IMG/VR virus record: IMGVR_UViG_3300036768_000511
Coordinates: 1-43,511 of that record
DNA: 43,511 bases
Reading direction: 5' to 3' (one strand)
From: a virus
Position numbers and translations under genes: made by a program. Below the pieces are notes generated by a model that saw nothing but the letters and a program-made list of their open reading frames with translations, made no database searches and had not been told where the DNA came from. Of this stretch, positions 1 to 43,511 are shown in pieces; the first letter of the stretch is position 1; every line of letters starts with the position of its first letter.

Positions 1-122
1 CGAAGGAGCTCGGCCGCGAGCTCGGCGTTCTCGACGTGCTCGCGACGGTGCGGAAGGAGATCGAGTCGCACATGCGCTTGCAGCGTATCGCGATCGAGCA
101 CGGCGCGATGGAGCGCGCGCGG
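1..122. repeat. Terminal direct repeat, copy 1
   Basis: These 122 bases are identical to positions 43390-43511. A coding frame starting at GTG 43359 reads through the joint to the stop at 183-185, so joining the ends restores an intact gene. It could be an assembly overlap of a circular or permuted genome, or a short true terminal redundancy. Confidence 0.95.
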
Positions 123-185
123 CAGCATGACTGCGCGATCGACGCGCTCAAGAACGTTCTGGACGCGCACGCGGTGAAGCAATGA
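1..185 (+). CDS. Small charged helical protein, 3' part (gene wraps the joint)
   Basis: This is the downstream part of a gene whose GTG start is at 43359. The codon phase enters at base 3 and the stop is TGA 183-185. The rejoined protein is 71 residues, rich in Ala, Glu, Arg and Leu and without Cys, and should be largely alpha-helical. It is the second gene of the early operon, behind the Cys-rich protein ending at 43362 with a GTGA overlap. An ATG at 182 overlaps its stop and opens a ten-codon ORF ending at 214, which in turn overlaps the next GTG start, so translation may be coupled along the chain. I do not recognise the family. Confidence 0.75.
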   Translation, partial: KELGRELGVLDVLATVRKEIESHMRLQRIAIEHGAMERARQHDCAIDALKNVLDAHAVKQ

Positions 186-210
186 TCGCGGCGCGCGCGG
201 TGGTGGCGTC

Positions 211-402
211 GTGAGGCCGTCAGTCGGCTTCCTTCGCCGGCTCTTCGGCGAGATCGCGAAGGTAGCGCGCGCTGGCGTCGGCGGCGTTCCGCACGAGTGC
301 GGCGCGGTCACGAAATGGGTGCAGGCGGCGAAGACGGGCAAGTGCGAACTATGCGGCGGCGACTTGCCGTCGCTGGTGATCAAAGGGGGCAAGGCTGCAT
401 GA
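211..402 (+). CDS. Small CxxC protein
   Basis: This is a 63-residue basic protein with a GTG start and a C-terminal CELCGG motif, which could be half of a zinc site together with the single upstream Cys and His (PHECGA). The stop at 400-402 overlaps the ATG of the next gene at 399 in an ATGA junction. Start and stop overlaps on both sides fit a tightly packed phage early operon. No family was recognised, and the function is unknown. Confidence 0.6.
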   Translation: MRPSVGFLRRLFGEIAKVARAGVGGVPHECGAVTKWVQAAKTGKCELCGGDLPSLVIKGGKAA

Positions 403-593
403 ACGAGATCGCAAGAAGGATTGTTCTCGAGTGCCTCGACGACGCCGCGATTTCTCGGCGTCGCGACGCGACGGAAGCGAGCGACCATGGCGACAGCGCG
501 AAAGCGGCGCAGCTCGACGAGGCGGCCGCGACGTACGAGGAGATCGCGGCCGCGATTCGCGACGGGCGCGTGAAAATTACGGTGGTGCCATGA
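399..593 (+). CDS. Small acidic/helical hypothetical protein
   Basis: This is a 64-residue protein from ATG 399, chosen because it forms an ATGA overlap with the preceding stop; the frame is open further upstream but inside the previous gene. The sequence is rich in Ala, Asp, Glu and Arg, with a probable long helix through residues 20-50. Its own stop at 591-593 overlaps an ATG at 590, again ATGA. It was not recognised. It lies just upstream of the recombination genes. Confidence 0.65.
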   Translation: MNEIARRIVLECLDDAAISRRRDATEASDHGDSAKAAQLDEAAATYEEIAAAIRDGRVKITVVP

Positions 594-749
594 GTAACGT
601 CTACCGCAAGAACGGCCGAGCCTCACACCTGCCGGATCTGGAGCCGCATGCAGTGGTAGCGGCCGAGGCGCCAATGGTTGGCGTTGGCAGTGCTGATGAT
701 TCTTGTGGGGATCGCGGGACTGATCGCGTTGGTATGGCCGTGGCCGTGA
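590..749 (+). other. Probable small membrane protein split between two frames
   Basis: ATG 590 overlaps the previous stop (ATGA) and opens a frame with good phage-like codons for about 25-30 residues. From about 675 a different frame encodes a clear membrane span (WLALAVLMILVGIAGLIAL then VWPWP) that ends at TGA 747-749. That second frame has no ATG of its own before the span: the only ATG upstream (648) is closed by TAG 657. Joining the two by a +1 shift near 660-675 would give a protein of about 52 residues with a C-terminal anchor. It may be a sequencing error, a broken gene, a TTG-started mini-gene, or a programmed shift. Confidence 0.4.
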
Positions 750-1591
750 AGAGCAACGAATGCTATCGCGCGTCCGAGGCCGTGAATTGGAGCACACTGA
801 AGTTCATGCGCCTCAGCCCGCTGCATTACCTATGGGCGGCGAAGAACGTGCGCGAGGACACGCCCCGTCTCGGCCTCGGACGCGCCGTTCATACGGCGGT
901 TCTAGAGCCCGACGATTTTCCGCTGTCGTACGCTGTATTCGATGGGAAGCAGCGCAGGGGAAAGGAGTGGGAAGCGTTCAAGGCGGCGAATGAGAACAAG
1001 ACGATCGTGAAGAGGAGCGAATACGCGCGTGCGCTCAAGATCCGCGACGCGATTCTTTCGCACCCGGTCGCGTCATGCCATCTACGCGCAGGCGGCCACG
1101 TTGAGCGCGCGATCAGATGGACCGACGAGGCGACCGGCGTCGAGTGCAAGGGCCGTCCCGATCTCGAAAACGAATTCGTGATTGACATCAAGACGTGCCA
1201 GAGCGTTGAGGAACGGAGGTTCGCGAGCTTGGCCGCGCGCATGGGCTACTTCAACCAGCTCGCGTTTTACCGGTCCGGAATCGCGACGCTGACTGGAGTC
1301 GTCAAGCCGTGCGTGATCGTCGCCGCCGAGATTGAGCCGCCGCACGATGTTGGCGTGTTCGTGATCGACGAGGATTCGCTTGGAGTGGCCGAAGAAGAGA
1401 ACGCGCGGCTGCTCGCGCGTGTGGCCGAGTGCCGGGCGTCGGGCGAGTGGCCGGGGCGATACCAGGAACAGCGCAGCCTGTCGCTGCCGGCATGGATGTG
1501 GAGCGACGAGGATCGGGAATTGACGGCGCGAGTGATCGATGACGATGACGATTCGATCGCGCAAGCGCCGGAGGAGATGGATGATGGCTGA
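734..1591 (+). CDS. PDDEXK-type phage exonuclease, DUF3799/RecE-like
   Basis: This 285-residue protein has the layout of the DUF3799 (PF12684) / RecE-like PDDEXK nucleases. N-terminally there is a substrate-site segment (STLKFMRLSPLHYLWA, then GRAVHTAVLEPD). Centrally come CKGRPDLE and FVIDIKTCQ, giving the metal-binding Asp and the D-x-K pair, and then Y-x-x-Q-x-A-x-Y (YFNQLAFY). It should resect double-stranded DNA for phage recombination or replication and sits two genes before SSB, as usual. The start is uncertain: ATG 734 and GTG 746 (GTGA overlap with the preceding membrane ORF) are both possible, and the frame is open back to ATG 590. A RecT-type annealase is not seen next to it; the following gene is a candidate only by position. 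Confidence 0.85.
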   Translation: MAVAVKSNECYRASEAVNWSTLKFMRLSPLHYLWAAKNVREDTPRLGLGRAVHTAVLEPDDFPLSYAVFDGKQRRGKEWEAFKAANENKTIVKRSEYARALKIRDAILSHPVASCHLRAGGHVERAIRWTDEATGVECKGRPDLENEFVIDIKTCQSVEERRFASLAARMGYFNQLAFYRSGIATLTGVVKPCVIVAAEIEPPHDVGVFVIDEDSLGVAEEENARLLARVAECRASGEWPGRYQEQRSLSLPAWMWSDEDRELTARVIDDDDDSIAQAPEEMDDG

Positions 1592-2084
1592 TTACGAGAC
1601 GCTCTATCCGGGTCGGTTTCTGAAGAAGGAAGCGCTTGCGGCGCCGAAGGTGATTCGGATCGACGCCATTCACGTGACCGAGCTCGAGGGCGAGCGCGGC
1701 GTCGAGAACAAGGTCGTCATGCAGTACAGCGCTGCGGACGGCAAGGGCGAGATGGTCGTGTGCAAAACAAACGCGGCCTTGATCGCGCACGTGCTGAACG
1801 AGCGCGATTACGAGAAATGGATTGGTCATTACGTGACCATCTACAACAACCCGAACGTCGACCTTGCCGGGAAAAAGGTCGGTGGCATTCGGATCTTCGG
1901 CTCGCCTGAGATGAAGGCGGCGAAGACCGTCGAGATCAAGCGGCCGCGTCGGAAGAAGGGAGAGATCTACAAGCTGGTTCCGACCGACGGGAAGGGCGTG
2001 CCCAAAGGCGGCGCTTCGCAAGATCCTGCGCCGAGCGCGGGCGAATTCGAGACGCCGATTGGCGGCGAAACGGAGGCGGCGTAA
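1584..2084 (+). CDS. Conserved-looking protein between exonuclease and SSB
   Basis: This is a 166-residue soluble protein. ATG 1584 is preferred over 1581 because GAGGAG at 1571-1576 is then seven bases away. The N-terminal 110 residues mix strands and helices (VIRIDAIHVTELEG; YVTIYNNPNVDLAGKKVGGIRIF), which suggests a compact beta-rich fold. The C-terminal 45 residues are Pro/Gly/Ala-rich and probably disordered. It overlaps the end of the exonuclease gene and its stop abuts the ssb start (TAA then ATG), so it belongs to the recombination module. A DNA-binding or annealing role is plausible from position but no motif proves it. Confidence 0.8.
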   Translation: MADYETLYPGRFLKKEALAAPKVIRIDAIHVTELEGERGVENKVVMQYSAADGKGEMVVCKTNAALIAHVLNERDYEKWIGHYVTIYNNPNVDLAGKKVGGIRIFGSPEMKAAKTVEIKRPRRKKGEIYKLVPTDGKGVPKGGASQDPAPSAGEFETPIGGETEAA

Positions 2085-2513
2085 ATGAGCGCAAGCGTCA
2101 ACAAGGTCATCATCATTGGCAATCTCGCGGCCAAGCCGGAGATGAAACACCTGCCGTCTGGTACTTCCGTCGCCGAGATGCGAATTGCCACGAATGAAAC
2201 GTGGACGAAAGACGGACAGAAGCAAGAAAAGACCGAATGGCACCGGGTTGTCGTTTGGGGGAAGCTCGCCGAGAACTGTACGCAGTATCTCGACAAGGGC
2301 CGTTCGGTCTACGTCGAGGGCAAGATTCAAACTCGCTCGTGGGATGACAAGAACACGGGCGAGAAGAAGTACATGACCGAGATCGTCGCGAATCACGTCG
2401 TGTTTCTCGGTGGTGGCAAAGGCGATGGCGCGGTCAAGTCGGGTGGCGGGCGCAAAGAGAGCGCGCCGCCGGACGACTTTGCGCCGCCGAGCGACGATTT
2501 CATTCCGTTCTAG
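2085..2513 (+). CDS. ssb: Single-stranded DNA-binding protein
   Basis: This 142-residue protein is a standard bacterial-type SSB. It has an N-terminal OB fold ([55 protein letters not shown]), a Gly-rich linker and the acidic tip DDFIPF that recruits partner proteins. It should coat single-stranded DNA during replication and recombination. A GGAGG-type ribosome site lies just before ATG 2085. Length and domain order are normal for the family. Confidence 0.97.
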
Positions 2514-2619
2514 CGTCGACCCACGCCGACGCGCCCCGAGCCGCCCCGTAAACGCGAAAGACGCACGGCAGAGGGCGAACGAAGTGCCGAGGCCCGGCCG
2601 GTGCGTGGGACCGGGCATT

Positions 2620-2696
2620 GCTCAGACAGGGACACTGACGTCGATGGCGCCCCCTCCGTCGTCGTCGGTGACAGCGGTTCGATTCCGCTGCTGAGC
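2620..2696 (+). other. tRNA-like T-arm and acceptor remnant
   Basis: At 2673-2689 there is a textbook T-arm: stem AGCGG/CCGCT closing the loop TTCGATT. It is followed directly by GCTGAGC (2690-2696), which pairs over six bases with GCTCAGA at 2620-2626 at the distance expected for an acceptor stem. The D-arm and anticodon arm do not fold canonically: position 8 is not U, no CT-anticodon-A loop is obvious, and a CGATGG/CCGTCG stem encloses an 8-base loop. It could be a degenerate tRNA, an attachment-site relic of a tRNA 3' end, or chance. No CCA is encoded. Confidence 0.25.
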
Positions 2697-2699
2697 GCT

Positions 2700-2996
2700 A
2701 TGGGAATGTGGAGCGATGAAGGCGAAATCGGTCGCGCGTATCGTCGCGAGTACATGCGGCGAAGGCGAGCGGCTGCGAGGAGCGCCGGAATTTGCGTATG
2801 GTGCACCGCGCCCGCCGTGGTCGGTCGTAGCCTGTGCGGGCGCCATCTGGAGCTGCATCGCGACGCCGAGGATGCGCGGCAATTTGCCCGCAGCGAAGCT
2901 GGGCTCTGCCGACGTTGCGGAATGGAGAAATGCGACTGCAAGGCTGCGCATGCTGCGTACATGCGTCAGTGGAGAAGGCGTGGGAAATATCGATAG
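2700..2996 (+). CDS. Small Cys/Arg-rich zinc-binding protein
   Basis: This is a 98-residue protein from ATG 2700 (ATG 2706 is also possible). It starts with a basic helix (YRREYMRRRRAAARSAG). Two probable zinc knuckles follow: CVWC...CGRH, then CRRC...KCDC near residues 70-80. It ends with a second basic helix (YMRQWRRRGKYR). The pattern is common in small phage proteins that bind nucleic acid, but no specific family is claimed. The frame is open upstream to 2601, through the tRNA-like element, which is why I do not extend it. Confidence 0.6.
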   Translation: MGMWSDEGEIGRAYRREYMRRRRAAARSAGICVWCTAPAVVGRSLCGRHLELHRDAEDARQFARSEAGLCRRCGMEKCDCKAAHAAYMRQWRRRGKYR

Positions 2997-3342
2997 ACGA
3001 CAATGGTGCATTGCGCACGGGATCTGCGTCGAGTGCAGGAAGTTCGACGCGAAACGCGGGCAGCGTTGCCGGCGATGCGCGAATCGAAATGCCGAGCGCG
3101 AGCGACGGCGCTACGCCGAAGCGAGGAGGAAGCGAATGAGCTTGATCGAGGCTGACATCCAATTCGTCCGCGACCTCGTGCAGCATGCGGGGTATACCGG
3201 TGAGCAGTTCGTCACGGTGGGACGCGAGCGGCTGCTATCGGTCTTGGCGCACGTCGAGTCGCTCGAAGTGAGCGTGCGACAGCTAAGCGCTGCCGTTGAG
3301 CAGTTCCGACGCGCTGACACGGCGAAGGTGACGAATGGGTGA
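2980..3342 (+). CDS. Small zinc-knuckle protein with C-terminal helical domain
   Basis: The frame is open well upstream, but the meaningful part begins near GTG 2980. It opens with RRQWC, ICVECRKF and CRRCANRN (four Cys in two CxxC pairs), and then a basic helix. From ATG 3136, preceded by a strong GAGGAGGAAG, follows a 68-residue coil (IEADIQFVRDLVQHAGY through VRQLSAAVEQF). Either one 120-residue protein is made or the downstream start yields the helical part alone. Its Zn half resembles the preceding protein in layout. The stop overlaps the next ATG at 3335. Confidence 0.5.
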   Translation: MGNIDRRQWCIAHGICVECRKFDAKRGQRCRRCANRNAERERRRYAEARRKRMSLIEADIQFVRDLVQHAGYTGEQFVTVGRERLLSVLAHVESLEVSVRQLSAAVEQFRRADTAKVTNG

Positions 3343-3532
3343 GCGTCCCGACTGGCTGAAACTGAAGGCCGATGTTATTGAGCGCATCGACGCCCTAGCA
3401 GCGATCTACGATAGGCTAGACGCGACGCCTGAGACGCGCGCAAGGATCTGGAATGAGCTGGCGCTGCCGAACCTGCGTCTTCTAGCGCAATTCTGCACGA
3501 ACATCTGGTTCACCGACGACGATGTTCATTGA
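3335..3532 (+). CDS. Small helical hypothetical protein
   Basis: This 65-residue protein starts at ATG 3335 inside the end of the previous gene and ends 11 bases into the next. It is amphipathic and predicted helical (WLKLKADVIERIDALAAIYDRLDATPET), with an acidic C-terminus. The overlapping organisation supports translation. It was not recognised. Confidence 0.65.
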   Translation: MGERPDWLKLKADVIERIDALAAIYDRLDATPETRARIWNELALPNLRLLAQFCTNIWFTDDDVH

Positions 3533-3986
3533 CTTCATTTTCGACAAAGAAATCGTAGATCTGCGTAAAGATGCTAATGAGAAAGGTGACCAAGAGATAG
3601 TCAAATTTTGCGATCTCGCACGCAAGGGCAACGACTCGGCGCAAATCTTTTGCGCTCGCGTTCTGCTTGATGCGCGAGAAAAGTCGCTGAGCGCGCCGAT
3701 CTCATTATCCGGGGACAATTGGTACATCAGAGCAATCAAAGGATTGCGTGACAGAATCTACTACGAGAGCTTAGAGCGCGCAGATCTCCGCAAGCGCTAT
3801 GGAGATGATTACTTCTATGACAAGAACGAAGATCTAAAAAATATAGTCATAGACATCTGCGATCTCGCACTCGAAGGCGACGAAAAAGCGGTCCTGGTTT
3901 TGGCTCGCAGGTTGCTCAGTCAGCAAAAAGACCATCTCGCCAAGATCGAGAGACGGTATGCGATGAACGACTTTGGTCGCCGGTAG
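3522..3986 (+). CDS. Helical-repeat paralogue 1 of 3 (unknown family)
   Basis: This 154-residue protein has no recognised family. It contains an internal duplication. Residues 26-55 (IVKFCDLARKGND then FCARVLLDAREK) and residues 109-137 (VIDICDLALEGDE then LVLARRLLSQQK) share the pattern C-D-L-A-x-x-G with A-R-x-L-L fifteen residues after the Cys. This is like a two-helix repeat of the Sel1/TPR kind, and the linker contains DNWYIRAIKGLR. It is highly similar in protein and DNA to the gene at 4597 and its N-half to the gene at 5230. Base composition is visibly more AT-rich than its neighbours. It starts within the preceding gene and lacks the leader hairpins of the other two. Confidence 0.8.
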   Translation: MFIDFIFDKEIVDLRKDANEKGDQEIVKFCDLARKGNDSAQIFCARVLLDAREKSLSAPISLSGDNWYIRAIKGLRDRIYYESLERADLRKRYGDDYFYDKNEDLKNIVIDICDLALEGDEKAVLVLARRLLSQQKDHLAKIERRYAMNDFGRR

Positions 3987-4007
3987 AAGGACCGAGGCGG
4001 TATCGTC

Positions 4008-4211
4008 ATGACTCTCGAAGAGTTTGAACGCCAAGAGGCGAAGGCTTTACGTCGCTTCATGGACAAGCATGCCATGGACGATTTTATGTATAGCGGACCG
4101 GTATACTACTGGCGCGAGTATAGGTGCGCCTGCGGATTCCGCTGTTCCGCGCCGCGCGGCATCTACGAACACGCGGCTGTGTGTAAGCAAGAGTTCGATG
4201 GGGAGAAATGA
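4008..4211 (+). CDS. Small zinc-finger-like protein
   Basis: This is a 67-residue protein with an acidic helical N-terminus. The C-terminal CACGFRC-x7-YEHAAVC carries four Cys and a His and resembles a single C2H2/C3H-type finger. It sits between paralogues 1 and 2, and its stop overlaps the next ATG (4208) as ATGA. A GAGGCGGT box (3994-4001) precedes it, the same octamer that begins the hairpin leaders at 4514 and 5145. The target is unknown; nucleic-acid or protein binding is inferred from the finger alone. Confidence 0.65.
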   Translation: MTLEEFERQEAKALRRFMDKHAMDDFMYSGPVYYWREYRCACGFRCSAPRGIYEHAAVCKQEFDGEK

Positions 4212-4396
4212 AGCCAGCGCCTCTACTCCCCGCGGACGCAATCGCCGAGCTCACGGCAATCGCCGACGACTTGCGCCGGCTTGCGGGCGAGATCGCGTGG
4301 CCGCTCGGCGCGGCGAGGGTGCGGGTGCTGGCCGAGGAGCTTGCCGTGCTCGCGATACGGATTGAGGCTGAGGAGCGGAAATCGCACGCGCGGTGA
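4208..4396 (+). CDS. Small Ala/Leu-rich helical protein
   Basis: This 62-residue protein is translationally coupled to the previous gene (ATGA at 4208). It is almost all Ala, Leu, Arg and Glu (IAELTAIADDLRRLAGEIAW, LAEELAVLAIRIEAEE) and should form a coiled-coil or helical hairpin. It is the last gene before a terminator at 4439, so it closes the first early transcription unit. It was not recognised. Confidence 0.6.
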   Translation: MKPAPLLPADAIAELTAIADDLRRLAGEIAWPLGAARVRVLAEELAVLAIRIEAEERKSHAR

Positions 4397-4438
4397 CGTG
4401 GCGGATCGGTCATCGCGAGCTAAGTATAGACAATCTCT

Positions 4439-4466
4439 CGACTTCTACGTAAGATGTCGATTTTTT
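4439..4466 (+). terminator. Intrinsic terminator after the first early unit
   Basis: The stem CGAC-T-TCT / AGA-T-GTCG has one T-T mismatch and an ACGTA loop (4447-4451). A run of six T follows at 4461-4466. It lies about 45 bases after the stop of the preceding gene and before a new promoter. Confidence 0.6.
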
Positions 4467-4467
4467 A

Positions 4468-4504
4468 ATTTCACGCTTGCGCGGCGTGAAATAGTGGCTA
4501 TACT
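4468..4504 (+). promoter_or_regulatory. Promoter with overlapping inverted-repeat operator
   Basis: TTGCGC at 4477-4482 and TATACT at 4499-4504 are separated by 16 bases and would start transcription near 4511. A nine-base inverted repeat, ATTTCACGC (4468-4476) with GCGTGAAAT (4484-4492), straddles the -35 box and is a good operator candidate. It differs from the GCTCCA-N3-TGGAGC operators of the switch region, so another regulator would be involved. Confidence 0.5.
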
Positions 4505-4510
4505 GGTTCT

Positions 4511-4596
4511 TGTGAGGCGGTGATGAACACCGCCGAAAAAACGATCGGCCGACGTTGCAACGTCGGCCGCCATTCCTTGTGGAAGGGGGCATCAAG
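4511..4596 (+). promoter_or_regulatory. Double-hairpin leader RNA of paralogue 2
   Basis: The untranslated leader holds two perfect stems. GGCGGTG/CACCGCC (4516-4522 with 4528-4534) closes an ATGAA loop. A 22-base perfect palindrome lies at 4547-4568, with arms GGCCGACGTTG and its complement. After them come GGAAGGGGG and ATG 4597. The leader at 5144-5229 has the same plan and shares GTGAGGCGGT, ACCGCCGAAA and GGCATC. It is conserved between two paralogues, which suggests a function in RNA (attenuation, protein binding or translation control). Confidence 0.55.
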
Positions 4597-5133
4597 ATGT
4601 TCATCACTTTCATTTCCGAAAATGAAATCGCAGCTCTGCGCAAAGAGGCAAAAGAGAAAGGTGATGATGATCTCGTCAAGATCTGCGATCTCGCACGCAA
4701 AGGCAACGACGCCGCGCAAATCTTTTGCGCTCACATGCTGCTCGACGCGCGAGAAAAATCGCTGAGCGAGCCGATCTCATTGTCAGAGGACAATTGGTAC
4801 ATCAGAGCAATCAAAGGATTGCGCAACAGCATCTATCTCGATGGCGTCGAGCGCACAGAGATCCGCGAAGCCTACGGCGATGACCCAGATTACTGGTATG
4901 ACGAGAACGAAGAGCTCAAAGATCTCGTCAGCGACATCTGCGATCTCGCACTCGAAGGCGACGAAAAAGCGATACTGGTTTTGGCTCGCAGGTTGCTTCG
5001 TCAGCAAAAAGACGATCTCGCCAAGATCGAGAGACAGTATTCGCTCAGATCAAGTGAGCGTGAACTGCAAAATGCAGTCGCAGTGACAGGAGCCGCGCTG
5101 AATGAGCTCGGCGCTGAGCCAAGCGACGGCTAG
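4597..5133 (+). CDS. Helical-repeat paralogue 2 of 3
   Basis: This is a 178-residue close paralogue of the gene at 3522. ATG 4597 is chosen over an upstream ATG because it aligns with the paralogue start (MFITFISENEI against MFIDFIFDKEI) and follows a purine-rich ribosome site. It carries the same two C-D-L-A...A-R-x-L-L repeats (Cys 30 and Cys 115) and the DNWYIRAIKGLR linker. It has an extra C-terminal tail of about 30 residues (SLRSSERELQN onwards). It has its own promoter and a structured leader. The function is unknown, and the high DNA identity to paralogue 1 points to recent duplication. Confidence 0.85.
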   Translation: MFITFISENEIAALRKEAKEKGDDDLVKICDLARKGNDAAQIFCAHMLLDAREKSLSEPISLSEDNWYIRAIKGLRNSIYLDGVERTEIREAYGDDPDYWYDENEELKDLVSDICDLALEGDEKAILVLARRLLRQQKDDLAKIERQYSLRSSERELQNAVAVTGAALNELGAEPSDG

Positions 5134-5143
5134 CCTCTTCATG

Positions 5144-5229
5144 TGAGGCGGTAATCGCCACCGCCGAAATAAACGTGGGTCGATGTTGCGGCGCCGACCC
5201 CTCTATCGCCGAGAGAAGGAGGCATCCAG
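5144..5229 (+). promoter_or_regulatory. Double-hairpin leader RNA of paralogue 3
   Basis: The first stem is GGCGGT/ACCGCC (5147-5152 with 5160-5165). The second is GGGTCG/CGACCC (5177-5182 with 5195-5200) around a 12-base loop. AAGGAGG and ATG 5230 follow. The order and spacing match the 4511-4596 leader, while the second stem differs in sequence, as expected if structure rather than sequence is kept. No separate promoter is evident, so it may be intercistronic. Confidence 0.5.
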
Positions 5230-5754
5230 ATGATTCCAAACGTCATCAGCGACAAAGAGATCGAAGATCTGCGCAAAGAGGCCAAGAAGGACAATCGGCA
5301 CGAACTGGTCAAGGTCTGCGATCTCGCACTCAAAGGCAACGAGGCTGCGAACATCTTTTGCGCTCGTGTCCTGCTCGATGAGCGAGAAAGTTCGCTGAGC
5401 GAGCCGACCTCGAGAAAGGCCGCGCTTGCCGATTTCGAGAAAAAGTATGTGCTCAAATCCGCCGAGCGCGAGCAGCATGGGAATCGCATCCTCGGTCCGT
5501 TCGATGGCGACTGGTACAGCCTGATCACAACGGGGCCGATCTATTTCGGGCAGCTCGTCGCATGCACGGAGACGGACTATCACCTGCGCGACGCATCGTG
5601 GGTGGTCGAAACCGGGCGTCGAAGCGAGTACGTGAAAAACCCGCAGATCTCGCCCGAGCGCGAGTACGTCGGGCACGTCATCGTGCCGCGCGGGTCCGTG
5701 AACGGCGTCGAGTGGCATAAGGGGTACAATGACGGCCTGCTGGAAACCAAGTAA
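5230..5754 (+). CDS. Helical-repeat paralogue 3, chimeric with a different C-terminal domain
   Basis: This is a 174-residue protein. Residues 1-58 match the N-half of paralogues 1 and 2 (DKEIEDLRKEAK, VKVCDLALKGNEAANIFCAR, LSEP). The next 25 residues (LADFEKKY, LKSAERE) match the region after the second repeat of paralogue 2. The middle segment is therefore missing, as if recombination between the two internal repeats had removed it. Residues 85-174 are unrelated: a beta-rich domain (GDWYSLITTGPIYFGQLVA, YHLRDASWVV, GHVIVPRGSVNGVEW). It reminds me of the small phage DUF6948-type domain, but this is a weak recall. The function is unknown. Confidence 0.8.
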   Translation: MIPNVISDKEIEDLRKEAKKDNRHELVKVCDLALKGNEAANIFCARVLLDERESSLSEPTSRKAALADFEKKYVLKSAEREQHGNRILGPFDGDWYSLITTGPIYFGQLVACTETDYHLRDASWVVETGRRSEYVKNPQISPEREYVGHVIVPRGSVNGVEWHKGYNDGLLETK

Positions 5755-5766
5755 GTAGAACTGGAA

Positions 5767-5804
5767 GATTGGGTGGCCGGCGTAACTACGCCGGCCACCC
5801 AATC
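5767..5804. repeat. Perfect 18-bp inverted repeat
   Basis: The arms GATTGGGTGGCCGGCGTA and its exact reverse complement are separated only by AC (5785-5786). It lies 13 bases after the stop of paralogue 3 and marks the boundary to the hexamer-repeat region. As RNA it would make a very stable hairpin on either strand. No T-run follows on the plus side, so it could be a processing or bidirectional termination structure. Confidence 0.7.
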
Positions 5805-5834
5805 GCCGTCTTGTCTGGATCTCGGTCGTGTTCG

Positions 5835-5933
5835 ATGTCAGCATATAAACCGCGGCCGGAGTCGACATCGCGGTCCAATAAATGGGACTGGTCGTGGTCG
5901 CGCGCGATATCGCGGCCAACGGAGGCGAAATGA
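5835..5933 (+). CDS. Ser/Arg/Trp-alternating ORF 1
   Basis: In the Ser frame this ORF ends with SWSRAISRPTEAK and a TGA that overlaps the next ATG at 5930 (ATGA). The start is unclear: ATG 5835 gives 32 residues, and TTG 5811 or TTG 5769 would extend it. The terminal Lys before an overlapping stop recurs in the genes ending at 7170, 7460 and 7720. No known family; a translated product is inferred. Confidence 0.3.
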   Translation: MSAYKPRPESTSRSNKWDWSWSRAISRPTEAK

Positions 5934-6247
5934 GGCTGCTGGGCCCATATCTGTATAACATTCAACCATATTTTCATGCGGCGTCGCTATCGGCATCGAT
6001 GTCGTCGCCAATGCATTGGCGACATGCGGGGTCATGGTCAAGAAATGGTGCAAACCGCAGATCGATATCGTGGTCGCGATCTGGTTCGGAGTCGATATCT
6101 ACTGCGAATACAGGGTCAATGTCGAAGACGCGGTCGTGGTCGTGGGAACTATTTTATTCGCGGTCTATGTCTGGATCGCGGATGCAGAATAATGTGTTAC
6201 ATTCGCCTATTTGTCTGCGATTGAGACAACGGTCCGGGTCAAGATAG
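5930..6247 (+). CDS. Ser/Arg/Trp-alternating ORF 2
   Basis: This is a 105-residue ORF coupled to the previous one (ATGA) behind a GGAGG site. After an unrelated N-terminus (MRLLGPYLYNIQPYFHAAS) it becomes Ser-rich with alternating residues (SISWSRSGSESIS; TRSWSWELFYSRS). In an overlapping frame, ATG 6034 to TAA 6192 encodes a 52-residue protein. It has a basic N-terminus (MVKKWCKPQ) and a hydrophobic end (VVVVGTILFAVYVWIADAE), and looks at least as protein-like. Which frame is used here cannot be settled by eye. Confidence 0.35.
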   Translation: MRLLGPYLYNIQPYFHAASLSASMSSPMHWRHAGSWSRNGANRRSISWSRSGSESISTANTGSMSKTRSWSWELFYSRSMSGSRMQNNVLHSPICLRLRQRSGSR

Positions 6248-6306
6248 CAGCGGCGATTGTATACACCGCATTTGTCAACTTATGCGAAAAGAGGATGAAC
6301 TAAATA

Positions 6307-6573
6307 ATGCCGCGAGCGCGCTCACCGCGCGACGTGACTGATACGTCTGCGTCATCATCGGGATCGAGGTCGTGGGCGTTGTCGTTGGCGTTGTCGCAAT
6401 TCGGTTCGTGGTCGCGGTTGTGGTCGAATTCTGATTCAACGTCGCGGTCGTGGTCGCTCATGCAATCGATGTCAATGTCGCAGTCGCGTTCTTGGGCGCA
6501 TTCATGGTCGCGGTCGCAGTCGCGGTCGTGGTCATGGTCGCGGTCGCAGTTGGAGCCGATCTTATTGAGCTGA
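6307..6573 (+). CDS. Ser/Arg/Trp-alternating ORF 3
   Basis: This is an 88-residue ORF with a GAGGATGAA...ATAATG start context that recurs before the ORF at 7816. The N-terminus PRDVTDTSAS matches the starts of the ORFs at 7167 (RRDITYTS), 7457 (SLTDTTAS) and 7717 (RRDVTETSAS). Then follows a strict Ser-X alternation, with X mostly Arg, Trp, Leu or Met (SWSRSQSRSWSWSRSQ). It has no Cys and a positive charge. The competing Val/Ala frame is interrupted by TGA within this block, which favours the Ser frame. The function is unknown. Confidence 0.5.
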   Translation: MPRARSPRDVTDTSASSSGSRSWALSLALSQFGSWSRLWSNSDSTSRSWSLMQSMSMSQSRSWAHSWSRSQSRSWSWSRSQLEPILLS

Positions 6574-6576
6574 TCA

Positions 6577-7170
6577 ATGCCAGCTGGTCGTCCATCCGCC
6601 TATCCTCGTCTTCGTGACCTCGATCCGCTCCGGGTCGCCGAGTCCGTCATCGGCGCAGTCATGGGTCACGTCGCGTCGCTGGCATCTCGCCTCGACGCCA
6701 GCTCGACGTGTTCGATCGAAATCGGTGGCCGCCGCATCGATTCCTACGCCGAAATCGCTCGCGTCTCGACGCTCGGCCGCGATGTGCAGGCCCTCACGCA
6801 GTGGGCACAGACAGGCGAGGCGGTCGACTTGTCCGACTCCGGCATGGCCGCTGATACGCTCCTATCGGTGATTTCCGCGCTCTACACGCGCGCCGCAGAC
6901 GGCACGATCGACGCAAGTGAGTTCGAGACCGATGTGGACGCGACGCAGGATTTTGGCGTCGTGATCCTCGCCGCGCAGGCGCGCATCCGCTTGTGCCATG
7001 GCACCGACGTACCCGTGCGCGAGCTTGCGGCGCTGGCGTCGCTATCGCCGGATGCGCTGAGGCGGGGGGAGGGCGCGAAGCTGCGCCGGACCGTTGACGG
7101 GATCGCGTACGAGGACGCTCGGCGGTGGCTGTGCGGGCGGGGGATTCTTGTCGAGATGGAGGACAAGTGA
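6577..7170 (+). CDS. Conventional protein inside the repeat cluster, possible HTH at C-terminus
   Basis: This 197-residue protein has ordinary composition and codon use, in contrast to its neighbours. The N-terminal half is helical (VAESVIGAVMGHVASLASRL) with a short beta segment (CSIEIGGRRIDSYAEIARV). The C-terminal 55 residues (VRELAALASLSPDALRRGEG, GIAYEDARRWLCGRG) look like a winged or AlpA-type helix-turn-helix followed by a recognition hairpin. It starts three bases after the previous ORF, and its stop overlaps GTG 7167. A role as regulator of the cluster is possible but unproven. Confidence 0.8.
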   Translation: MPAGRPSAYPRLRDLDPLRVAESVIGAVMGHVASLASRLDASSTCSIEIGGRRIDSYAEIARVSTLGRDVQALTQWAQTGEAVDLSDSGMAADTLLSVISALYTRAADGTIDASEFETDVDATQDFGVVILAAQARIRLCHGTDVPVRELAALASLSPDALRRGEGAKLRRTVDGIAYEDARRWLCGRGILVEMEDK

Positions 7171-7460
7171 GGCGCGATATCACTTACACGTCGTGGTCGC
7201 GGTCATGGTCATTGTCTGCGTCCGGGTTGGTACATGGGTCGCGTTCGCTATCATGGTCGAACCCGTTGGTGCAGTCGGTGTCGAGATCGTTGCCTGGAGA
7301 GTTGACGGCGTCGGCATCACGGTCTTGGTCAACGTCAAGATCGTGGTCGATGTCATTGTCGAGGTCGCGGTCGTCATCGCGGTCGAGATCGCGGTTGATG
7401 TCGAGGTCGCGGGCGCTGTCGCTATCGATGATGCCGTCGCGATCAGTGGATGCCAAATGA
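7167..7460 (+). CDS. Ser/Arg/Trp-alternating ORF 4
   Basis: This is a 97-residue ORF with a GTGA overlap to the preceding gene. It opens with RRDITYTSWSRSWSLS and continues as Ser-X dipeptides (SRSWSTSRSWSMSLSRSRSS), ending VDAK and an ATGA overlap. Serine codons vary at the third base, and Arg codons (CGG, CGT, CGA, AGG, AGA) vary synonymously. The Val frame (VIVEVAVVIAVEIAVDVEV) and the reverse Asp frame are also open, so expression of this frame is an inference. Confidence 0.5.
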   Translation: MRRDITYTSWSRSWSLSASGLVHGSRSLSWSNPLVQSVSRSLPGELTASASRSWSTSRSWSMSLSRSRSSSRSRSRLMSRSRALSLSMMPSRSVDAK

Positions 7461-7720
7461 GGTCCAATCGCTCATTGACTGATACCACGGCCTCGCGGTC
7501 GCGTTCGCGGTCGCGGTCACTTTCGCGATTGGCATCACGGTCGTGGTCGCGTTCTGGATCGCGGTCTTGGGCGTGGTTGCTATTGATATCGCAGTCGTGG
7601 TCGTCATCGCGGCTTTGTTCGCGGTCACAATCGGAGTCGCGTTCTACGTCGCGGGCGTGGACGAGTGCTGCGTCGCGTTCGCGTCCTTGGTCGCGAATGA
7701 TCGCGATGGAGTACAAGTGA
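7457..7720 (+). CDS. Ser/Arg/Trp-alternating ORF 5
   Basis: This 87-residue ORF starts in an ATGA overlap. It opens with MRSNRSLTDTTASRSRSRSR, goes on to SRLASRSWSRSGSRSWAWLL and a Ser-rich stretch, and ends MEYK with a GTGA overlap. The N-terminal consensus T-D/E/Y-T-x-S followed by Ser-Arg repeats is shared with the sibling ORFs. An overlapping frame would give a long hydrophobic segment (VVVAFWIAVLGVVAIDIAV). No family was recognised. Confidence 0.5.
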   Translation: MRSNRSLTDTTASRSRSRSRSLSRLASRSWSRSGSRSWAWLLLISQSWSSSRLCSRSQSESRSTSRAWTSAASRSRPWSRMIAMEYK

Positions 7721-7806
7721 GGCGCGACGTGACAGAAACATCGGCATCGCGGTTCGATCCGGCGGTTGTCTTCGATCTCGATGTCGCGGTGGTTGCCGTC
7801 AGCTGA
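7717..7806 (+). pseudogene. Ser/Arg/Trp ORF 6, apparently frameshifted
   Basis: GTG 7717 overlaps the previous stop and encodes RRDVTETSASR, the family start. At 7751-7755 the repeat reads GGTTCG where GGTCG is usual, and the Ser frame is lost; the frame then ends at TGA 7804-7806 after 29 residues. Removing that extra T would restore a Ser-rich ORF (SIRRLSSISMSRW...) ending at TAA 7814-7816, which overlaps the next ATG exactly. It is a slippage mutant, a phase-variable gene, or a sequencing error. Confidence 0.45.
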
Positions 7807-7815
7807 GGATGAATA

Positions 7816-8040
7816 ATGCTATTTTCGCGAGCTGCGCACTATTTGACATACACATCATTGTCACACTCAGGATATAGGCCAGATTCGTCAAGGGCATGGT
7901 CGATGTCCTGTTTTTGTCGCAGTGCGAGGATTTGGTCTGGATCAACGTCACGGTCTGGATCGGAGTCGACGTCGCGGTCGCTCGTATTCTCCGGGACCGG
8001 TTCTCGTAAAACCCAATACCGCCTTCCGACATCGGAGTGA
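7816..8040 (+). CDS. Ser-rich ORF 7, last of the cluster
   Basis: This 74-residue ORF follows GAGGATGAATA with ATG 7816. Its start (RAAHYLTYTSLSHS) resembles RRDITYTSWSRS of the ORF at 7167. The middle is Ser-rich and less regular (AWSMSCFCRSARIWSGSTSR, SGSESTSRS), with two Cys. After the stop the hexamers continue without an ORF start up to the end of the amidase gene, which is transcribed towards it, so the two transcription units converge near 8060. Confidence 0.45.
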   Translation: MLFSRAAHYLTYTSLSHSGYRPDSSRAWSMSCFCRSARIWSGSTSRSGSESTSRSLVFSGTGSRKTQYRLPTSE

Positions 8041-8071
8041 GCGTCGCGTTCGCGGTCGTGCGGTCGCGGTC

Positions 8072-8746
8072 CTAGCGGCATAGGTCCCATAGCCGTGACC
8101 AGTTGAACCGCTCGCCCGGATCGAAGCTCCCGCCCGCGTTCGCCCGGCGCAACGGCGACACGTCGTAGTGCCCGAGGACGTGCTCGCGGTCGAGCGGGAT
8201 GCGCCAGCGCTTGCACACGTCAGCGAGGAGCGCCGCGAGCGCCTGGTACTGCTGCGGCTCGAACACGTCGCCGCGCGGCGGGCGCTCGAGGCTCTGCACC
8301 TCGATCCCGATGCTGCGCCGGTTCGGGCTATCGCCGCTCACAAGCTCGAGCGGCGATTGCAGCGCGACAGTGCGCCGCCATGTCTCGCGCCATAGGCGGT
8401 AGCGCGGCTGCTCGACGCCGAGGTCGACAACGCGATCGTCGGGCGACCAAACGCAGCGCGACCAGGTTTCCCACCCCTGCCGATAGGCCGCAGCCTCGGC
8501 GGCGCGCATAGCCGCATGCCGCGCGACGCGCCCCTCGTCGACGATGCGTCGGATCGATCCGGTCGCCGTGACGAGGTAGTGCGGCGCGATGCCGTCGGTG
8601 TTGCTCCCGCGCGCGTCGGTGTACCAATCGAGACAGCGGTCAAGGTCGGTCTCGCCCGTCGCGTGCACGATCACGCAGACCGGTGGTGTCTGCCGCTCGG
8701 GCAGTTCATGTCGAGTCGGCGTATCGATTACGTCGAGCGCGTCCAC
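8072..8746 (-). CDS. Endolysin, N-acetylmuramoyl-L-alanine amidase (Amidase_2/PGRP type)
   Basis: This 224-residue protein has an Amidase_2 fold. It shows VIVHATGE with the first zinc His, IAPHYLV, SIGIEVQSLE, and the C-terminal LGHYDVSP with FDPGERFNW, which hold the second His and the third zinc ligand or catalytic residues. It should cleave the amide bond between MurNAc and L-Ala in the host wall at lysis. No signal peptide is seen, so a holin or pinholin is needed. GTG 8746 lies inside the tiny membrane gene upstream (8728-8844), giving a compact lysis cassette that ends the late operon. Confidence 0.92.
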   Translation of the reverse strand: MDALDVIDTPTRHELPERQTPPVCVIVHATGETDLDRCLDWYTDARGSNTDGIAPHYLVTATGSIRRIVDEGRVARHAAMRAAEAAAYRQGWETWSRCVWSPDDRVVDLGVEQPRYRLWRETWRRTVALQSPLELVSGDSPNRRSIGIEVQSLERPPRGDVFEPQQYQALAALLADVCKRWRIPLDREHVLGHYDVSPLRRANAGGSFDPGERFNWSRLWDLCR

Positions 8747-8844
8747 GGCTCAGCGTCCCCGACCGCCAAGAGCGCGACGAGCGCCCACACGAGCGGCGCC
8801 GCGAACACGAGGGCGATTTTCGCGCGACGACAACCGAGAATCAC
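8728..8844 (-). CDS. Tiny single-span membrane protein, holin candidate
   Basis: This is a 38-residue ORF. GTG 8844 overlaps the stop of the preceding structural gene (GTGA) and its end overlaps the amidase start. It has a basic N-terminus (ILGCRRAK), one clear membrane span (IALVFAAPLVWALVALLAV) and a short polar tail (GDAEPWTRST). Its position immediately before the endolysin and its single span suggest a pinholin-like or accessory lysis role. Its size is below that of most described holins, so this stays tentative. Confidence 0.6.
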   Translation of the reverse strand: MILGCRRAKIALVFAAPLVWALVALLAVGDAEPWTRST

Positions 8845-9965
8845 GGCAGAACCTGCGATGGCTTCACGGTGACGCTCGATTCCTCGGCGCCGACGACGTT
8901 GGCTCCGGTCGTCTCAATTCGGTACCACCACACGCCGGACACCGATAGACTGATGTCGAGCGTGTACGTCCCAGTGCTCAGCCGCGACCACTGCGGATCG
9001 ACGCCATAGGTGTAGACCGTGACAACGCCGTCCGGCCTCTTCGTCCGCGCAACGAGCGTGGCTGGATCGGCGAGCGCGCCACTGGCATTTTTCACGGTCA
9101 CGTCGATTCGGGCGACATCGCCTACGTCGTACATCTCGGAACCTCCGAGGGTGATGGTAGCAAGCGGCCGCGCGAGCAGCGCAATCTCGGCGAGAGCCTG
9201 CCCATCAACGATAATCGAGGCAATCGGCTGCGCGAGCAGCTCAATCTCGGTGATAGCTCGCCCGGCAAGGAGAATCGAGGTAAGCGGCCGCGCGCCGATG
9301 ATGAGCGTGCCGGCTCGCTGAACGCCGGCAGAGGAGGCGGCGCAGGTCGCCGATCCGGCAGCGGTGGCAGTGGCAGTCGCGATCGCGGCACCCGTCGCCG
9401 CGACAATCGAGGTGCCGCTCGCGCTCGCCGTCGACGACGAGACGGAGCTCGCCGCAACGGTCGCGGTGCCCGACGCGCTCGCCGAAGCGGTCGCCGTTGC
9501 AGCGCCGGTCGCCGCTACGGTCGCAGTGCCGCTCGCGGCCGCGGCGCCGGTCGCAATCGAAGCGCCAGTCGCTGCGCCATCGCCCGCCCCCGATGCCGAG
9601 GCGCTCGCCGTCGCGGTCGACGAGCCGACGGCGCTGGCCGATGCTACGCCAGCGCAGCTTCCTGCCGCGCTCGCGGTCGCCGAGCCGGTCGCGGCGACAT
9701 TCGCGGTCCCCGATGCCGCACCGGTACCCGCCGCCTTCGCCGCGCCGGTCGCAGCGGCGCTCGAGGTGCCGGCTGACGTGCCGCTACCGGCCGCAATCGA
9801 TGAGCCGGTCGCGCTCGCCGTCGATGTGCCGGCGGCGCTCGCGTTCGAGCTCTGACTGGGAGGAAAGAAATCGTCATCGACGACGAGCGGCCACGGAGAC
9901 GCATCGTCGTCGACGAACGGAATCGGATACGGCGAGGAGAGCGGCGCGCGGTAGAGCTCCGCCAC
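8841..9965 (-). CDS. Virion protein with Ala/Ser/Thr/Gly repeat shaft and Ig-like C-terminus
   Basis: This is a 374-residue protein. Residues 1-40 are acidic and aromatic (FVDDDASPWPLVVDDDFFP). Residues 43-215 consist almost entirely of Ala, Ser, Thr, Gly and Val in dipeptide-like repeats (GTATVAATGAATATASASAS). Residues 220-280 contain five decapeptides of the type LLA-R/Q-P/A-L/I-A/T-x-I (LLAGRAITEIE, LLAQPIASII, LLARPLATIT). The last 95 residues form a beta-sandwich-like domain (VARIDVTVKNASG, GTYTLDISLSVSGVWWYRIE). It probably acts as a tail fibre or needle-like appendage. The repeat shaft is encoded by GCGACC-type hexamers, the complement of the 5.8-8.1 kb motif. Confidence 0.75.
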   Translation of the reverse strand: MAELYRAPLSSPYPIPFVDDDASPWPLVVDDDFFPPSQSSNASAAGTSTASATGSSIAAGSGTSAGTSSAAATGAAKAAGTGAASGTANVAATGSATASAAGSCAGVASASAVGSSTATASASASGAGDGAATGASIATGAAAASGTATVAATGAATATASASASGTATVAASSVSSSTASASGTSIVAATGAAIATATATAAGSATCAASSAGVQRAGTLIIGARPLTSILLAGRAITEIELLAQPIASIIVDGQALAEIALLARPLATITLGGSEMYDVGDVARIDVTVKNASGALADPATLVARTKRPDGVVTVYTYGVDPQWSRLSTGTYTLDISLSVSGVWWYRIETTGANVVGAEESSVTVKPSQVLP

Positions 9966-9973
9966 GTGTCACC

Positions 9974-10774
9974 TCACCCGTTGGCGATGTCGATCGTCAG
10001 ATCTGGAATGCCCGTCGAGGTGGAATCGGCAGTGACCATCAGGAAGAGCGCGGAGTCGGCGAAGACCTGCGGCATGCCCGTCCTATCGGGGCCGTGGACA
10101 TCGCCGGCGGTCGCGATCGGGCATCGACCCTCCCACAGAGGTCGCAGCACGAGCAGATTGAAGGTGCCGGCGGTCGCGACCGTCGCCGTCACGGACTCGA
10201 TCTTCTGCACGCCCGTGTCGCCAGCCTGAAGCGGGAGCTGAATCATGCGCCCCACCGTCGGAGCGACGCCGGTGGCGACGGTGCCTGTACTGCGCCCGGC
10301 CGTACCCCCCTGGTTCGTGTACGTGACCGCGATCGATAGGTTGCCCGTGAACGCGGTGACCGTCTCGACCCAGATCTGGGTACCCGCGTAGTCGCCGCCG
10401 GGGATGCGCGACGCATACGACGGCTGCGACGAAAGGGTGACGCTGGCGTTGAACGAGTACGCGCCGGCCTTCCACAGCATGTCGTAGATGCCGAGCCGGC
10501 ACGCCACCGACGACGCATACCGCACGCGCGTGAGGTACCCCGTATTCGAGCCAGTGAACGCATTGATTACCGGGCACCCAGCCGTGGCGTCGGTGGGAAC
10601 GACGCCAGCAGTGGTCGACGTTCCGGCCAGCACCCCGGCCCCGGGGTTGCCCGCGATATCGAACACGCTGAACGGAGTCGCCGCCACCGACGTGCGCGCA
10701 ACCGTCTTCGTGAACTGGATGTGCTGCGCCGCCGCCTGCGCGGCGATAAGACCGTCGCGCGAAGAGATCGCCAC
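9974..10774 (-). CDS. Phage virion structural protein
   Basis: This is a 266-residue protein of mostly beta-strand composition (AGTFNLLVLRPLWEGRCPIA, FLMVTADSTSTGIPDLTIDI) with a helical N-terminus (SRDGLIAAQAAAQHIQF). The pattern and neighbours fit an accessory tail or head structural protein. It sits between two fibre-type genes with only 8 and 3 bases of spacing. I do not assign a precise role. Confidence 0.7.
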   Translation of the reverse strand: MAISSRDGLIAAQAAAQHIQFTKTVARTSVAATPFSVFDIAGNPGAGVLAGTSTTAGVVPTDATAGCPVINAFTGSNTGYLTRVRYASSVACRLGIYDMLWKAGAYSFNASVTLSSQPSYASRIPGGDYAGTQIWVETVTAFTGNLSIAVTYTNQGGTAGRSTGTVATGVAPTVGRMIQLPLQAGDTGVQKIESVTATVATAGTFNLLVLRPLWEGRCPIATAGDVHGPDRTGMPQVFADSALFLMVTADSTSTGIPDLTIDIANG

Positions 10775-10777
10775 GGC

Positions 10778-11215
10778 TTAGTCCTCGGAGATCATGTTCG
10801 TCGCCGAAAGCTGCGGCGTGACGCCGTTGCCGGTCACGATGTTCGGAGTCACCGTGCCGCTGTAGAGCAGCGTTCCCGCGCCGGACGATGCCGTCCCGAT
10901 TCCGAAATGCGTCACCGTGCCCGACCCGCCAGTGCCCGCCGGAAAGCTGATCGTCGACGCGGGCGCGACCTGGTTGCCGGAGACGACCCAGCCGGAACTC
11001 GAACGCGGGACGGCAACGCGCGCGTATCCGGTATAGGTCGCCTCGTTCGTCGACTGGTCGCCGGCCTCGCCAGGATCGGCGGTATGCAGCGAGACGTAGA
11101 GATTGCCCGCGGTCGTCGAGCCACGAAGCCCGGTCGCGTCACCGACATTCGCCACGTTGCTGTTATTGAACAGCAGCAGGAGAAGTGAGTTTTCCCACGA
11201 GTTGCTCTTGGACAT
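10778..11215 (-). CDS. Small virion structural protein
   Basis: This 145-residue protein belongs to a family often found in GC-rich phages. It begins with a hydrophobic helix (WENSLLLLLFNNSNVANVGD), then GNLYVSLHTADPGEAGDQST, TGYARVAVPR and a Gly/Thr-rich beta region (FGIGTASSGAGTLLYSGT). It is usually called a tail or virion protein without a proven position. The neighbouring genes are fibres and lysis accessories. Confidence 0.7.
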   Translation of the reverse strand: MSKSNSWENSLLLLLFNNSNVANVGDATGLRGSTTAGNLYVSLHTADPGEAGDQSTNEATYTGYARVAVPRSSSGWVVSGNQVAPASTISFPAGTGGSGTVTHFGIGTASSGAGTLLYSGTVTPNIVTGNGVTPQLSATNMISED

Positions 11216-11256
11216 GTGCCTACTCCTCGTCCGCGATGAAGATTACATGATCTTGG

Positions 11257-11481
11257 TCATCGCTGGGAATGCGCCTTGTCGATCTCGTCGAGCTTCGCGT
11301 CGGTCTCGGCATCGCGCTTGGCATCCTCATCGCGACCGTCGGCGAGTCGAGAAGCGAACGCCGCAATGGCCTCGCGCGATTGCTTCCGTGCCTCGTCCTC
11401 GCTGATCCCGCCGGAAGCGAGCTTCACTGCGATCGGCGCAAGCGTGACCACGAGCGTGATGATTTCCTCAGCGAGACCCAT
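11257..11481 (-). CDS. Small membrane protein with charged helical tail
   Basis: This is a 74-residue protein from ATG 11481, chosen because the upstream part of the frame lies inside the preceding gene. There is one hydrophobic segment near the N-terminus (IITLVVTLAPIAVKLASGG). It is followed by a long charged helix (EDEARKQSREAIAAFASRLA, DAETDAKLDEIDKAH). The topology (short N-term, TM, coiled tail) is compatible with a holin or inner-membrane spanin. It overlaps the previous gene by 14 bases. Confidence 0.6.
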   Translation of the reverse strand: MGLAEEIITLVVTLAPIAVKLASGGISEDEARKQSREAIAAFASRLADGRDEDAKRDAETDAKLDEIDKAHSQR

Positions 11482-12157
11482 TCGGCACCCCCGGCACGTT
11501 GATTCCGAGCCCGCGCAGACCATCGAGAAGCGCGCGCCCCATCTTCGTCACGCCGTCGATCAGCGCCGCGAAGTCGAAGCGCCTATCCTTCGCGTTCTCG
11601 GCAACGGTCAGCGCTATCTGCCAGCCGACGAGCGCGGCGTAATACTCTTGCTCGGCCGCACGCGCCTTCGCGCGCTTGTCCCGCCATGCAGCGAGCTTCA
11701 ACCGCGCGGCCGTCGTCGAGCCGGCTTCCTCGGCCTCTCTGACTGCGGAATCTTGGAACGCCTGGTCAGCCGCCGAGATCGCCTTGTCGGCGGCCTCGCC
11801 GATCTGCGCCGCCGTCGAGAGCGCCACATGCGCGCGGCCAGCAGGGGATAGCGCACACCCGCTCGTCGCCACCGCAATCCCGAGCGACGCGACGACGAGC
11901 ACGAGCGCCGCGCCTGAGACCGGCGGATCCTGGGGCTTGTCCTGCTTGCCACCGAATGACGGCACCAGCGGCACGTTGACCGGCCCGAGCACGCCCACTG
12001 CACCGCGCTTCGGCAGCAACGCGAGCACGTCGAGGGCCACGTCAACCCACTTCGGCGCCTTGTCGCCGTAGCGATTCTTGACGGACAGCAAAATGATATA
12101 CACGACCGCGAGCACGTCGAAGATGTCGCGCGCGTGAGCCTTCAGCCATTCGATCAC
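11468..12157 (-). CDS. Two-span protein with lipobox-like segment, lysis accessory candidate
   Basis: This is a 229-residue protein from GTG 12157, one base after the previous stop and behind GGGAGG. It has an N-terminal amphipathic helix and membrane span (FDVLAVVYIILLSV), then a loop. A second hydrophobic stretch (ALVLVVASLGIAVATSGC) ends in a Cys like a weak lipoprotein signal. A long Ala/Glu/Arg coiled domain (AAQIGEAADKAISAADQAFQ) and a soluble tail follow. A nested start could release a spanin-like lipoprotein. It is a candidate for host-envelope disruption; the role is inferred from topology and location. Confidence 0.65.
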   Translation of the reverse strand: MIEWLKAHARDIFDVLAVVYIILLSVKNRYGDKAPKWVDVALDVLALLPKRGAVGVLGPVNVPLVPSFGGKQDKPQDPPVSGAALVLVVASLGIAVATSGCALSPAGRAHVALSTAAQIGEAADKAISAADQAFQDSAVREAEEAGSTTAARLKLAAWRDKRAKARAAEQEYYAALVGWQIALTVAENAKDRRFDFAALIDGVTKMGRALLDGLRGLGINVPGVPNGSR

Positions 12158-12158
12158 G

Positions 12159-12644
12159 TCAACCTCCCATCCGCGCCCTGATCGCGCGGACTTCTTGATA
12201 GACGGCAATTGCTACGCCGGCCCCGACGACGAGCGAGAACACGAGCACCGCGACGGCCAGGATCTTGGTGACGGGCGCCGAAAAGACGGCACGCGCGATC
12301 GACTTCACCGTGCCGCTCTTGTCGACTCCCGCCGCCGTAAGCTGAACGCGACCGGTCGCCTCGCGCGTCGCGAACGCCTGCGCCGAGGCCTCACGCGACG
12401 CCTGCGCCGCGCCCTCAACGGCATGCTCGATCACCGCGAGCCGCTCCGCGATACGCTTGAGCTCGGCGCGGATCTCGTGGACGACCGTTCCCTCGAACGT
12501 GTCGCGGAGGTCGGCAACATCGGGCGTCAGTCGCTCAAGGATTGTCGCAATCCTGTCAAGGCGACGGCCAGTCGCGCGCAGCTCCTCGTTCGCTTCAAAG
12601 AGCGCGTTCGCGACGCCGCGCGATATATCTCCGCTCGAGCTCAT
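12159..12644 (-). CDS. Coiled-coil protein with C-terminal membrane span
   Basis: This 161-residue protein has a long helical body (ANEELRATGRRLDRIATILE, IRAELKRIAERLAVIEHAVE) and one C-terminal membrane span (VTKILAVAVLVFSLVVGAGVAIAV) followed by a short basic tail. It starts inside the preceding gene (50-base overlap) and ends one base before the next start. The membrane topology with long periplasm- or cytoplasm-facing helices suits a lysis-cassette protein, but no family was recognised. Confidence 0.65.
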   Translation of the reverse strand: MSSSGDISRGVANALFEANEELRATGRRLDRIATILERLTPDVADLRDTFEGTVVHEIRAELKRIAERLAVIEHAVEGAAQASREASAQAFATREATGRVQLTAAGVDKSGTVKSIARAVFSAPVTKILAVAVLVFSLVVGAGVAIAVYQEVRAIRARMGG

Positions 12645-12801
12645 CCAGCCTCCGATCGATGTCTAGTCCCTCGACGTGGCGTTCGTCGAATTCGACCGCG
12701 AGCGCATCAAGCATCGCCTCTTCCGTGATGTCGCGTCGCACCTCTGCCGGCGAATCATGAACCAGCTCAAGCAACGCGGCCAAGGCAAACGCCGAGCCCA
12801 T
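12595..12801 (-). CDS. Small Ala/Leu and charged helical protein
   Basis: This is a 68-residue protein from ATG 12801, which overlaps the stop of an 11-codon ORF (TGATG) preceded by GGGGAGGAG. It has a hydrophobic N-terminal helix (SAFALAALLELV) and then an acidic/basic helix (ITEEAMLDALAVEFDERHVE, DIDRRLDELERRYIARRRE). The frame is open upstream, but that part lies across the stop of the fibre gene. It could be a small membrane-associated or assembly protein. Confidence 0.55.
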   Translation of the reverse strand: MGSAFALAALLELVHDSPAEVRRDITEEAMLDALAVEFDERHVEGLDIDRRLDELERRYIARRRERAL

Positions 12802-12836
12802 CAGTTCAGCACCACGCGAAAGAGCGCACCAATCAT
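12801..12836 (-). CDS. 11-codon leader ORF
   Basis: ATG 12836 follows the strong site GGGGAGGAG and encodes MIGALFRVVLN, stopping in a TGATG overlap with the next gene. The following gene lacks its own clear ribosome site, so translation coupling through this leader is likely. Confidence 0.4.
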   Translation of the reverse strand: MIGALFRVVLN

Positions 12837-12877
12837 TACCATCTCCTCCCCGGGAGCCGCCGCCGTCTACTCCTTGC

Positions 12878-13657
12878 TCACTGGATACAGAGAACGTCAA
12901 ATTTGTAGGTCGATCCATTTGAGAGCGCGTTTGCGGTGCCCCATACCTGCGTCGTCGTCGACGAACCGGCCCGGTCATAGTAGACGGCATACAGTGCAGT
13001 GCCGCTCCCGCTCGTCGTCGGTGTCATCACGCAATGCGCGACCGCGCTCCATGCCGCCGAACTCGTCACGGTGACCATCGTGCCAGTTCCAGCGCCGGAC
13101 GACCCAGTCGTGACGGTGACCTCGTACGCGCCATCTGTCCCCGAGATCGAACAGCTCGGCGAGCCAGTGCCGAGCGCGCCGCCGACGGCGCACGTGGGCG
13201 TACTACTGCTACCAACATAGTGTCGCGCCGTCGCATCGCCTTGGACGAGCAGGCCGTTGGAGACAAGGACACCGAGCGCTGTCATATATGCAGTCTGCGT
13301 ACCCGAGGAGTGTTCAAACACCAGAGGTGCATCACCGTTGCTGTTCGCGCGCAGGATCAACTTCGAGCGCGTGTTGTCCTCGATGATGCGCACCGGGTTC
13401 GTGCTGTTGTTGTAGATGTCCTGCATCGTCGACGAACTACCGCCACCGTTGAGCGCCGTGTACGCGGCGCCGTTCAGCGACACCTCGAGACGGTTGTTGC
13501 CGAGGTGATAGCGGAGGCGGGCGCGTCCAGCCGCTGAGACACCGATCGACGAACCGTCGGGGAAGTCGATAGCGCCGAGCCTCGTCGGCTTCACCTGCGC
13601 GTAACCGACGGTCGACGCGGACAGGAGCAGCGCCAAAGCGATAACGAACCTTTGCAT
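12878..13657 (-). CDS. Virion-module protein with N-terminal signal peptide
   Basis: This is a 259-residue protein from ATG 13657. The upstream extension of the frame is Arg/His-rich noise, while the chosen start gives a convincing type I signal (MQRFVIALALLLSASTVGYAQ, Ala-Gln boundary). The rest is beta-rich and Gly/Ser/Thr-rich (LGAIDFPDGSSIGVSAAGRA, NNRLEVSLNGAAYTALNGGG), as in fibre-like repeats, with Cys pairs near the C-terminus. A secretory signal on a tail-fibre-type protein is unusual for a phage and may reflect capture of a host secreted gene or export. Confidence 0.7.
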   Translation of the reverse strand: MQRFVIALALLLSASTVGYAQVKPTRLGAIDFPDGSSIGVSAAGRARLRYHLGNNRLEVSLNGAAYTALNGGGSSSTMQDIYNNSTNPVRIIEDNTRSKLILRANSNGDAPLVFEHSSGTQTAYMTALGVLVSNGLLVQGDATARHYVGSSSTPTCAVGGALGTGSPSCSISGTDGAYEVTVTTGSSGAGTGTMVTVTSSAAWSAVAHCVMTPTTSGSGTALYAVYYDRAGSSTTTQVWGTANALSNGSTYKFDVLCIQ

Positions 13658-13659
13658 GT

Positions 13660-13890
13660 CTACCTCGGAATGACGATGCCGTTGATGGTACCGGTGAAGC
13701 GATCCGATACCGCTAGACGGAAACCAGTCGACGTCTTTGCCGTGCCCGTGTCGACGTACGCGACGACGGGCGCGTCCGTCTCCACGCCCATGAAGACGCC
13801 GTAGTTCGTCGTTCCCTGGTCGGAGATGACAATATCGATGAAGTCCTGCGTGCCGTTGAAGGTGGCCTGCCACGGGGTTGCGAGTGCCAT
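13660..13890 (-). CDS. Small beta-rich virion-module protein
   Basis: This 76-residue protein is composed of beta-strands (FIDIVISDQGTTNYGVFMGV, APVVAYVDTGTAKTSTGFRL). It sits two bases upstream of the signal-peptide protein and 12 bases downstream of a fibre gene. It may be a small fibre-associated or capping protein. No family was recognised. Confidence 0.65.
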   Translation of the reverse strand: MALATPWQATFNGTQDFIDIVISDQGTTNYGVFMGVETDAPVVAYVDTGTAKTSTGFRLAVSDRFTGTINGIVIPR

Positions 13891-13902
13891 CTCAGGCCTC
13901 CG

Positions 13903-14637
13903 TCACGAGAGAAGCTGAAAGCGGACGTAATCAATAAAAAGGATGCCAGATATCGCGGAATTCATAAAAATTGAGCCTGGCGTGAGGCTCGTTGTATACG
14001 AAGCAATCGTATGCAGCGTCGTACCATTGATCTTGAATGTTACGGCATTCGACGTCCGCGTTAGTTCGAGCGTGACATAGCCAGAGCTGATTGCTACCGG
14101 CGTCCCATTCGGCGCTGTGGCGACATTATCGATTGAAACGCCCCAATATGTCGTCGAGACCGATCCTGCAATATAAAATGAGAGACCATTTACGAAGACA
14201 TTACCAACACCAACGATAATATTGGTAGAGCTTGTCACTCCGCTCACGCGAATATGAGCTTCAAATTTGAAATCGCTCGTTCCAAATGCGCAGTTCTTGA
14301 TCGAAATTGACTGCGATGATGCTCCGACCAACTGACATGATCCATTGGCGCCATTCGCGGAATCGTCGACCACCGTCGGCGAACCAGACGTGATCCAACG
14401 ATCGGTGCCGACTACTGAACCGGTGAAGTGATCTTCGACGATCGTCCGGTTGAGCTTTCTCACCTCGCGACGCAGGAACGCAATCCAGTCGAGCGCGACC
14501 TTCTGTGGATGGATGTACGACGCGGCCGCCTGAGCATCGGTGTCCGTGACGAGCGCCCCAATCGGGTCAACATCGAGCGACGGCGCGGGCGACGGCGCTT
14601 GCGCCGCCGTCGGATTCCCCGTGTAATTCGTTGGCAT
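13903..14637 (-). CDS. Tail fibre-like protein with jelly-roll (LamG/ConA-like) domain
   Basis: This is a 244-residue protein. The N-terminal 70 residues (Pro/Ala-rich, then ALDWIAFLRREVRKLNRTIV) look like a baseplate attachment helix. The remaining 175 residues form a beta-sandwich of the LamG/ConA-like kind (FKFEAHIRVSG, STTYWGVSIDNVA, YVTLELTRTSNAVTFKING, FIDYVRFQLLS). It could bind a host surface glycan. The DNA for this domain (about 13910-14430) is clearly more AT-rich than neighbouring genes, a sign of recent acquisition of a receptor-binding module. Confidence 0.75.
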   Translation of the reverse strand: MPTNYTGNPTAAQAPSPAPSLDVDPIGALVTDTDAQAAASYIHPQKVALDWIAFLRREVRKLNRTIVEDHFTGSVVGTDRWITSGSPTVVDDSANGANGSCQLVGASSQSISIKNCAFGTSDFKFEAHIRVSGVTSSTNIIVGVGNVFVNGLSFYIAGSVSTTYWGVSIDNVATAPNGTPVAISSGYVTLELTRTSNAVTFKINGTTLHTIASYTTSLTPGSIFMNSAISGILFIDYVRFQLLS

Positions 14638-14646
14638 TGTCCTCCC

Positions 14647-15624
14647 CTAGTCAGCTGCGTACGAAACAACCTCGCCGGGGCCGACCGTGCCGCCGGATCC
14701 CACTGTGCGCAGTGGCCAGCCGACGAACTTCCCGACGGTGTTCGCATAGATTCCGACGCACTTCGCCTTCGCCGGCCGCCACAGCCGAATCGTGCGGCGC
14801 AGGTTCGCGAGCGCGCTCGCGCTCGGGCAGCATAGCGGGTTCTCGCCCGCGGCCCACGCGAACACGTCGACGGTGCCGGTGAACGCATCGGATGCGATCA
14901 GCGTCGCTCCGGTCGCCGTCTTCGACCCCGAATCGACGACGACCACGACCGGACCATCGCTCGTCTGCACCGCGCCGACGACAGTCTGATACGCGCTTGA
15001 CGGAAACGGCTGCGACCATACCACCGTGGCCGTGTCGGTTCCGGCAAATGTTGCGACCCCTCGATGCATCCAGAAGTCGGGCTGCGTCGGCAGCAACACC
15101 GCAAAGCGCGAACAGAACGCAGTATCGCCGTCGAACAGCCACCATGGGTTGCCCGCTGGAATCGTCGGCCCGCCCGGCTTCGAGGAAGTCAAATCGGTCG
15201 CGATCGCGCCGAGCATGCCGATGTTCAGCGACGATAGCGGGTCAGCGGCAAGCGGCAGCGTGAGACGCGCATAAAGCCCGTTTTGCTGCACGATGACCGC
15301 ATCGGTGTAGCCGTCGTAGTAGAGCGCCAAGAGCATCCCAAGGTGCCACCCAGCGCGCTTCCATGCCTCCCATGCGCCACGCAGCCGACCTCGCCACTGG
15401 CCCTCGCCCTCGCCGTAGCCCTGGAAAATCTGACGCTCGCTCGCGATTGCAGGCAACGCATCGCTCGGCGCGTAATCCGGGAACCGTGCCTTCGTCGCGT
15501 CATCGGCCAGGTCCGCGTACCCGTCGAGAATATCCCCGAGAGCGCCAGCCTCCTTCTTTCCCGTCGTGCGGCCGACGAGCCACGGGATGTTGAGCTTCTC
15601 GTACCACTCACGATAGAAGCCCAT
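14647..15624 (-). CDS. Baseplate/tail protein following the J protein
   Basis: This 325-residue protein occupies the position of P2/Mu gpI-type baseplate proteins. The N-terminal part (WYEKLNIPWLVGRTTGKKEA, YADLADDATKARFPDYAPSD, FQGYGEGEGQWRGRLRGAWE) is typical of phage proteins annotated as tail or baseplate. The C-terminal part is beta-rich and may extend to the fibre. It starts 4 bases after the J-like gene. Confidence 0.75.
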   Translation of the reverse strand: MGFYREWYEKLNIPWLVGRTTGKKEAGALGDILDGYADLADDATKARFPDYAPSDALPAIASERQIFQGYGEGEGQWRGRLRGAWEAWKRAGWHLGMLLALYYDGYTDAVIVQQNGLYARLTLPLAADPLSSLNIGMLGAIATDLTSSKPGGPTIPAGNPWWLFDGDTAFCSRFAVLLPTQPDFWMHRGVATFAGTDTATVVWSQPFPSSAYQTVVGAVQTSDGPVVVVVDSGSKTATGATLIASDAFTGTVDVFAWAAGENPLCCPSASALANLRRTIRLWRPAKAKCVGIYANTVGKFVGWPLRTVGSGGTVGPGEVVSYAAD

Positions 15625-15628
15625 CGCC

Positions 15629-17083
15629 TTAGCTCGTCGTCCAGGTCAGCGCGCTCGCGATCGCCTGCGTCCACGACGGGAGCTCGAACGCGCCCGCCAC
15701 CACTGGCAATGCGAGGTTGGCCGATGCGCCGTTGATCTGAAGACCGGTCACGTCGATGATCCCGTCGGTGGACATGAGCGCATCGATGATCTCTGCGAGG
15801 CGCACGATCCCGTTGATGCCGACCGTCGTGTTGATGTACGTGCGCACCGCCGCCTCTGCGGCCGCCTTCGCCGCCGTCTCCTTCTCGCGCTCGACCGTGA
15901 CGGTCCCCGAGAGCGTGATGGTACGGATCGTCGGCGACACGACAACGGGGAAGTCGGTGATCGGAACTCGTTTCTTCACGAAGGCGTCGGCCGCGCTCAC
16001 AACAGCGGGAGGCAGCGCGCCGCCCTGCCCGGCGATGACGATCCACACCTTGTTGTTGATCGTCCCGTCCGTCTGAACGCGCGTCTGCGTGATCTGCGTC
16101 GACGACTCGCGCACGAGCAAGTCGTAGAACCCGAGCGTTGGCGAGCTCGCGCCATAGCTATTGAGCGACGGCCATCGATTCTTTGAGCGCGCGCGCAGCG
16201 CGACATCGCTCTCCTCGTCGCGGCCTTGCGTCGTGATCCACGTGCCCGGCGTAGAGAAGTTGTAGAGGTCGTTCGTCAGAAAGCTCGGGGAAACCGAGCC
16301 GTTCGATAGCGTGACGTCGATTCCGTATCCGCCGAGATTCGTCGCCGACGATACCGCGCCCGCGCTTACGAAAGCGCCGCCGTCGATCGAGTACGACCAC
16401 GATGCGACCCCAGCCTGGCCATTGGTATCGATGCGAATGACGACCTGATGCGCGCTGTTCGGCGAACCGCTCGGCGTCACCGTCCCCGTCCCCGTCCCGA
16501 TCTGCGTGACCGGCGAATATGCCGGCGCCGGGTTCGTCGCCGTAACTCCGGTGAGCGGCTTCGTCATCACGATCGGCGAAGCGTTCGACGGGTCGATGTA
16601 ATTCAGCCCGAGCGCCGACTGATTCGGCGACTCGCTCGTGACGGTCACGTCGAGGGTTCCGCCGCTCGCGAGCACGTTGCCGTTCGGCAGCGCCGAAAGC
16701 GTGTAGCGATTCCCCGACGGAAACTTGAAGAGAGTCTGCCCGACAGAGAGCGTATGCGGGCCGGCGCTCGGCGCGCACGTGAGCCGAATGGTCCCGACGG
16801 TGTACGATGCGGCGACGTAGTCGAGGTCATACATCTGCTTCGCCGTGAGCTTCAGCCACGCGCCAGTCGCGTAGTCGATGAAGCCGCCGGCAGCGATCGC
16901 AGGAATCAAGTCGGCCGCGAGATCCTTCAGCGCCGTCGCGAATGCCTTGATGCGCGTTCGCTCGCTGCCGCCGCTCGAATCCCAATCCGTGACGGGAAAC
17001 CCGGCCGACTGGAACACGCCGAGCATCTTCGAGATGACGGCATCGAGCGTCGCCGATCTCAGTAGCTCTGAGAGGGTCGGCAT
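15629..17083 (-). CDS. Baseplate J-like protein
   Basis: This 484-residue protein has the Baseplate_J/gp47 plan. An N-terminal helical region (LLRSATLDAVISKMLGVFQS) is followed by beta domains (GTIRLTCAPSAGPHTLSVGQ). The C-terminal signature includes GRDEESDVALRARSKNRW, ITDFPVVVSP and RTYINTTVGINGIVRLAEII. It links the wedge subunits of the baseplate. ATG 17083 overlaps the stop of the gp25-like gene, as in other contractile phages. Confidence 0.9.
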   Translation of the reverse strand: MPTLSELLRSATLDAVISKMLGVFQSAGFPVTDWDSSGGSERTRIKAFATALKDLAADLIPAIAAGGFIDYATGAWLKLTAKQMYDLDYVAASYTVGTIRLTCAPSAGPHTLSVGQTLFKFPSGNRYTLSALPNGNVLASGGTLDVTVTSESPNQSALGLNYIDPSNASPIVMTKPLTGVTATNPAPAYSPVTQIGTGTGTVTPSGSPNSAHQVVIRIDTNGQAGVASWSYSIDGGAFVSAGAVSSATNLGGYGIDVTLSNGSVSPSFLTNDLYNFSTPGTWITTQGRDEESDVALRARSKNRWPSLNSYGASSPTLGFYDLLVRESSTQITQTRVQTDGTINNKVWIVIAGQGGALPPAVVSAADAFVKKRVPITDFPVVVSPTIRTITLSGTVTVEREKETAAKAAAEAAVRTYINTTVGINGIVRLAEIIDALMSTDGIIDVTGLQINGASANLALPVVAGAFELPSWTQAIASALTWTTS

Positions 17084-17484
17084 CAGGCGGCCTCCAAGAA
17101 CTCGACCGTAAGCTTATCGACGGTGAGCACAAACGGGAAGGGCTCTTCGTCGTCGACGAGCGTGACAGCGATATCGACCGTGAGCGTCTGCGTGCCGATG
17201 TCGCTCGTGATCGTCACGAGCGCGCTATCGACGCGGTCGTCCTTGCGGCACTCGGCCGCAATCGCCGCCTCCCACTCAGCCCGCTGCCGGTCAGTGAGCC
17301 CCGCGCCGACAAGCTGTCGGATGTCGAGCCCGTAATCCGCGTCGTCCCCAATCGCAGCAAGAGCACCGCGCGGCGTCTGCAGCCGTCGCGCGAGCGCATA
17401 GCCGACGTTCAGCCGCCCGCTGACGAATGCATCGCGCGACGGTAGATCGTCGACAACAGCGAGGTCAGTGCCGTAATCAGCCAT
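17083..17484 (-). CDS. Baseplate wedge protein, GPW/gp25-like
   Basis: This is a 133-residue protein from ATG 17484, chosen because residues before it lie within the hub gene. It has the gp25 layout: DLPSRDAFVSGRLNVGYALA, RRLQTPRGALAAIGDDADYG (the R-x-P-R-G-x-L and D-Y-G sequence blocks), then the C-terminal strands. It is a conserved wedge and sheath initiator in contractile systems, located between hub and J genes. Confidence 0.85.
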   Translation of the reverse strand: MADYGTDLAVVDDLPSRDAFVSGRLNVGYALARRLQTPRGALAAIGDDADYGLDIRQLVGAGLTDRQRAEWEAAIAAECRKDDRVDSALVTITSDIGTQTLTVDIAVTLVDDEEPFPFVLTVDKLTVEFLEAA

Positions 17485-18667
17485 ATTTGATCTTCGACAG
17501 CTTGTAGGTCGGTCCGCCAAGCGCCGCGATGAACGCGGTTAGCTTCGCGAGCTCTGGACTGAGCGGCGCAAGAAGCGGCGCGCCATTCACGCAGTTGGTC
17601 GTGAGCGCCGTCTTAATCACATCGAGCGCGTCTTTTAGCGCGCCTGTCCCAGATAGAAAGTCGTCCCACTTTGGAATCGAGTAGGTGCTGCCCGCGATCT
17701 TGATCTCGGTAACCGACTCGCCGCCGTCCCACAGTCCGACGAATGGCTTCTGCGGGTCACCATCATCGAAACCAAGCCGCACCCATGCCTGCGGCGCAAT
17801 CGTGACCTCGATGCCCGGAAGCCCATGGCGGATCGGCACGTCGACAAGACTGCCGATGTCCGGATCGTCGCAGTCGACATCTACCTTCTGGCCGTTCTGC
17901 TTCACGACCTTCGCCCGGTAGAGCCGCTGATATCGAATCGTCGGAAACGCCGCCCGCGCAAGCGCGAGCAGCGCACCCTTGCCGCGCTCGGCGCCGCTCG
18001 CCTCGAACGTGACAACGCTGCGCGCCTTGTCAGACCCAACCCAGTGCTCGACGAGCTCTACGCGCCCAAGATCGGGCAGCGTCACGCCGGGCGTAATCGA
18101 CAGCGTGTCGACGCCAAGCTCAGCGGTGTTCTCAGCCGGATCGCGCGTCATCACCTCGGCGTCGACCGACAGCGTTGGCCATGTCTCCTCGCCGAACCAG
18201 ACCGTGCCGTCGCTCAGAACACGCCACGACGCCGACGGCGCAATGGCGGCGAGCAGCGCGGCGAGGGCCGTCGCAACCGGCTGCCGCACGACATGCCACC
18301 GATCGACGACTCGCGACAGCAGCGCCGTGTCGATCGTCGACGAGAGCTTCTCCCCAGCATCATCCATCAGCGCGCCGACGATATCGCTCACCTTCGCGCT
18401 TTGGTAGTTCGTCGGCGTCGCGAGCTTCGACAATCCGCCATTGCCGCCGACGACGCGCGTCTGCACCGACCCGATATGCTCACCGCCTCGCGACGGAAGC
18501 ACAGTCCCCTTGAGCTCCAACCCTCCGGCAGCCGCAATCGTGACAGACTCACCAGGAGCAAAGCCGGATTCAGCGTCGATCGAAAGATCCGCGACCCACG
18601 CGCCTTGCAGCGGCATCGACACATGGATCTCGTCGACATCTTTGCCGTTCGCGGTGATGAGCGCCAT
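17477..18667 (-). CDS. Baseplate hub/spike-region protein
   Basis: This is a 396-residue protein. The N-terminal half resembles gp27/gpD-type hub domains (VSMPLQGAWVADLSIDAESG, YQSAKVSDIVGALMDDAGEK, VVDRWHVVRQPVATALAALL). A central OB-like region (VDVPIRHGLPGIEVTIAPQA, RLGFDDGDPQKPFVGLWDGG) is like the gp5/gpV spike base. It may combine hub and spike-base functions. It overlaps the gp25-like gene by 8 bases. Confidence 0.75.
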   Translation of the reverse strand: MALITANGKDVDEIHVSMPLQGAWVADLSIDAESGFAPGESVTIAAAGGLELKGTVLPSRGGEHIGSVQTRVVGGNGGLSKLATPTNYQSAKVSDIVGALMDDAGEKLSSTIDTALLSRVVDRWHVVRQPVATALAALLAAIAPSASWRVLSDGTVWFGEETWPTLSVDAEVMTRDPAENTAELGVDTLSITPGVTLPDLGRVELVEHWVGSDKARSVVTFEASGAERGKGALLALARAAFPTIRYQRLYRAKVVKQNGQKVDVDCDDPDIGSLVDVPIRHGLPGIEVTIAPQAWVRLGFDDGDPQKPFVGLWDGGESVTEIKIAGSTYSIPKWDDFLSGTGALKDALDVIKTALTTNCVNGAPLLAPLSPELAKLTAFIAALGGPTYKLSKIKYG

Positions 18668-19264
18668 CTATCGCGGCCCCACTGCGGCCGGGTTCTTCGA
18701 CGGCAGAACCGGCGTCGAGTTGCCCGCCTGCTTCAGCCGTTCCGGCTCGATGTTGTTCTTCACCGACGCGATCGGCTTCACCGTCGCACTCCCCTTCGAT
18801 GGGCGCTTGAATTCTTGCGCCCTGATCGGAATGCGCATCGCGCCGCGCGCAATTGGCTCCGGCGTCCCCACCTCGATGATCGTCACGCTCTTGATGCCGA
18901 GCGGCACCAGCGCTGGATGGTAGACGTCGACTGGATTCGGCTTCTTCTTCGCGGCCTCCGGCGGCCACAGCCTTCCGAGCAGCGCGACGATCTTGTCATG
19001 CTGCGCCTTCGTCGCATAGGTCAGCGTGATCTCGACGGCCGCCAGCGCGCGACCGTGATATGCCGGCGAGCCGCCGTTCTTCCCCGCCCCGCTCTTGTCG
19101 TCGACCTTCAACGCGCCCTTCGCCTTGACGGTCGCGATAGCGTCGACCACCTCGCCGCCGAGCACGATCGTATCCCACGCGGATCGATCGCCGAGCGCCC
19201 GCCCATCGGCAAACGGATCGAGGTTGCCACCCGAGTCCTGACCGAAGTACGGAATCTCAGCCAT
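18668..19264 (-). CDS. Tail/baseplate protein of unknown role
   Basis: This 198-residue protein lies between tape measure and hub, where P2-like phages carry hub-associated (LysM or gpU/gpX-type) proteins. The core (WDTIVLGGEVVDAIATVKAK, AAVEITLTYATKAQHDKIVA, LVPLGIKSVTIIEVGTPEPI) is beta-rich, and the C-terminus is Lys/Pro-rich. It overlaps the tape measure gene by 8 bases. The precise role is not assigned. Confidence 0.7.
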   Translation of the reverse strand: MAEIPYFGQDSGGNLDPFADGRALGDRSAWDTIVLGGEVVDAIATVKAKGALKVDDKSGAGKNGGSPAYHGRALAAVEITLTYATKAQHDKIVALLGRLWPPEAAKKKPNPVDVYHPALVPLGIKSVTIIEVGTPEPIARGAMRIPIRAQEFKRPSKGSATVKPIASVKNNIEPERLKQAGNSTPVLPSKNPAAVGPR

Positions 19265-20900
19265 CGTCGTCCTGCACGCCTTGCTGCGCGGCGAACGTCT
19301 CCAGCAGCGACTTGATCTGCGGGACCGCCGTCGATTTCAGCTTGTCCGCGATCGCTTCCGCCGCCTCGTCGCCCTTCGCGCCACGTGCGTCGATCGGAAT
19401 CGTCAACGTCATCAGCGGCGCGCGATTCCCACGCGACCTCGACGGCGCGATCCCTTCTCCGCGCGGTGAGAGCGCAGGGAGCGCGATGCCGACATCTGCG
19501 AGAAGGTCGCTGTAGCCAAGAAGCGCTGCCGCTCGTCGCGCCCCCGCCGCTGCGGCGGCCGCACGGACGGCCGTCTCTTCGGCACCGCTTTCGCCCGTGA
19601 GAAACGAGCCGAGCTTGAACGGCGCAGTCGCGATCTTTCCGGTGAGCTCGACGAACCGCGAAAACACCTCGAACACCTGCTTCACCGTCGCGAGCAGCGT
19701 GCGCGAGAAGTCGAGCGCCGTCGCAAATCCCTGCGCAAGCGCCTCGATATTCCCCGGCGTCGTGATGTCCCGCACCCAGCGCATGAGATCGTTGAACAGG
19801 CCCTCGAGCGCCTTGTAGATGCGCTGCCCGTTCGGCGACTCGGGGTCGAGCGCGGAGAGGATGTCGCCGAGCGTCTTCGACAGATCGGTGAAGCCGGGCG
19901 ACGTGAGGAACTTCTTGAGGTAGTTCTCGGGAAGCTGTTGCAGCTTGTAGAGCTTCGCCTCGACGGTGTCGGCAGCGCGCTCAGCCGCAATGCCGAGCGC
20001 GCCGCCCTGCTTCGCCGCGATCGTGCGGTAGATGGTCGTCAGGATGCGCTGGGGGTCGACCTTGCCCTCGCTCGCGAGCTTCTCGGCGGCCTCGGCCGTG
20101 ACGTTGAGCTGCTGTCCGAGATCCTTGTAGAACTGCGCCGCATTCACGCCGAAGCCAAGAAGCTGCTTCTCGCCGATGCCGCCCTTGTTGCGAACTTTCT
20201 CGACGGCATCGAGGAAGCCATGCACCGTCGCCTGCCCGCCGCCGACGATCGCCTCCACGTCAACGGCTGCGGCAAGAGCGTCCGCGATCTGCTTCGGATC
20301 GCGAATGCCCGAAAGCAGCAGCGGCCGCAACGCCTGCTTCAAATCGTCGTCGTCGAACTTCGTGCGACCCGCGATCTCAGCAACGTCGGCGAGCGTCTGA
20401 GCTGCCACGTCCTTGCCGAGCATGAGCTCGAACGAGAGCCCGATCGTCTCCGACTTCGCCACAGCCTTCACCGCAGCCTCGGCGAACCCATAGACGACGT
20501 TCGCGGCCTCCTTCACCAGCGACAGGTACTTCTCGCCGGCAGAGACGAGCAAGCTCGCGCCCTGTGCGATGCCGAAGGCTCCGAGGCCGGCGAATATCGG
20601 CGCGCCGTCCCTGAACGTCTTCACCATCTTCTCGGCATCGGAGCTCGCCGGAGCAAGCGAGCGCTGAAGATCGCCGAGCTCCTTCCGCGCGAGTTGCAGA
20701 TCTCTGAACTGCCCCGGATTGCCCTTGATGAGAACAAGCTGCGCGCGAACGCGCGCGAGGTCCTTCTCGAACCCCTGACTGACCTGCTCGGCGGCCGTCA
20801 TCTCCTTGACGATCTTCTCGACGCCGGCCGCCGCATTGTTCGCCGGCGCGCTGATCTCGTCGTATAGCTGAAACTGCCAGCTCAGCGCGTCGTCGGCCAT
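19257..20900 (-). CDS. Tail tape measure protein
   Basis: This 547-residue protein is long and Ala-rich with coiled N-terminal helices (AAAGVEKIVKEMTAAEQVSQ, LQLARKELGDLQRSLAP). It has a hydrophobic middle (IFAGLGAFGIAQGASLLVSA, AANVVYGFAEAAVKAVAKSE) and a C-terminal helical domain. It follows the frameshifted chaperone gene and precedes baseplate genes, the standard position. The short length predicts a short contractile tail, on the order of 80 nm by the usual residue-to-length rule. Confidence 0.85.
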   Translation of the reverse strand: MADDALSWQFQLYDEISAPANNAAAGVEKIVKEMTAAEQVSQGFEKDLARVRAQLVLIKGNPGQFRDLQLARKELGDLQRSLAPASSDAEKMVKTFRDGAPIFAGLGAFGIAQGASLLVSAGEKYLSLVKEAANVVYGFAEAAVKAVAKSETIGLSFELMLGKDVAAQTLADVAEIAGRTKFDDDDLKQALRPLLLSGIRDPKQIADALAAAVDVEAIVGGGQATVHGFLDAVEKVRNKGGIGEKQLLGFGVNAAQFYKDLGQQLNVTAEAAEKLASEGKVDPQRILTTIYRTIAAKQGGALGIAAERAADTVEAKLYKLQQLPENYLKKFLTSPGFTDLSKTLGDILSALDPESPNGQRIYKALEGLFNDLMRWVRDITTPGNIEALAQGFATALDFSRTLLATVKQVFEVFSRFVELTGKIATAPFKLGSFLTGESGAEETAVRAAAAAAGARRAAALLGYSDLLADVGIALPALSPRGEGIAPSRSRGNRAPLMTLTIPIDARGAKGDEAAEAIADKLKSTAVPQIKSLLETFAAQQGVQDDDG

Positions 20901-20909
20901 GGGGCTCCG

Positions 20910-21379
20910 TTACAGCTTCAGCTTCGCAAGGTTCAGGATCGCATCGGCGAACAGCGCGCCGCCGACGATTGCATCGATGTCGTCGTCGCCCCGGAGATAG
21001 CCGCGCAGACATCGGGCCGCGACGAGGAGGTCGCGCCGGGACTGCCCGAGCCGCTCTACAATTTTTTTCGCTTGACGACTTTAGCGGCACCCGCCATTGC
21101 ATGGAGTTCCTTGCCGATGGTGCCAATAAGCGCCGGTCTCTCCTTGATGAGCGCCCGGAACTCGTCCTTCGGCGGATACACCACGCATGCAAGCACAAGC
21201 GTCTTCATCGCCTTCGGCTTCTGCTCGTCATCGAGCAGCATCGATGTGAAGCGCTCGTACTCGCCTTCGCTCGGCGGCTTTGCCACGACAAACAGATCGT
21301 CGTCCAGATCGATCTGCTCGATCCGGTCGCCGTGCTGTTCCTTCAACTGCGCCTTCGTTTTCTCGTCGAGCTCGGTCAC
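20910..21379 (-). CDS. Tail assembly chaperone, -1 frameshift product (G-T type)
   Basis: This is the extended form of the 107-residue chaperone. At 21062-21068 (minus strand) the zero frame reads CGA AAA AAA TTG TAG, an A-AAA-AAA slippery heptamer just before the stop. Slipping back one base gives AAA AAA ATT GTA GAG and opens a frame for about 50 more residues (IVERLGQSRRDLLVAARC, then RGDDDIDAIVGGALFADAIL), ending at TAA 20912-20910. The tape measure gene starts 10 bases later. This is the conserved programmed frameshift of tailed phages. The coordinates cover both frames. Confidence 0.88.
21056..21379 (-). CDS. Tail assembly chaperone, short form (G type)
   Basis: This is a 107-residue acidic/basic protein (ELDEKTKAQLKEQHGDRIEQ, DDDLFVVAKPPSEGEYERFT, KAMKTLVLACVVYPPKDEFR) ending KVVKRKKL. 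It lies between tube and tape measure genes and contains the slippery A7 tract at its 3' end. It should chaperone the tape measure during tail assembly, with the longer frameshift product made in minor amount. Its start overlaps the tube stop (ATGA). Confidence 0.88.
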   Translation of the reverse strand: MTELDEKTKAQLKEQHGDRIEQIDLDDDLFVVAKPPSEGEYERFTSMLLDDEQKPKAMKTLVLACVVYPPKDEFRALIKERPALIGTIGKELHAMAGAAKVVKRKKL

Positions 21380-21837
21380 GTGCTCTGCCCGTTCTTGAAG
21401 ATGATCGGAGCAACGCCGTCCCTGATGATGTACATCGGATCGAGATCAAACTTGATCATCGATGGGTCGGCGCCCGTCTGATTCGAGTTGTCGGCCTTCT
21501 TGATGCGGCAGCCGATGATCTCGTCGGTGATGACGGGCATATTGTCCGGCGCATACTGCACCGTCACCTTGACCGCCTTCAGCATGAAGCCATTGCCGAG
21601 CTTCTTGATGAGGCGGTATCCCTCCTCGAGCGAGAGCTCCATCGACGCCTCGGCCTTGTACTCACCATCGGTGCGCTGGAGCCGATGCACCGCCGTTCCG
21701 CGAAGCTCTCCAGGATCGAGCGAATCGCTGTAGTTGATCGACTTCACGGCGGTGAACAGATCGCCGTCGACGTCGATCTCCACCGATGCATAGCTGTACG
21801 TGCGGTTGTTGATCTCGGGGTACGCGATACCGGCCAT
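21376..21837 (-). CDS. Tail tube protein
   Basis: This 153-residue protein has the typical tube fold sequence: beta-rich and compact (YASVEIDVDGDLFTAVKSIN, TAVHRLQRTDGEYKAEASME, SMIKFDLDPMYIIRDG). It lies directly after the sheath and before the chaperone. It forms the inner tube hexamers of the contractile tail. Confidence 0.85.
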   Translation of the reverse strand: MAGIAYPEINNRTYSYASVEIDVDGDLFTAVKSINYSDSLDPGELRGTAVHRLQRTDGEYKAEASMELSLEEGYRLIKKLGNGFMLKAVKVTVQYAPDNMPVITDEIIGCRIKKADNSNQTGADPSMIKFDLDPMYIIRDGVAPIIFKNGQST

Positions 21838-21849
21838 GGCGTGCGCTCC

Positions 21850-23547
21850 TTACGAGAGGAGCAGCGCCGGGTTCACCAGGCGCAGCGTCTCGTTGATGAA
21901 GTCTGCATAGGCGAGCGGGATGACGCCGATGTCGATTTCCAGCGTCTGCGTCGAGATGATGTTCGTGTCGCGGTTGACGACGACGGAGACACCAGAAATC
22001 TGCCCCCGCGCGAGAAGATCGCCCTCGATCGCCGTCTTGATCCGCTTCTCGATCCGGCGCGCTTCGACCTCAAGAATCTTGCCCGTCGACGGATTCACGC
22101 GCAGCGACTTGCCGATGAGCGGCATCCCAATGTCGCGCGCAATCTCGCACGCGCGATCGATGACGCGACCGTTTTGCCAGAAGCTGTAGTCGCTCCCCGC
22201 CTGAGCCATGATGCGCCCGCGCGTGACATAGTACCCGGCATAACCAGGATACGTCGTCAGCGTCAGAAACCGCGCGTCATCGAGGCCGGGCGTAAGGCCC
22301 TCATCGCGATAGAGCGACTTCACCTGATCAAGCGTGCCGCGCCCAACGTAATGGAGCGCCTCACCCTCGGGGATCTGTACCGCGCGCGCCATCGCCGCCC
22401 ACGCCGCATTCCTCCGGTTCACCTTCCCCGTGAGCGGCGAGGTATGCTCGAAGTCCCCGACCGCGACCGCGACCCGCGTGTCCGCAACGTTGGCGAACGC
22501 CGCCTTGATCGCCGCATCGCTCTCCGTCTGCGGGCACTCGATCATGGCGCGCGCATAACGGCCTGCATTCTTCGCCGCCGTCATCTTCGTCGCGACAGTC
22601 GCATGCAACGTCGCCGCGCCCGCCGCGTTGGCCGGCGCGCCGACAACGTGCACCATCGACCACTTAGACGAGTCGGCAATCGCAGCATCCATCGCCGACG
22701 CGAGGTCCGTGGTCGAGTAGCTCGGGTGAGTCGTCGTGAACGAGTAAACGTCTCCGGCGACGAACGTCGACGCAAACGTCAACAAGACGCCCGTTCCGAC
22801 GCTGCTGCTCAGCGGGATTGCGAACTTCCCACTACTCGGAATCAGCACGTCGCCGACGTAGGAATCACCGCCATCGATCGAGTAGCGGAACGTCCCCGCG
22901 CCGAGACCGCCAGAGCTGCGCACCTCGACCACGACCGAGAACGCATCGACCGGCGAAGCCGTATAGCTCGGAGCAGCGGGACCAGTGCCCGTTGGATGCG
23001 TAACCGTGCCGTCGGCGCCCGACAAAAGATACGTGTCCGGAGTGGCGCCAGCGACGTAAGTGCCAGCGACAAAGACGACGTTCACGAACGTCCCCGGCAC
23101 CTGATACCCGGTCGTCGACCACGAGGCCGCCGAAGTCACCGGAGCCGACGCCGCCGCATTGCCGACCTTGAAGGTGAACTGCGCCGTCCCCAGCGCGCCG
23201 CCGGTCGTGCACGTGATGAGGATGTCGGCATGTGGAATCGCGCTCGGCGTGATCGTCCCAGCACCGGTGCCGACCTTCGTCACCGAGCCGGCGGCGCCAA
23301 ACGTCGACGGCGCGCAACGAGTGAAAAGAACGCGCGATGCGCCGGCATCGAGCTTCGACACGATCGCCTCGAGCGCCGGGCCCGCAACGAGGAGCCCCTC
23401 GGCTGCGGCCTTCGCGCCAAATCCAACGACGGTGTTCGTCGTACCGCCGAGGGCAACGCCGAACACGATCGCGGTCGCGCCGGCACCAGACTCGACGACG
23501 CCAAGACCGAAGTCCTGGACGTTGATCGTCAACTTGGGAGCGGTCAT
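21850..23547 (-). CDS. Tail sheath protein (DUF2586-like)
   Basis: This is a 565-residue protein. The N-terminal start (LTINVQDFGLGVVESGAGAT, AIVFGVALGGTTNTVVGFG) and the C-terminal part (SDYSFWQNGRVIDRACEIAR, LEVEARRIEKRIKTAIEGDL, ISTQTLEIDIGVIPLAYADF) follow the contractile sheath plan. The middle carries inserted Ig-like or beta domains (YSIDGGDSYVGDVLIPSSGK) that likely decorate the outer surface. It contracts to drive the tube through the envelope. Confidence 0.9.
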   Translation of the reverse strand: MTAPKLTINVQDFGLGVVESGAGATAIVFGVALGGTTNTVVGFGAKAAAEGLLVAGPALEAIVSKLDAGASRVLFTRCAPSTFGAAGSVTKVGTGAGTITPSAIPHADILITCTTGGALGTAQFTFKVGNAAASAPVTSAASWSTTGYQVPGTFVNVVFVAGTYVAGATPDTYLLSGADGTVTHPTGTGPAAPSYTASPVDAFSVVVEVRSSGGLGAGTFRYSIDGGDSYVGDVLIPSSGKFAIPLSSSVGTGVLLTFASTFVAGDVYSFTTTHPSYSTTDLASAMDAAIADSSKWSMVHVVGAPANAAGAATLHATVATKMTAAKNAGRYARAMIECPQTESDAAIKAAFANVADTRVAVAVGDFEHTSPLTGKVNRRNAAWAAMARAVQIPEGEALHYVGRGTLDQVKSLYRDEGLTPGLDDARFLTLTTYPGYAGYYVTRGRIMAQAGSDYSFWQNGRVIDRACEIARDIGMPLIGKSLRVNPSTGKILEVEARRIEKRIKTAIEGDLLARGQISGVSVVVNRDTNIISTQTLEIDIGVIPLAYADFINETLRLVNPALLLS

Positions 23548-23550
23548 CGG

Positions 23551-23745
23551 CTAGCCTCCGAGCTTCACGTTGCCCGCAGCCTCGACGGCAGCGAGATAAT
23601 CGGCCTGCGAAATCTCCTTGCCGATGGGCCACTGCCGCAGCGCGCGAGCTGCGGCGAACAGCCAATCAGGCGTGCCAAGCTCAGCGCACCACCTCTCGAT
23701 GGTCTTGGTCTCCGGCTTCTCTGCCGCCGGCTCTTTCGTCGGCAT
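23551..23745 (-). CDS. Small protein between tail terminator and sheath
   Basis: This is a 64-residue protein with a Lys/Glu/Pro-rich start and a helical core (WLFAAARALRQWPIGKEISQ, DYLAAVEAAG). Small genes at this position are common in Mu-like tail modules, often of unknown function. It has 3-base spacing to the sheath. Confidence 0.65.
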   Translation of the reverse strand: MPTKEPAAEKPETKTIERWCAELGTPDWLFAAARALRQWPIGKEISQADYLAAVEAAGNVKLGG

Positions 23746-23754
23746 CGACGACTC

Positions 23755-24216
23755 CTACGTGTTCGTGATGTTGTTGTTGACGGCGTTGATGACGACCTCG
23801 ACGGGCCCGACCGCAGGCGAGATATCGATATGCGTCGCGAACATAGCGACCGCGAATACGCCGTTCTTCGACGTGTCGGGCTCGCCGTCGTCATGGTCGA
23901 GCGTCAAAAATTGCCACGTGTAGCCGGTCTTCAAGGTCGCGTCCCGCACCGCCTGTAGCAGCCGCGCAACGAGGTCCCAAACGGCATCATACGTCGCCGC
24001 CCAAACGCGACCCTCGACCGTGAACACGATGCCGGCCAGCGCTCGGTTGTCGCGCGGCTCCTTGTACCGGCCAGACCGAGGGATAAGCCGAATGATCGGC
24101 ACCGCTCCCTGCTGCGCACGCGATGCGTTCCCTTCGAGAACCTCGCAGCCGTCGAGAACGCTCGCCGCCCTCACCGCAGCAACGAGCTCCGAGAAGGGAG
24201 ACAGCGGCACAGCCAT
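23755..24216 (-). CDS. Tail terminator/completion protein candidate
   Basis: This 153-residue protein lies between the minor head-tail gene and the sheath. The sequence alternates helices and strands (FSELVAAVRAASVLDG, VWDLVARLLQAVRDATLKTG, YTWQFLTLDHDDGE, VFAVAMFATHIDISPAV), like gpU or gp37-type tail terminators. It would cap the tail tube and join it to the head. Confidence 0.65.
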   Translation of the reverse strand: MAVPLSPFSELVAAVRAASVLDGCEVLEGNASRAQQGAVPIIRLIPRSGRYKEPRDNRALAGIVFTVEGRVWAATYDAVWDLVARLLQAVRDATLKTGYTWQFLTLDHDDGEPDTSKNGVFAVAMFATHIDISPAVGPVEVVINAVNNNITNT

Positions 24217-24219
24217 CGG

Positions 24220-24798
24220 TCACCTCGTCGCGCGTTCACGCCACCGCTGCATGCCGAGACGCGCACCATGATTCACATGGGCTGCCCAGGTCGGCGACGA
24301 GCCAACGCCGCGATCTGGATAGATCTCGCGCTTCGGCAATACGCGCTGCCCAACCGTATGCGCACGCGCTACCCGCTCCATGACGAACTTCGTTCGCAGG
24401 CCGCGAACCGTGAGTTTGCCGAGACGCAGTAGTTGACCCTTCTCGTTGAAGAAAAGCGACTGCCCGCCTGCTTGTCTGGCAGGAAACACGTGACCCTCGT
24501 GGTGAGCGCGAATCCACCTCGCTCGCCCGCCCCACCAAAATCGCACGCCGCCAGGAACGGGCTCACCACGAAAATCCTGCGGCAGCTTCCGAGACACGAG
24601 CGCCGGCTTTCCGCGCACCGTCAGCGGCCACATGCCATATGGACCGACGCCGGCAGCGAATTGCTCTCGGAGTAGTCCACGCACCTCGCGCACGATCTCA
24701 CGCGAGATCTCCTGCTGGGCGCGCCCTTTCGGATCAGCAAGATCGCGAAGGTTGCGCGCGAGCGCTTTCGCCTTCGCAAGATCGCCAGTTACGGGCAC
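24220..24798 (-). CDS. Virion morphogenesis/tail completion protein, gpG-like
   Basis: This is a 192-residue basic protein with a helical N-terminus (LRDLADPKGRAQQEISREIV). The block FAAGVGPYGMWPLTVRGKPA is typical of phage virion morphogenesis proteins (Mu gpG/HK97 gp10 type). It continues with a beta region and a basic C-terminus. ATG 24798 touches the end of the preceding adaptor gene. Confidence 0.7.
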   Translation of the reverse strand: MPVTGDLAKAKALARNLRDLADPKGRAQQEISREIVREVRGLLREQFAAGVGPYGMWPLTVRGKPALVSRKLPQDFRGEPVPGGVRFWWGGRARWIRAHHEGHVFPARQAGGQSLFFNEKGQLLRLGKLTVRGLRTKFVMERVARAHTVGQRVLPKREIYPDRGVGSSPTWAAHVNHGARLGMQRWRERATR

Positions 24799-25241
24799 TA
24801 CCAGCCTCGAGGTTCTTCGCTCTCCGGCATCATGATCTCGCCACGCGCGCTGCCATCAGCGCTCGAATCGACGAGTTCCGGGTCTGTCAGAGTGCCATTT
24901 TCGATGCCAATTTGCCGCAGCGCCTCGCGCGCTTGCTGCGCGCGAAGAATGACGTTCTGGTCACTCGCCGCCTGTGGATCTGCGTTGAGCCCCTCATATG
25001 AGCGGAGCTCGTAGACGAGCAGATCGGCAACCTTCTGCCGCGTGACGTCTCCCCACTTGATCAATGGGAATACGAGCGCGCCGCCGGCCCCGAGAAGGCC
25101 GAGCGCCTCGCTCGTGACAGCGCTCAGCTTCCTCTGGATGATGCCAGGATTCGCGACATCGAACGCGTCAAGGTACGCCTGCGAAATTCCGTACTGCGAC
25201 GCCTCGACCTTCGTAAGTAGCAAATCAGGCGGCGACGGCAT
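24798..25241 (-). CDS. Head-tail adaptor protein candidate (gp36/DUF1320-like position)
   Basis: This 147-residue, mostly helical protein (AYLDAFDVANPGIIQRKLSA, TRQKVADLLVYELRSYEGLN, AREALRQIGIENGTLTDPEL) lies after the major head gene block, where Mu-like phages encode gp36 connectors. The W-G-D and YELRSY features are consistent with this group. The assignment is mainly positional. Confidence 0.6.
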   Translation of the reverse strand: MPSPPDLLLTKVEASQYGISQAYLDAFDVANPGIIQRKLSAVTSEALGLLGAGGALVFPLIKWGDVTRQKVADLLVYELRSYEGLNADPQAASDQNVILRAQQAREALRQIGIENGTLTDPELVDSSADGSARGEIMMPESEEPRGW

Positions 25242-25643
25242 TTACGCAGCGCTCTTTCCGCCCCGCGCCGCCAACTGCTTCTCGAGCGCGGCGAGACGCT
25301 CCTTCGCCTCATCGAGCTCAGTCTTCGGCGGCGGCGGCGGCGCGGGAACGTTGTCGACGATCACAAGCTGCGGATCCTCTCGCATCTCGTCGAGCTGCGA
25401 AATGTGAATCTGGTGCTGTGGAATCGCCTTCAGGAACTCGGCGCGCGCGCGAATGTTCGCGAGCTTCTCCTGCACCTCGGTCACCGGATCGAACACAGCC
25501 GGATCCTTCATCCGCACAACGGGGATCTCCGTGTCGATGACTTCCAGTACGACCGGCTCCTTCGTCCACGGACGACCGCCGCCCCAGCGATAGGTGTGGC
25601 CCTCGGCCGGCAGCGCGCGAATCGACACGTATCTCTTCGACAT
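25242..25643 (-). CDS. Head-module protein with C-terminal coiled coil
   Basis: This 133-residue protein has a beta-type N-terminus (RYVSIRALPAEGHTYRWGG, VVLEVIDTEIPVVRMKDPAV), a central helix, a Pro-rich linker (PAPPPPP) and a coiled C-terminus (ELDEAKERLAALEKQLAARG). It sits between the major head and adaptor genes. A function in head assembly or completion is likely but not specified. Confidence 0.65.
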   Translation of the reverse strand: MSKRYVSIRALPAEGHTYRWGGGRPWTKEPVVLEVIDTEIPVVRMKDPAVFDPVTEVQEKLANIRARAEFLKAIPQHQIHISQLDEMREDPQLVIVDNVPAPPPPPKTELDEAKERLAALEKQLAARGGKSAA

Positions 25644-25719
25644 CGGGATCTCCTTTGCAACATAGCGAGGTGAAGCCGCCGGCCTCAGCGAGAACCAGCG
25701 GCACTGGTCACTGCGACGA

Positions 25720-26664
25720 TTACGCGTCGGCGCAGATCATCAAGTGCGGCAGCCCATAGCTCGCATTGTAGCGAGCATCGGCCGCGTACACGTAGACGTT
25801 CCGCTCGACAACGTTGTCGTCGGTCGGCGCGTCCTTCCGCGTGATCTGCGGCGTCTGGCGACGCTGGAAGATCATCGGCCTCATGCGCCCGCCGACCGCC
25901 GCGAGGTACCACCGCGTATCGCTGCTGAGATGCGGGTTGACTTGCAGCATCGCGCCGTTCTGGAAGATATTCCTCGATGCGCCGCCAGCCCCGATCGCGC
26001 CGTACGACGCCGGCGGGACGAGGTAGTCGGACTGAAGAATCTGACGCGCGGTCACCTCGAGCGCGGGCGGCACGATGAGCAGCAGCTGCTGCGCGGCCGG
26101 CATCGGCATACCGTTCTCGCGCTTGAACTTCATGAACTGCGTGCGCGCCACGCCAAAGTTCGCCGCCGAGAGCGGCGTCGTCGTCAGCTTGTTGCTGAAC
26201 GTGCCCGCGGCCGGATTATCGACATCGATCGGGTGCGACGTCGAGAAGAACGTCTGCCCGTCGAAGCAGTTGGACGTGAGGCCGGCCTCGAGCGTCTGCG
26301 CCATGAGAAAGTCCTCATGGTAGGCGAACTCCTCGCCCATCTGCGCCGCACGCATCTGCGCCGACGCGACCACGCCGTCAAGGTCGTCCTCAAGATCGTA
26401 ACGGTTCAGCTCGATCGAGAGCTCCCATGCGCGGTTGACGATTGCCCACGTACGGGTGCCCATGCTCTTCGCCTGACGGGCACCAAGCCACTCGCGAACC
26501 GCCGGAAGATCGCCAAGCCATGCCTGCAACGTCGAGCGCGACGAGCTCGGCACTTCCATCGCGAATGCCGTCCACAAACGCGGCACATTCTCGAATGCCG
26601 TCGAGAGATCGTGTCGGATCTCCTGGTACACCCGGTTGAGCGCGGAATTGAGATTGACGCTCAT
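25720..26664 (-). CDS. Major head (capsid) protein, Mu gpT-like
   Basis: This is a 314-residue protein from ATG 26664; upstream residues of the frame are not conserved-looking. Typical Mu gpT (PF10124) blocks are visible: VPRLWTAFAMEVPSSSRSTL, WLGDLPAVREWLGARQAKSM, ELSIELNRYDLEDDLDGVVA, NCFDGQTFFSTSHPI and a C-terminal RRQTPQITRKDAPTDD. It builds the icosahedral shell. It follows the protease-scaffold and cement genes, as expected. Confidence 0.92.
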   Translation of the reverse strand: MSVNLNSALNRVYQEIRHDLSTAFENVPRLWTAFAMEVPSSSRSTLQAWLGDLPAVREWLGARQAKSMGTRTWAIVNRAWELSIELNRYDLEDDLDGVVASAQMRAAQMGEEFAYHEDFLMAQTLEAGLTSNCFDGQTFFSTSHPIDVDNPAAGTFSNKLTTTPLSAANFGVARTQFMKFKRENGMPMPAAQQLLLIVPPALEVTARQILQSDYLVPPASYGAIGAGGASRNIFQNGAMLQVNPHLSSDTRWYLAAVGGRMRPMIFQRRQTPQITRKDAPTDDNVVERNVYVYAADARYNASYGLPHLMICADA

Positions 26665-26759
26665 GTCTCTTTCTCCTGGGGCCGTGCCCCTCTGCACGGG
26701 GCCATCGGCCCCTCGGTGAACTTGGACACGCCGGCCATCGACGCCGGCTTAAGGACGAA

Positions 26760-27218
26760 TTAGACCGTCGCCTGGAGCACGATCGCGGCGCTCATCTCGA
26801 CCCAAACGCCGTCGCTGTCCACTTGACGGACGATGCCAGCCTTCGACCGAGTGTTGGAACCACTCGTCTTCGCGACCGTTTGATCGTCGACGATGTAGCA
26901 GACCTTCCCGATCTCGGAGACGGTGATGAGGTCGCCAGCCGTCGAGTTTGCCCACTTGAAGATCCCCTCCTCGACCTCGACACGATTGACGCCATCGCCG
27001 AGTCCCGTCGCATCGTAGCGGTCGAGACCACCGTTGGTCTTCGCGCGGCCAGCGCCAAAGCAGCCGGTCGCGGTCGCGCCCGGCAGTGCACGCCCGGACG
27101 AATCGACCATCACGAGCGAGCCCGCGAACACGACCGTCGAGCCTTTCTGCGGATAGTTCATCGGGAACGACACGCCGACCATGCTCGGCGTCTTCCGGCC
27201 CTGAGTCAGTGCGGCCAT
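26760..27218 (-). CDS. Capsid decoration/cement protein candidate
   Basis: This 152-residue Gly/Val-rich beta protein (KGSTVVFAGSLVMVDSSGRA, EGIFKWANSTAGDLITVSEI, GKVCYIVDDQTVAKTSG) lies between protease and major head genes. The pattern resembles DUF2190-type cement proteins that stabilise capsids. The 95-base gap downstream contains a GC-rich stem (GCCGGC/GCCGGC, 26731-26750 region), perhaps balancing expression with the major head gene. Confidence 0.75.
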   Translation of the reverse strand: MAALTQGRKTPSMVGVSFPMNYPQKGSTVVFAGSLVMVDSSGRALPGATATGCFGAGRAKTNGGLDRYDATGLGDGVNRVEVEEGIFKWANSTAGDLITVSEIGKVCYIVDDQTVAKTSGSNTRSKAGIVRQVDSDGVWVEMSAAIVLQATV

Positions 27219-27262
27219 GGTGTCTCCTCTCCTTCGGTGATGTTGATGGCCCTACGGCCGGG

Positions 27263-27904
27263 TTACTTCGTCGTCGGCTTATTGCCGAACAGCAGCTTGC
27301 GATTCCGTTCCGCCATCTCGGCGATGCGCTTCTCCTCATCGCTGATCGCGGCAAGCTCCGGATCCGGAGCCGGCTCAGCCTTCGGCCTCGGGAACGCCGG
27401 CCCGAGCGACGCGACGAACGACCTCGTTCGCTTCAGCGCGCTCGGCGAGATCGCGACCTTCGGCGCGCCAGTCGCATCCACCGCGAGCAGTGCGTCGATG
27501 AGCGCGCTCGCCGTCTGCGCCTCGGCTTCGTCGAAGGCCTTCCGCGCTTTCTCCTCCTCGCCCTCGTCGAGCATCGTCGGGATGACGCTGACGAGCTGAC
27601 CAAGCGTCAGATGCTGCGCTCCGGCCAGCGTGGCGCGGAATTCGGCGCGCACCTGCGCCGCCGCCGCCGCAGCCTGCTCGGCGCGAAGCACCTCGAGCTC
27701 CGCACGCGCCGCCTTCGACGCATTGATCTTTCCGATCGCGTCATCCACGTCCGTTCCGCCAGCGGCGGCGACGAGCGCCTTCACCTGCTTCTCGCTCGCC
27801 TCCGCGCGCTCCTTCAGCGCCTCGACGGCAGCGCCGATCTCGTCATCCGTCACCGCCGCCGACTCCGGCAACGCGAGCGCCGCGATGGTTCGCTTCATGT
27901 TCAT
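27263..27904 (-). CDS. Scaffold protein from internal start (in frame with protease)
   Basis: ATG 27904 inside the protease gene is preceded by GGAGGG with a six-base spacer, which is unusually good for an internal codon. It marks the end of the S49 domain exactly. The 213-residue product (MNMKRTIAALALPESAAV onwards) would be the scaffold alone, as with lambda Nu3. It is inferred from the site and from the known precedent. Confidence 0.55.
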   Translation of the reverse strand: MNMKRTIAALALPESAAVTDDEIGAAVEALKERAEASEKQVKALVAAAGGTDVDDAIGKINASKAARAELEVLRAEQAAAAAAQVRAEFRATLAGAQHLTLGQLVSVIPTMLDEGEEEKARKAFDEAEAQTASALIDALLAVDATGAPKVAISPSALKRTRSFVASLGPAFPRPKAEPAPDPELAAISDEEKRIAEMAERNRKLLFGNKPTTK

Positions 27905-28723
27905 CTGCGTCCCTCCGGCGGCCAGCTCCTCGAGCACCGCCTCGAAATTGCCTACCCGGTCTGCGAGCCCCGCCGCGACGGCGTTCTCGCCGACGAGCAA
28001 GTCTCCACGGCCGAATTTCTCGATGACCGTCGTTCGGTCAACACCACGATTGCGAGCAACCGCATCGATGAAAACATCGGCAAGCGCATCAATGCGCGCT
28101 TGCAACCGGGCGCGATCCGCGTCGTCGGTGATGTCCATCCTCTTGTGCGGCGACTGCGACGATACGATTTCGACAGTGCGCGCCTTCGTCTCGGGGTCCT
28201 CGCGCATCTGCGCATAGACGACCCCAATCGAACCAAGCATCGCCGTATCGGCGGCGATCACCTCATCAGCCGCGCTCGCGATCCAGTACGCCGCGCTCGC
28301 CCCCATCCCACCTACGTACGCCTTGATCGGCTTCTTGCCTCGCGCGTCATAGACCGCCGATGCGAGCTCGCTCACACCATTCAGCTCGCCGCCCGGCGAA
28401 TCGATGTCAAGCATGATCGCGCGAACAGAGGGGTCATCGAGCGCGACTTGCAAATCCTTCCGCAGCGTCGAGTAACTGGTCGCGCCGCTGATATCGGTCA
28501 TCAGGTTCGCGTGACGGAACAGTGGTCCCGCCACCGGTATGACCGCAACACCGTCGCGCACCGTGACCGCTCTGGTGTTTTGCAGCGGTCGGCCATCGCG
28601 CGCCGCAAGCGCCTGCTCGCGCACCTCCGCAAAGAACTCATCGCGCGAGGCGATGGCGATCACAAGCTGCAAATGCTCCTCGGAGATGCACCACGGATCG
28701 CGGAATAGCGTCGGCGCGGTCAT
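27263..28723 (-). CDS. Head maturation protease (S49/SppA type) fused to scaffold
   Basis: This is a 486-residue protein. Residues 60-275 form an S49 ClpP/SppA-like domain: IDSPGGEL (109-116) and the nucleophile Ser 143 within GGMGASAAYW, followed by AMLGSIGVVYAQMRED. Residues 275-486 are helical, Ala/Glu-rich and scaffold-like (VEALKERAEASEKQVKALVA, ARAELEVLRAEQAAAAAAQV). It should process head proteins and scaffold during prohead maturation, as in lambda C/Nu3 and Mu I/Z. It overlaps the portal stop as ATGA. Confidence 0.9.
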   Translation of the reverse strand: MTAPTLFRDPWCISEEHLQLVIAIASRDEFFAEVREQALAARDGRPLQNTRAVTVRDGVAVIPVAGPLFRHANLMTDISGATSYSTLRKDLQVALDDPSVRAIMLDIDSPGGELNGVSELASAVYDARGKKPIKAYVGGMGASAAYWIASAADEVIAADTAMLGSIGVVYAQMREDPETKARTVEIVSSQSPHKRMDITDDADRARLQARIDALADVFIDAVARNRGVDRTTVIEKFGRGDLLVGENAVAAGLADRVGNFEAVLEELAAGGTQMNMKRTIAALALPESAAVTDDEIGAAVEALKERAEASEKQVKALVAAAGGTDVDDAIGKINASKAARAELEVLRAEQAAAAAAQVRAEFRATLAGAQHLTLGQLVSVIPTMLDEGEEEKARKAFDEAEAQTASALIDALLAVDATGAPKVAISPSALKRTRSFVASLGPAFPRPKAEPAPDPELAAISDEEKRIAEMAERNRKLLFGNKPTTK

Positions 28724-30075
28724 GGTGCGTCCTCCTTGGCGGGAGTATCATTGCCGCCATCAGCCGGCGGCGCTCCATCCATGGCCGGCGCCGTCATAGT
28801 ATCAGTCGCGTTGCCAGCCACCTGAACCTGAGCCTTCCCAGCCACCTTCAGCGGAACGCGGAATCGCTCAAGCAGCGCATCGACATCCGCCTGCGGCGCC
28901 GACCGCGTGAGCGACTCGACGGCTTGCGACAGGAATTGCAGCGTCTGCGCCGCCGCCTGGTTGATCGCCGGCGGGTCTGTCTCGTATACGGCACGCGGCG
29001 CAAGCTCGGGGTCGCCGAAATTCACCTCGGCCCACGGCGCGATCACCTGCCTCGAAAGCGTCGTCCATTCCGCCTTTGCGTCCGCCTCCTTGATATCCCC
29101 GCGAATGAGGTCGCCGACGTTCGCCGCCGCGTAGCTGCCGCCCTTCGCCTCCGTCGTCAGGTTGTGGCCGAGGATCAGGATCGCGAGGTCAATCGCGGCG
29201 GCGCTGCGCGTGCGATCAATGATATCGTAGCCAGCGCCGCCATCATATTGCATCAGCTCGGCGTCGAACTTCCGACCATCATCAAACTCAGTGCAGGGAA
29301 TCAAGCCCTCGCTGTTGAGCTTCCGAACGCCGGAGACGAAGTCCTTCGCCGCCGTCTTGTCGACGCCATGAGGAATCGTGACCTTCACGATTCCCATCCC
29401 CTGCCGCTCACTCGCCCGGTTCGAGTCGCGCGACGCAAGCGCATGCGACATCCACGGCTGCCACGCCGAGAGCACGAACGCCTCACGCCACGAAAACTTG
29501 CCGAACGGCTCGTGCACGACCCACAGACCGGGGCCTGGCTCGTCATCCACGGTGATCGACGGCGACGCGACCTCGACGACATCTAGTCGTCTACCATCCA
29601 TCGTTTCGACCGCAATCCGATAAACACGCCTCGACCAATCGAACGCGACCGACGACGAATGAAAATGCTCCAGCCTCGGGATCGCGCGCCCAGTCGAGGC
29701 GCTGCGATACCAATGTTTCTGCGCGAACGAGACACCCGCGAGAAGGCCCCACTTGTGCGACTGCTTTCGCGTCGTCGCCGATGCGATGAGCGGCCAGTCC
29801 TCCTCCATCGCCTTCGCCGCGCGCCGCCCAGCAGCATTCTGCCGACCAGGCTCCCAACGAATCGCGGTGCCGATCAGTCCATTCAGCCGCGTCTCGATCG
29901 TGCCGCGAACACGAGGATTGCGCAGCATATCCTCGACGAGAATCGATGGACGATAGAGATAACCGCCATCGAAATCTCGAAGTACCTCTTCGACGGCGTC
30001 CGTCGTCTTGAACCGGATCGCCGCCGGCATCATCGGCTCGCGCCGAGGCGCCGGAAGCTGCTCTTCGCTCGTCAC
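28720..30075 (-). CDS. Portal protein, Mu gp29-like (DUF935)
   Basis: This is a 451-residue protein with the DUF935 plan: ILVEDMLRNPRVRGTIETRL near the N-terminus, AIRWEPGRQNAAGRRAA, QPWMSHALASRDSNRAS, and a helical C-terminus with IDLAILILGHNLTTEAKGGS and ADAKAEWTTLSRQVIAPWAE. It forms the DNA channel and the terminase docking ring. It follows the terminase gene with one base between. Confidence 0.9.
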   Translation of the reverse strand: MTSEEQLPAPRREPMMPAAIRFKTTDAVEEVLRDFDGGYLYRPSILVEDMLRNPRVRGTIETRLNGLIGTAIRWEPGRQNAAGRRAAKAMEEDWPLIASATTRKQSHKWGLLAGVSFAQKHWYRSASTGRAIPRLEHFHSSSVAFDWSRRVYRIAVETMDGRRLDVVEVASPSITVDDEPGPGLWVVHEPFGKFSWREAFVLSAWQPWMSHALASRDSNRASERQGMGIVKVTIPHGVDKTAAKDFVSGVRKLNSEGLIPCTEFDDGRKFDAELMQYDGGAGYDIIDRTRSAAAIDLAILILGHNLTTEAKGGSYAAANVGDLIRGDIKEADAKAEWTTLSRQVIAPWAEVNFGDPELAPRAVYETDPPAINQAAAQTLQFLSQAVESLTRSAPQADVDALLERFRVPLKVAGKAQVQVAGNATDTMTAPAMDGAPPADGGNDTPAKEDAP

Positions 30076-30076
30076 G

Positions 30077-31738
30077 CTAGACCTCGCGCGTCAGCACGCG
30101 CACAGAGCGCAGCTCGCTGATCATCGACTCGTCAGGCGCGATATCCATCGGCGGCTTCGGCCTCGGCATGAACCGCCACGCCAGATAGCGCACGCCGTCG
30201 GGCGCATGCTGGTAGCCGCCCTTCTCGACGAGCTTCCCCTTCGGCGTGACCTTCGCCCGGCGCATGCTCTCGACGAGAGACGGGAAGCCCTCGCTGCCCA
30301 CCTTGCACCGCTCCGAGAACAGAATCCGGCGCGCCGAGAGAAGTGCATGCATCTGATTCCGCGACTCCCTCACCGCCGGGTTCCAGGCGACGCGCGTCTT
30401 GTAGTGCAGCATCGGTGGCACCACCTTCCAGCCGTCGGCCCTGAGTGCCGCGAACGACGGCGGCATGTGGAACCTGTGCTCTGCGTTCTGCCGTGCGCCA
30501 GTCCCGTCACCGACGATCAACACCGACGGCGCCTGTTTCCCGTCCGGCAGGAATCCGTTCGTCGAGTAGCCCGCCGCCAAAAGCGCATGCGTGAAGTCGC
30601 CTTCAACGCCACGGGCATAGATCACGTCGAGAATCGCGAGAACAAGCTCGCCCTTCTCGTCGCGGTATAGCTTCCCGACATCTCCGACGATGCCTGGATC
30701 CTTCTGGAAGTCCGCGCCGACAACGAAATCGAACCCAACCGCGCCGCCGACGACCTTCGCCGTCTCCTCTCGCGTCACATCGCGCCAGCCGATCTCAGGC
30801 GGCTCGCCAATGTGCCCGCCTCTCTCGACGGGCAGCGGCGAGAACGCCGGATACGCGAGCAACCCCGAGAGCTTGAACTCTCCGTCGACATCGGCGCGCG
30901 CTGCATCCGGGTTCACCGCCCGGATGAACGCCCCAATGTCCGCGACCGCATCTTGGTCAATCGACCGGTTGAGCTTGTTGTCGAGCAGATACTTCTCGCC
31001 ATTCACCTCGCCGGCATCGATGGCGAGCCACAACGCCGCGGTCCAATCACCGCCCTCGGCCTGTGGCGGGTTCGTCGCGATCCCGACAAGACCGCCGGTA
31101 TTGCGGATCGCGGCGATGCAGTTGACGAACACGCGCTCGGGCTGGTCTTGACCTTCGTTGATCAGCACGTAGCGGATCGGACGCCCCGCCTGCCGGATCG
31201 CCTTCGGGTTCTGCCCGCTCAGCCACTCGACCACGCAGCCGGTGATGAACACCGTGCGCGGATCGCGGAAATCAGCGACGTCGTTCTTGATCCACTCAGC
31301 CCGCGCCACGTCGCGGATCGCGTCGAGGCACTCGCGCTTCTGCTTCGTCGTCAGGTTGACGCCGAACTGCACCTCGTTCGGGAACGCGAGCGCGACAGCA
31401 ACGATAGCGATCCCGCCGAGAAGATACGTCTTGCCGCTGCCTCGATTACCGCCGCCGACGATGCAGCGCGTCCGCTTCGGCTCGCCCCGCCGCGCGGCTT
31501 CAAGCCACCGTGCGAATGCCTTGCCGCACTCGTACTGCGATTCCTCGAGCGTGACAACCTGCGGCTTGCACGGCCGGTCGACGAAACAGCGGAAATGCGT
31601 GTCCCAGCAGCCGCCGACTTCGAGGATCTTCTCGCCGTTGTGCGCCCTGACCTCGAGAAGCGCTTCTACATAACGGTCAGTCGAGAGGAGGCGCTTCCGC
31701 GCGTACGCCACCATCTCGGCGCGCGAGACGTGCGGCAT
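30077..31738 (-). CDS. Terminase large subunit, Mu gp28-like
   Basis: This 553-residue packaging motor has an ATPase domain with Walker A GGGNRGSGKT (95-104), Walker B YVLINEGQD (191-199, Glu 196 catalytic) and motif III GIATNPPQ. The C-terminal nuclease domain has Asp residues in GFDFVVGADFQKDPG and LIVGDGTGARQNAEH. It cuts and packages concatemers into proheads. ATG 31738 follows AAGGAGGG and overlaps the small-subunit gene by 62 bases. Confidence 0.93.
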   Translation of the reverse strand: MPHVSRAEMVAYARKRLLSTDRYVEALLEVRAHNGEKILEVGGCWDTHFRCFVDRPCKPQVVTLEESQYECGKAFARWLEAARRGEPKRTRCIVGGGNRGSGKTYLLGGIAIVAVALAFPNEVQFGVNLTTKQKRECLDAIRDVARAEWIKNDVADFRDPRTVFITGCVVEWLSGQNPKAIRQAGRPIRYVLINEGQDQPERVFVNCIAAIRNTGGLVGIATNPPQAEGGDWTAALWLAIDAGEVNGEKYLLDNKLNRSIDQDAVADIGAFIRAVNPDAARADVDGEFKLSGLLAYPAFSPLPVERGGHIGEPPEIGWRDVTREETAKVVGGAVGFDFVVGADFQKDPGIVGDVGKLYRDEKGELVLAILDVIYARGVEGDFTHALLAAGYSTNGFLPDGKQAPSVLIVGDGTGARQNAEHRFHMPPSFAALRADGWKVVPPMLHYKTRVAWNPAVRESRNQMHALLSARRILFSERCKVGSEGFPSLVESMRRAKVTPKGKLVEKGGYQHAPDGVRYLAWRFMPRPKPPMDIAPDESMISELRSVRVLTREV

Positions 31739-32075
31739 CCTCTCCCTCCTTCAGCGCGGTGTAGAGCTCACGCAGCTCGGCGGCCATCTTCGCGCCATCC
31801 AGCGTATCGATCGCCCACCGAATGAGCTGCATCGCGTGTCGCCGGCGCTGTTCAGGCGCAAGCGCGAAATCCGTGACGGCCTCGTGGCAGATCAGTGCCG
31901 CGGCGCGCGCCATCCACCCGTGAAGCCCCTCGGGACTCTCAGGCGGGTCCTGGAGCGCGCGGTATCTCTCCATCCATTCCTGGACGAAAGACGCATTACG
32001 CGCGGCCGCAGCCTCCTTCTCGGCCCTCTTTTTCGCTCGTTCCCGAGCCGATCCTGGCGGACGCTTCTGTACCAA
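31677..32075 (-). CDS. Terminase small subunit candidate
   Basis: This 132-residue basic/helical protein starts at TTG 32075, with AGGAG seven bases upstream. It has an N-terminal Arg/Lys/Ala helix (ARERAKKRAEKEAAAARNAS) and a helical core (WMARAAALICHEAVTDFALA, RHAMQLIRWAIDTLDGAKMA). It lies just upstream of, and overlapping, the large subunit. The naming rests on position and helix content; no HTH motif is clear. Confidence 0.6.
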   Translation of the reverse strand: MVQKRPPGSARERAKKRAEKEAAAARNASFVQEWMERYRALQDPPESPEGLHGWMARAAALICHEAVTDFALAPEQRRRHAMQLIRWAIDTLDGAKMAAELRELYTALKEGEDAARLARRDGGVRAEAPPLD

Positions 32076-32401
32076 TCGTTAACTCCTGGCCCGGGGCCGA
32101 AATTGAGCCTTCGTCGGAACCAAAAGGGGTCGGGCGGCGCAACCCGTGGCCCCCGTTTCAATAATTTCGGGGGGTGGGTCTTCAGCGCTGTGGGCCTGAA
32201 ACTCGATCACGATTCTTCAGCCTCTTCGCCGGCCCTTTTGGCTTCCTTTTCTCGTCGCCGCGCTTCGTTATGCGTCGGTGAGAAATAGGAATGATTGGCT
32301 TTCGCATTCTCCCGGGCGCAAAGCCCCTACGCCGTAATCATACGGCATCCGGGCGCGGCTGCAAATAAAAAAAGCGACAAACAGCGACAAACCGCGACAA
32401 G
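32076..32401. other. Non-coding interval with direct repeats
   Basis: No convincing gene is present. It holds three direct repeats of GCGACAAAC/GCGACAAGC at 32372-32400 (11-base steps) next to an A-rich tract. There is also a perfect stem GCCGTA-ATCA-TACGGC near 32330-32346. It separates the regulator genes from the terminase operon and could contain a promoter, a cos/pac-type site or a regulator target; nothing proves which. Confidence 0.4.
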
Positions 32402-32581
32402 CTAACGCGAATCGACCCTGCGCGCGAGCCATGCCGCGACGCGCTCTTCGACGGCTCGCCCGTGACGGACCGGCAACGGATCGACGGCGAGCCTGGCCCA
32501 GCGCTGGAGCGTGCGTATGGACTTCACGATGCCATGACTGGCGAACCACGCCGCGATCGCCTTCCATCCGTCAAGCACCAC
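32402..32581 (-). CDS. Small helix-turn-helix protein
   Basis: This is a 59-residue ORF from GTG 32581 (GTG 32578 also possible), overlapping the stop of the preceding regulator gene. The sequence LDGWKAIAAWFASHGIVKSI, then RTLQRWARLAVDPLPVRHGR, RAVEERVAAWLARR follows the pattern of MerR/AlpA-like HTH proteins of phages (helix, turn, recognition helix with RTLQRW). It could be a packaging-module DNA-binding protein or a late regulator, since it precedes the terminase genes. Confidence 0.65.
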   Translation of the reverse strand: MVLDGWKAIAAWFASHGIVKSIRTLQRWARLAVDPLPVRHGRAVEERVAAWLARRVDSR

Positions 32582-33062
32582 GGAGTTTCCTCCTGGCTGA
32601 TTTCACCAGACGATGCACTTGCCAGACGCTCAGCCCGAGGATGGCCGCACGTTGCTCGTAGGTGAGCGCCTCGCGGCGGAAGTCCTTTGTCACGCGACTG
32701 CCCGAAACGAGGAGCCACCCGGCATCGAGCGCTTGACCGAGCGAGTGCAGCCCGCGTTTGGTTGCTTCTTCGCTCGGGATTTCGATCTCGACGGAATACG
32801 TCTCCTCGATGCCAAGCCGAAGGACCTGTAGCTCAAGGTCCGTCAGCCCGGCCTCTGCGCGAAGTCGTTGCGCGGCCTGGAGAATTCTCTCTTCTCGTCC
32901 GCCATCGTCTTGATGACTGAGCGCATGCGGCGGCGTTGGTCTGACCGGCATGACTGTCGACCCGACAGAAAGTGGGTCAAGAGCGCGGAACTCGTTGCCG
33001 TCCGCGTCGCCGGAATAGAGCCAAGCCCGATAGCCGATGATGCCCGAGGGGTCGCGAGCCAT
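32571..33062 (-). CDS. HTH transcription regulator, sigma-region-4-like
   Basis: This is a 163-residue protein from ATG 33062 behind AGGAGG. The C-terminal half contains LTDLELQVLRLGIEE and then LTYEQRAAILGLSVWQVHRL with a basic tail (VKSARRKLRGA). This resembles the helix-turn-helix of sigma region 4 and of phage late regulators. It is the first or second gene of the rightmost late unit, so control of late transcription is a reasonable inference. Its N-terminus is Asp/Gly-rich. Confidence 0.75.
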   Translation of the reverse strand: MARDPSGIIGYRAWLYSGDADGNEFRALDPLSVGSTVMPVRPTPPHALSHQDDGGREERILQAAQRLRAEAGLTDLELQVLRLGIEETYSVEIEIPSEEATKRGLHSLGQALDAGWLLVSGSRVTKDFRREALTYEQRAAILGLSVWQVHRLVKSARRKLRGA

Positions 33063-33343
33063 TTCAGCCTCCTGAATAATATCGAGATCTTAGCAGCATC
33101 CATGAGCCGCTCGTCATTCGTGATCTCATCCTCAACGTGACAGTCGCCGCGGGTGAAGCCGGTCCAACCCACTGCCGCCGCGAACGTCAGACACCGGTTA
33201 TAGCGCCGGCACCACAATCGGCGCCCGCCGCAGCCCTGTGGAGCTTCACGCGGCCGCTCCGCGACTAGAAGTGGAACGACAATTGGCGTCCGGTAAGCGC
33301 CCTGGGAGCGCTTATAAGCGCGTTTTGAGCTGACCGCAGGCAT
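32843..33343 (-). CDS. Cys-motif small protein, overlapping the HTH gene
   Basis: ATG 33343 follows GGGGAGGG and opens a 166-residue frame. Residues 35-75 hold the phage motif WCRRYNRCLTFAAAVGWTGF, then TRGDCHVEDE. Compared with the usual C-x2-Y-x2-C-L...W-x-G-F-x-C-x2-C pattern, the third Cys is replaced by Arg. The part after about residue 95 overlaps the HTH gene in another frame and looks non-coding, so either the frame is read through or the 3' end is altered. It is the first gene after the repeat array. Confidence 0.5.
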   Translation of the reverse strand: MPAVSSKRAYKRSQGAYRTPIVVPLLVAERPREAPQGCGGRRLWCRRYNRCLTFAAAVGWTGFTRGDCHVEDEITNDERLMDAAKISILFRRLKWLATPRASSAIGLGSIPATRTATSSALLTHFLSGRQSCRSDQRRRMRSVIKTMADEKREFSRPRNDFAQRPG

Positions 33344-33360
33344 TTACCCTCCCCTGCACT

Positions 33361-33380
33361 GAAAACGCCCGTAGCGGGCT
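33361..33380 (-). terminator. Weak terminator or attenuator before the late unit
   Basis: The minus-strand stem GCCCG-CTA-CGGGC is followed by GTTTTC. It lies about 20 bases before the ATG at 33343. If transcription starts in or beyond the repeat array, this could attenuate entry into the late genes. Confidence 0.3.
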
Positions 33381-33450
33381 CCTGGATGCGTTACGCATGC
33401 GCCTTTGGTTCGATGGCGCGTTCCTGACGCGCTCCAGGCATGATCAGTTG

Positions 33451-33516
33451 GTCTGAAACTTGTCGGCCATTGGTCGGCCATTGGTCGGCCATTGGTCGGC
33501 CATTGGTCTGACATGG
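33451..33516. repeat. 11-bp tandem iterons
   Basis: Four exact copies of GTCGGCCATTG lie head to tail at 33462-33505. They are flanked by degenerate units GTCTGAAACTT (33451) and GTCTGACATGG (33506). The step of 11 bases is close to one helical turn. On the minus strand a short ORF (33572-33444, possible 42-residue protein) passes through them. Confidence 0.85.
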
Positions 33517-33591
33517 CTCGTCCATGGCCTGAGCCGTTCGTAGCAATTCACAGCCGTTTTTCGTCTACTCATAAATCCCCCTGAATTGTTT

Positions 33592-33647
33592 CCGGACCGC
33601 CCTTCGGTCCGGTAGCCCCCTACTACGTAGGGGGTACGTAGTAGGGG
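33592..33647. repeat. Hairpin pair with mutually exclusive stems
   Basis: The stem CCGGACCG/CGGTCCGG occupies 33592-33612. Next to it, CCCCTACTACGTA (33617-33629) pairs with TACGTAGTAGGGG (33635-33647) over a GGGGG loop. The alternative CCCCCTAC (33616-33623) can pair with GTAGGGGG (33627-33634). Only one of the last two can form at a time. Confidence 0.75.
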
Positions 33648-33985
33648 CGCGGTCCCGAGATGGGACCGTTTTTCTCGACGGAGATTTTCAATCGGGACCG
33701 TTTGGGACCGGTCCCGGACCGTTTGGGGGTTCTCGACGAGAAACAATTGATACGGGACCGTTTGGGACCGTTTGGGACCGATTCCGGACCGAATCTGGAC
33801 CGAACGGTCCCAGCCTCTGACCGGTCCGTTCGCAGCGTCGTGAAGATTCGGACCGGACCTGGGACCTCTCAGACCAGATGATGGTGACGTCGTCGGGACC
33901 GTTTCGGTCCATGCCCCGGACCGTCTTCGTCAGCGCCGTCGGTGAATATCGGTCCATGTCACGGACCGTTCGTCCGGACCGACGA
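33592..33985. repeat. Array of about 24 GGACC/GGTCC motifs
   Basis: GGGACCGTTT and relatives recur in both orientations, in part as direct 10-12-base steps. GGGACCGTTT occurs twice in a row at about 33754-33773, followed by GGGACCGATTCC, GGACCGAATCT and GGACCGAAC. Palindromic pairs such as GGACCGTTTCGGTCC (33896-33910) also occur. A hand count gives about 24 GGWCC sites in under 400 bases. No convincing gene lies here. It is a candidate binding array for the neighbouring RHH or ParB-like proteins, an origin, or an upstream activator of the late unit. Confidence 0.8.
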
Positions 33986-34026
33986 CATGTTGTCGAGATT
34001 ACGCAGTTTGTTCATGACGACTCATT

Positions 34027-34260
34027 TCAGCGCGGGCGGCCCAACGCCGACGGCCATGCGCTGTCGGCAGCCAAAATCGCCGCGCGGATCACCGCCGAGC
34101 GCGCACGCTTGTGCCCTTCTGCCTGAGCGCGTGCAACGAGCCGATCAAGCGCTGCGCGCGTCTCCGCATCGGCTTTGAACACCACCGTCGTGAGCTTCTC
34201 GCGAGATTCTCCGATCACCGGACGCCCGAGCGTCTTCTTCGTGGACTTCATGCTCTCCAT
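34027..34260 (-). CDS. Ribbon-helix-helix DNA-binding protein
   Basis: This is a 77-residue protein. The segment KLTTVVFKADAETRAALDRL, VARAQAEGHKRARSAVIRAA has the RHH pattern (one strand, then two helices with conserved hydrophobics and the R-S-x-x-I-R signature). A basic N-terminus precedes it. Such proteins act as operator- or centromere-binding dimers. The gene ends about 40 bases before the GGWCC array and follows the ParB-like gene. Confidence 0.8.
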   Translation of the reverse strand: MESMKSTKKTLGRPVIGESREKLTTVVFKADAETRAALDRLVARAQAEGHKRARSAVIRAAILAADSAWPSALGRPR

Positions 34261-34327
34261 TTCAGAGCCCTTCCTAGCACTGCGAGCCCGATTGCTCGAC
34301 GCGACCGAGTTAGTTGCGGAGCGCTCT

Positions 34328-35224
34328 CTACGGCGTCTTCTTCATCGTTTCCTCGACGATATGCTTCAGTTCAGGCCAACCGTTCAGCGCCGCGTCATCT
34401 CCATCGAGCCACGCGAGCGTCGCGGCCGCGACGTGTGCGGCGCTGCTCGCCGAGCGTCGCAGCCTTTCGGCTACCTGCGCCCGCACGCGCGCCGAACGTG
34501 GCCGAGGCTTCGATTCTGCCTTGGCCGCAGCGCGCTCCATGCGGAGCTGCGCGAGGAGATCAAGCTGCGCTTGCTTGCCGAGAGCATCAGCGCCGTCTAC
34601 GCTTGTTCCCGCGAACTTGCGCGCGTATCCGATGGGGAATTCCTTCGCGTCGAAGGCCGCGCGCACCTCGGGCACGCAGAAGGCGAGCGGCAAGAGCCGA
34701 CGACACCACTGCTCGGCGTCGGTCGTCTCGACGTGCAGATGGCGCGCCGTATCATCCCATGACCACCCTGCGCGGCGCAGCGCGAGGATATCGCAGGCCA
34801 TCCCAGACGGCGTTGGCGATCGCCGATGGTAGTTCTTCGTACGCACGCGCGCGACTGCGGCCTTCTCGTCGCCGTGAAAGGGCACGATGTACGGCTGCAC
34901 CGGCTTGCGGCCATCTTTCGCGCGTCGCCGATTGACCTCCTCGACGTCGAGGTATCGGCCTCGACCGTCGATGACCCACAAGATCCCATTGTCCGGGTCC
35001 GTCCAGACTTCGATCGGCGTTGTCATGTGCCCATCGGCGTCGATCTGCTGCACGCGCAGTTCGTCGAACGTCGTCGGCGCTGTCGGATCGTAGAGCGGGT
35101 GGTCCTTCGGCGGGATGCGCAAGGCCGCCAGTTCGCTGCCAGCAGCTCCCTTGTAGATCGTCGCGCTCTCGACGCCGTACTTCTCCGTAAACTTCAATCC
35201 CTTGCGAGCTTTGGTGCGCGCCAT
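34328..35224 (-). CDS. ParB-like DNA-binding protein
   Basis: This is a 298-residue protein from ATG 35224 (GGAGGG seven bases upstream). Residues 40-130 resemble a ParB N-terminal domain: VQQIDADGHMTTPIEVWTD, LWVIDGRGRYLDVEEVNRRR, VQPYIVPFHGDEKAAVARVR. Residues 140-200 hold an HTH (MACDILALRRAGWSWDDTAR, HLHVETTDAEQWCRRLL). The C-terminus is basic and helical. It is a single-gene ParB/KorB-like protein without a visible ParA. Regulation, or plasmid-like maintenance together with the RHH gene and repeat array, is possible. Confidence 0.75.
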   Translation of the reverse strand: MARTKARKGLKFTEKYGVESATIYKGAAGSELAALRIPPKDHPLYDPTAPTTFDELRVQQIDADGHMTTPIEVWTDPDNGILWVIDGRGRYLDVEEVNRRRAKDGRKPVQPYIVPFHGDEKAAVARVRTKNYHRRSPTPSGMACDILALRRAGWSWDDTARHLHVETTDAEQWCRRLLPLAFCVPEVRAAFDAKEFPIGYARKFAGTSVDGADALGKQAQLDLLAQLRMERAAAKAESKPRPRSARVRAQVAERLRRSASSAAHVAAATLAWLDGDDAALNGWPELKHIVEETMKKTP

Positions 35225-35253
35225 TTCGTAGCCCTCCACTGGTCGGTAAGTGT

Positions 35254-35282
35254 TACATAGTAATACCCAATATTATTGTCAA
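35254..35282 (-). promoter_or_regulatory. Promoter of the ParB-like gene
   Basis: TTGACA (minus strand, 35282-35277) matches the -35 consensus. Seventeen bases later TATGTA (35259-35254) is a fair -10. The region is AT-rich against its surroundings. The SD GGAGGG and ATG 35224 follow. Confidence 0.6.
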
Positions 35283-35411
35283 ACTGTTTTCGCCTTGGCT
35301 GGACAGGCCGGAAAGCGGCTCGAAGCGCGCGCCGATCGCTCTCGCGGAACCGTCGGGAACGTTTCGGGACCGAAATTGAATCTATTGGTGCTTTGGCTTG
35401 ATGCCGTGTGC

Positions 35412-36179
35412 TCAGGTTACGATCGGAAGCGCGCGAGCCCGCGTAGTGCGGGCCGTGCGGGTAGCCACGGTTCTGGTCGGCATCTCGTCCCATGTGCGCC
35501 CATCGAGCAATCGGCCGGCTTTCTTCTTATTCTTACCGCCCCACTGCTTGAAGAAGAACGCGACGCCGGCCTCCGCACACTGGTCGCGGATATCGATGAC
35601 CCACGCAGGGTCCATGGGGCGCGCGCGATGGCCGGACTCGCCGCCGACGATGACCCAATCGATGTTCTTCAGCTTCAGCTTCTTCAGGGGCCCGAGGAGC
35701 GGCTCGAGCGAGAGGAACTTCACGTGCGCACCCGTCGTCCGCAGGTCGTCGATACGGTCGACGTAGTTGGCGTTCTCGACGCTCACGCCCATCCACACGT
35801 TCTCTGGCCACTCGATCTCGGGGCTCAGGTCCGCGAGCCGACCGGCGCGCTTCGTGAGCACCTGGAAGCGATGCCAGTGAGCGCGGCGCATGACGTCGAA
35901 GACGCGCTGGATGTACTCGAGCGGCACGTCCTCATGGAACAGATCGCTCATCGAGTTCACGAAGATCGTCTGCGGCTTCTTCCACTGGAGCGGCAACTCG
36001 AGCATGTGCGGCTGCAGCGTGAGCTTGAAGCCGTTCCTGTAGTTCGGCTGCCCCATCGCCTGCAGGCGTTCCGCCATGCGCTCGGCGTAGCAGTACTTGC
36101 AGCCGGGGCTGATCTTGTCGCACCCCGTTACGGGGTTCCAGGTTGATTCGGTCCATTCGATGCCGGAGCCGAGCGCCAT
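35412..36179 (-). CDS. Phage Gp37/Gp68 family protein (DUF5131, radical-SAM-like)
   Basis: This is a 255-residue protein from ATG 36179 ([20 protein letters not shown]). It carries the Cys cluster [20 protein letters not shown] typical of PF07505 (DUF5131). It continues with [95 protein letters not shown] and [11 protein letters not shown]. The Cys spacing resembles radical-SAM iron-sulphur binding. The substrate is unknown; modification of DNA, RNA or protein has been suggested for relatives. It sits next to replication genes. Confidence 0.9.
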
Positions 36180-36299
36180 CAGCGGTACTCCTAATGAGGA
36201 AGTTGGCGATCTTGACCGCGATCGGTGCACCATTGTCGTTCTCTGCGGCGAACACGACGTGCACGCGGTATGTTCCGCTCCGGTCCAAGTCGATAAATG

Positions 36300-38120
36300 C
36301 TAGACATTCCTACCCTCGATAACGGCTAGTGGACGGCGACTGATGAGCCCGCGCTTGGCCAAGAGTTCGACGAGCCTTGTCGCCTCCGGCTTTCGTATTT
36401 TTAGCGCCGACCTGACATCCTCGACCGTCTTGGCGCCGTCCTTGATGGCGTCGTAGACCTCTCGTTGCTCGTCGGTGAGCACGGCGGATTCGTCGGGGGT
36501 GAACATTCCGACGGCACCGTGGAACCTGAGCCCGATGACGCTCCCTTCGCCGCCGAACCGCGATTTCGCGACGTTGAGGCGAGCTGAGGAACTGCCCCCC
36601 TTTGGGCACGGGTCGGTGTCGAGAAAGAGGGTGCCGGCGGCGTCGTATTCGAGAGTTCCGCTCTCCTTTCCGGCGCCAAGGAAGTCGGTCGCCGCCTTGC
36701 TGTCGTTGGCCTGGTAGTTCGCGCGGCTCGTCGAGGACACGACGATTGCGGTCGCTTGGCTTTTGCGCGTGAAGCTCTTGATTTCGTCGCCCATCCGAGC
36801 GACTGCCATGCGCGGGTCGTTGATATCGATGCGCATCGCTGCGTCCTGTAGGTAATCGAGCACGAGGACGGGCACCTGGCCGATGGCGTCGGCCTCGCGC
36901 GACCAGATGTCGCCGATCGACTCGCGGCCGAGCTCCGCGACCCGGAGCCCGGGCGCGTCACGTTCGACGATTTTTTCAAGCATCTCAGCATGTTCCGGAC
37001 CTAGCTCATAGAAGTAAAGCCATCCAAGTCGCGGCTGGTCCGGCGTCGCGGTCGCGGCGTACGCTTGCGCGACCGAGCGCGCGATGACCTGCCGGCGTGA
37101 CAACTCGCTGGACAGGTAGAGGACGGGCGAGGTGCGGCTGACGAATCGGGCCATCTGAAGGGCGAGCCCCGACTTTCCCTTTCCCGGCGGTCCGATGAGC
37201 ACATAGGTCGATTCCGGACGGAGCCCGCCGATCTTTTCGTCGAGCGGTTGGATGCCGCTCGGCCGCGCGGGCGGAAGCGGCCGCGCCCAGTCGATTCTGG
37301 CGGCCTCGGACGCGAGCGGGATGCGCGGCGGCTGGGTCGCGGCAACGATCGCGTCCCACGCTGCGCGGAATCCCTCCGGCGATTCGATATGAAGCGCACT
37401 CGGGTCCTTCACCCCTTCGCGCTCGAGCCGCTTGACGCGCGTTCCGAGGATCTCCGTGACCGCGCGCTCGAACTCCTCGCCTCCTCGGTCCGGCTCGCGC
37501 CAGAAATACAGCCGCTTGATTCCCGAAAGGTCGACGCCCTTGAGCGACTGCTTCACCGAGTTCGCGCCTGGGATGCCGAGCGCCGGAATGCCGTGCTGCC
37601 AGAGCGTCCAGCAGTCGGATTCGCCCTCGACGAGCACGAGCATGTCGAGCTCGCTGGCGTCGGCGAGGCGGTCAAGTCCGTAGGCGATGAGGGGTTTCCC
37701 CTTCGGCCAGCGCGACCCCTCTTTTGCGACGAGCGCTGTGCGGAGCTTCGTGGCGACGACGCGACCGTCTACATCGCGGTACGGGATCGCGACTCCCTCG
37801 GGCGTGTCTTCGAGTCCGAGGCTGCGGAGGTGATTTTCCGATAGACGCTTTCTTGCAGCGAGCAGTGCGACGGTGAGTTTCTCTCGGCTCTTCGAGGCGT
37901 TGTCATCGTTGGTGAATAGCTCAGAAGGCTTGAGTTCGAGCGCTTTGGTCACGTCGGCGAAATCGCAACCGGCGTGGCATCGGAGCAGCACTCGTCCGTC
38001 GCTGCCTGAGCCGATCGTAAGGCTCGCGTGCTGGTCGTCATGGGCAGGGCAACGGCCCTTCCATCCCTGGCCATTGCGCTTGGCGCCGATTCGGCGCGCG
38101 ATCTCCTCGGCGGTGATCAC
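36300..38120 (-). CDS. DNA primase-helicase (CHC2 zinc finger, TOPRIM, RecA-like helicase)
   Basis: This 606-residue protein starts at GTG 38120, overlapping the nuclease stop (GTGA). N-terminally there is a zinc motif (GRCPAHDDQHASL and LLRCHAGCDF), then TOPRIM (LVLVEGESDCWTLWQHGIPA). The helicase core carries Walker A IGPPGKGKSG and Walker B VPVLVLDYLQD. A C-terminal winged helix (TVEDVRSALKIRKPEATRLV) closes the protein. It is a T7 gp4-like bifunctional replisome enzyme that should unwind DNA and make primers. There is no phage DNA polymerase in the window, so a host polymerase is likely used. Confidence 0.92.
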   Translation of the reverse strand: MITAEEIARRIGAKRNGQGWKGRCPAHDDQHASLTIGSGSDGRVLLRCHAGCDFADVTKALELKPSELFTNDDNASKSREKLTVALLAARKRLSENHLRSLGLEDTPEGVAIPYRDVDGRVVATKLRTALVAKEGSRWPKGKPLIAYGLDRLADASELDMLVLVEGESDCWTLWQHGIPALGIPGANSVKQSLKGVDLSGIKRLYFWREPDRGGEEFERAVTEILGTRVKRLEREGVKDPSALHIESPEGFRAAWDAIVAATQPPRIPLASEAARIDWARPLPPARPSGIQPLDEKIGGLRPESTYVLIGPPGKGKSGLALQMARFVSRTSPVLYLSSELSRRQVIARSVAQAYAATATPDQPRLGWLYFYELGPEHAEMLEKIVERDAPGLRVAELGRESIGDIWSREADAIGQVPVLVLDYLQDAAMRIDINDPRMAVARMGDEIKSFTRKSQATAIVVSSTSRANYQANDSKAATDFLGAGKESGTLEYDAAGTLFLDTDPCPKGGSSSARLNVAKSRFGGEGSVIGLRFHGAVGMFTPDESAVLTDEQREVYDAIKDGAKTVEDVRSALKIRKPEATRLVELLAKRGLISRRPLAVIEGRNV

Positions 38121-38497
38121 GGCTCGATCATCCGCTTGACGGGGTTGAGCGCGTCCTCGAGCGAGCGCGCGAGGATGTAGATGCCACCGGCCGCCTCGAC
38201 TGCGGCCTGCCACGTGCGTTGTTCCGCCGTCTGGCGTGCGCGCGGGAGCTTGACCTCGATCGCGACGAAGAGACCGAGCGCGATTCCGTGGATATCCGCT
38301 TGGCCACGAACGCCGAAGCGGACGAGCGCCCCGAGTGAATTGCGTGCGGCGCCGGTGTTCGCGCGCCAGAAGACCGCGATCGGATTCTTGGCGCCTGCGA
38401 GGCCGCCGCGCGGTTGCAGCACGGCGCATCTTGGCATGTTCGCGAGTTCGCCGAGGATCTCGCGCTGAAGCGAGAATTCACCCAGGCGCCGAGTCAT
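38117..38497 (-). CDS. VRR-NUC domain nuclease
   Basis: This is a 126-residue protein from ATG 38497. It has the VRR-NUC core: FGVRGQADIHGIALGLFVAI with the catalytic Asp, EVKLPRARQTAEQRTWQAAV with the E-x-K pair, and GGIYILARSLEDAL at the end. Stand-alone VRR-NUC proteins next to SF2 helicases occur in phages and are thought to act on branched DNA. Overlaps with helicase (ATGA) and primase (GTGA) show operon coupling. Confidence 0.9.
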   Translation of the reverse strand: MTRRLGEFSLQREILGELANMPRCAVLQPRGGLAGAKNPIAVFWRANTGAARNSLGALVRFGVRGQADIHGIALGLFVAIEVKLPRARQTAEQRTWQAAVEAAGGIYILARSLEDALNPVKRMIEP

Positions 38498-39969
38498 GCA
38501 GCGCTCCCAATGCGGGCGAGCGCTGCCGCGATTTCCGCGCGCGAGAAGTCGGGCGCGCCGAAGATGGCCTTGTAACGGAAGATCGCCCAGCCAGGCTTGT
38601 AGCCGCGACGGCGACCCTCCGCGATGAGCTGCGCGAACCGATGCAGCCGTCGCGCGCGCGGGACGCGCCTCTGTCGCGCCTCGATCACGGCCTGCTTGTC
38701 GAGTTCGCGTTGTGCTTCGGCCTGCTCGCGCTCGCGCCGTTGCCGCGCCTCGAGCGCCTGGCGCTCCTCGATGGGGAGCCCGACGATTCCGCCGCACGAC
38801 GGGCATGTGCCGTCGTCGCGCATGCGGGCGAAGACGGTGAAGCACTTCGGGCAGGTATGTCGCGCGATCTCTCGCGGTTTCGTCGCGGTGAGCGAGAAGT
38901 CGCGTTCCTCGTCGGGGAGTCCGAGCCGCATGAGGTTGCCGGCGTGGTCGAGGATGAGGGCGCGGTGCTTTCCTGGCGCGGGCCGGAGAACGCGACCGAT
39001 CGACTGAAGATGCTTGACGAGCGATCGCGTCGGGCACGCGAGCACCGCGACCTCGGCCGCTGGGCAGTCCCAGCCCTCGGTGAAGACCTCGACGGACGTG
39101 AGCACCTCGACCTCCCCAGCCGCGAAGCGGGCCAGGATCGCGCGCCGCTCCTCGCGCGGCGTGGATGCGTTGATTTCCTCGGCCGCGACGCCGGCAGCGC
39201 GGAACGAGTCGCGCAGGCGGATCGAATGCGCGACGTTGACCGCGAAGACGATCGTTCGGCGACCGGCGGCGTACTGACGCTGCTTCCCGACGATATCACC
39301 GACGAGCACCGACGTGTTGCACGCGACGCCGAGTTGCTGCTGATTGAAGTCGCCTGTTGACGTGACGCGGACCTCGTGGAGCTTTGGGCAGTCGAACGCG
39401 CGAACGTCGTAGTCGACGAGGGCGCCGCGTTCGATGAGCTCGCGGACGGTCGCGCCGACGGTCACGGCGTCGAAGATATCCGCTAGACCGAAATTATCGC
39501 TACGCCACGGCGTGGCCGTGAGGCCGACGACGAACGCATGCGGGTACGCGCCGAGGATTTTGCGGTATGCCGGCGAGCAGGCGTGGTGAGCCTCGTCGAC
39601 GATGACAAGATCGGCGGGAGGAAGCGTGCGCCACCGGACGAGGGTCTGAACGCTCGCGACCTGGACGCGGGCCGAGAGGTCACGGCGCTTGTCCTGGGCC
39701 ATGATGACGCCAGATGGGACGCCAGCGCGAGTGAGCTTGTCGACCGATTGATCGACGAGCTCGCGCCTATGCATGAGGAAGAGGACGCCTTTGCCGCGTT
39801 CGACGGCCGGGCGTATCAGGCCGACGGACGCGACTACGGTCTTGCCTGCACCAGTTGGAAGGACGAGCAGCGCGCGGCGGCGACCGGCGCGCATGTGCGC
39901 GCGCAGATCATCAAGCGCTGCGCGCTGATAGTCGCGGAGGTCGAGCGTTTCTGATAGACGAGAAGTCAC
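38494..39969 (-). CDS. SF2 DEAH-box helicase
   Basis: This 491-residue protein starts at GTG 39969. Helicase motifs in order are DYQRAALDDL (Q-motif region), PTGAGKT (38-44), LMHRRELVDQ, IVDEAHHA (DEAH 125-128), GLTATPW, then domain 2 with TEGWDCPAAEVAVLACPTRS and QSIGRVLRPAPGK. A CPKC...CPSC zinc ribbon follows near residue 375-395, and a basic coiled tail. It is a RadD/phage-type ATP-dependent helicase for recombination or replication, adjacent to VRR-NUC. Confidence 0.92.
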   Translation of the reverse strand: MTSRLSETLDLRDYQRAALDDLRAHMRAGRRRALLVLPTGAGKTVVASVGLIRPAVERGKGVLFLMHRRELVDQSVDKLTRAGVPSGVIMAQDKRRDLSARVQVASVQTLVRWRTLPPADLVIVDEAHHACSPAYRKILGAYPHAFVVGLTATPWRSDNFGLADIFDAVTVGATVRELIERGALVDYDVRAFDCPKLHEVRVTSTGDFNQQQLGVACNTSVLVGDIVGKQRQYAAGRRTIVFAVNVAHSIRLRDSFRAAGVAAEEINASTPREERRAILARFAAGEVEVLTSVEVFTEGWDCPAAEVAVLACPTRSLVKHLQSIGRVLRPAPGKHRALILDHAGNLMRLGLPDEERDFSLTATKPREIARHTCPKCFTVFARMRDDGTCPSCGGIVGLPIEERQALEARQRREREQAEAQRELDKQAVIEARQRRVPRARRLHRFAQLIAEGRRRGYKPGWAIFRYKAIFGAPDFSRAEIAAALARIGSAA

Positions 39970-40005
39970 GATGCTACCCCGCGTGATAGGAGACGGCGCC
40001 CGAGG

Positions 40006-41271
40006 TCACGCACGCCTCGCTCTGCGAGCGGCGATGAGATCGGAGATACGCTCACGCGCCTCGCGGAGACGCGAGCGCTCGGCAGCGATGCGCTCGACGT
40101 CCTCGCGGAGCCACTCGACTGGAGAATGGTATCCAGATCGAGCGCGATTCCTGATGCGTCGTTTAAAGCTACCGAAGAGGTGGGCTTTGGAGATGCCGAG
40201 CAGTTTTGCCGCGCTGCCGGTATCGAGCCATTCGTCTTTCGATTGTTGGTACCTGTCGACGACGATGCCGTCTGCGAGGCGAAGCACGTCGCCGTCGGCG
40301 ACGATGTGCCGCTCGAAGAGCAGCCATGCGATCGCGTCACGCAGCAACGAACCACGGATCTGCGTATACCGTTGGATCGCTTCCCTTGTCGTATGCCCAT
40401 CGAGGATGGCTTGCTTAATCTCCTCGCCGAGTCTCTCCCACGTCGAGCGCGGCTTGACCTCTCTGTCGACTCCGCTGCGAGCTTGGAGGAGCGCGCGCGT
40501 TTCGATTTGACGTACGCGCTCGCGACTGATGCCGAGGCCTTCGCCTGCATCGGCGAGCGTTTTGTCCTCGACGAACCGACGGTAGAGGATCAGCCGCTCA
40601 GTCGGTGGGAGAGCATCTAGCCGCAGTCGCACCACATCGAACTGCGCCTCGCGGTGCATGCGTTCAATGGGATCCTCTGCCGGGGCAGCGACGGTCTCGC
40701 CGATGGTCACGTCTTTCCGAGATCCGCTGTAAGCCTGGCTCCCGCCGCTAGACGCGATCGGAGCATCGAGCGAGACGAAACCGCCCCACGCATCGAGCGC
40801 CGCGCGAATGCACCGCACCGAAGGCGGCGCATCGTTGCGCCGCGTATGCTTGATGAGCCACTGCGAGACCGCCTTGGCCGTGACCTCGGCGCCGGCCTCG
40901 CGGAGCGAGGCGCATGCCGCTAGGATCTGATGCTTCCAACCAGAAACGCGCTCAGGAACATGGATCATGTCGCTTGTATGAACAGCGCTCATGATCTCGT
41001 GCCGAATCCAGTAGGCGGCAAAGGTTGAGAAGCGCGACCCGTGCAACGGGTCGAAGGCCATCGCGGCGCGCGTCAGTCCGATCGCCGCGTGCTGTTCAAG
41101 GTCCTCGATTGGTATGCCGCATCGCCGCCACCTGGCGGCTATATATTTCGCTAGACGTATATTGCATAGCACGAGCTCGTCGAGAGCACGACGGTCACCA
41201 TGGTCGCGCCAGCGCGTCGCGAGCTCTCGCTCGTCCTCGGCCGTCAGTATGCGGTGTGAGCTTGCCAGCAT
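40006..41271 (-). CDS. Phage-encoded sigma-70 family factor with C-terminal extension
   Basis: This is a 421-residue protein. Region 2 is clear (LCNIRLAKYIAARWRRCGIP, IEDLEQHAAIGLTRAAMAFD, SRFSTFAAYWIRHEIMSAVH), with an R-H-E-I-x-x-A segment for -10 recognition. Region 3-like helices follow. Region 4 is LPPTERLILYRRFVEDKTLA then GISRERVRQIETRAL. About 140 further residues contain additional HTH-like stretches (GSAAKLLGISKAHLFGSFKR). It should redirect host RNA polymerase, perhaps to the repeat-flanked late promoters. It lies in the early leftward operon. Confidence 0.88.
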   Translation of the reverse strand: MLASSHRILTAEDERELATRWRDHGDRRALDELVLCNIRLAKYIAARWRRCGIPIEDLEQHAAIGLTRAAMAFDPLHGSRFSTFAAYWIRHEIMSAVHTSDMIHVPERVSGWKHQILAACASLREAGAEVTAKAVSQWLIKHTRRNDAPPSVRCIRAALDAWGGFVSLDAPIASSGGSQAYSGSRKDVTIGETVAAPAEDPIERMHREAQFDVVRLRLDALPPTERLILYRRFVEDKTLADAGEGLGISRERVRQIETRALLQARSGVDREVKPRSTWERLGEEIKQAILDGHTTREAIQRYTQIRGSLLRDAIAWLLFERHIVADGDVLRLADGIVVDRYQQSKDEWLDTGSAAKLLGISKAHLFGSFKRRIRNRARSGYHSPVEWLREDVERIAAERSRLREARERISDLIAARRARRA

Positions 41272-41492
41272 TGCGATGCCTCCATATCAGCGGCTTTTTG
41301 CTCAGCGCGTGCGAGTCGGCGGTCGAGCATCGCGTCTTGGCGCAAGCACTCGGCGCACAGCTTGACCACGCGCCCGGAAGGTAGCGTGTATCGCTCGTTG
41401 CTGCGCTTCGCTTCCTGCGGACGATTGCAAACGACGCAATCGTTTGGACCACGCACGCGCTTTGGCTTCTCGTGGCTCACAATGCCCTCCAT
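41244..41492 (-). CDS. Small zinc-ribbon protein
   Basis: This is an 82-residue protein with two CxxC pairs (CVVCNRPQEA and LCAECLRQDA), typical of a small zinc ribbon, and a charged helical C-terminus. It overlaps both the sigma-factor gene and the preceding small gene. No family was recognised; nucleic-acid or protein binding is likely. Confidence 0.7.
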   Translation of the reverse strand: MEGIVSHEKPKRVRGPNDCVVCNRPQEAKRSNERYTLPSGRVVKLCAECLRQDAMLDRRLARAEQKAADMEASQCWQAHTAY

Positions 41493-41647
41493 AGCAGCGC
41501 GATGGGATCAGCCACAGACGGCGAAAAATCCCAGCCGTAGAGCTTGAAGCCGTCGCGGACGCACCAGACGAGCCAGTCGCGAAAGAGAACGCGGTGGTGA
41601 TATCCGCTAGACAACTTCACGGCGTCACTCCGATCAACGGCGCGCAT
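41477..41647 (-). CDS. Small hypothetical protein
   Basis: This is a 56-residue protein from ATG 41647, which overlaps the end of the methyltransferase gene. It is Trp/Tyr-rich (YHHRVLFRDWLVWCVRDGFK, LYGWDFSPSVADPIALLW). Overlaps on both sides suggest coupled translation. It was not recognised. Confidence 0.55.
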   Translation of the reverse strand: MRAVDRSDAVKLSSGYHHRVLFRDWLVWCVRDGFKLYGWDFSPSVADPIALLWRAL

Positions 41648-42353
41648 AAAATAGGTCGAGCTGCTCGCGGGTCGCATTTAGACGGCGTATTGCTGCTTCA
41701 TGCCAGTGCGCCTCGCGTTCCCAGCCAGTCGCCCGTCGGCCATTGCGGATCGCGGCGGCGAGCGTGGTACCTGAGCCGGCGAACGGATCAAGGATCAATT
41801 CGTCCGCGTCGGTGAAATCGCGGACGAGCGATTCCATGAGCGACATCGGTTTTTGCGTTGTATGGATTACCTTATCGCCGTCGCTATACGACGTCGCGCA
41901 GCGCCACACGGCGGGCTTACCGCCGCCGTTCCAGCGCTTCTTGCCGCGCGAGTGCGCGATCGTAATCGCCTCGGCTGGAACTGCCGGCCGGTCGCCAGTG
42001 AATTGCGGCGTAGCGTTCTCTTTGACCCACAAGCCGGTGCGAACGAATTCAAGCCCATGGCGCTCGAGCGATTCACGCCAGAGGTGAGCCGACTCGAGAT
42101 CGGAGAAAACAATGACCCATCGACGAACAAGGCGCGCCGCCTGACGCGCGATTTCCTCACGAACCTCGTCTCGAAGAGGCGCGAAGAAAAGAGGAGTAAG
42201 TATCCCTCCGGCACGATGCCCATCGCCGCGAACGCTGTTCGCGTGGACGTGCTCCGAGTACGGCGGATCTGTAATCAGATGGTCAACGCTTTTATCGTCA
42301 AGCGTTTTTAATCCATCGATGCAATCGCCGAGGTGCAACGTCCAAGACGTCAC
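41634..42353 (-). CDS. DNA methyltransferase (DPPY, beta-type order)
   Basis: This is a 239-residue protein from GTG 42353 (GTGA overlap with the previous gene). Catalytic motif IV DPPY is at 29-32 (LITDPPYSE). The SAM motif DPFAGSGTTLAAAIRNGRRA comes near the C-terminus, the beta-class order of N6-adenine/N4-cytosine enzymes. A central target-recognition part (WVKENATPQFTGDRPAVPAE, VIHTTQKPMSLMESLVRDF) matches Dam/CcrM relatives. No restriction partner is seen, so it likely protects phage DNA or acts in regulation. Confidence 0.92.
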   Translation of the reverse strand: MTSWTLHLGDCIDGLKTLDDKSVDHLITDPPYSEHVHANSVRGDGHRAGGILTPLFFAPLRDEVREEIARQAARLVRRWVIVFSDLESAHLWRESLERHGLEFVRTGLWVKENATPQFTGDRPAVPAEAITIAHSRGKKRWNGGGKPAVWRCATSYSDGDKVIHTTQKPMSLMESLVRDFTDADELILDPFAGSGTTLAAAIRNGRRATGWEREAHWHEAAIRRLNATREQLDLFYARR

Positions 42354-42541
42354 TGCCGCATCCTCGCCACCACGACGCGCCAACCGAGCGGGAACCAACG
42401 CGGCTGCTCAGCGCGCCGCCAGCAGATTCCGACGCGGCCGCCGGTTGGAATCACGTCCTCGTCGAGATCCCAGCCGATTTGGAGATAGACAGAAATATCC
42501 GATCGCGGGACCATTGCGATGTAGCGCTTCGGCGGAATCAC
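42350..42541 (-). CDS. Small beta-rich hypothetical protein
   Basis: This is a 63-residue protein (YIAMVPRSDISVYLQIGWDL, GICWRRAEQPRWFPLGWRVV) rich in Trp and Arg. Start and stop overlap the neighbouring genes in ATGA/GTGA form. A small beta-barrel is plausible. It was not recognised. Confidence 0.6.
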   Translation of the reverse strand: MIPPKRYIAMVPRSDISVYLQIGWDLDEDVIPTGGRVGICWRRAEQPRWFPLGWRVVVARMRQ

Positions 42542-42741
42542 TGGGCCTGCTCCTCGGTGAGCTTAGTAACAGCGTACCGACGTAGATGCCGCAGCATCAC
42601 CCGCTCGCAGGATCGGCAGTACTTGCGCCCGCCGACGTAGACGATGCCGAGACGTTCGCATTGCCCGCCGAGGTGGAGATGCGCGCCGACGTAGTTAGGG
42701 CAGCGTGATGGTTTGTTCGGCGAGTCAGTTTTCATCGGCAT
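42538..42741 (-). CDS. Small Cys-motif protein
   Basis: This is a 67-residue protein from ATG 42741 behind GGAGGGG (ATG 42735 is a weaker choice). It contains Cys/His residues in RCPNYVGAHLHLGGQCERLG and KYCRSCERVMLRHLRR, consistent with one zinc site, and a helical basic C-terminus. It overlaps the tiny ORF upstream and the following gene. Confidence 0.6.
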   Translation of the reverse strand: MPMKTDSPNKPSRCPNYVGAHLHLGGQCERLGIVYVGGRKYCRSCERVMLRHLRRYAVTKLTEEQAQ

Positions 42742-42820
42742 TTGTCCCCTCCACACGCAGCGCGGTTAATTCGCGATAGACATCAAACAAAGCCGCTCGG
42801 TCAAGCAGCGCGACCGTCAT
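42725..42820 (-). CDS. Tiny ORF between repressor and Cys-motif gene
   Basis: This 31-codon frame (MTVALLDRAALFDVYRELTA, LRVEGTNADEN) starts inside the repressor's 3' end (ATG 42820) and ends inside the next gene. Its codon use is phage-like and it fills the only gap of this operon. Without a strong ribosome site it may rely on coupling. Confidence 0.4.
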   Translation of the reverse strand: MTVALLDRAALFDVYRELTALRVEGTNADEN

Positions 42821-43040
42821 GCGAGAGTTCGACTGCGCGCTGTTCGCTGACCTTGATCTTGAAGGCTCGCTCGACGGCAACGGCGACCTTGCCGCCGAAG
42901 TAGCGATACCCGCGCTCGACGTGGCCGAGCATCGTCGTCGAAATGCTCACGCCGGTTCGCGCGAAGAGTTCCTCGACGAACTGCCTGCGCGTCCAGCCTT
43001 TTGCTCGCCGAAACGCGAGAACAGGGTTCTCATGCGCCAT
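42801..43040 (-). CDS. Cro/CI-type repressor (HTH_3-like)
   Basis: This is a 79-residue single-domain protein from ATG 43040. The HTH is NPVLAFRRAKGWTRRQFVEE, LFARTGVSISTTMLGHVERG, YRYFGGKVAVAVERAFKIKV, with the S-x-x-T-M-L-G-H-V-E-R-G recognition stretch of XRE proteins. It has no C-terminal dimerisation or cleavage domain. The gene faces three palindromic operators, one of them between its own -35 and -10 boxes, so autoregulation is expected. The start falls about one base from the predicted transcript start (leaderless). Confidence 0.85.
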   Translation of the reverse strand: MAHENPVLAFRRAKGWTRRQFVEELFARTGVSISTTMLGHVERGYRYFGGKVAVAVERAFKIKVSEQRAVELSHDGRAA

Positions 43041-43047
43041 GGCCGGC

Positions 43048-43076
43048 ATGATGCTCCATGATGGAGCCGCCGTCAA
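43048..43076 (-). promoter_or_regulatory. Leftward promoter of the repressor operon
   Basis: TTGACG (minus strand, 43076-43071), a 17-base spacer and CATCAT (43053-43048) place the start near 43041, right at the repressor ATG 43040. Operator 1 fills the spacer and operator 2 abuts the -35 box. Confidence 0.6.
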
Positions 43077-43135
43077 GCTCCAAGTTGGAGCATTTTTTTT
43101 CTTGACTTCGACATCGGTCCGCTCCAATATGGAGC
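43053..43135. promoter_or_regulatory. Three palindromic operators GCTCCA-N3-TGGAGC
   Basis: Three 15-base sites share perfect half-sites: 43053-43067 (centre TGA), 43077-43091 (AGT) and 43121-43135 (ATA). The centres are 24 and 44 bases apart. Site 1 lies inside the leftward promoter, site 2 just behind its -35 box, and site 3 over the -10 of the rightward promoter. This is the classical layout for a lambdoid-like repressor switch. Confidence 0.85.
43102..43130 (+). promoter_or_regulatory. Rightward early promoter
   Basis: TTGACT (43102-43107), a 17-base spacer and CAATAT (43125-43130) predict a start near 43137, one base before ATG 43138. The -10 lies inside operator 3. An A/T-rich tract (eight T at 43093-43100) precedes it. 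Confidence 0.6.
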
Positions 43136-43137
43136 AC

Positions 43138-43362
43138 ATGAAGAACGACGGCACCTGCGAGCTCTGCGGATTCGCCACTTGCTCGGGACTCTGCGAATCA
43201 TGCGCGTGCGACGCGACGGAATCGTGTGAGTATTGCTCGTCGCAGCGCTGCGAGGGATGCGACGGAACGAAGGGCGACCACATGATGCACTGCGAATACG
43301 GTCTGCCCCGCTGGATGACTGATGACGACACGCGGACGGCGTACACCCGAGGTGGGCTGTGA
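43138..43362 (+). CDS. Cys-rich small protein, first early gene
   Basis: This is a 74-residue protein from ATG 43138. ATG 43129 lies inside the predicted -10 box and is therefore rejected. Within the first 56 residues there are 12 Cys and several His (TCELCGFATCSGLCESCACD, CEYCSSQRCEGCDGTKGDH, MMHC), suggesting two or more zinc sites; the C-terminus is polar. It occupies the Cro or early-regulator position opposite the repressor. It overlaps the next start (GTGA at 43359). The function is unknown. Confidence 0.75.
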   Translation: MKNDGTCELCGFATCSGLCESCACDATESCEYCSSQRCEGCDGTKGDHMMHCEYGLPRWMTDDDTRTAYTRGGL

Positions 43363-43511
43363 TCGACCCGGCCGCCGCAATCTTGGAGGCGAAGGAGCTC
43401 GGCCGCGAGCTCGGCGTTCTCGACGTGCTCGCGACGGTGCGGAAGGAGATCGAGTCGCACATGCGCTTGCAGCGTATCGCGATCGAGCACGGCGCGATGG
43501 AGCGCGCGCGG
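43359..43511 (+). CDS. Small charged helical protein, 5' part (continues at base 3)
   Basis: GTG 43359 overlaps the preceding stop. The frame runs off the window end and, through the 122-base terminal repeat, continues at the start of the window to the stop at 183-185. See the entry at 1-185 for the whole protein. Confidence 0.75.
   Translation, partial: MIDPAAAILEAKELGRELGVLDVLATVRKEIESHMRLQRIAIEHGAMERAR
43390..43511. repeat. Terminal direct repeat, copy 2
   Basis: Identical to positions 1-122. It supports joining the ends into a circle of about 43,389 bp. Confidence 0.95.

Follow-up and report, generated by a model that had tools for sequence, protein, structure and literature searches.

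Bacterial Hfq belongs with the Sm/LSm proteins, and a Sm-like fold associated with phages is represented by a putative cyanophage Sm-like protein with a crystal structure, for which we know of no partner of the kind described below. Eukaryotic SR proteins and RG/prion-like domains are low-complexity sequences of Ser, Arg, Gly and aromatic residues, with a sticker-and-spacer composition. In a survey of low-complexity regions from prokaryotes and phages, aromatic residues and Arg were heavily under-represented (PMC6821194). Here we analyse a 43,511 nt viral sequence (IMG/VR record IMGVR_UViG_3300036768_000511; hereafter the window), which contains a cluster of genes for proteins with Ser at every second position (Ser-X) downstream of a gene for an LSm-like protein. 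This arrangement is a widespread and apparently undescribed two-gene phage module, LSm-like protein followed by one or more Ser-X proteins: we found no description of it in the literature (open PMC papers only), and the module had no match in Pfam, PHROGs, NCBIfam or PADLOC.

Searches with the S-[R/W] alternation pattern retrieved matches in at least 120 viral contigs, and a small conserved protein is encoded directly upstream of the Ser-X arrays. In the reverse test, with loci selected solely by the LSm-like protein, a Ser-X ORF was found at or just past its stop codon in 145 of 159 cases (73/79 for type I and 72/80 for type II of the LSm-like protein). The pairing is thus shown by computation for well over a hundred viral loci; overall, the search for the partner gave 365 loci of type I and 313 of type II. 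Translational coupling of both genes is common but not universal (47/73 in type I, in all of which the Ser-X start lies at −1 of the LSm-like stop, as ATGA, and 15/72 in type II), and the leaders of the Ser-X proteins split by LSm type (MNAAILRTGFD versus a basic MRxxKQKYRS-like sequence). Neighbouring genes encode helicases, DNA polymerases, primase, exonuclease and ssDNA-annealing proteins, with an endolysin appearing only once among the listed families. Outside of viral records, a search for the LSm-like protein in about 770 bacterial genomes and in plasmids, with a working positive control, found none, and the Ser-X pattern in bacterial genomes retrieved for the most part SWSW runs that resemble microsatellites and frequently contain stops, among which no leader-plus-array gene was recognised.

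Several features of the family show that the Ser frame is coding. Serine is specified by TCN codons in most viruses and by AGY in 13 loci and, therefore, what is conserved is the protein and not a DNA hexamer, which is ruled out as the sole conserved element. Of 115 arrays, 30 have a start composed of a Shine-Dalgarno (SD) site and ATG in the Ser frame, as compared to 0–4 for each other frame, and the choice of Arg codon tracks the GC content of the flanks (AGG 0.44 versus CGG 0.53, p = 2.8e-7). The X residues are Gly, Arg and Trp in near-equal proportions (G604, R603 and W493 in type I; G656, W490 and R465 in type II). When near-identical LSm genes are followed by differing arrays, the gaps are multiples of 6 in 36 of 43 cases, showing that the polymer shifts fast, in whole dipeptide steps, with Ser retained. 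We consider this anatomy, that is, coding in the Ser frame plus pairing with the LSm-like protein, as very probably correct.

The window cluster (Table 1) is a diverged, multi-copy case of the LSm-like plus Ser-X module. It comprises five intact plus-strand ORFs and several remnants with Ser-X alternation in one frame, where the initial annotation had listed about seven ORFs, and it is not a uniform series because an ordinary 197-aa ORF sits inside it; this ORF had no match in Pfam, PHROGs or PADLOC, and no viral relatives were found. The ATGA/GTGA junctions reported there are present, joining the ordinary ORF to C, C to D, and D to the remnant at 7717, and SD sites precede A, C, this remnant and E. 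The proposed common start, RRD-[VI]-T-x-T-S, can be clearly recognised in B, C and the remnant, which begins MRRDVTETSASR and afterwards drops out of the Ser frame, but is weak in D and E and absent in A. A DNA pattern for this motif retrieved only two chance matches in viral contigs, and a similar pattern found none in genomes. Likewise, no relatives of the Ser-X proteins, which are of low complexity, were found by tblastn and protein scans, and two viruses related to the window by their terminase share structural genes with it while the Ser-X cluster is absent. Elsewhere, the window encodes an SSB and a PD-(D/E)XK protein.

Table 1. Features of the Ser-X cluster and its surroundings in the window.
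Feature	Position	Strand	Details
LSm-like partner	5230..5754	+	174 aa; N-terminal four-helix part and predicted C-terminal Sm/LSm-like barrel
Perfect 18-bp inverted repeat	5768..5805	.	GATTGGGTGGCCGGCGTA / TACGCCGGCCACCCAATC; separates LSm-like gene from Ser-X cluster; read directly
Ser-X remnant or TTG-start ORF	5811..5933	+	LSGSRSCSMS...PTEAK*; no clear start; overlaps start of A; from translation
Ser-X protein A	5930..6247	+	105 aa, diverged; S alternation p = 0.002; SD ggagg
Ser-X protein B	6307..6573	+	88 aa; S alternation p <= 0.0005
Ordinary ORF within cluster	6577..7170	+	197 aa; C-terminus helix-turn-helix-like by eye only
Ser-X protein C	7167..7460	+	97 aa; GTG start overlaps stop of 6577–7170; SD ggagg; S alternation p <= 0.0005
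Ser-X protein D	7457..7720	+	87 aa; ATGA overlap with C; S alternation p <= 0.0005
Frameshifted Ser-X remnant	7717..7806	+	MRRDVTETSASRFDP...; GTGA overlap with D; SD ggag; from translation
Ser-X protein E	7816..8040	+	74 aa, diverged; S alternation p = 0.001; SD gagga
Ser-X remnant without start	about 8041..8085	+	abuts convergent endolysin gene; from translation
Endolysin gene	8072–8746	-	convergent to Ser-X cluster; from endolysin PHROG match

The LSm-like gene of the window lies just outside of the region considered in the initial annotation and was not linked to the cluster there. Its product matches the family HMM (7e-10) and the type I profile (hhalign, 97.4%, E = 1.4e-11), and a genome search with the LSm-like family retrieved positions 5506–5715 (3.1e-10). 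The barrel occupies about residues 93–163, in the C-terminal half, whereas the N-terminal helical part is shared with ORFs 3522–3986 and 4555–5133. The partner is predicted to adopt, by fold only, the five-stranded, strongly bent barrel of Sm/LSm proteins: in the AlphaFold model of the window protein the barrel has a pLDDT of about 70–91 and its top Foldseek matches are Sm/LSm proteins (6f9w, E = 2.2e-3), and for a family protein modelled with a pLDDT of 91.8 (L041) nearly all the top PDB matches are Sm/LSm, with a probability of 1.00, although E-values for these LSm-like proteins reach only about 2e-3, with none <= 0.001 in PDB. No Pfam or PDB match was found by sequence to Sm/LSm/Hfq families or solved Sm proteins. 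As in the rest of the family, the partner is upstream on the same strand, and ORFs A to E contain a leader followed by Ser at every second position; in the window, the first Ser-X reading frame starts around 57 nt past the stop of the partner. The window is nevertheless an outlier, in that the barrel shares its polypeptide with a helical domain, the leaders differ, and the ATGA overlap between both genes is replaced by the inverted repeat, a possible transcript hairpin lacking a T run, with coupling occurring instead among the Ser-X genes.

The alternation of Ser was significant in the five window proteins against 2000 residue shuffles (Table 1), and its score of 38 compares with a maximum of 12 in 200 sequences generated from a dinucleotide model. 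Relative to an inferred ancestral hexamer, TCGCGG, retention per position is.86 and.88 for T and C,.69 for G, and.36,.54 and.65 for the final C, G and G; the best-kept positions are thus the two that specify Ser. The antisense frame, which would encode D/E-X, has identical wobble positions and, therefore, codon statistics alone leave the strand unfixed. Start sites and family comparison settle it in favour of the sense frame, and start sites and leaders disfavour antisense coding. The initial annotation had argued for the Ser frame from the base following CG, with counts that we reproduced exactly (G 19, T 7 and A 3), and from G following TG in 19 of 20 cases, for which our recount gave 15 TGG and zero TGA, TGC or TGT directly after Ser. 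Its conclusion holds, now with SD plus ATG starts and the use of both TCN and AGY serines in the family as far stronger evidence than codon counts: coding in the Ser frame is shown by computation for the window cluster and the family.

A cousin system occurs in cultured phages, in which a DUF6948 protein (Pfam PF22253) is followed by ORFs of composition G-[S85/Y72/D62]. The carriers are Iodobacter phage phiPLPE, Pectobacterium phages Ymer and Sabo, Vibrio phage IKEMa6-1, Dickeya phage Setonix and Chlorobiaceae phage CV-1-33. DUF6948 is homologous to the type I LSm-like protein by profile (hhalign, 97%, E = 1.2e-10), a relation seen by profile comparison only, as 0 of 53 LSm-like members match the Pfam model; a search for DUF6948 in 274 genomes gave no match, with the positive control silent as well. 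Both systems have the same gene order, an overlapping start and an alternating-dipeptide polymer with three X residues and near-uniform codons, which combines a backbone of small residues with a mixture of small, aromatic and charged ones. They differ in that the DUF6948 polymer has a Gly backbone, with Ser, Tyr or Asp as X, and is net acidic, whereas Ser-X is cationic. The wider class thus has no common charge, and a purely electrostatic role in RNA binding becomes less convincing.

The best mechanism that we can propose, with slightly less than even confidence, is that, early in infection, the LSm-like protein brings the polymer into an assembly or condensate that binds RNA. Recruitment could occur via the polymer's leader, the type of which goes with LSm type; the evenly mixed Arg and Trp would act as stickers and Ser and Gly as spacers, and such stickers on spacers would build a multivalent assembly acting on phage or host RNA. 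The DUF6948 system would then be an acidic, tyrosine-containing version of the same module.

The initial annotation favoured cationic amphipathic Arg/Trp peptides acting on membranes, and we can extend this to lysis or superinfection exclusion. The window proteins do form a tandem cationic family, as it stated, with net charges of +6 to +14 and Trp; strict alternation would line up the Ser residues along one side of a strand, and the cluster adjoins the endolysin gene. However, one third of the X residues in the family are Gly, with R and W near-equal to it, the gene pairs with an LSm-like protein amid DNA-metabolism genes, the homologous context contains acidic polymers, and we saw no hydrophobic signal-like leader nor any sequence sign of export or membrane insertion, all of which makes a membrane role very unlikely. 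Its other option, RS-type nucleic-acid binding, is closer to our results. Quite unlikely, in turn, is a reading in which the LSm-like protein carries the polymer, as a disordered tail or inhibitor, to a host protein target such as an RNase or a defence complex: the very fast turnover of arrays between near-identical viruses could reflect an arms race, and these small coupled genes were seen here in viral records only, but no defence system was matched and the conserved feature is composition rather than a specific motif, which fits multivalency better.

Alternatively, the array could act as nucleic acid, a (GGN4)n RNA with GG every six bases that binds the LSm-like ring or forms a two-layer G-quadruplex, serving as autoregulator or sponge, with the protein being secondary. 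X codons are almost exclusively NGG (the commonest Gly codon is GGG in 102/105 arrays, and that of Arg is CGG or AGG in 104/105), each array uses nearly one codon per residue (share.96–.98), the GG spacing recurs in AGY-type and GGC-type (Gly-X) arrays, and the neighbouring gene is LSm-like. Nonetheless, NGG words are one base apart and a founder word plus slippage accounts for them too. Additionally, serine is retained through unrelated codons, the diverged window arrays show decay of GG (.54/.65) while keeping the TC of Ser (.86/.88), SD plus ATG starts enter the Ser frame and leaders are conserved as protein, so we view this explanation as unlikely.

Extending the recruitment of a polymer by an LSm-like protein to tailed phages in general, we suggest, more tentatively and with some doubt, a class of two-gene systems whose LSm-like protein would organise a rapidly evolving polymer into RNA condensates or RNP assemblies. 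Its backbone would be Ser or Gly, with approximately equal small, aromatic and charged residues, and cationic Ser-[Gly/Trp/Arg] and acidic Gly-[Ser/Tyr/Asp] would be two solutions to one design. If this is right, hundreds of environmental phages use an undescribed pair consisting of a predicted RNA-binding fold and a designed-looking low-complexity polymer, and sticker-and-spacer assembly would enter phage biology as a minimal, genetically separable system, testable now since the cousin version is present in cultured phages.

Among known systems, the predicted barrel is alike in fold to archaeal SmAP and eukaryotic Sm/LSm proteins, LSM14 and Edc3, which are its top Foldseek matches. The phage protein differs from these in having no detectable sequence relation to them, in a short helix after strand 3 and a conserved WIADTGRF motif, and in being paired with a separate low-complexity protein. 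Likewise, Ser-X proteins resemble SR proteins and RG/prion-like domains in their low complexity and sticker-and-spacer composition, but they alternate strictly, share no ancestry with them, and the whole protein consists of a leader and the polymer.

The window, a 43.5-kb virus record, has the genes of a tailed phage, among them those for a terminase, a portal protein, a tape measure protein, an endolysin, a sigma factor, SSB, a PD-(D/E)XK protein and a Mu-like head protein. An ordinary 197-aa ORF is interspersed among its Ser-X ORFs (serine at every second residue, X designating the residues between), in which the alternation of serine goes far beyond residue shuffles and a dinucleotide null. 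Within the hexamer, the TC that fixes serine is best kept (.86/.88), with.69 for the serine wobble and.36/.54/.65 for the X codon. Codon use in these ORFs departs from that of the rest of the phage: CGC amounts to 48% of the Arg codons in the phage genes sampled and to 0 in the Ser-X-Ser contexts counted. Separately, a structural-looking protein encoded next to the endolysin contains a long alternating Ala/Ser/Thr/Gly stretch.

Coordinates of features in the window and in two other viral contigs
Sequence	Positions	Strand	Feature
Window	3522-3986		Tandem paralogue 1, common N-terminal helical domain
Window	4555-5133		Tandem paralogue 2, common N-terminal helical domain
Window	5230-5754		Tandem paralogue 3, common N-terminal helical domain; LSm-like partner
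Window	5811-8085	+	Ser-X cluster: five intact Ser-X ORFs, three remnants
Window	8841-9965	-	Structural-looking protein
L035	10533-10751		Ser-Trp array
L086	1784-2797		Ser-X family

A nucleotide pattern encoding alternating S-[R/W]-S-W matched at least 120 viral contigs and was also run on bacterial genomes; among the matches listed, the viral ones were mostly real Ser-X arrays, from genomes of 32 to 68% GC, and the bacterial ones mostly microsatellite-like runs, with no recognised gene combining an array and a leader (the short N-terminal segment before it). The Ser-X version is carried by uncultured viruses, several of them with tandem families like that of the window (14 arrays in contig L021, 8 in L052, 7 in L108, 6 in L107 and in L086, and 5 in L030), whose copies have a leader specific to each virus, e.g., MIKKSIYKRNIW or MRYLFEGS. 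In the L086 family the X positions hold chiefly Trp, Ser and Leu, and the scarcity of Arg indicates that this residue is not essential. Contigs frequently end within or right after an array (the contig ends of L025/L099 and L068/L097; also L270, L279, L289 and L396), indicating that assemblers break there; Ser-X genes are probably undercounted owing to these breaks.

It is the Ser frame that is coding. When arrays are located irrespective of frame, 30/115 have a start with a Shine-Dalgarno sequence and ATG that opens into the Ser frame, against 0-4 for each of the other frames; serine is encoded by AGY rather than TCN in 13 loci, and the Arg codon tracks genome composition (AGG at a flank GC of.44, CGG at.53; p 2.8e-7). 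Each array uses nearly a single codon per residue (share.96-.98), and 36/43 gaps between arrays of near-identical viruses are multiples of six bases, though the pairs are not independent and aligning period-6 DNA itself favours such gaps. Arrays are thus probably made by slippage or unequal recombination, serine being kept by selection. In two pairs of loci (L260 and L261, L373 and L377) the LSm-like genes are 97-99% identical and the sequence that follows the array is dissimilar; arrays may be recombination hotspots. The L035 array, where stops interrupt the Ser frame and an open antisense frame spans 398 aa, is a different, unrelated repeat.

Immediately upstream of the arrays lies the gene for a conserved partner protein of about 90-120 aa, of two homologous types (hhalign 95%, E 3.4e-8). 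Searching viral contigs with the partner only retrieved 365 relatives of type I and 313 of type II; among the best 79 and the best 80, respectively, some of them near duplicates, a Ser-X ORF is directly downstream in 73/79 and 72/80 loci, and several of the remainder are contig ends or short arrays. The Ser-X start overlaps the type I stop as ATGA in 47/73 cases. Leaders differ with partner type (MNAAILRTGFD, net +0.4, or basic, net +4), and X counts for G/R/W are 604/603/493 with type I and 656/465/490 with type II.

The AlphaFold model of the partner (pLDDT 91.8) points to an Sm/LSm-like fold: the 50 best PDB matches are almost without exception Sm/LSm proteins (LSM14, SmAP, Sm, LSm1-7, Edc3), the best with E 2.9e-3 and probability 1.00. 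These proteins did not match the partner in sequence, and the assignment is therefore a statement about fold; the PHROGs, Pfam, NCBIfam and PADLOC libraries did not name it. The window copy belongs to the partner family, and its model combines four N-terminal helices with the same barrel, Foldseek likewise returning Sm/LSm. Of the three tandem paralogues, only this third one has the barrel. The window is a diverged member of the module, with a fused barrel, its own leaders and more X types, and has a hairpin in place of the translational coupling seen elsewhere.

The closest viral fold match to the partner is a DUF6948 protein (Pfam PF22253; E 1.4e-4). A DUF6948-like query, confirmed by its Pfam match (3.8e-35), retrieved 16 phage records from GenBank, several of which have cultured hosts; an alternating Gly-[Ser/Tyr/Asp] ORF begins at or across the DUF6948 stop in 9/10 regions read. 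Two records, the human gut phage scaffolds L424 and L425, have only a short Gly-[Ser/Tyr/Asp] stretch, lying within a larger ORF that directly follows DUF6948, which suggests a polymer fused to another protein. DUF6948 and type I have a common N-terminal motif (MDINEITLGQAKELAQIF / MKLDDLTIGEVKELAKMF) and align as profiles (97%, E 1.2e-10); type II and DUF6948 gave no profile alignment.

The initial annotation had proposed small cationic proteins. Charge is not common to the Ser-X and Gly-X systems, and this speaks against their acting simply as cationic peptides. Given the LSm-like partner and a neighbourhood of early, DNA-metabolism genes, we favour a multivalent assembly or condensate, probably on RNA, that the LSm-like protein would recruit or nucleate. 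The chief competitor of this reading is that the repeat, with its GG every six bases, functions as nucleic acid. In either system X draws about equally on a small, an aromatic and a charged residue: Gly, Trp and Arg on a Ser backbone, and Ser, Tyr and Asp on a Gly backbone. The codon words of each set lie one base from the aromatic word (TGG to CGG/AGG and GGG; TAC to TCC and GAC), so that one founder word can give rise to the rest, but the members retained are chemically parallel.
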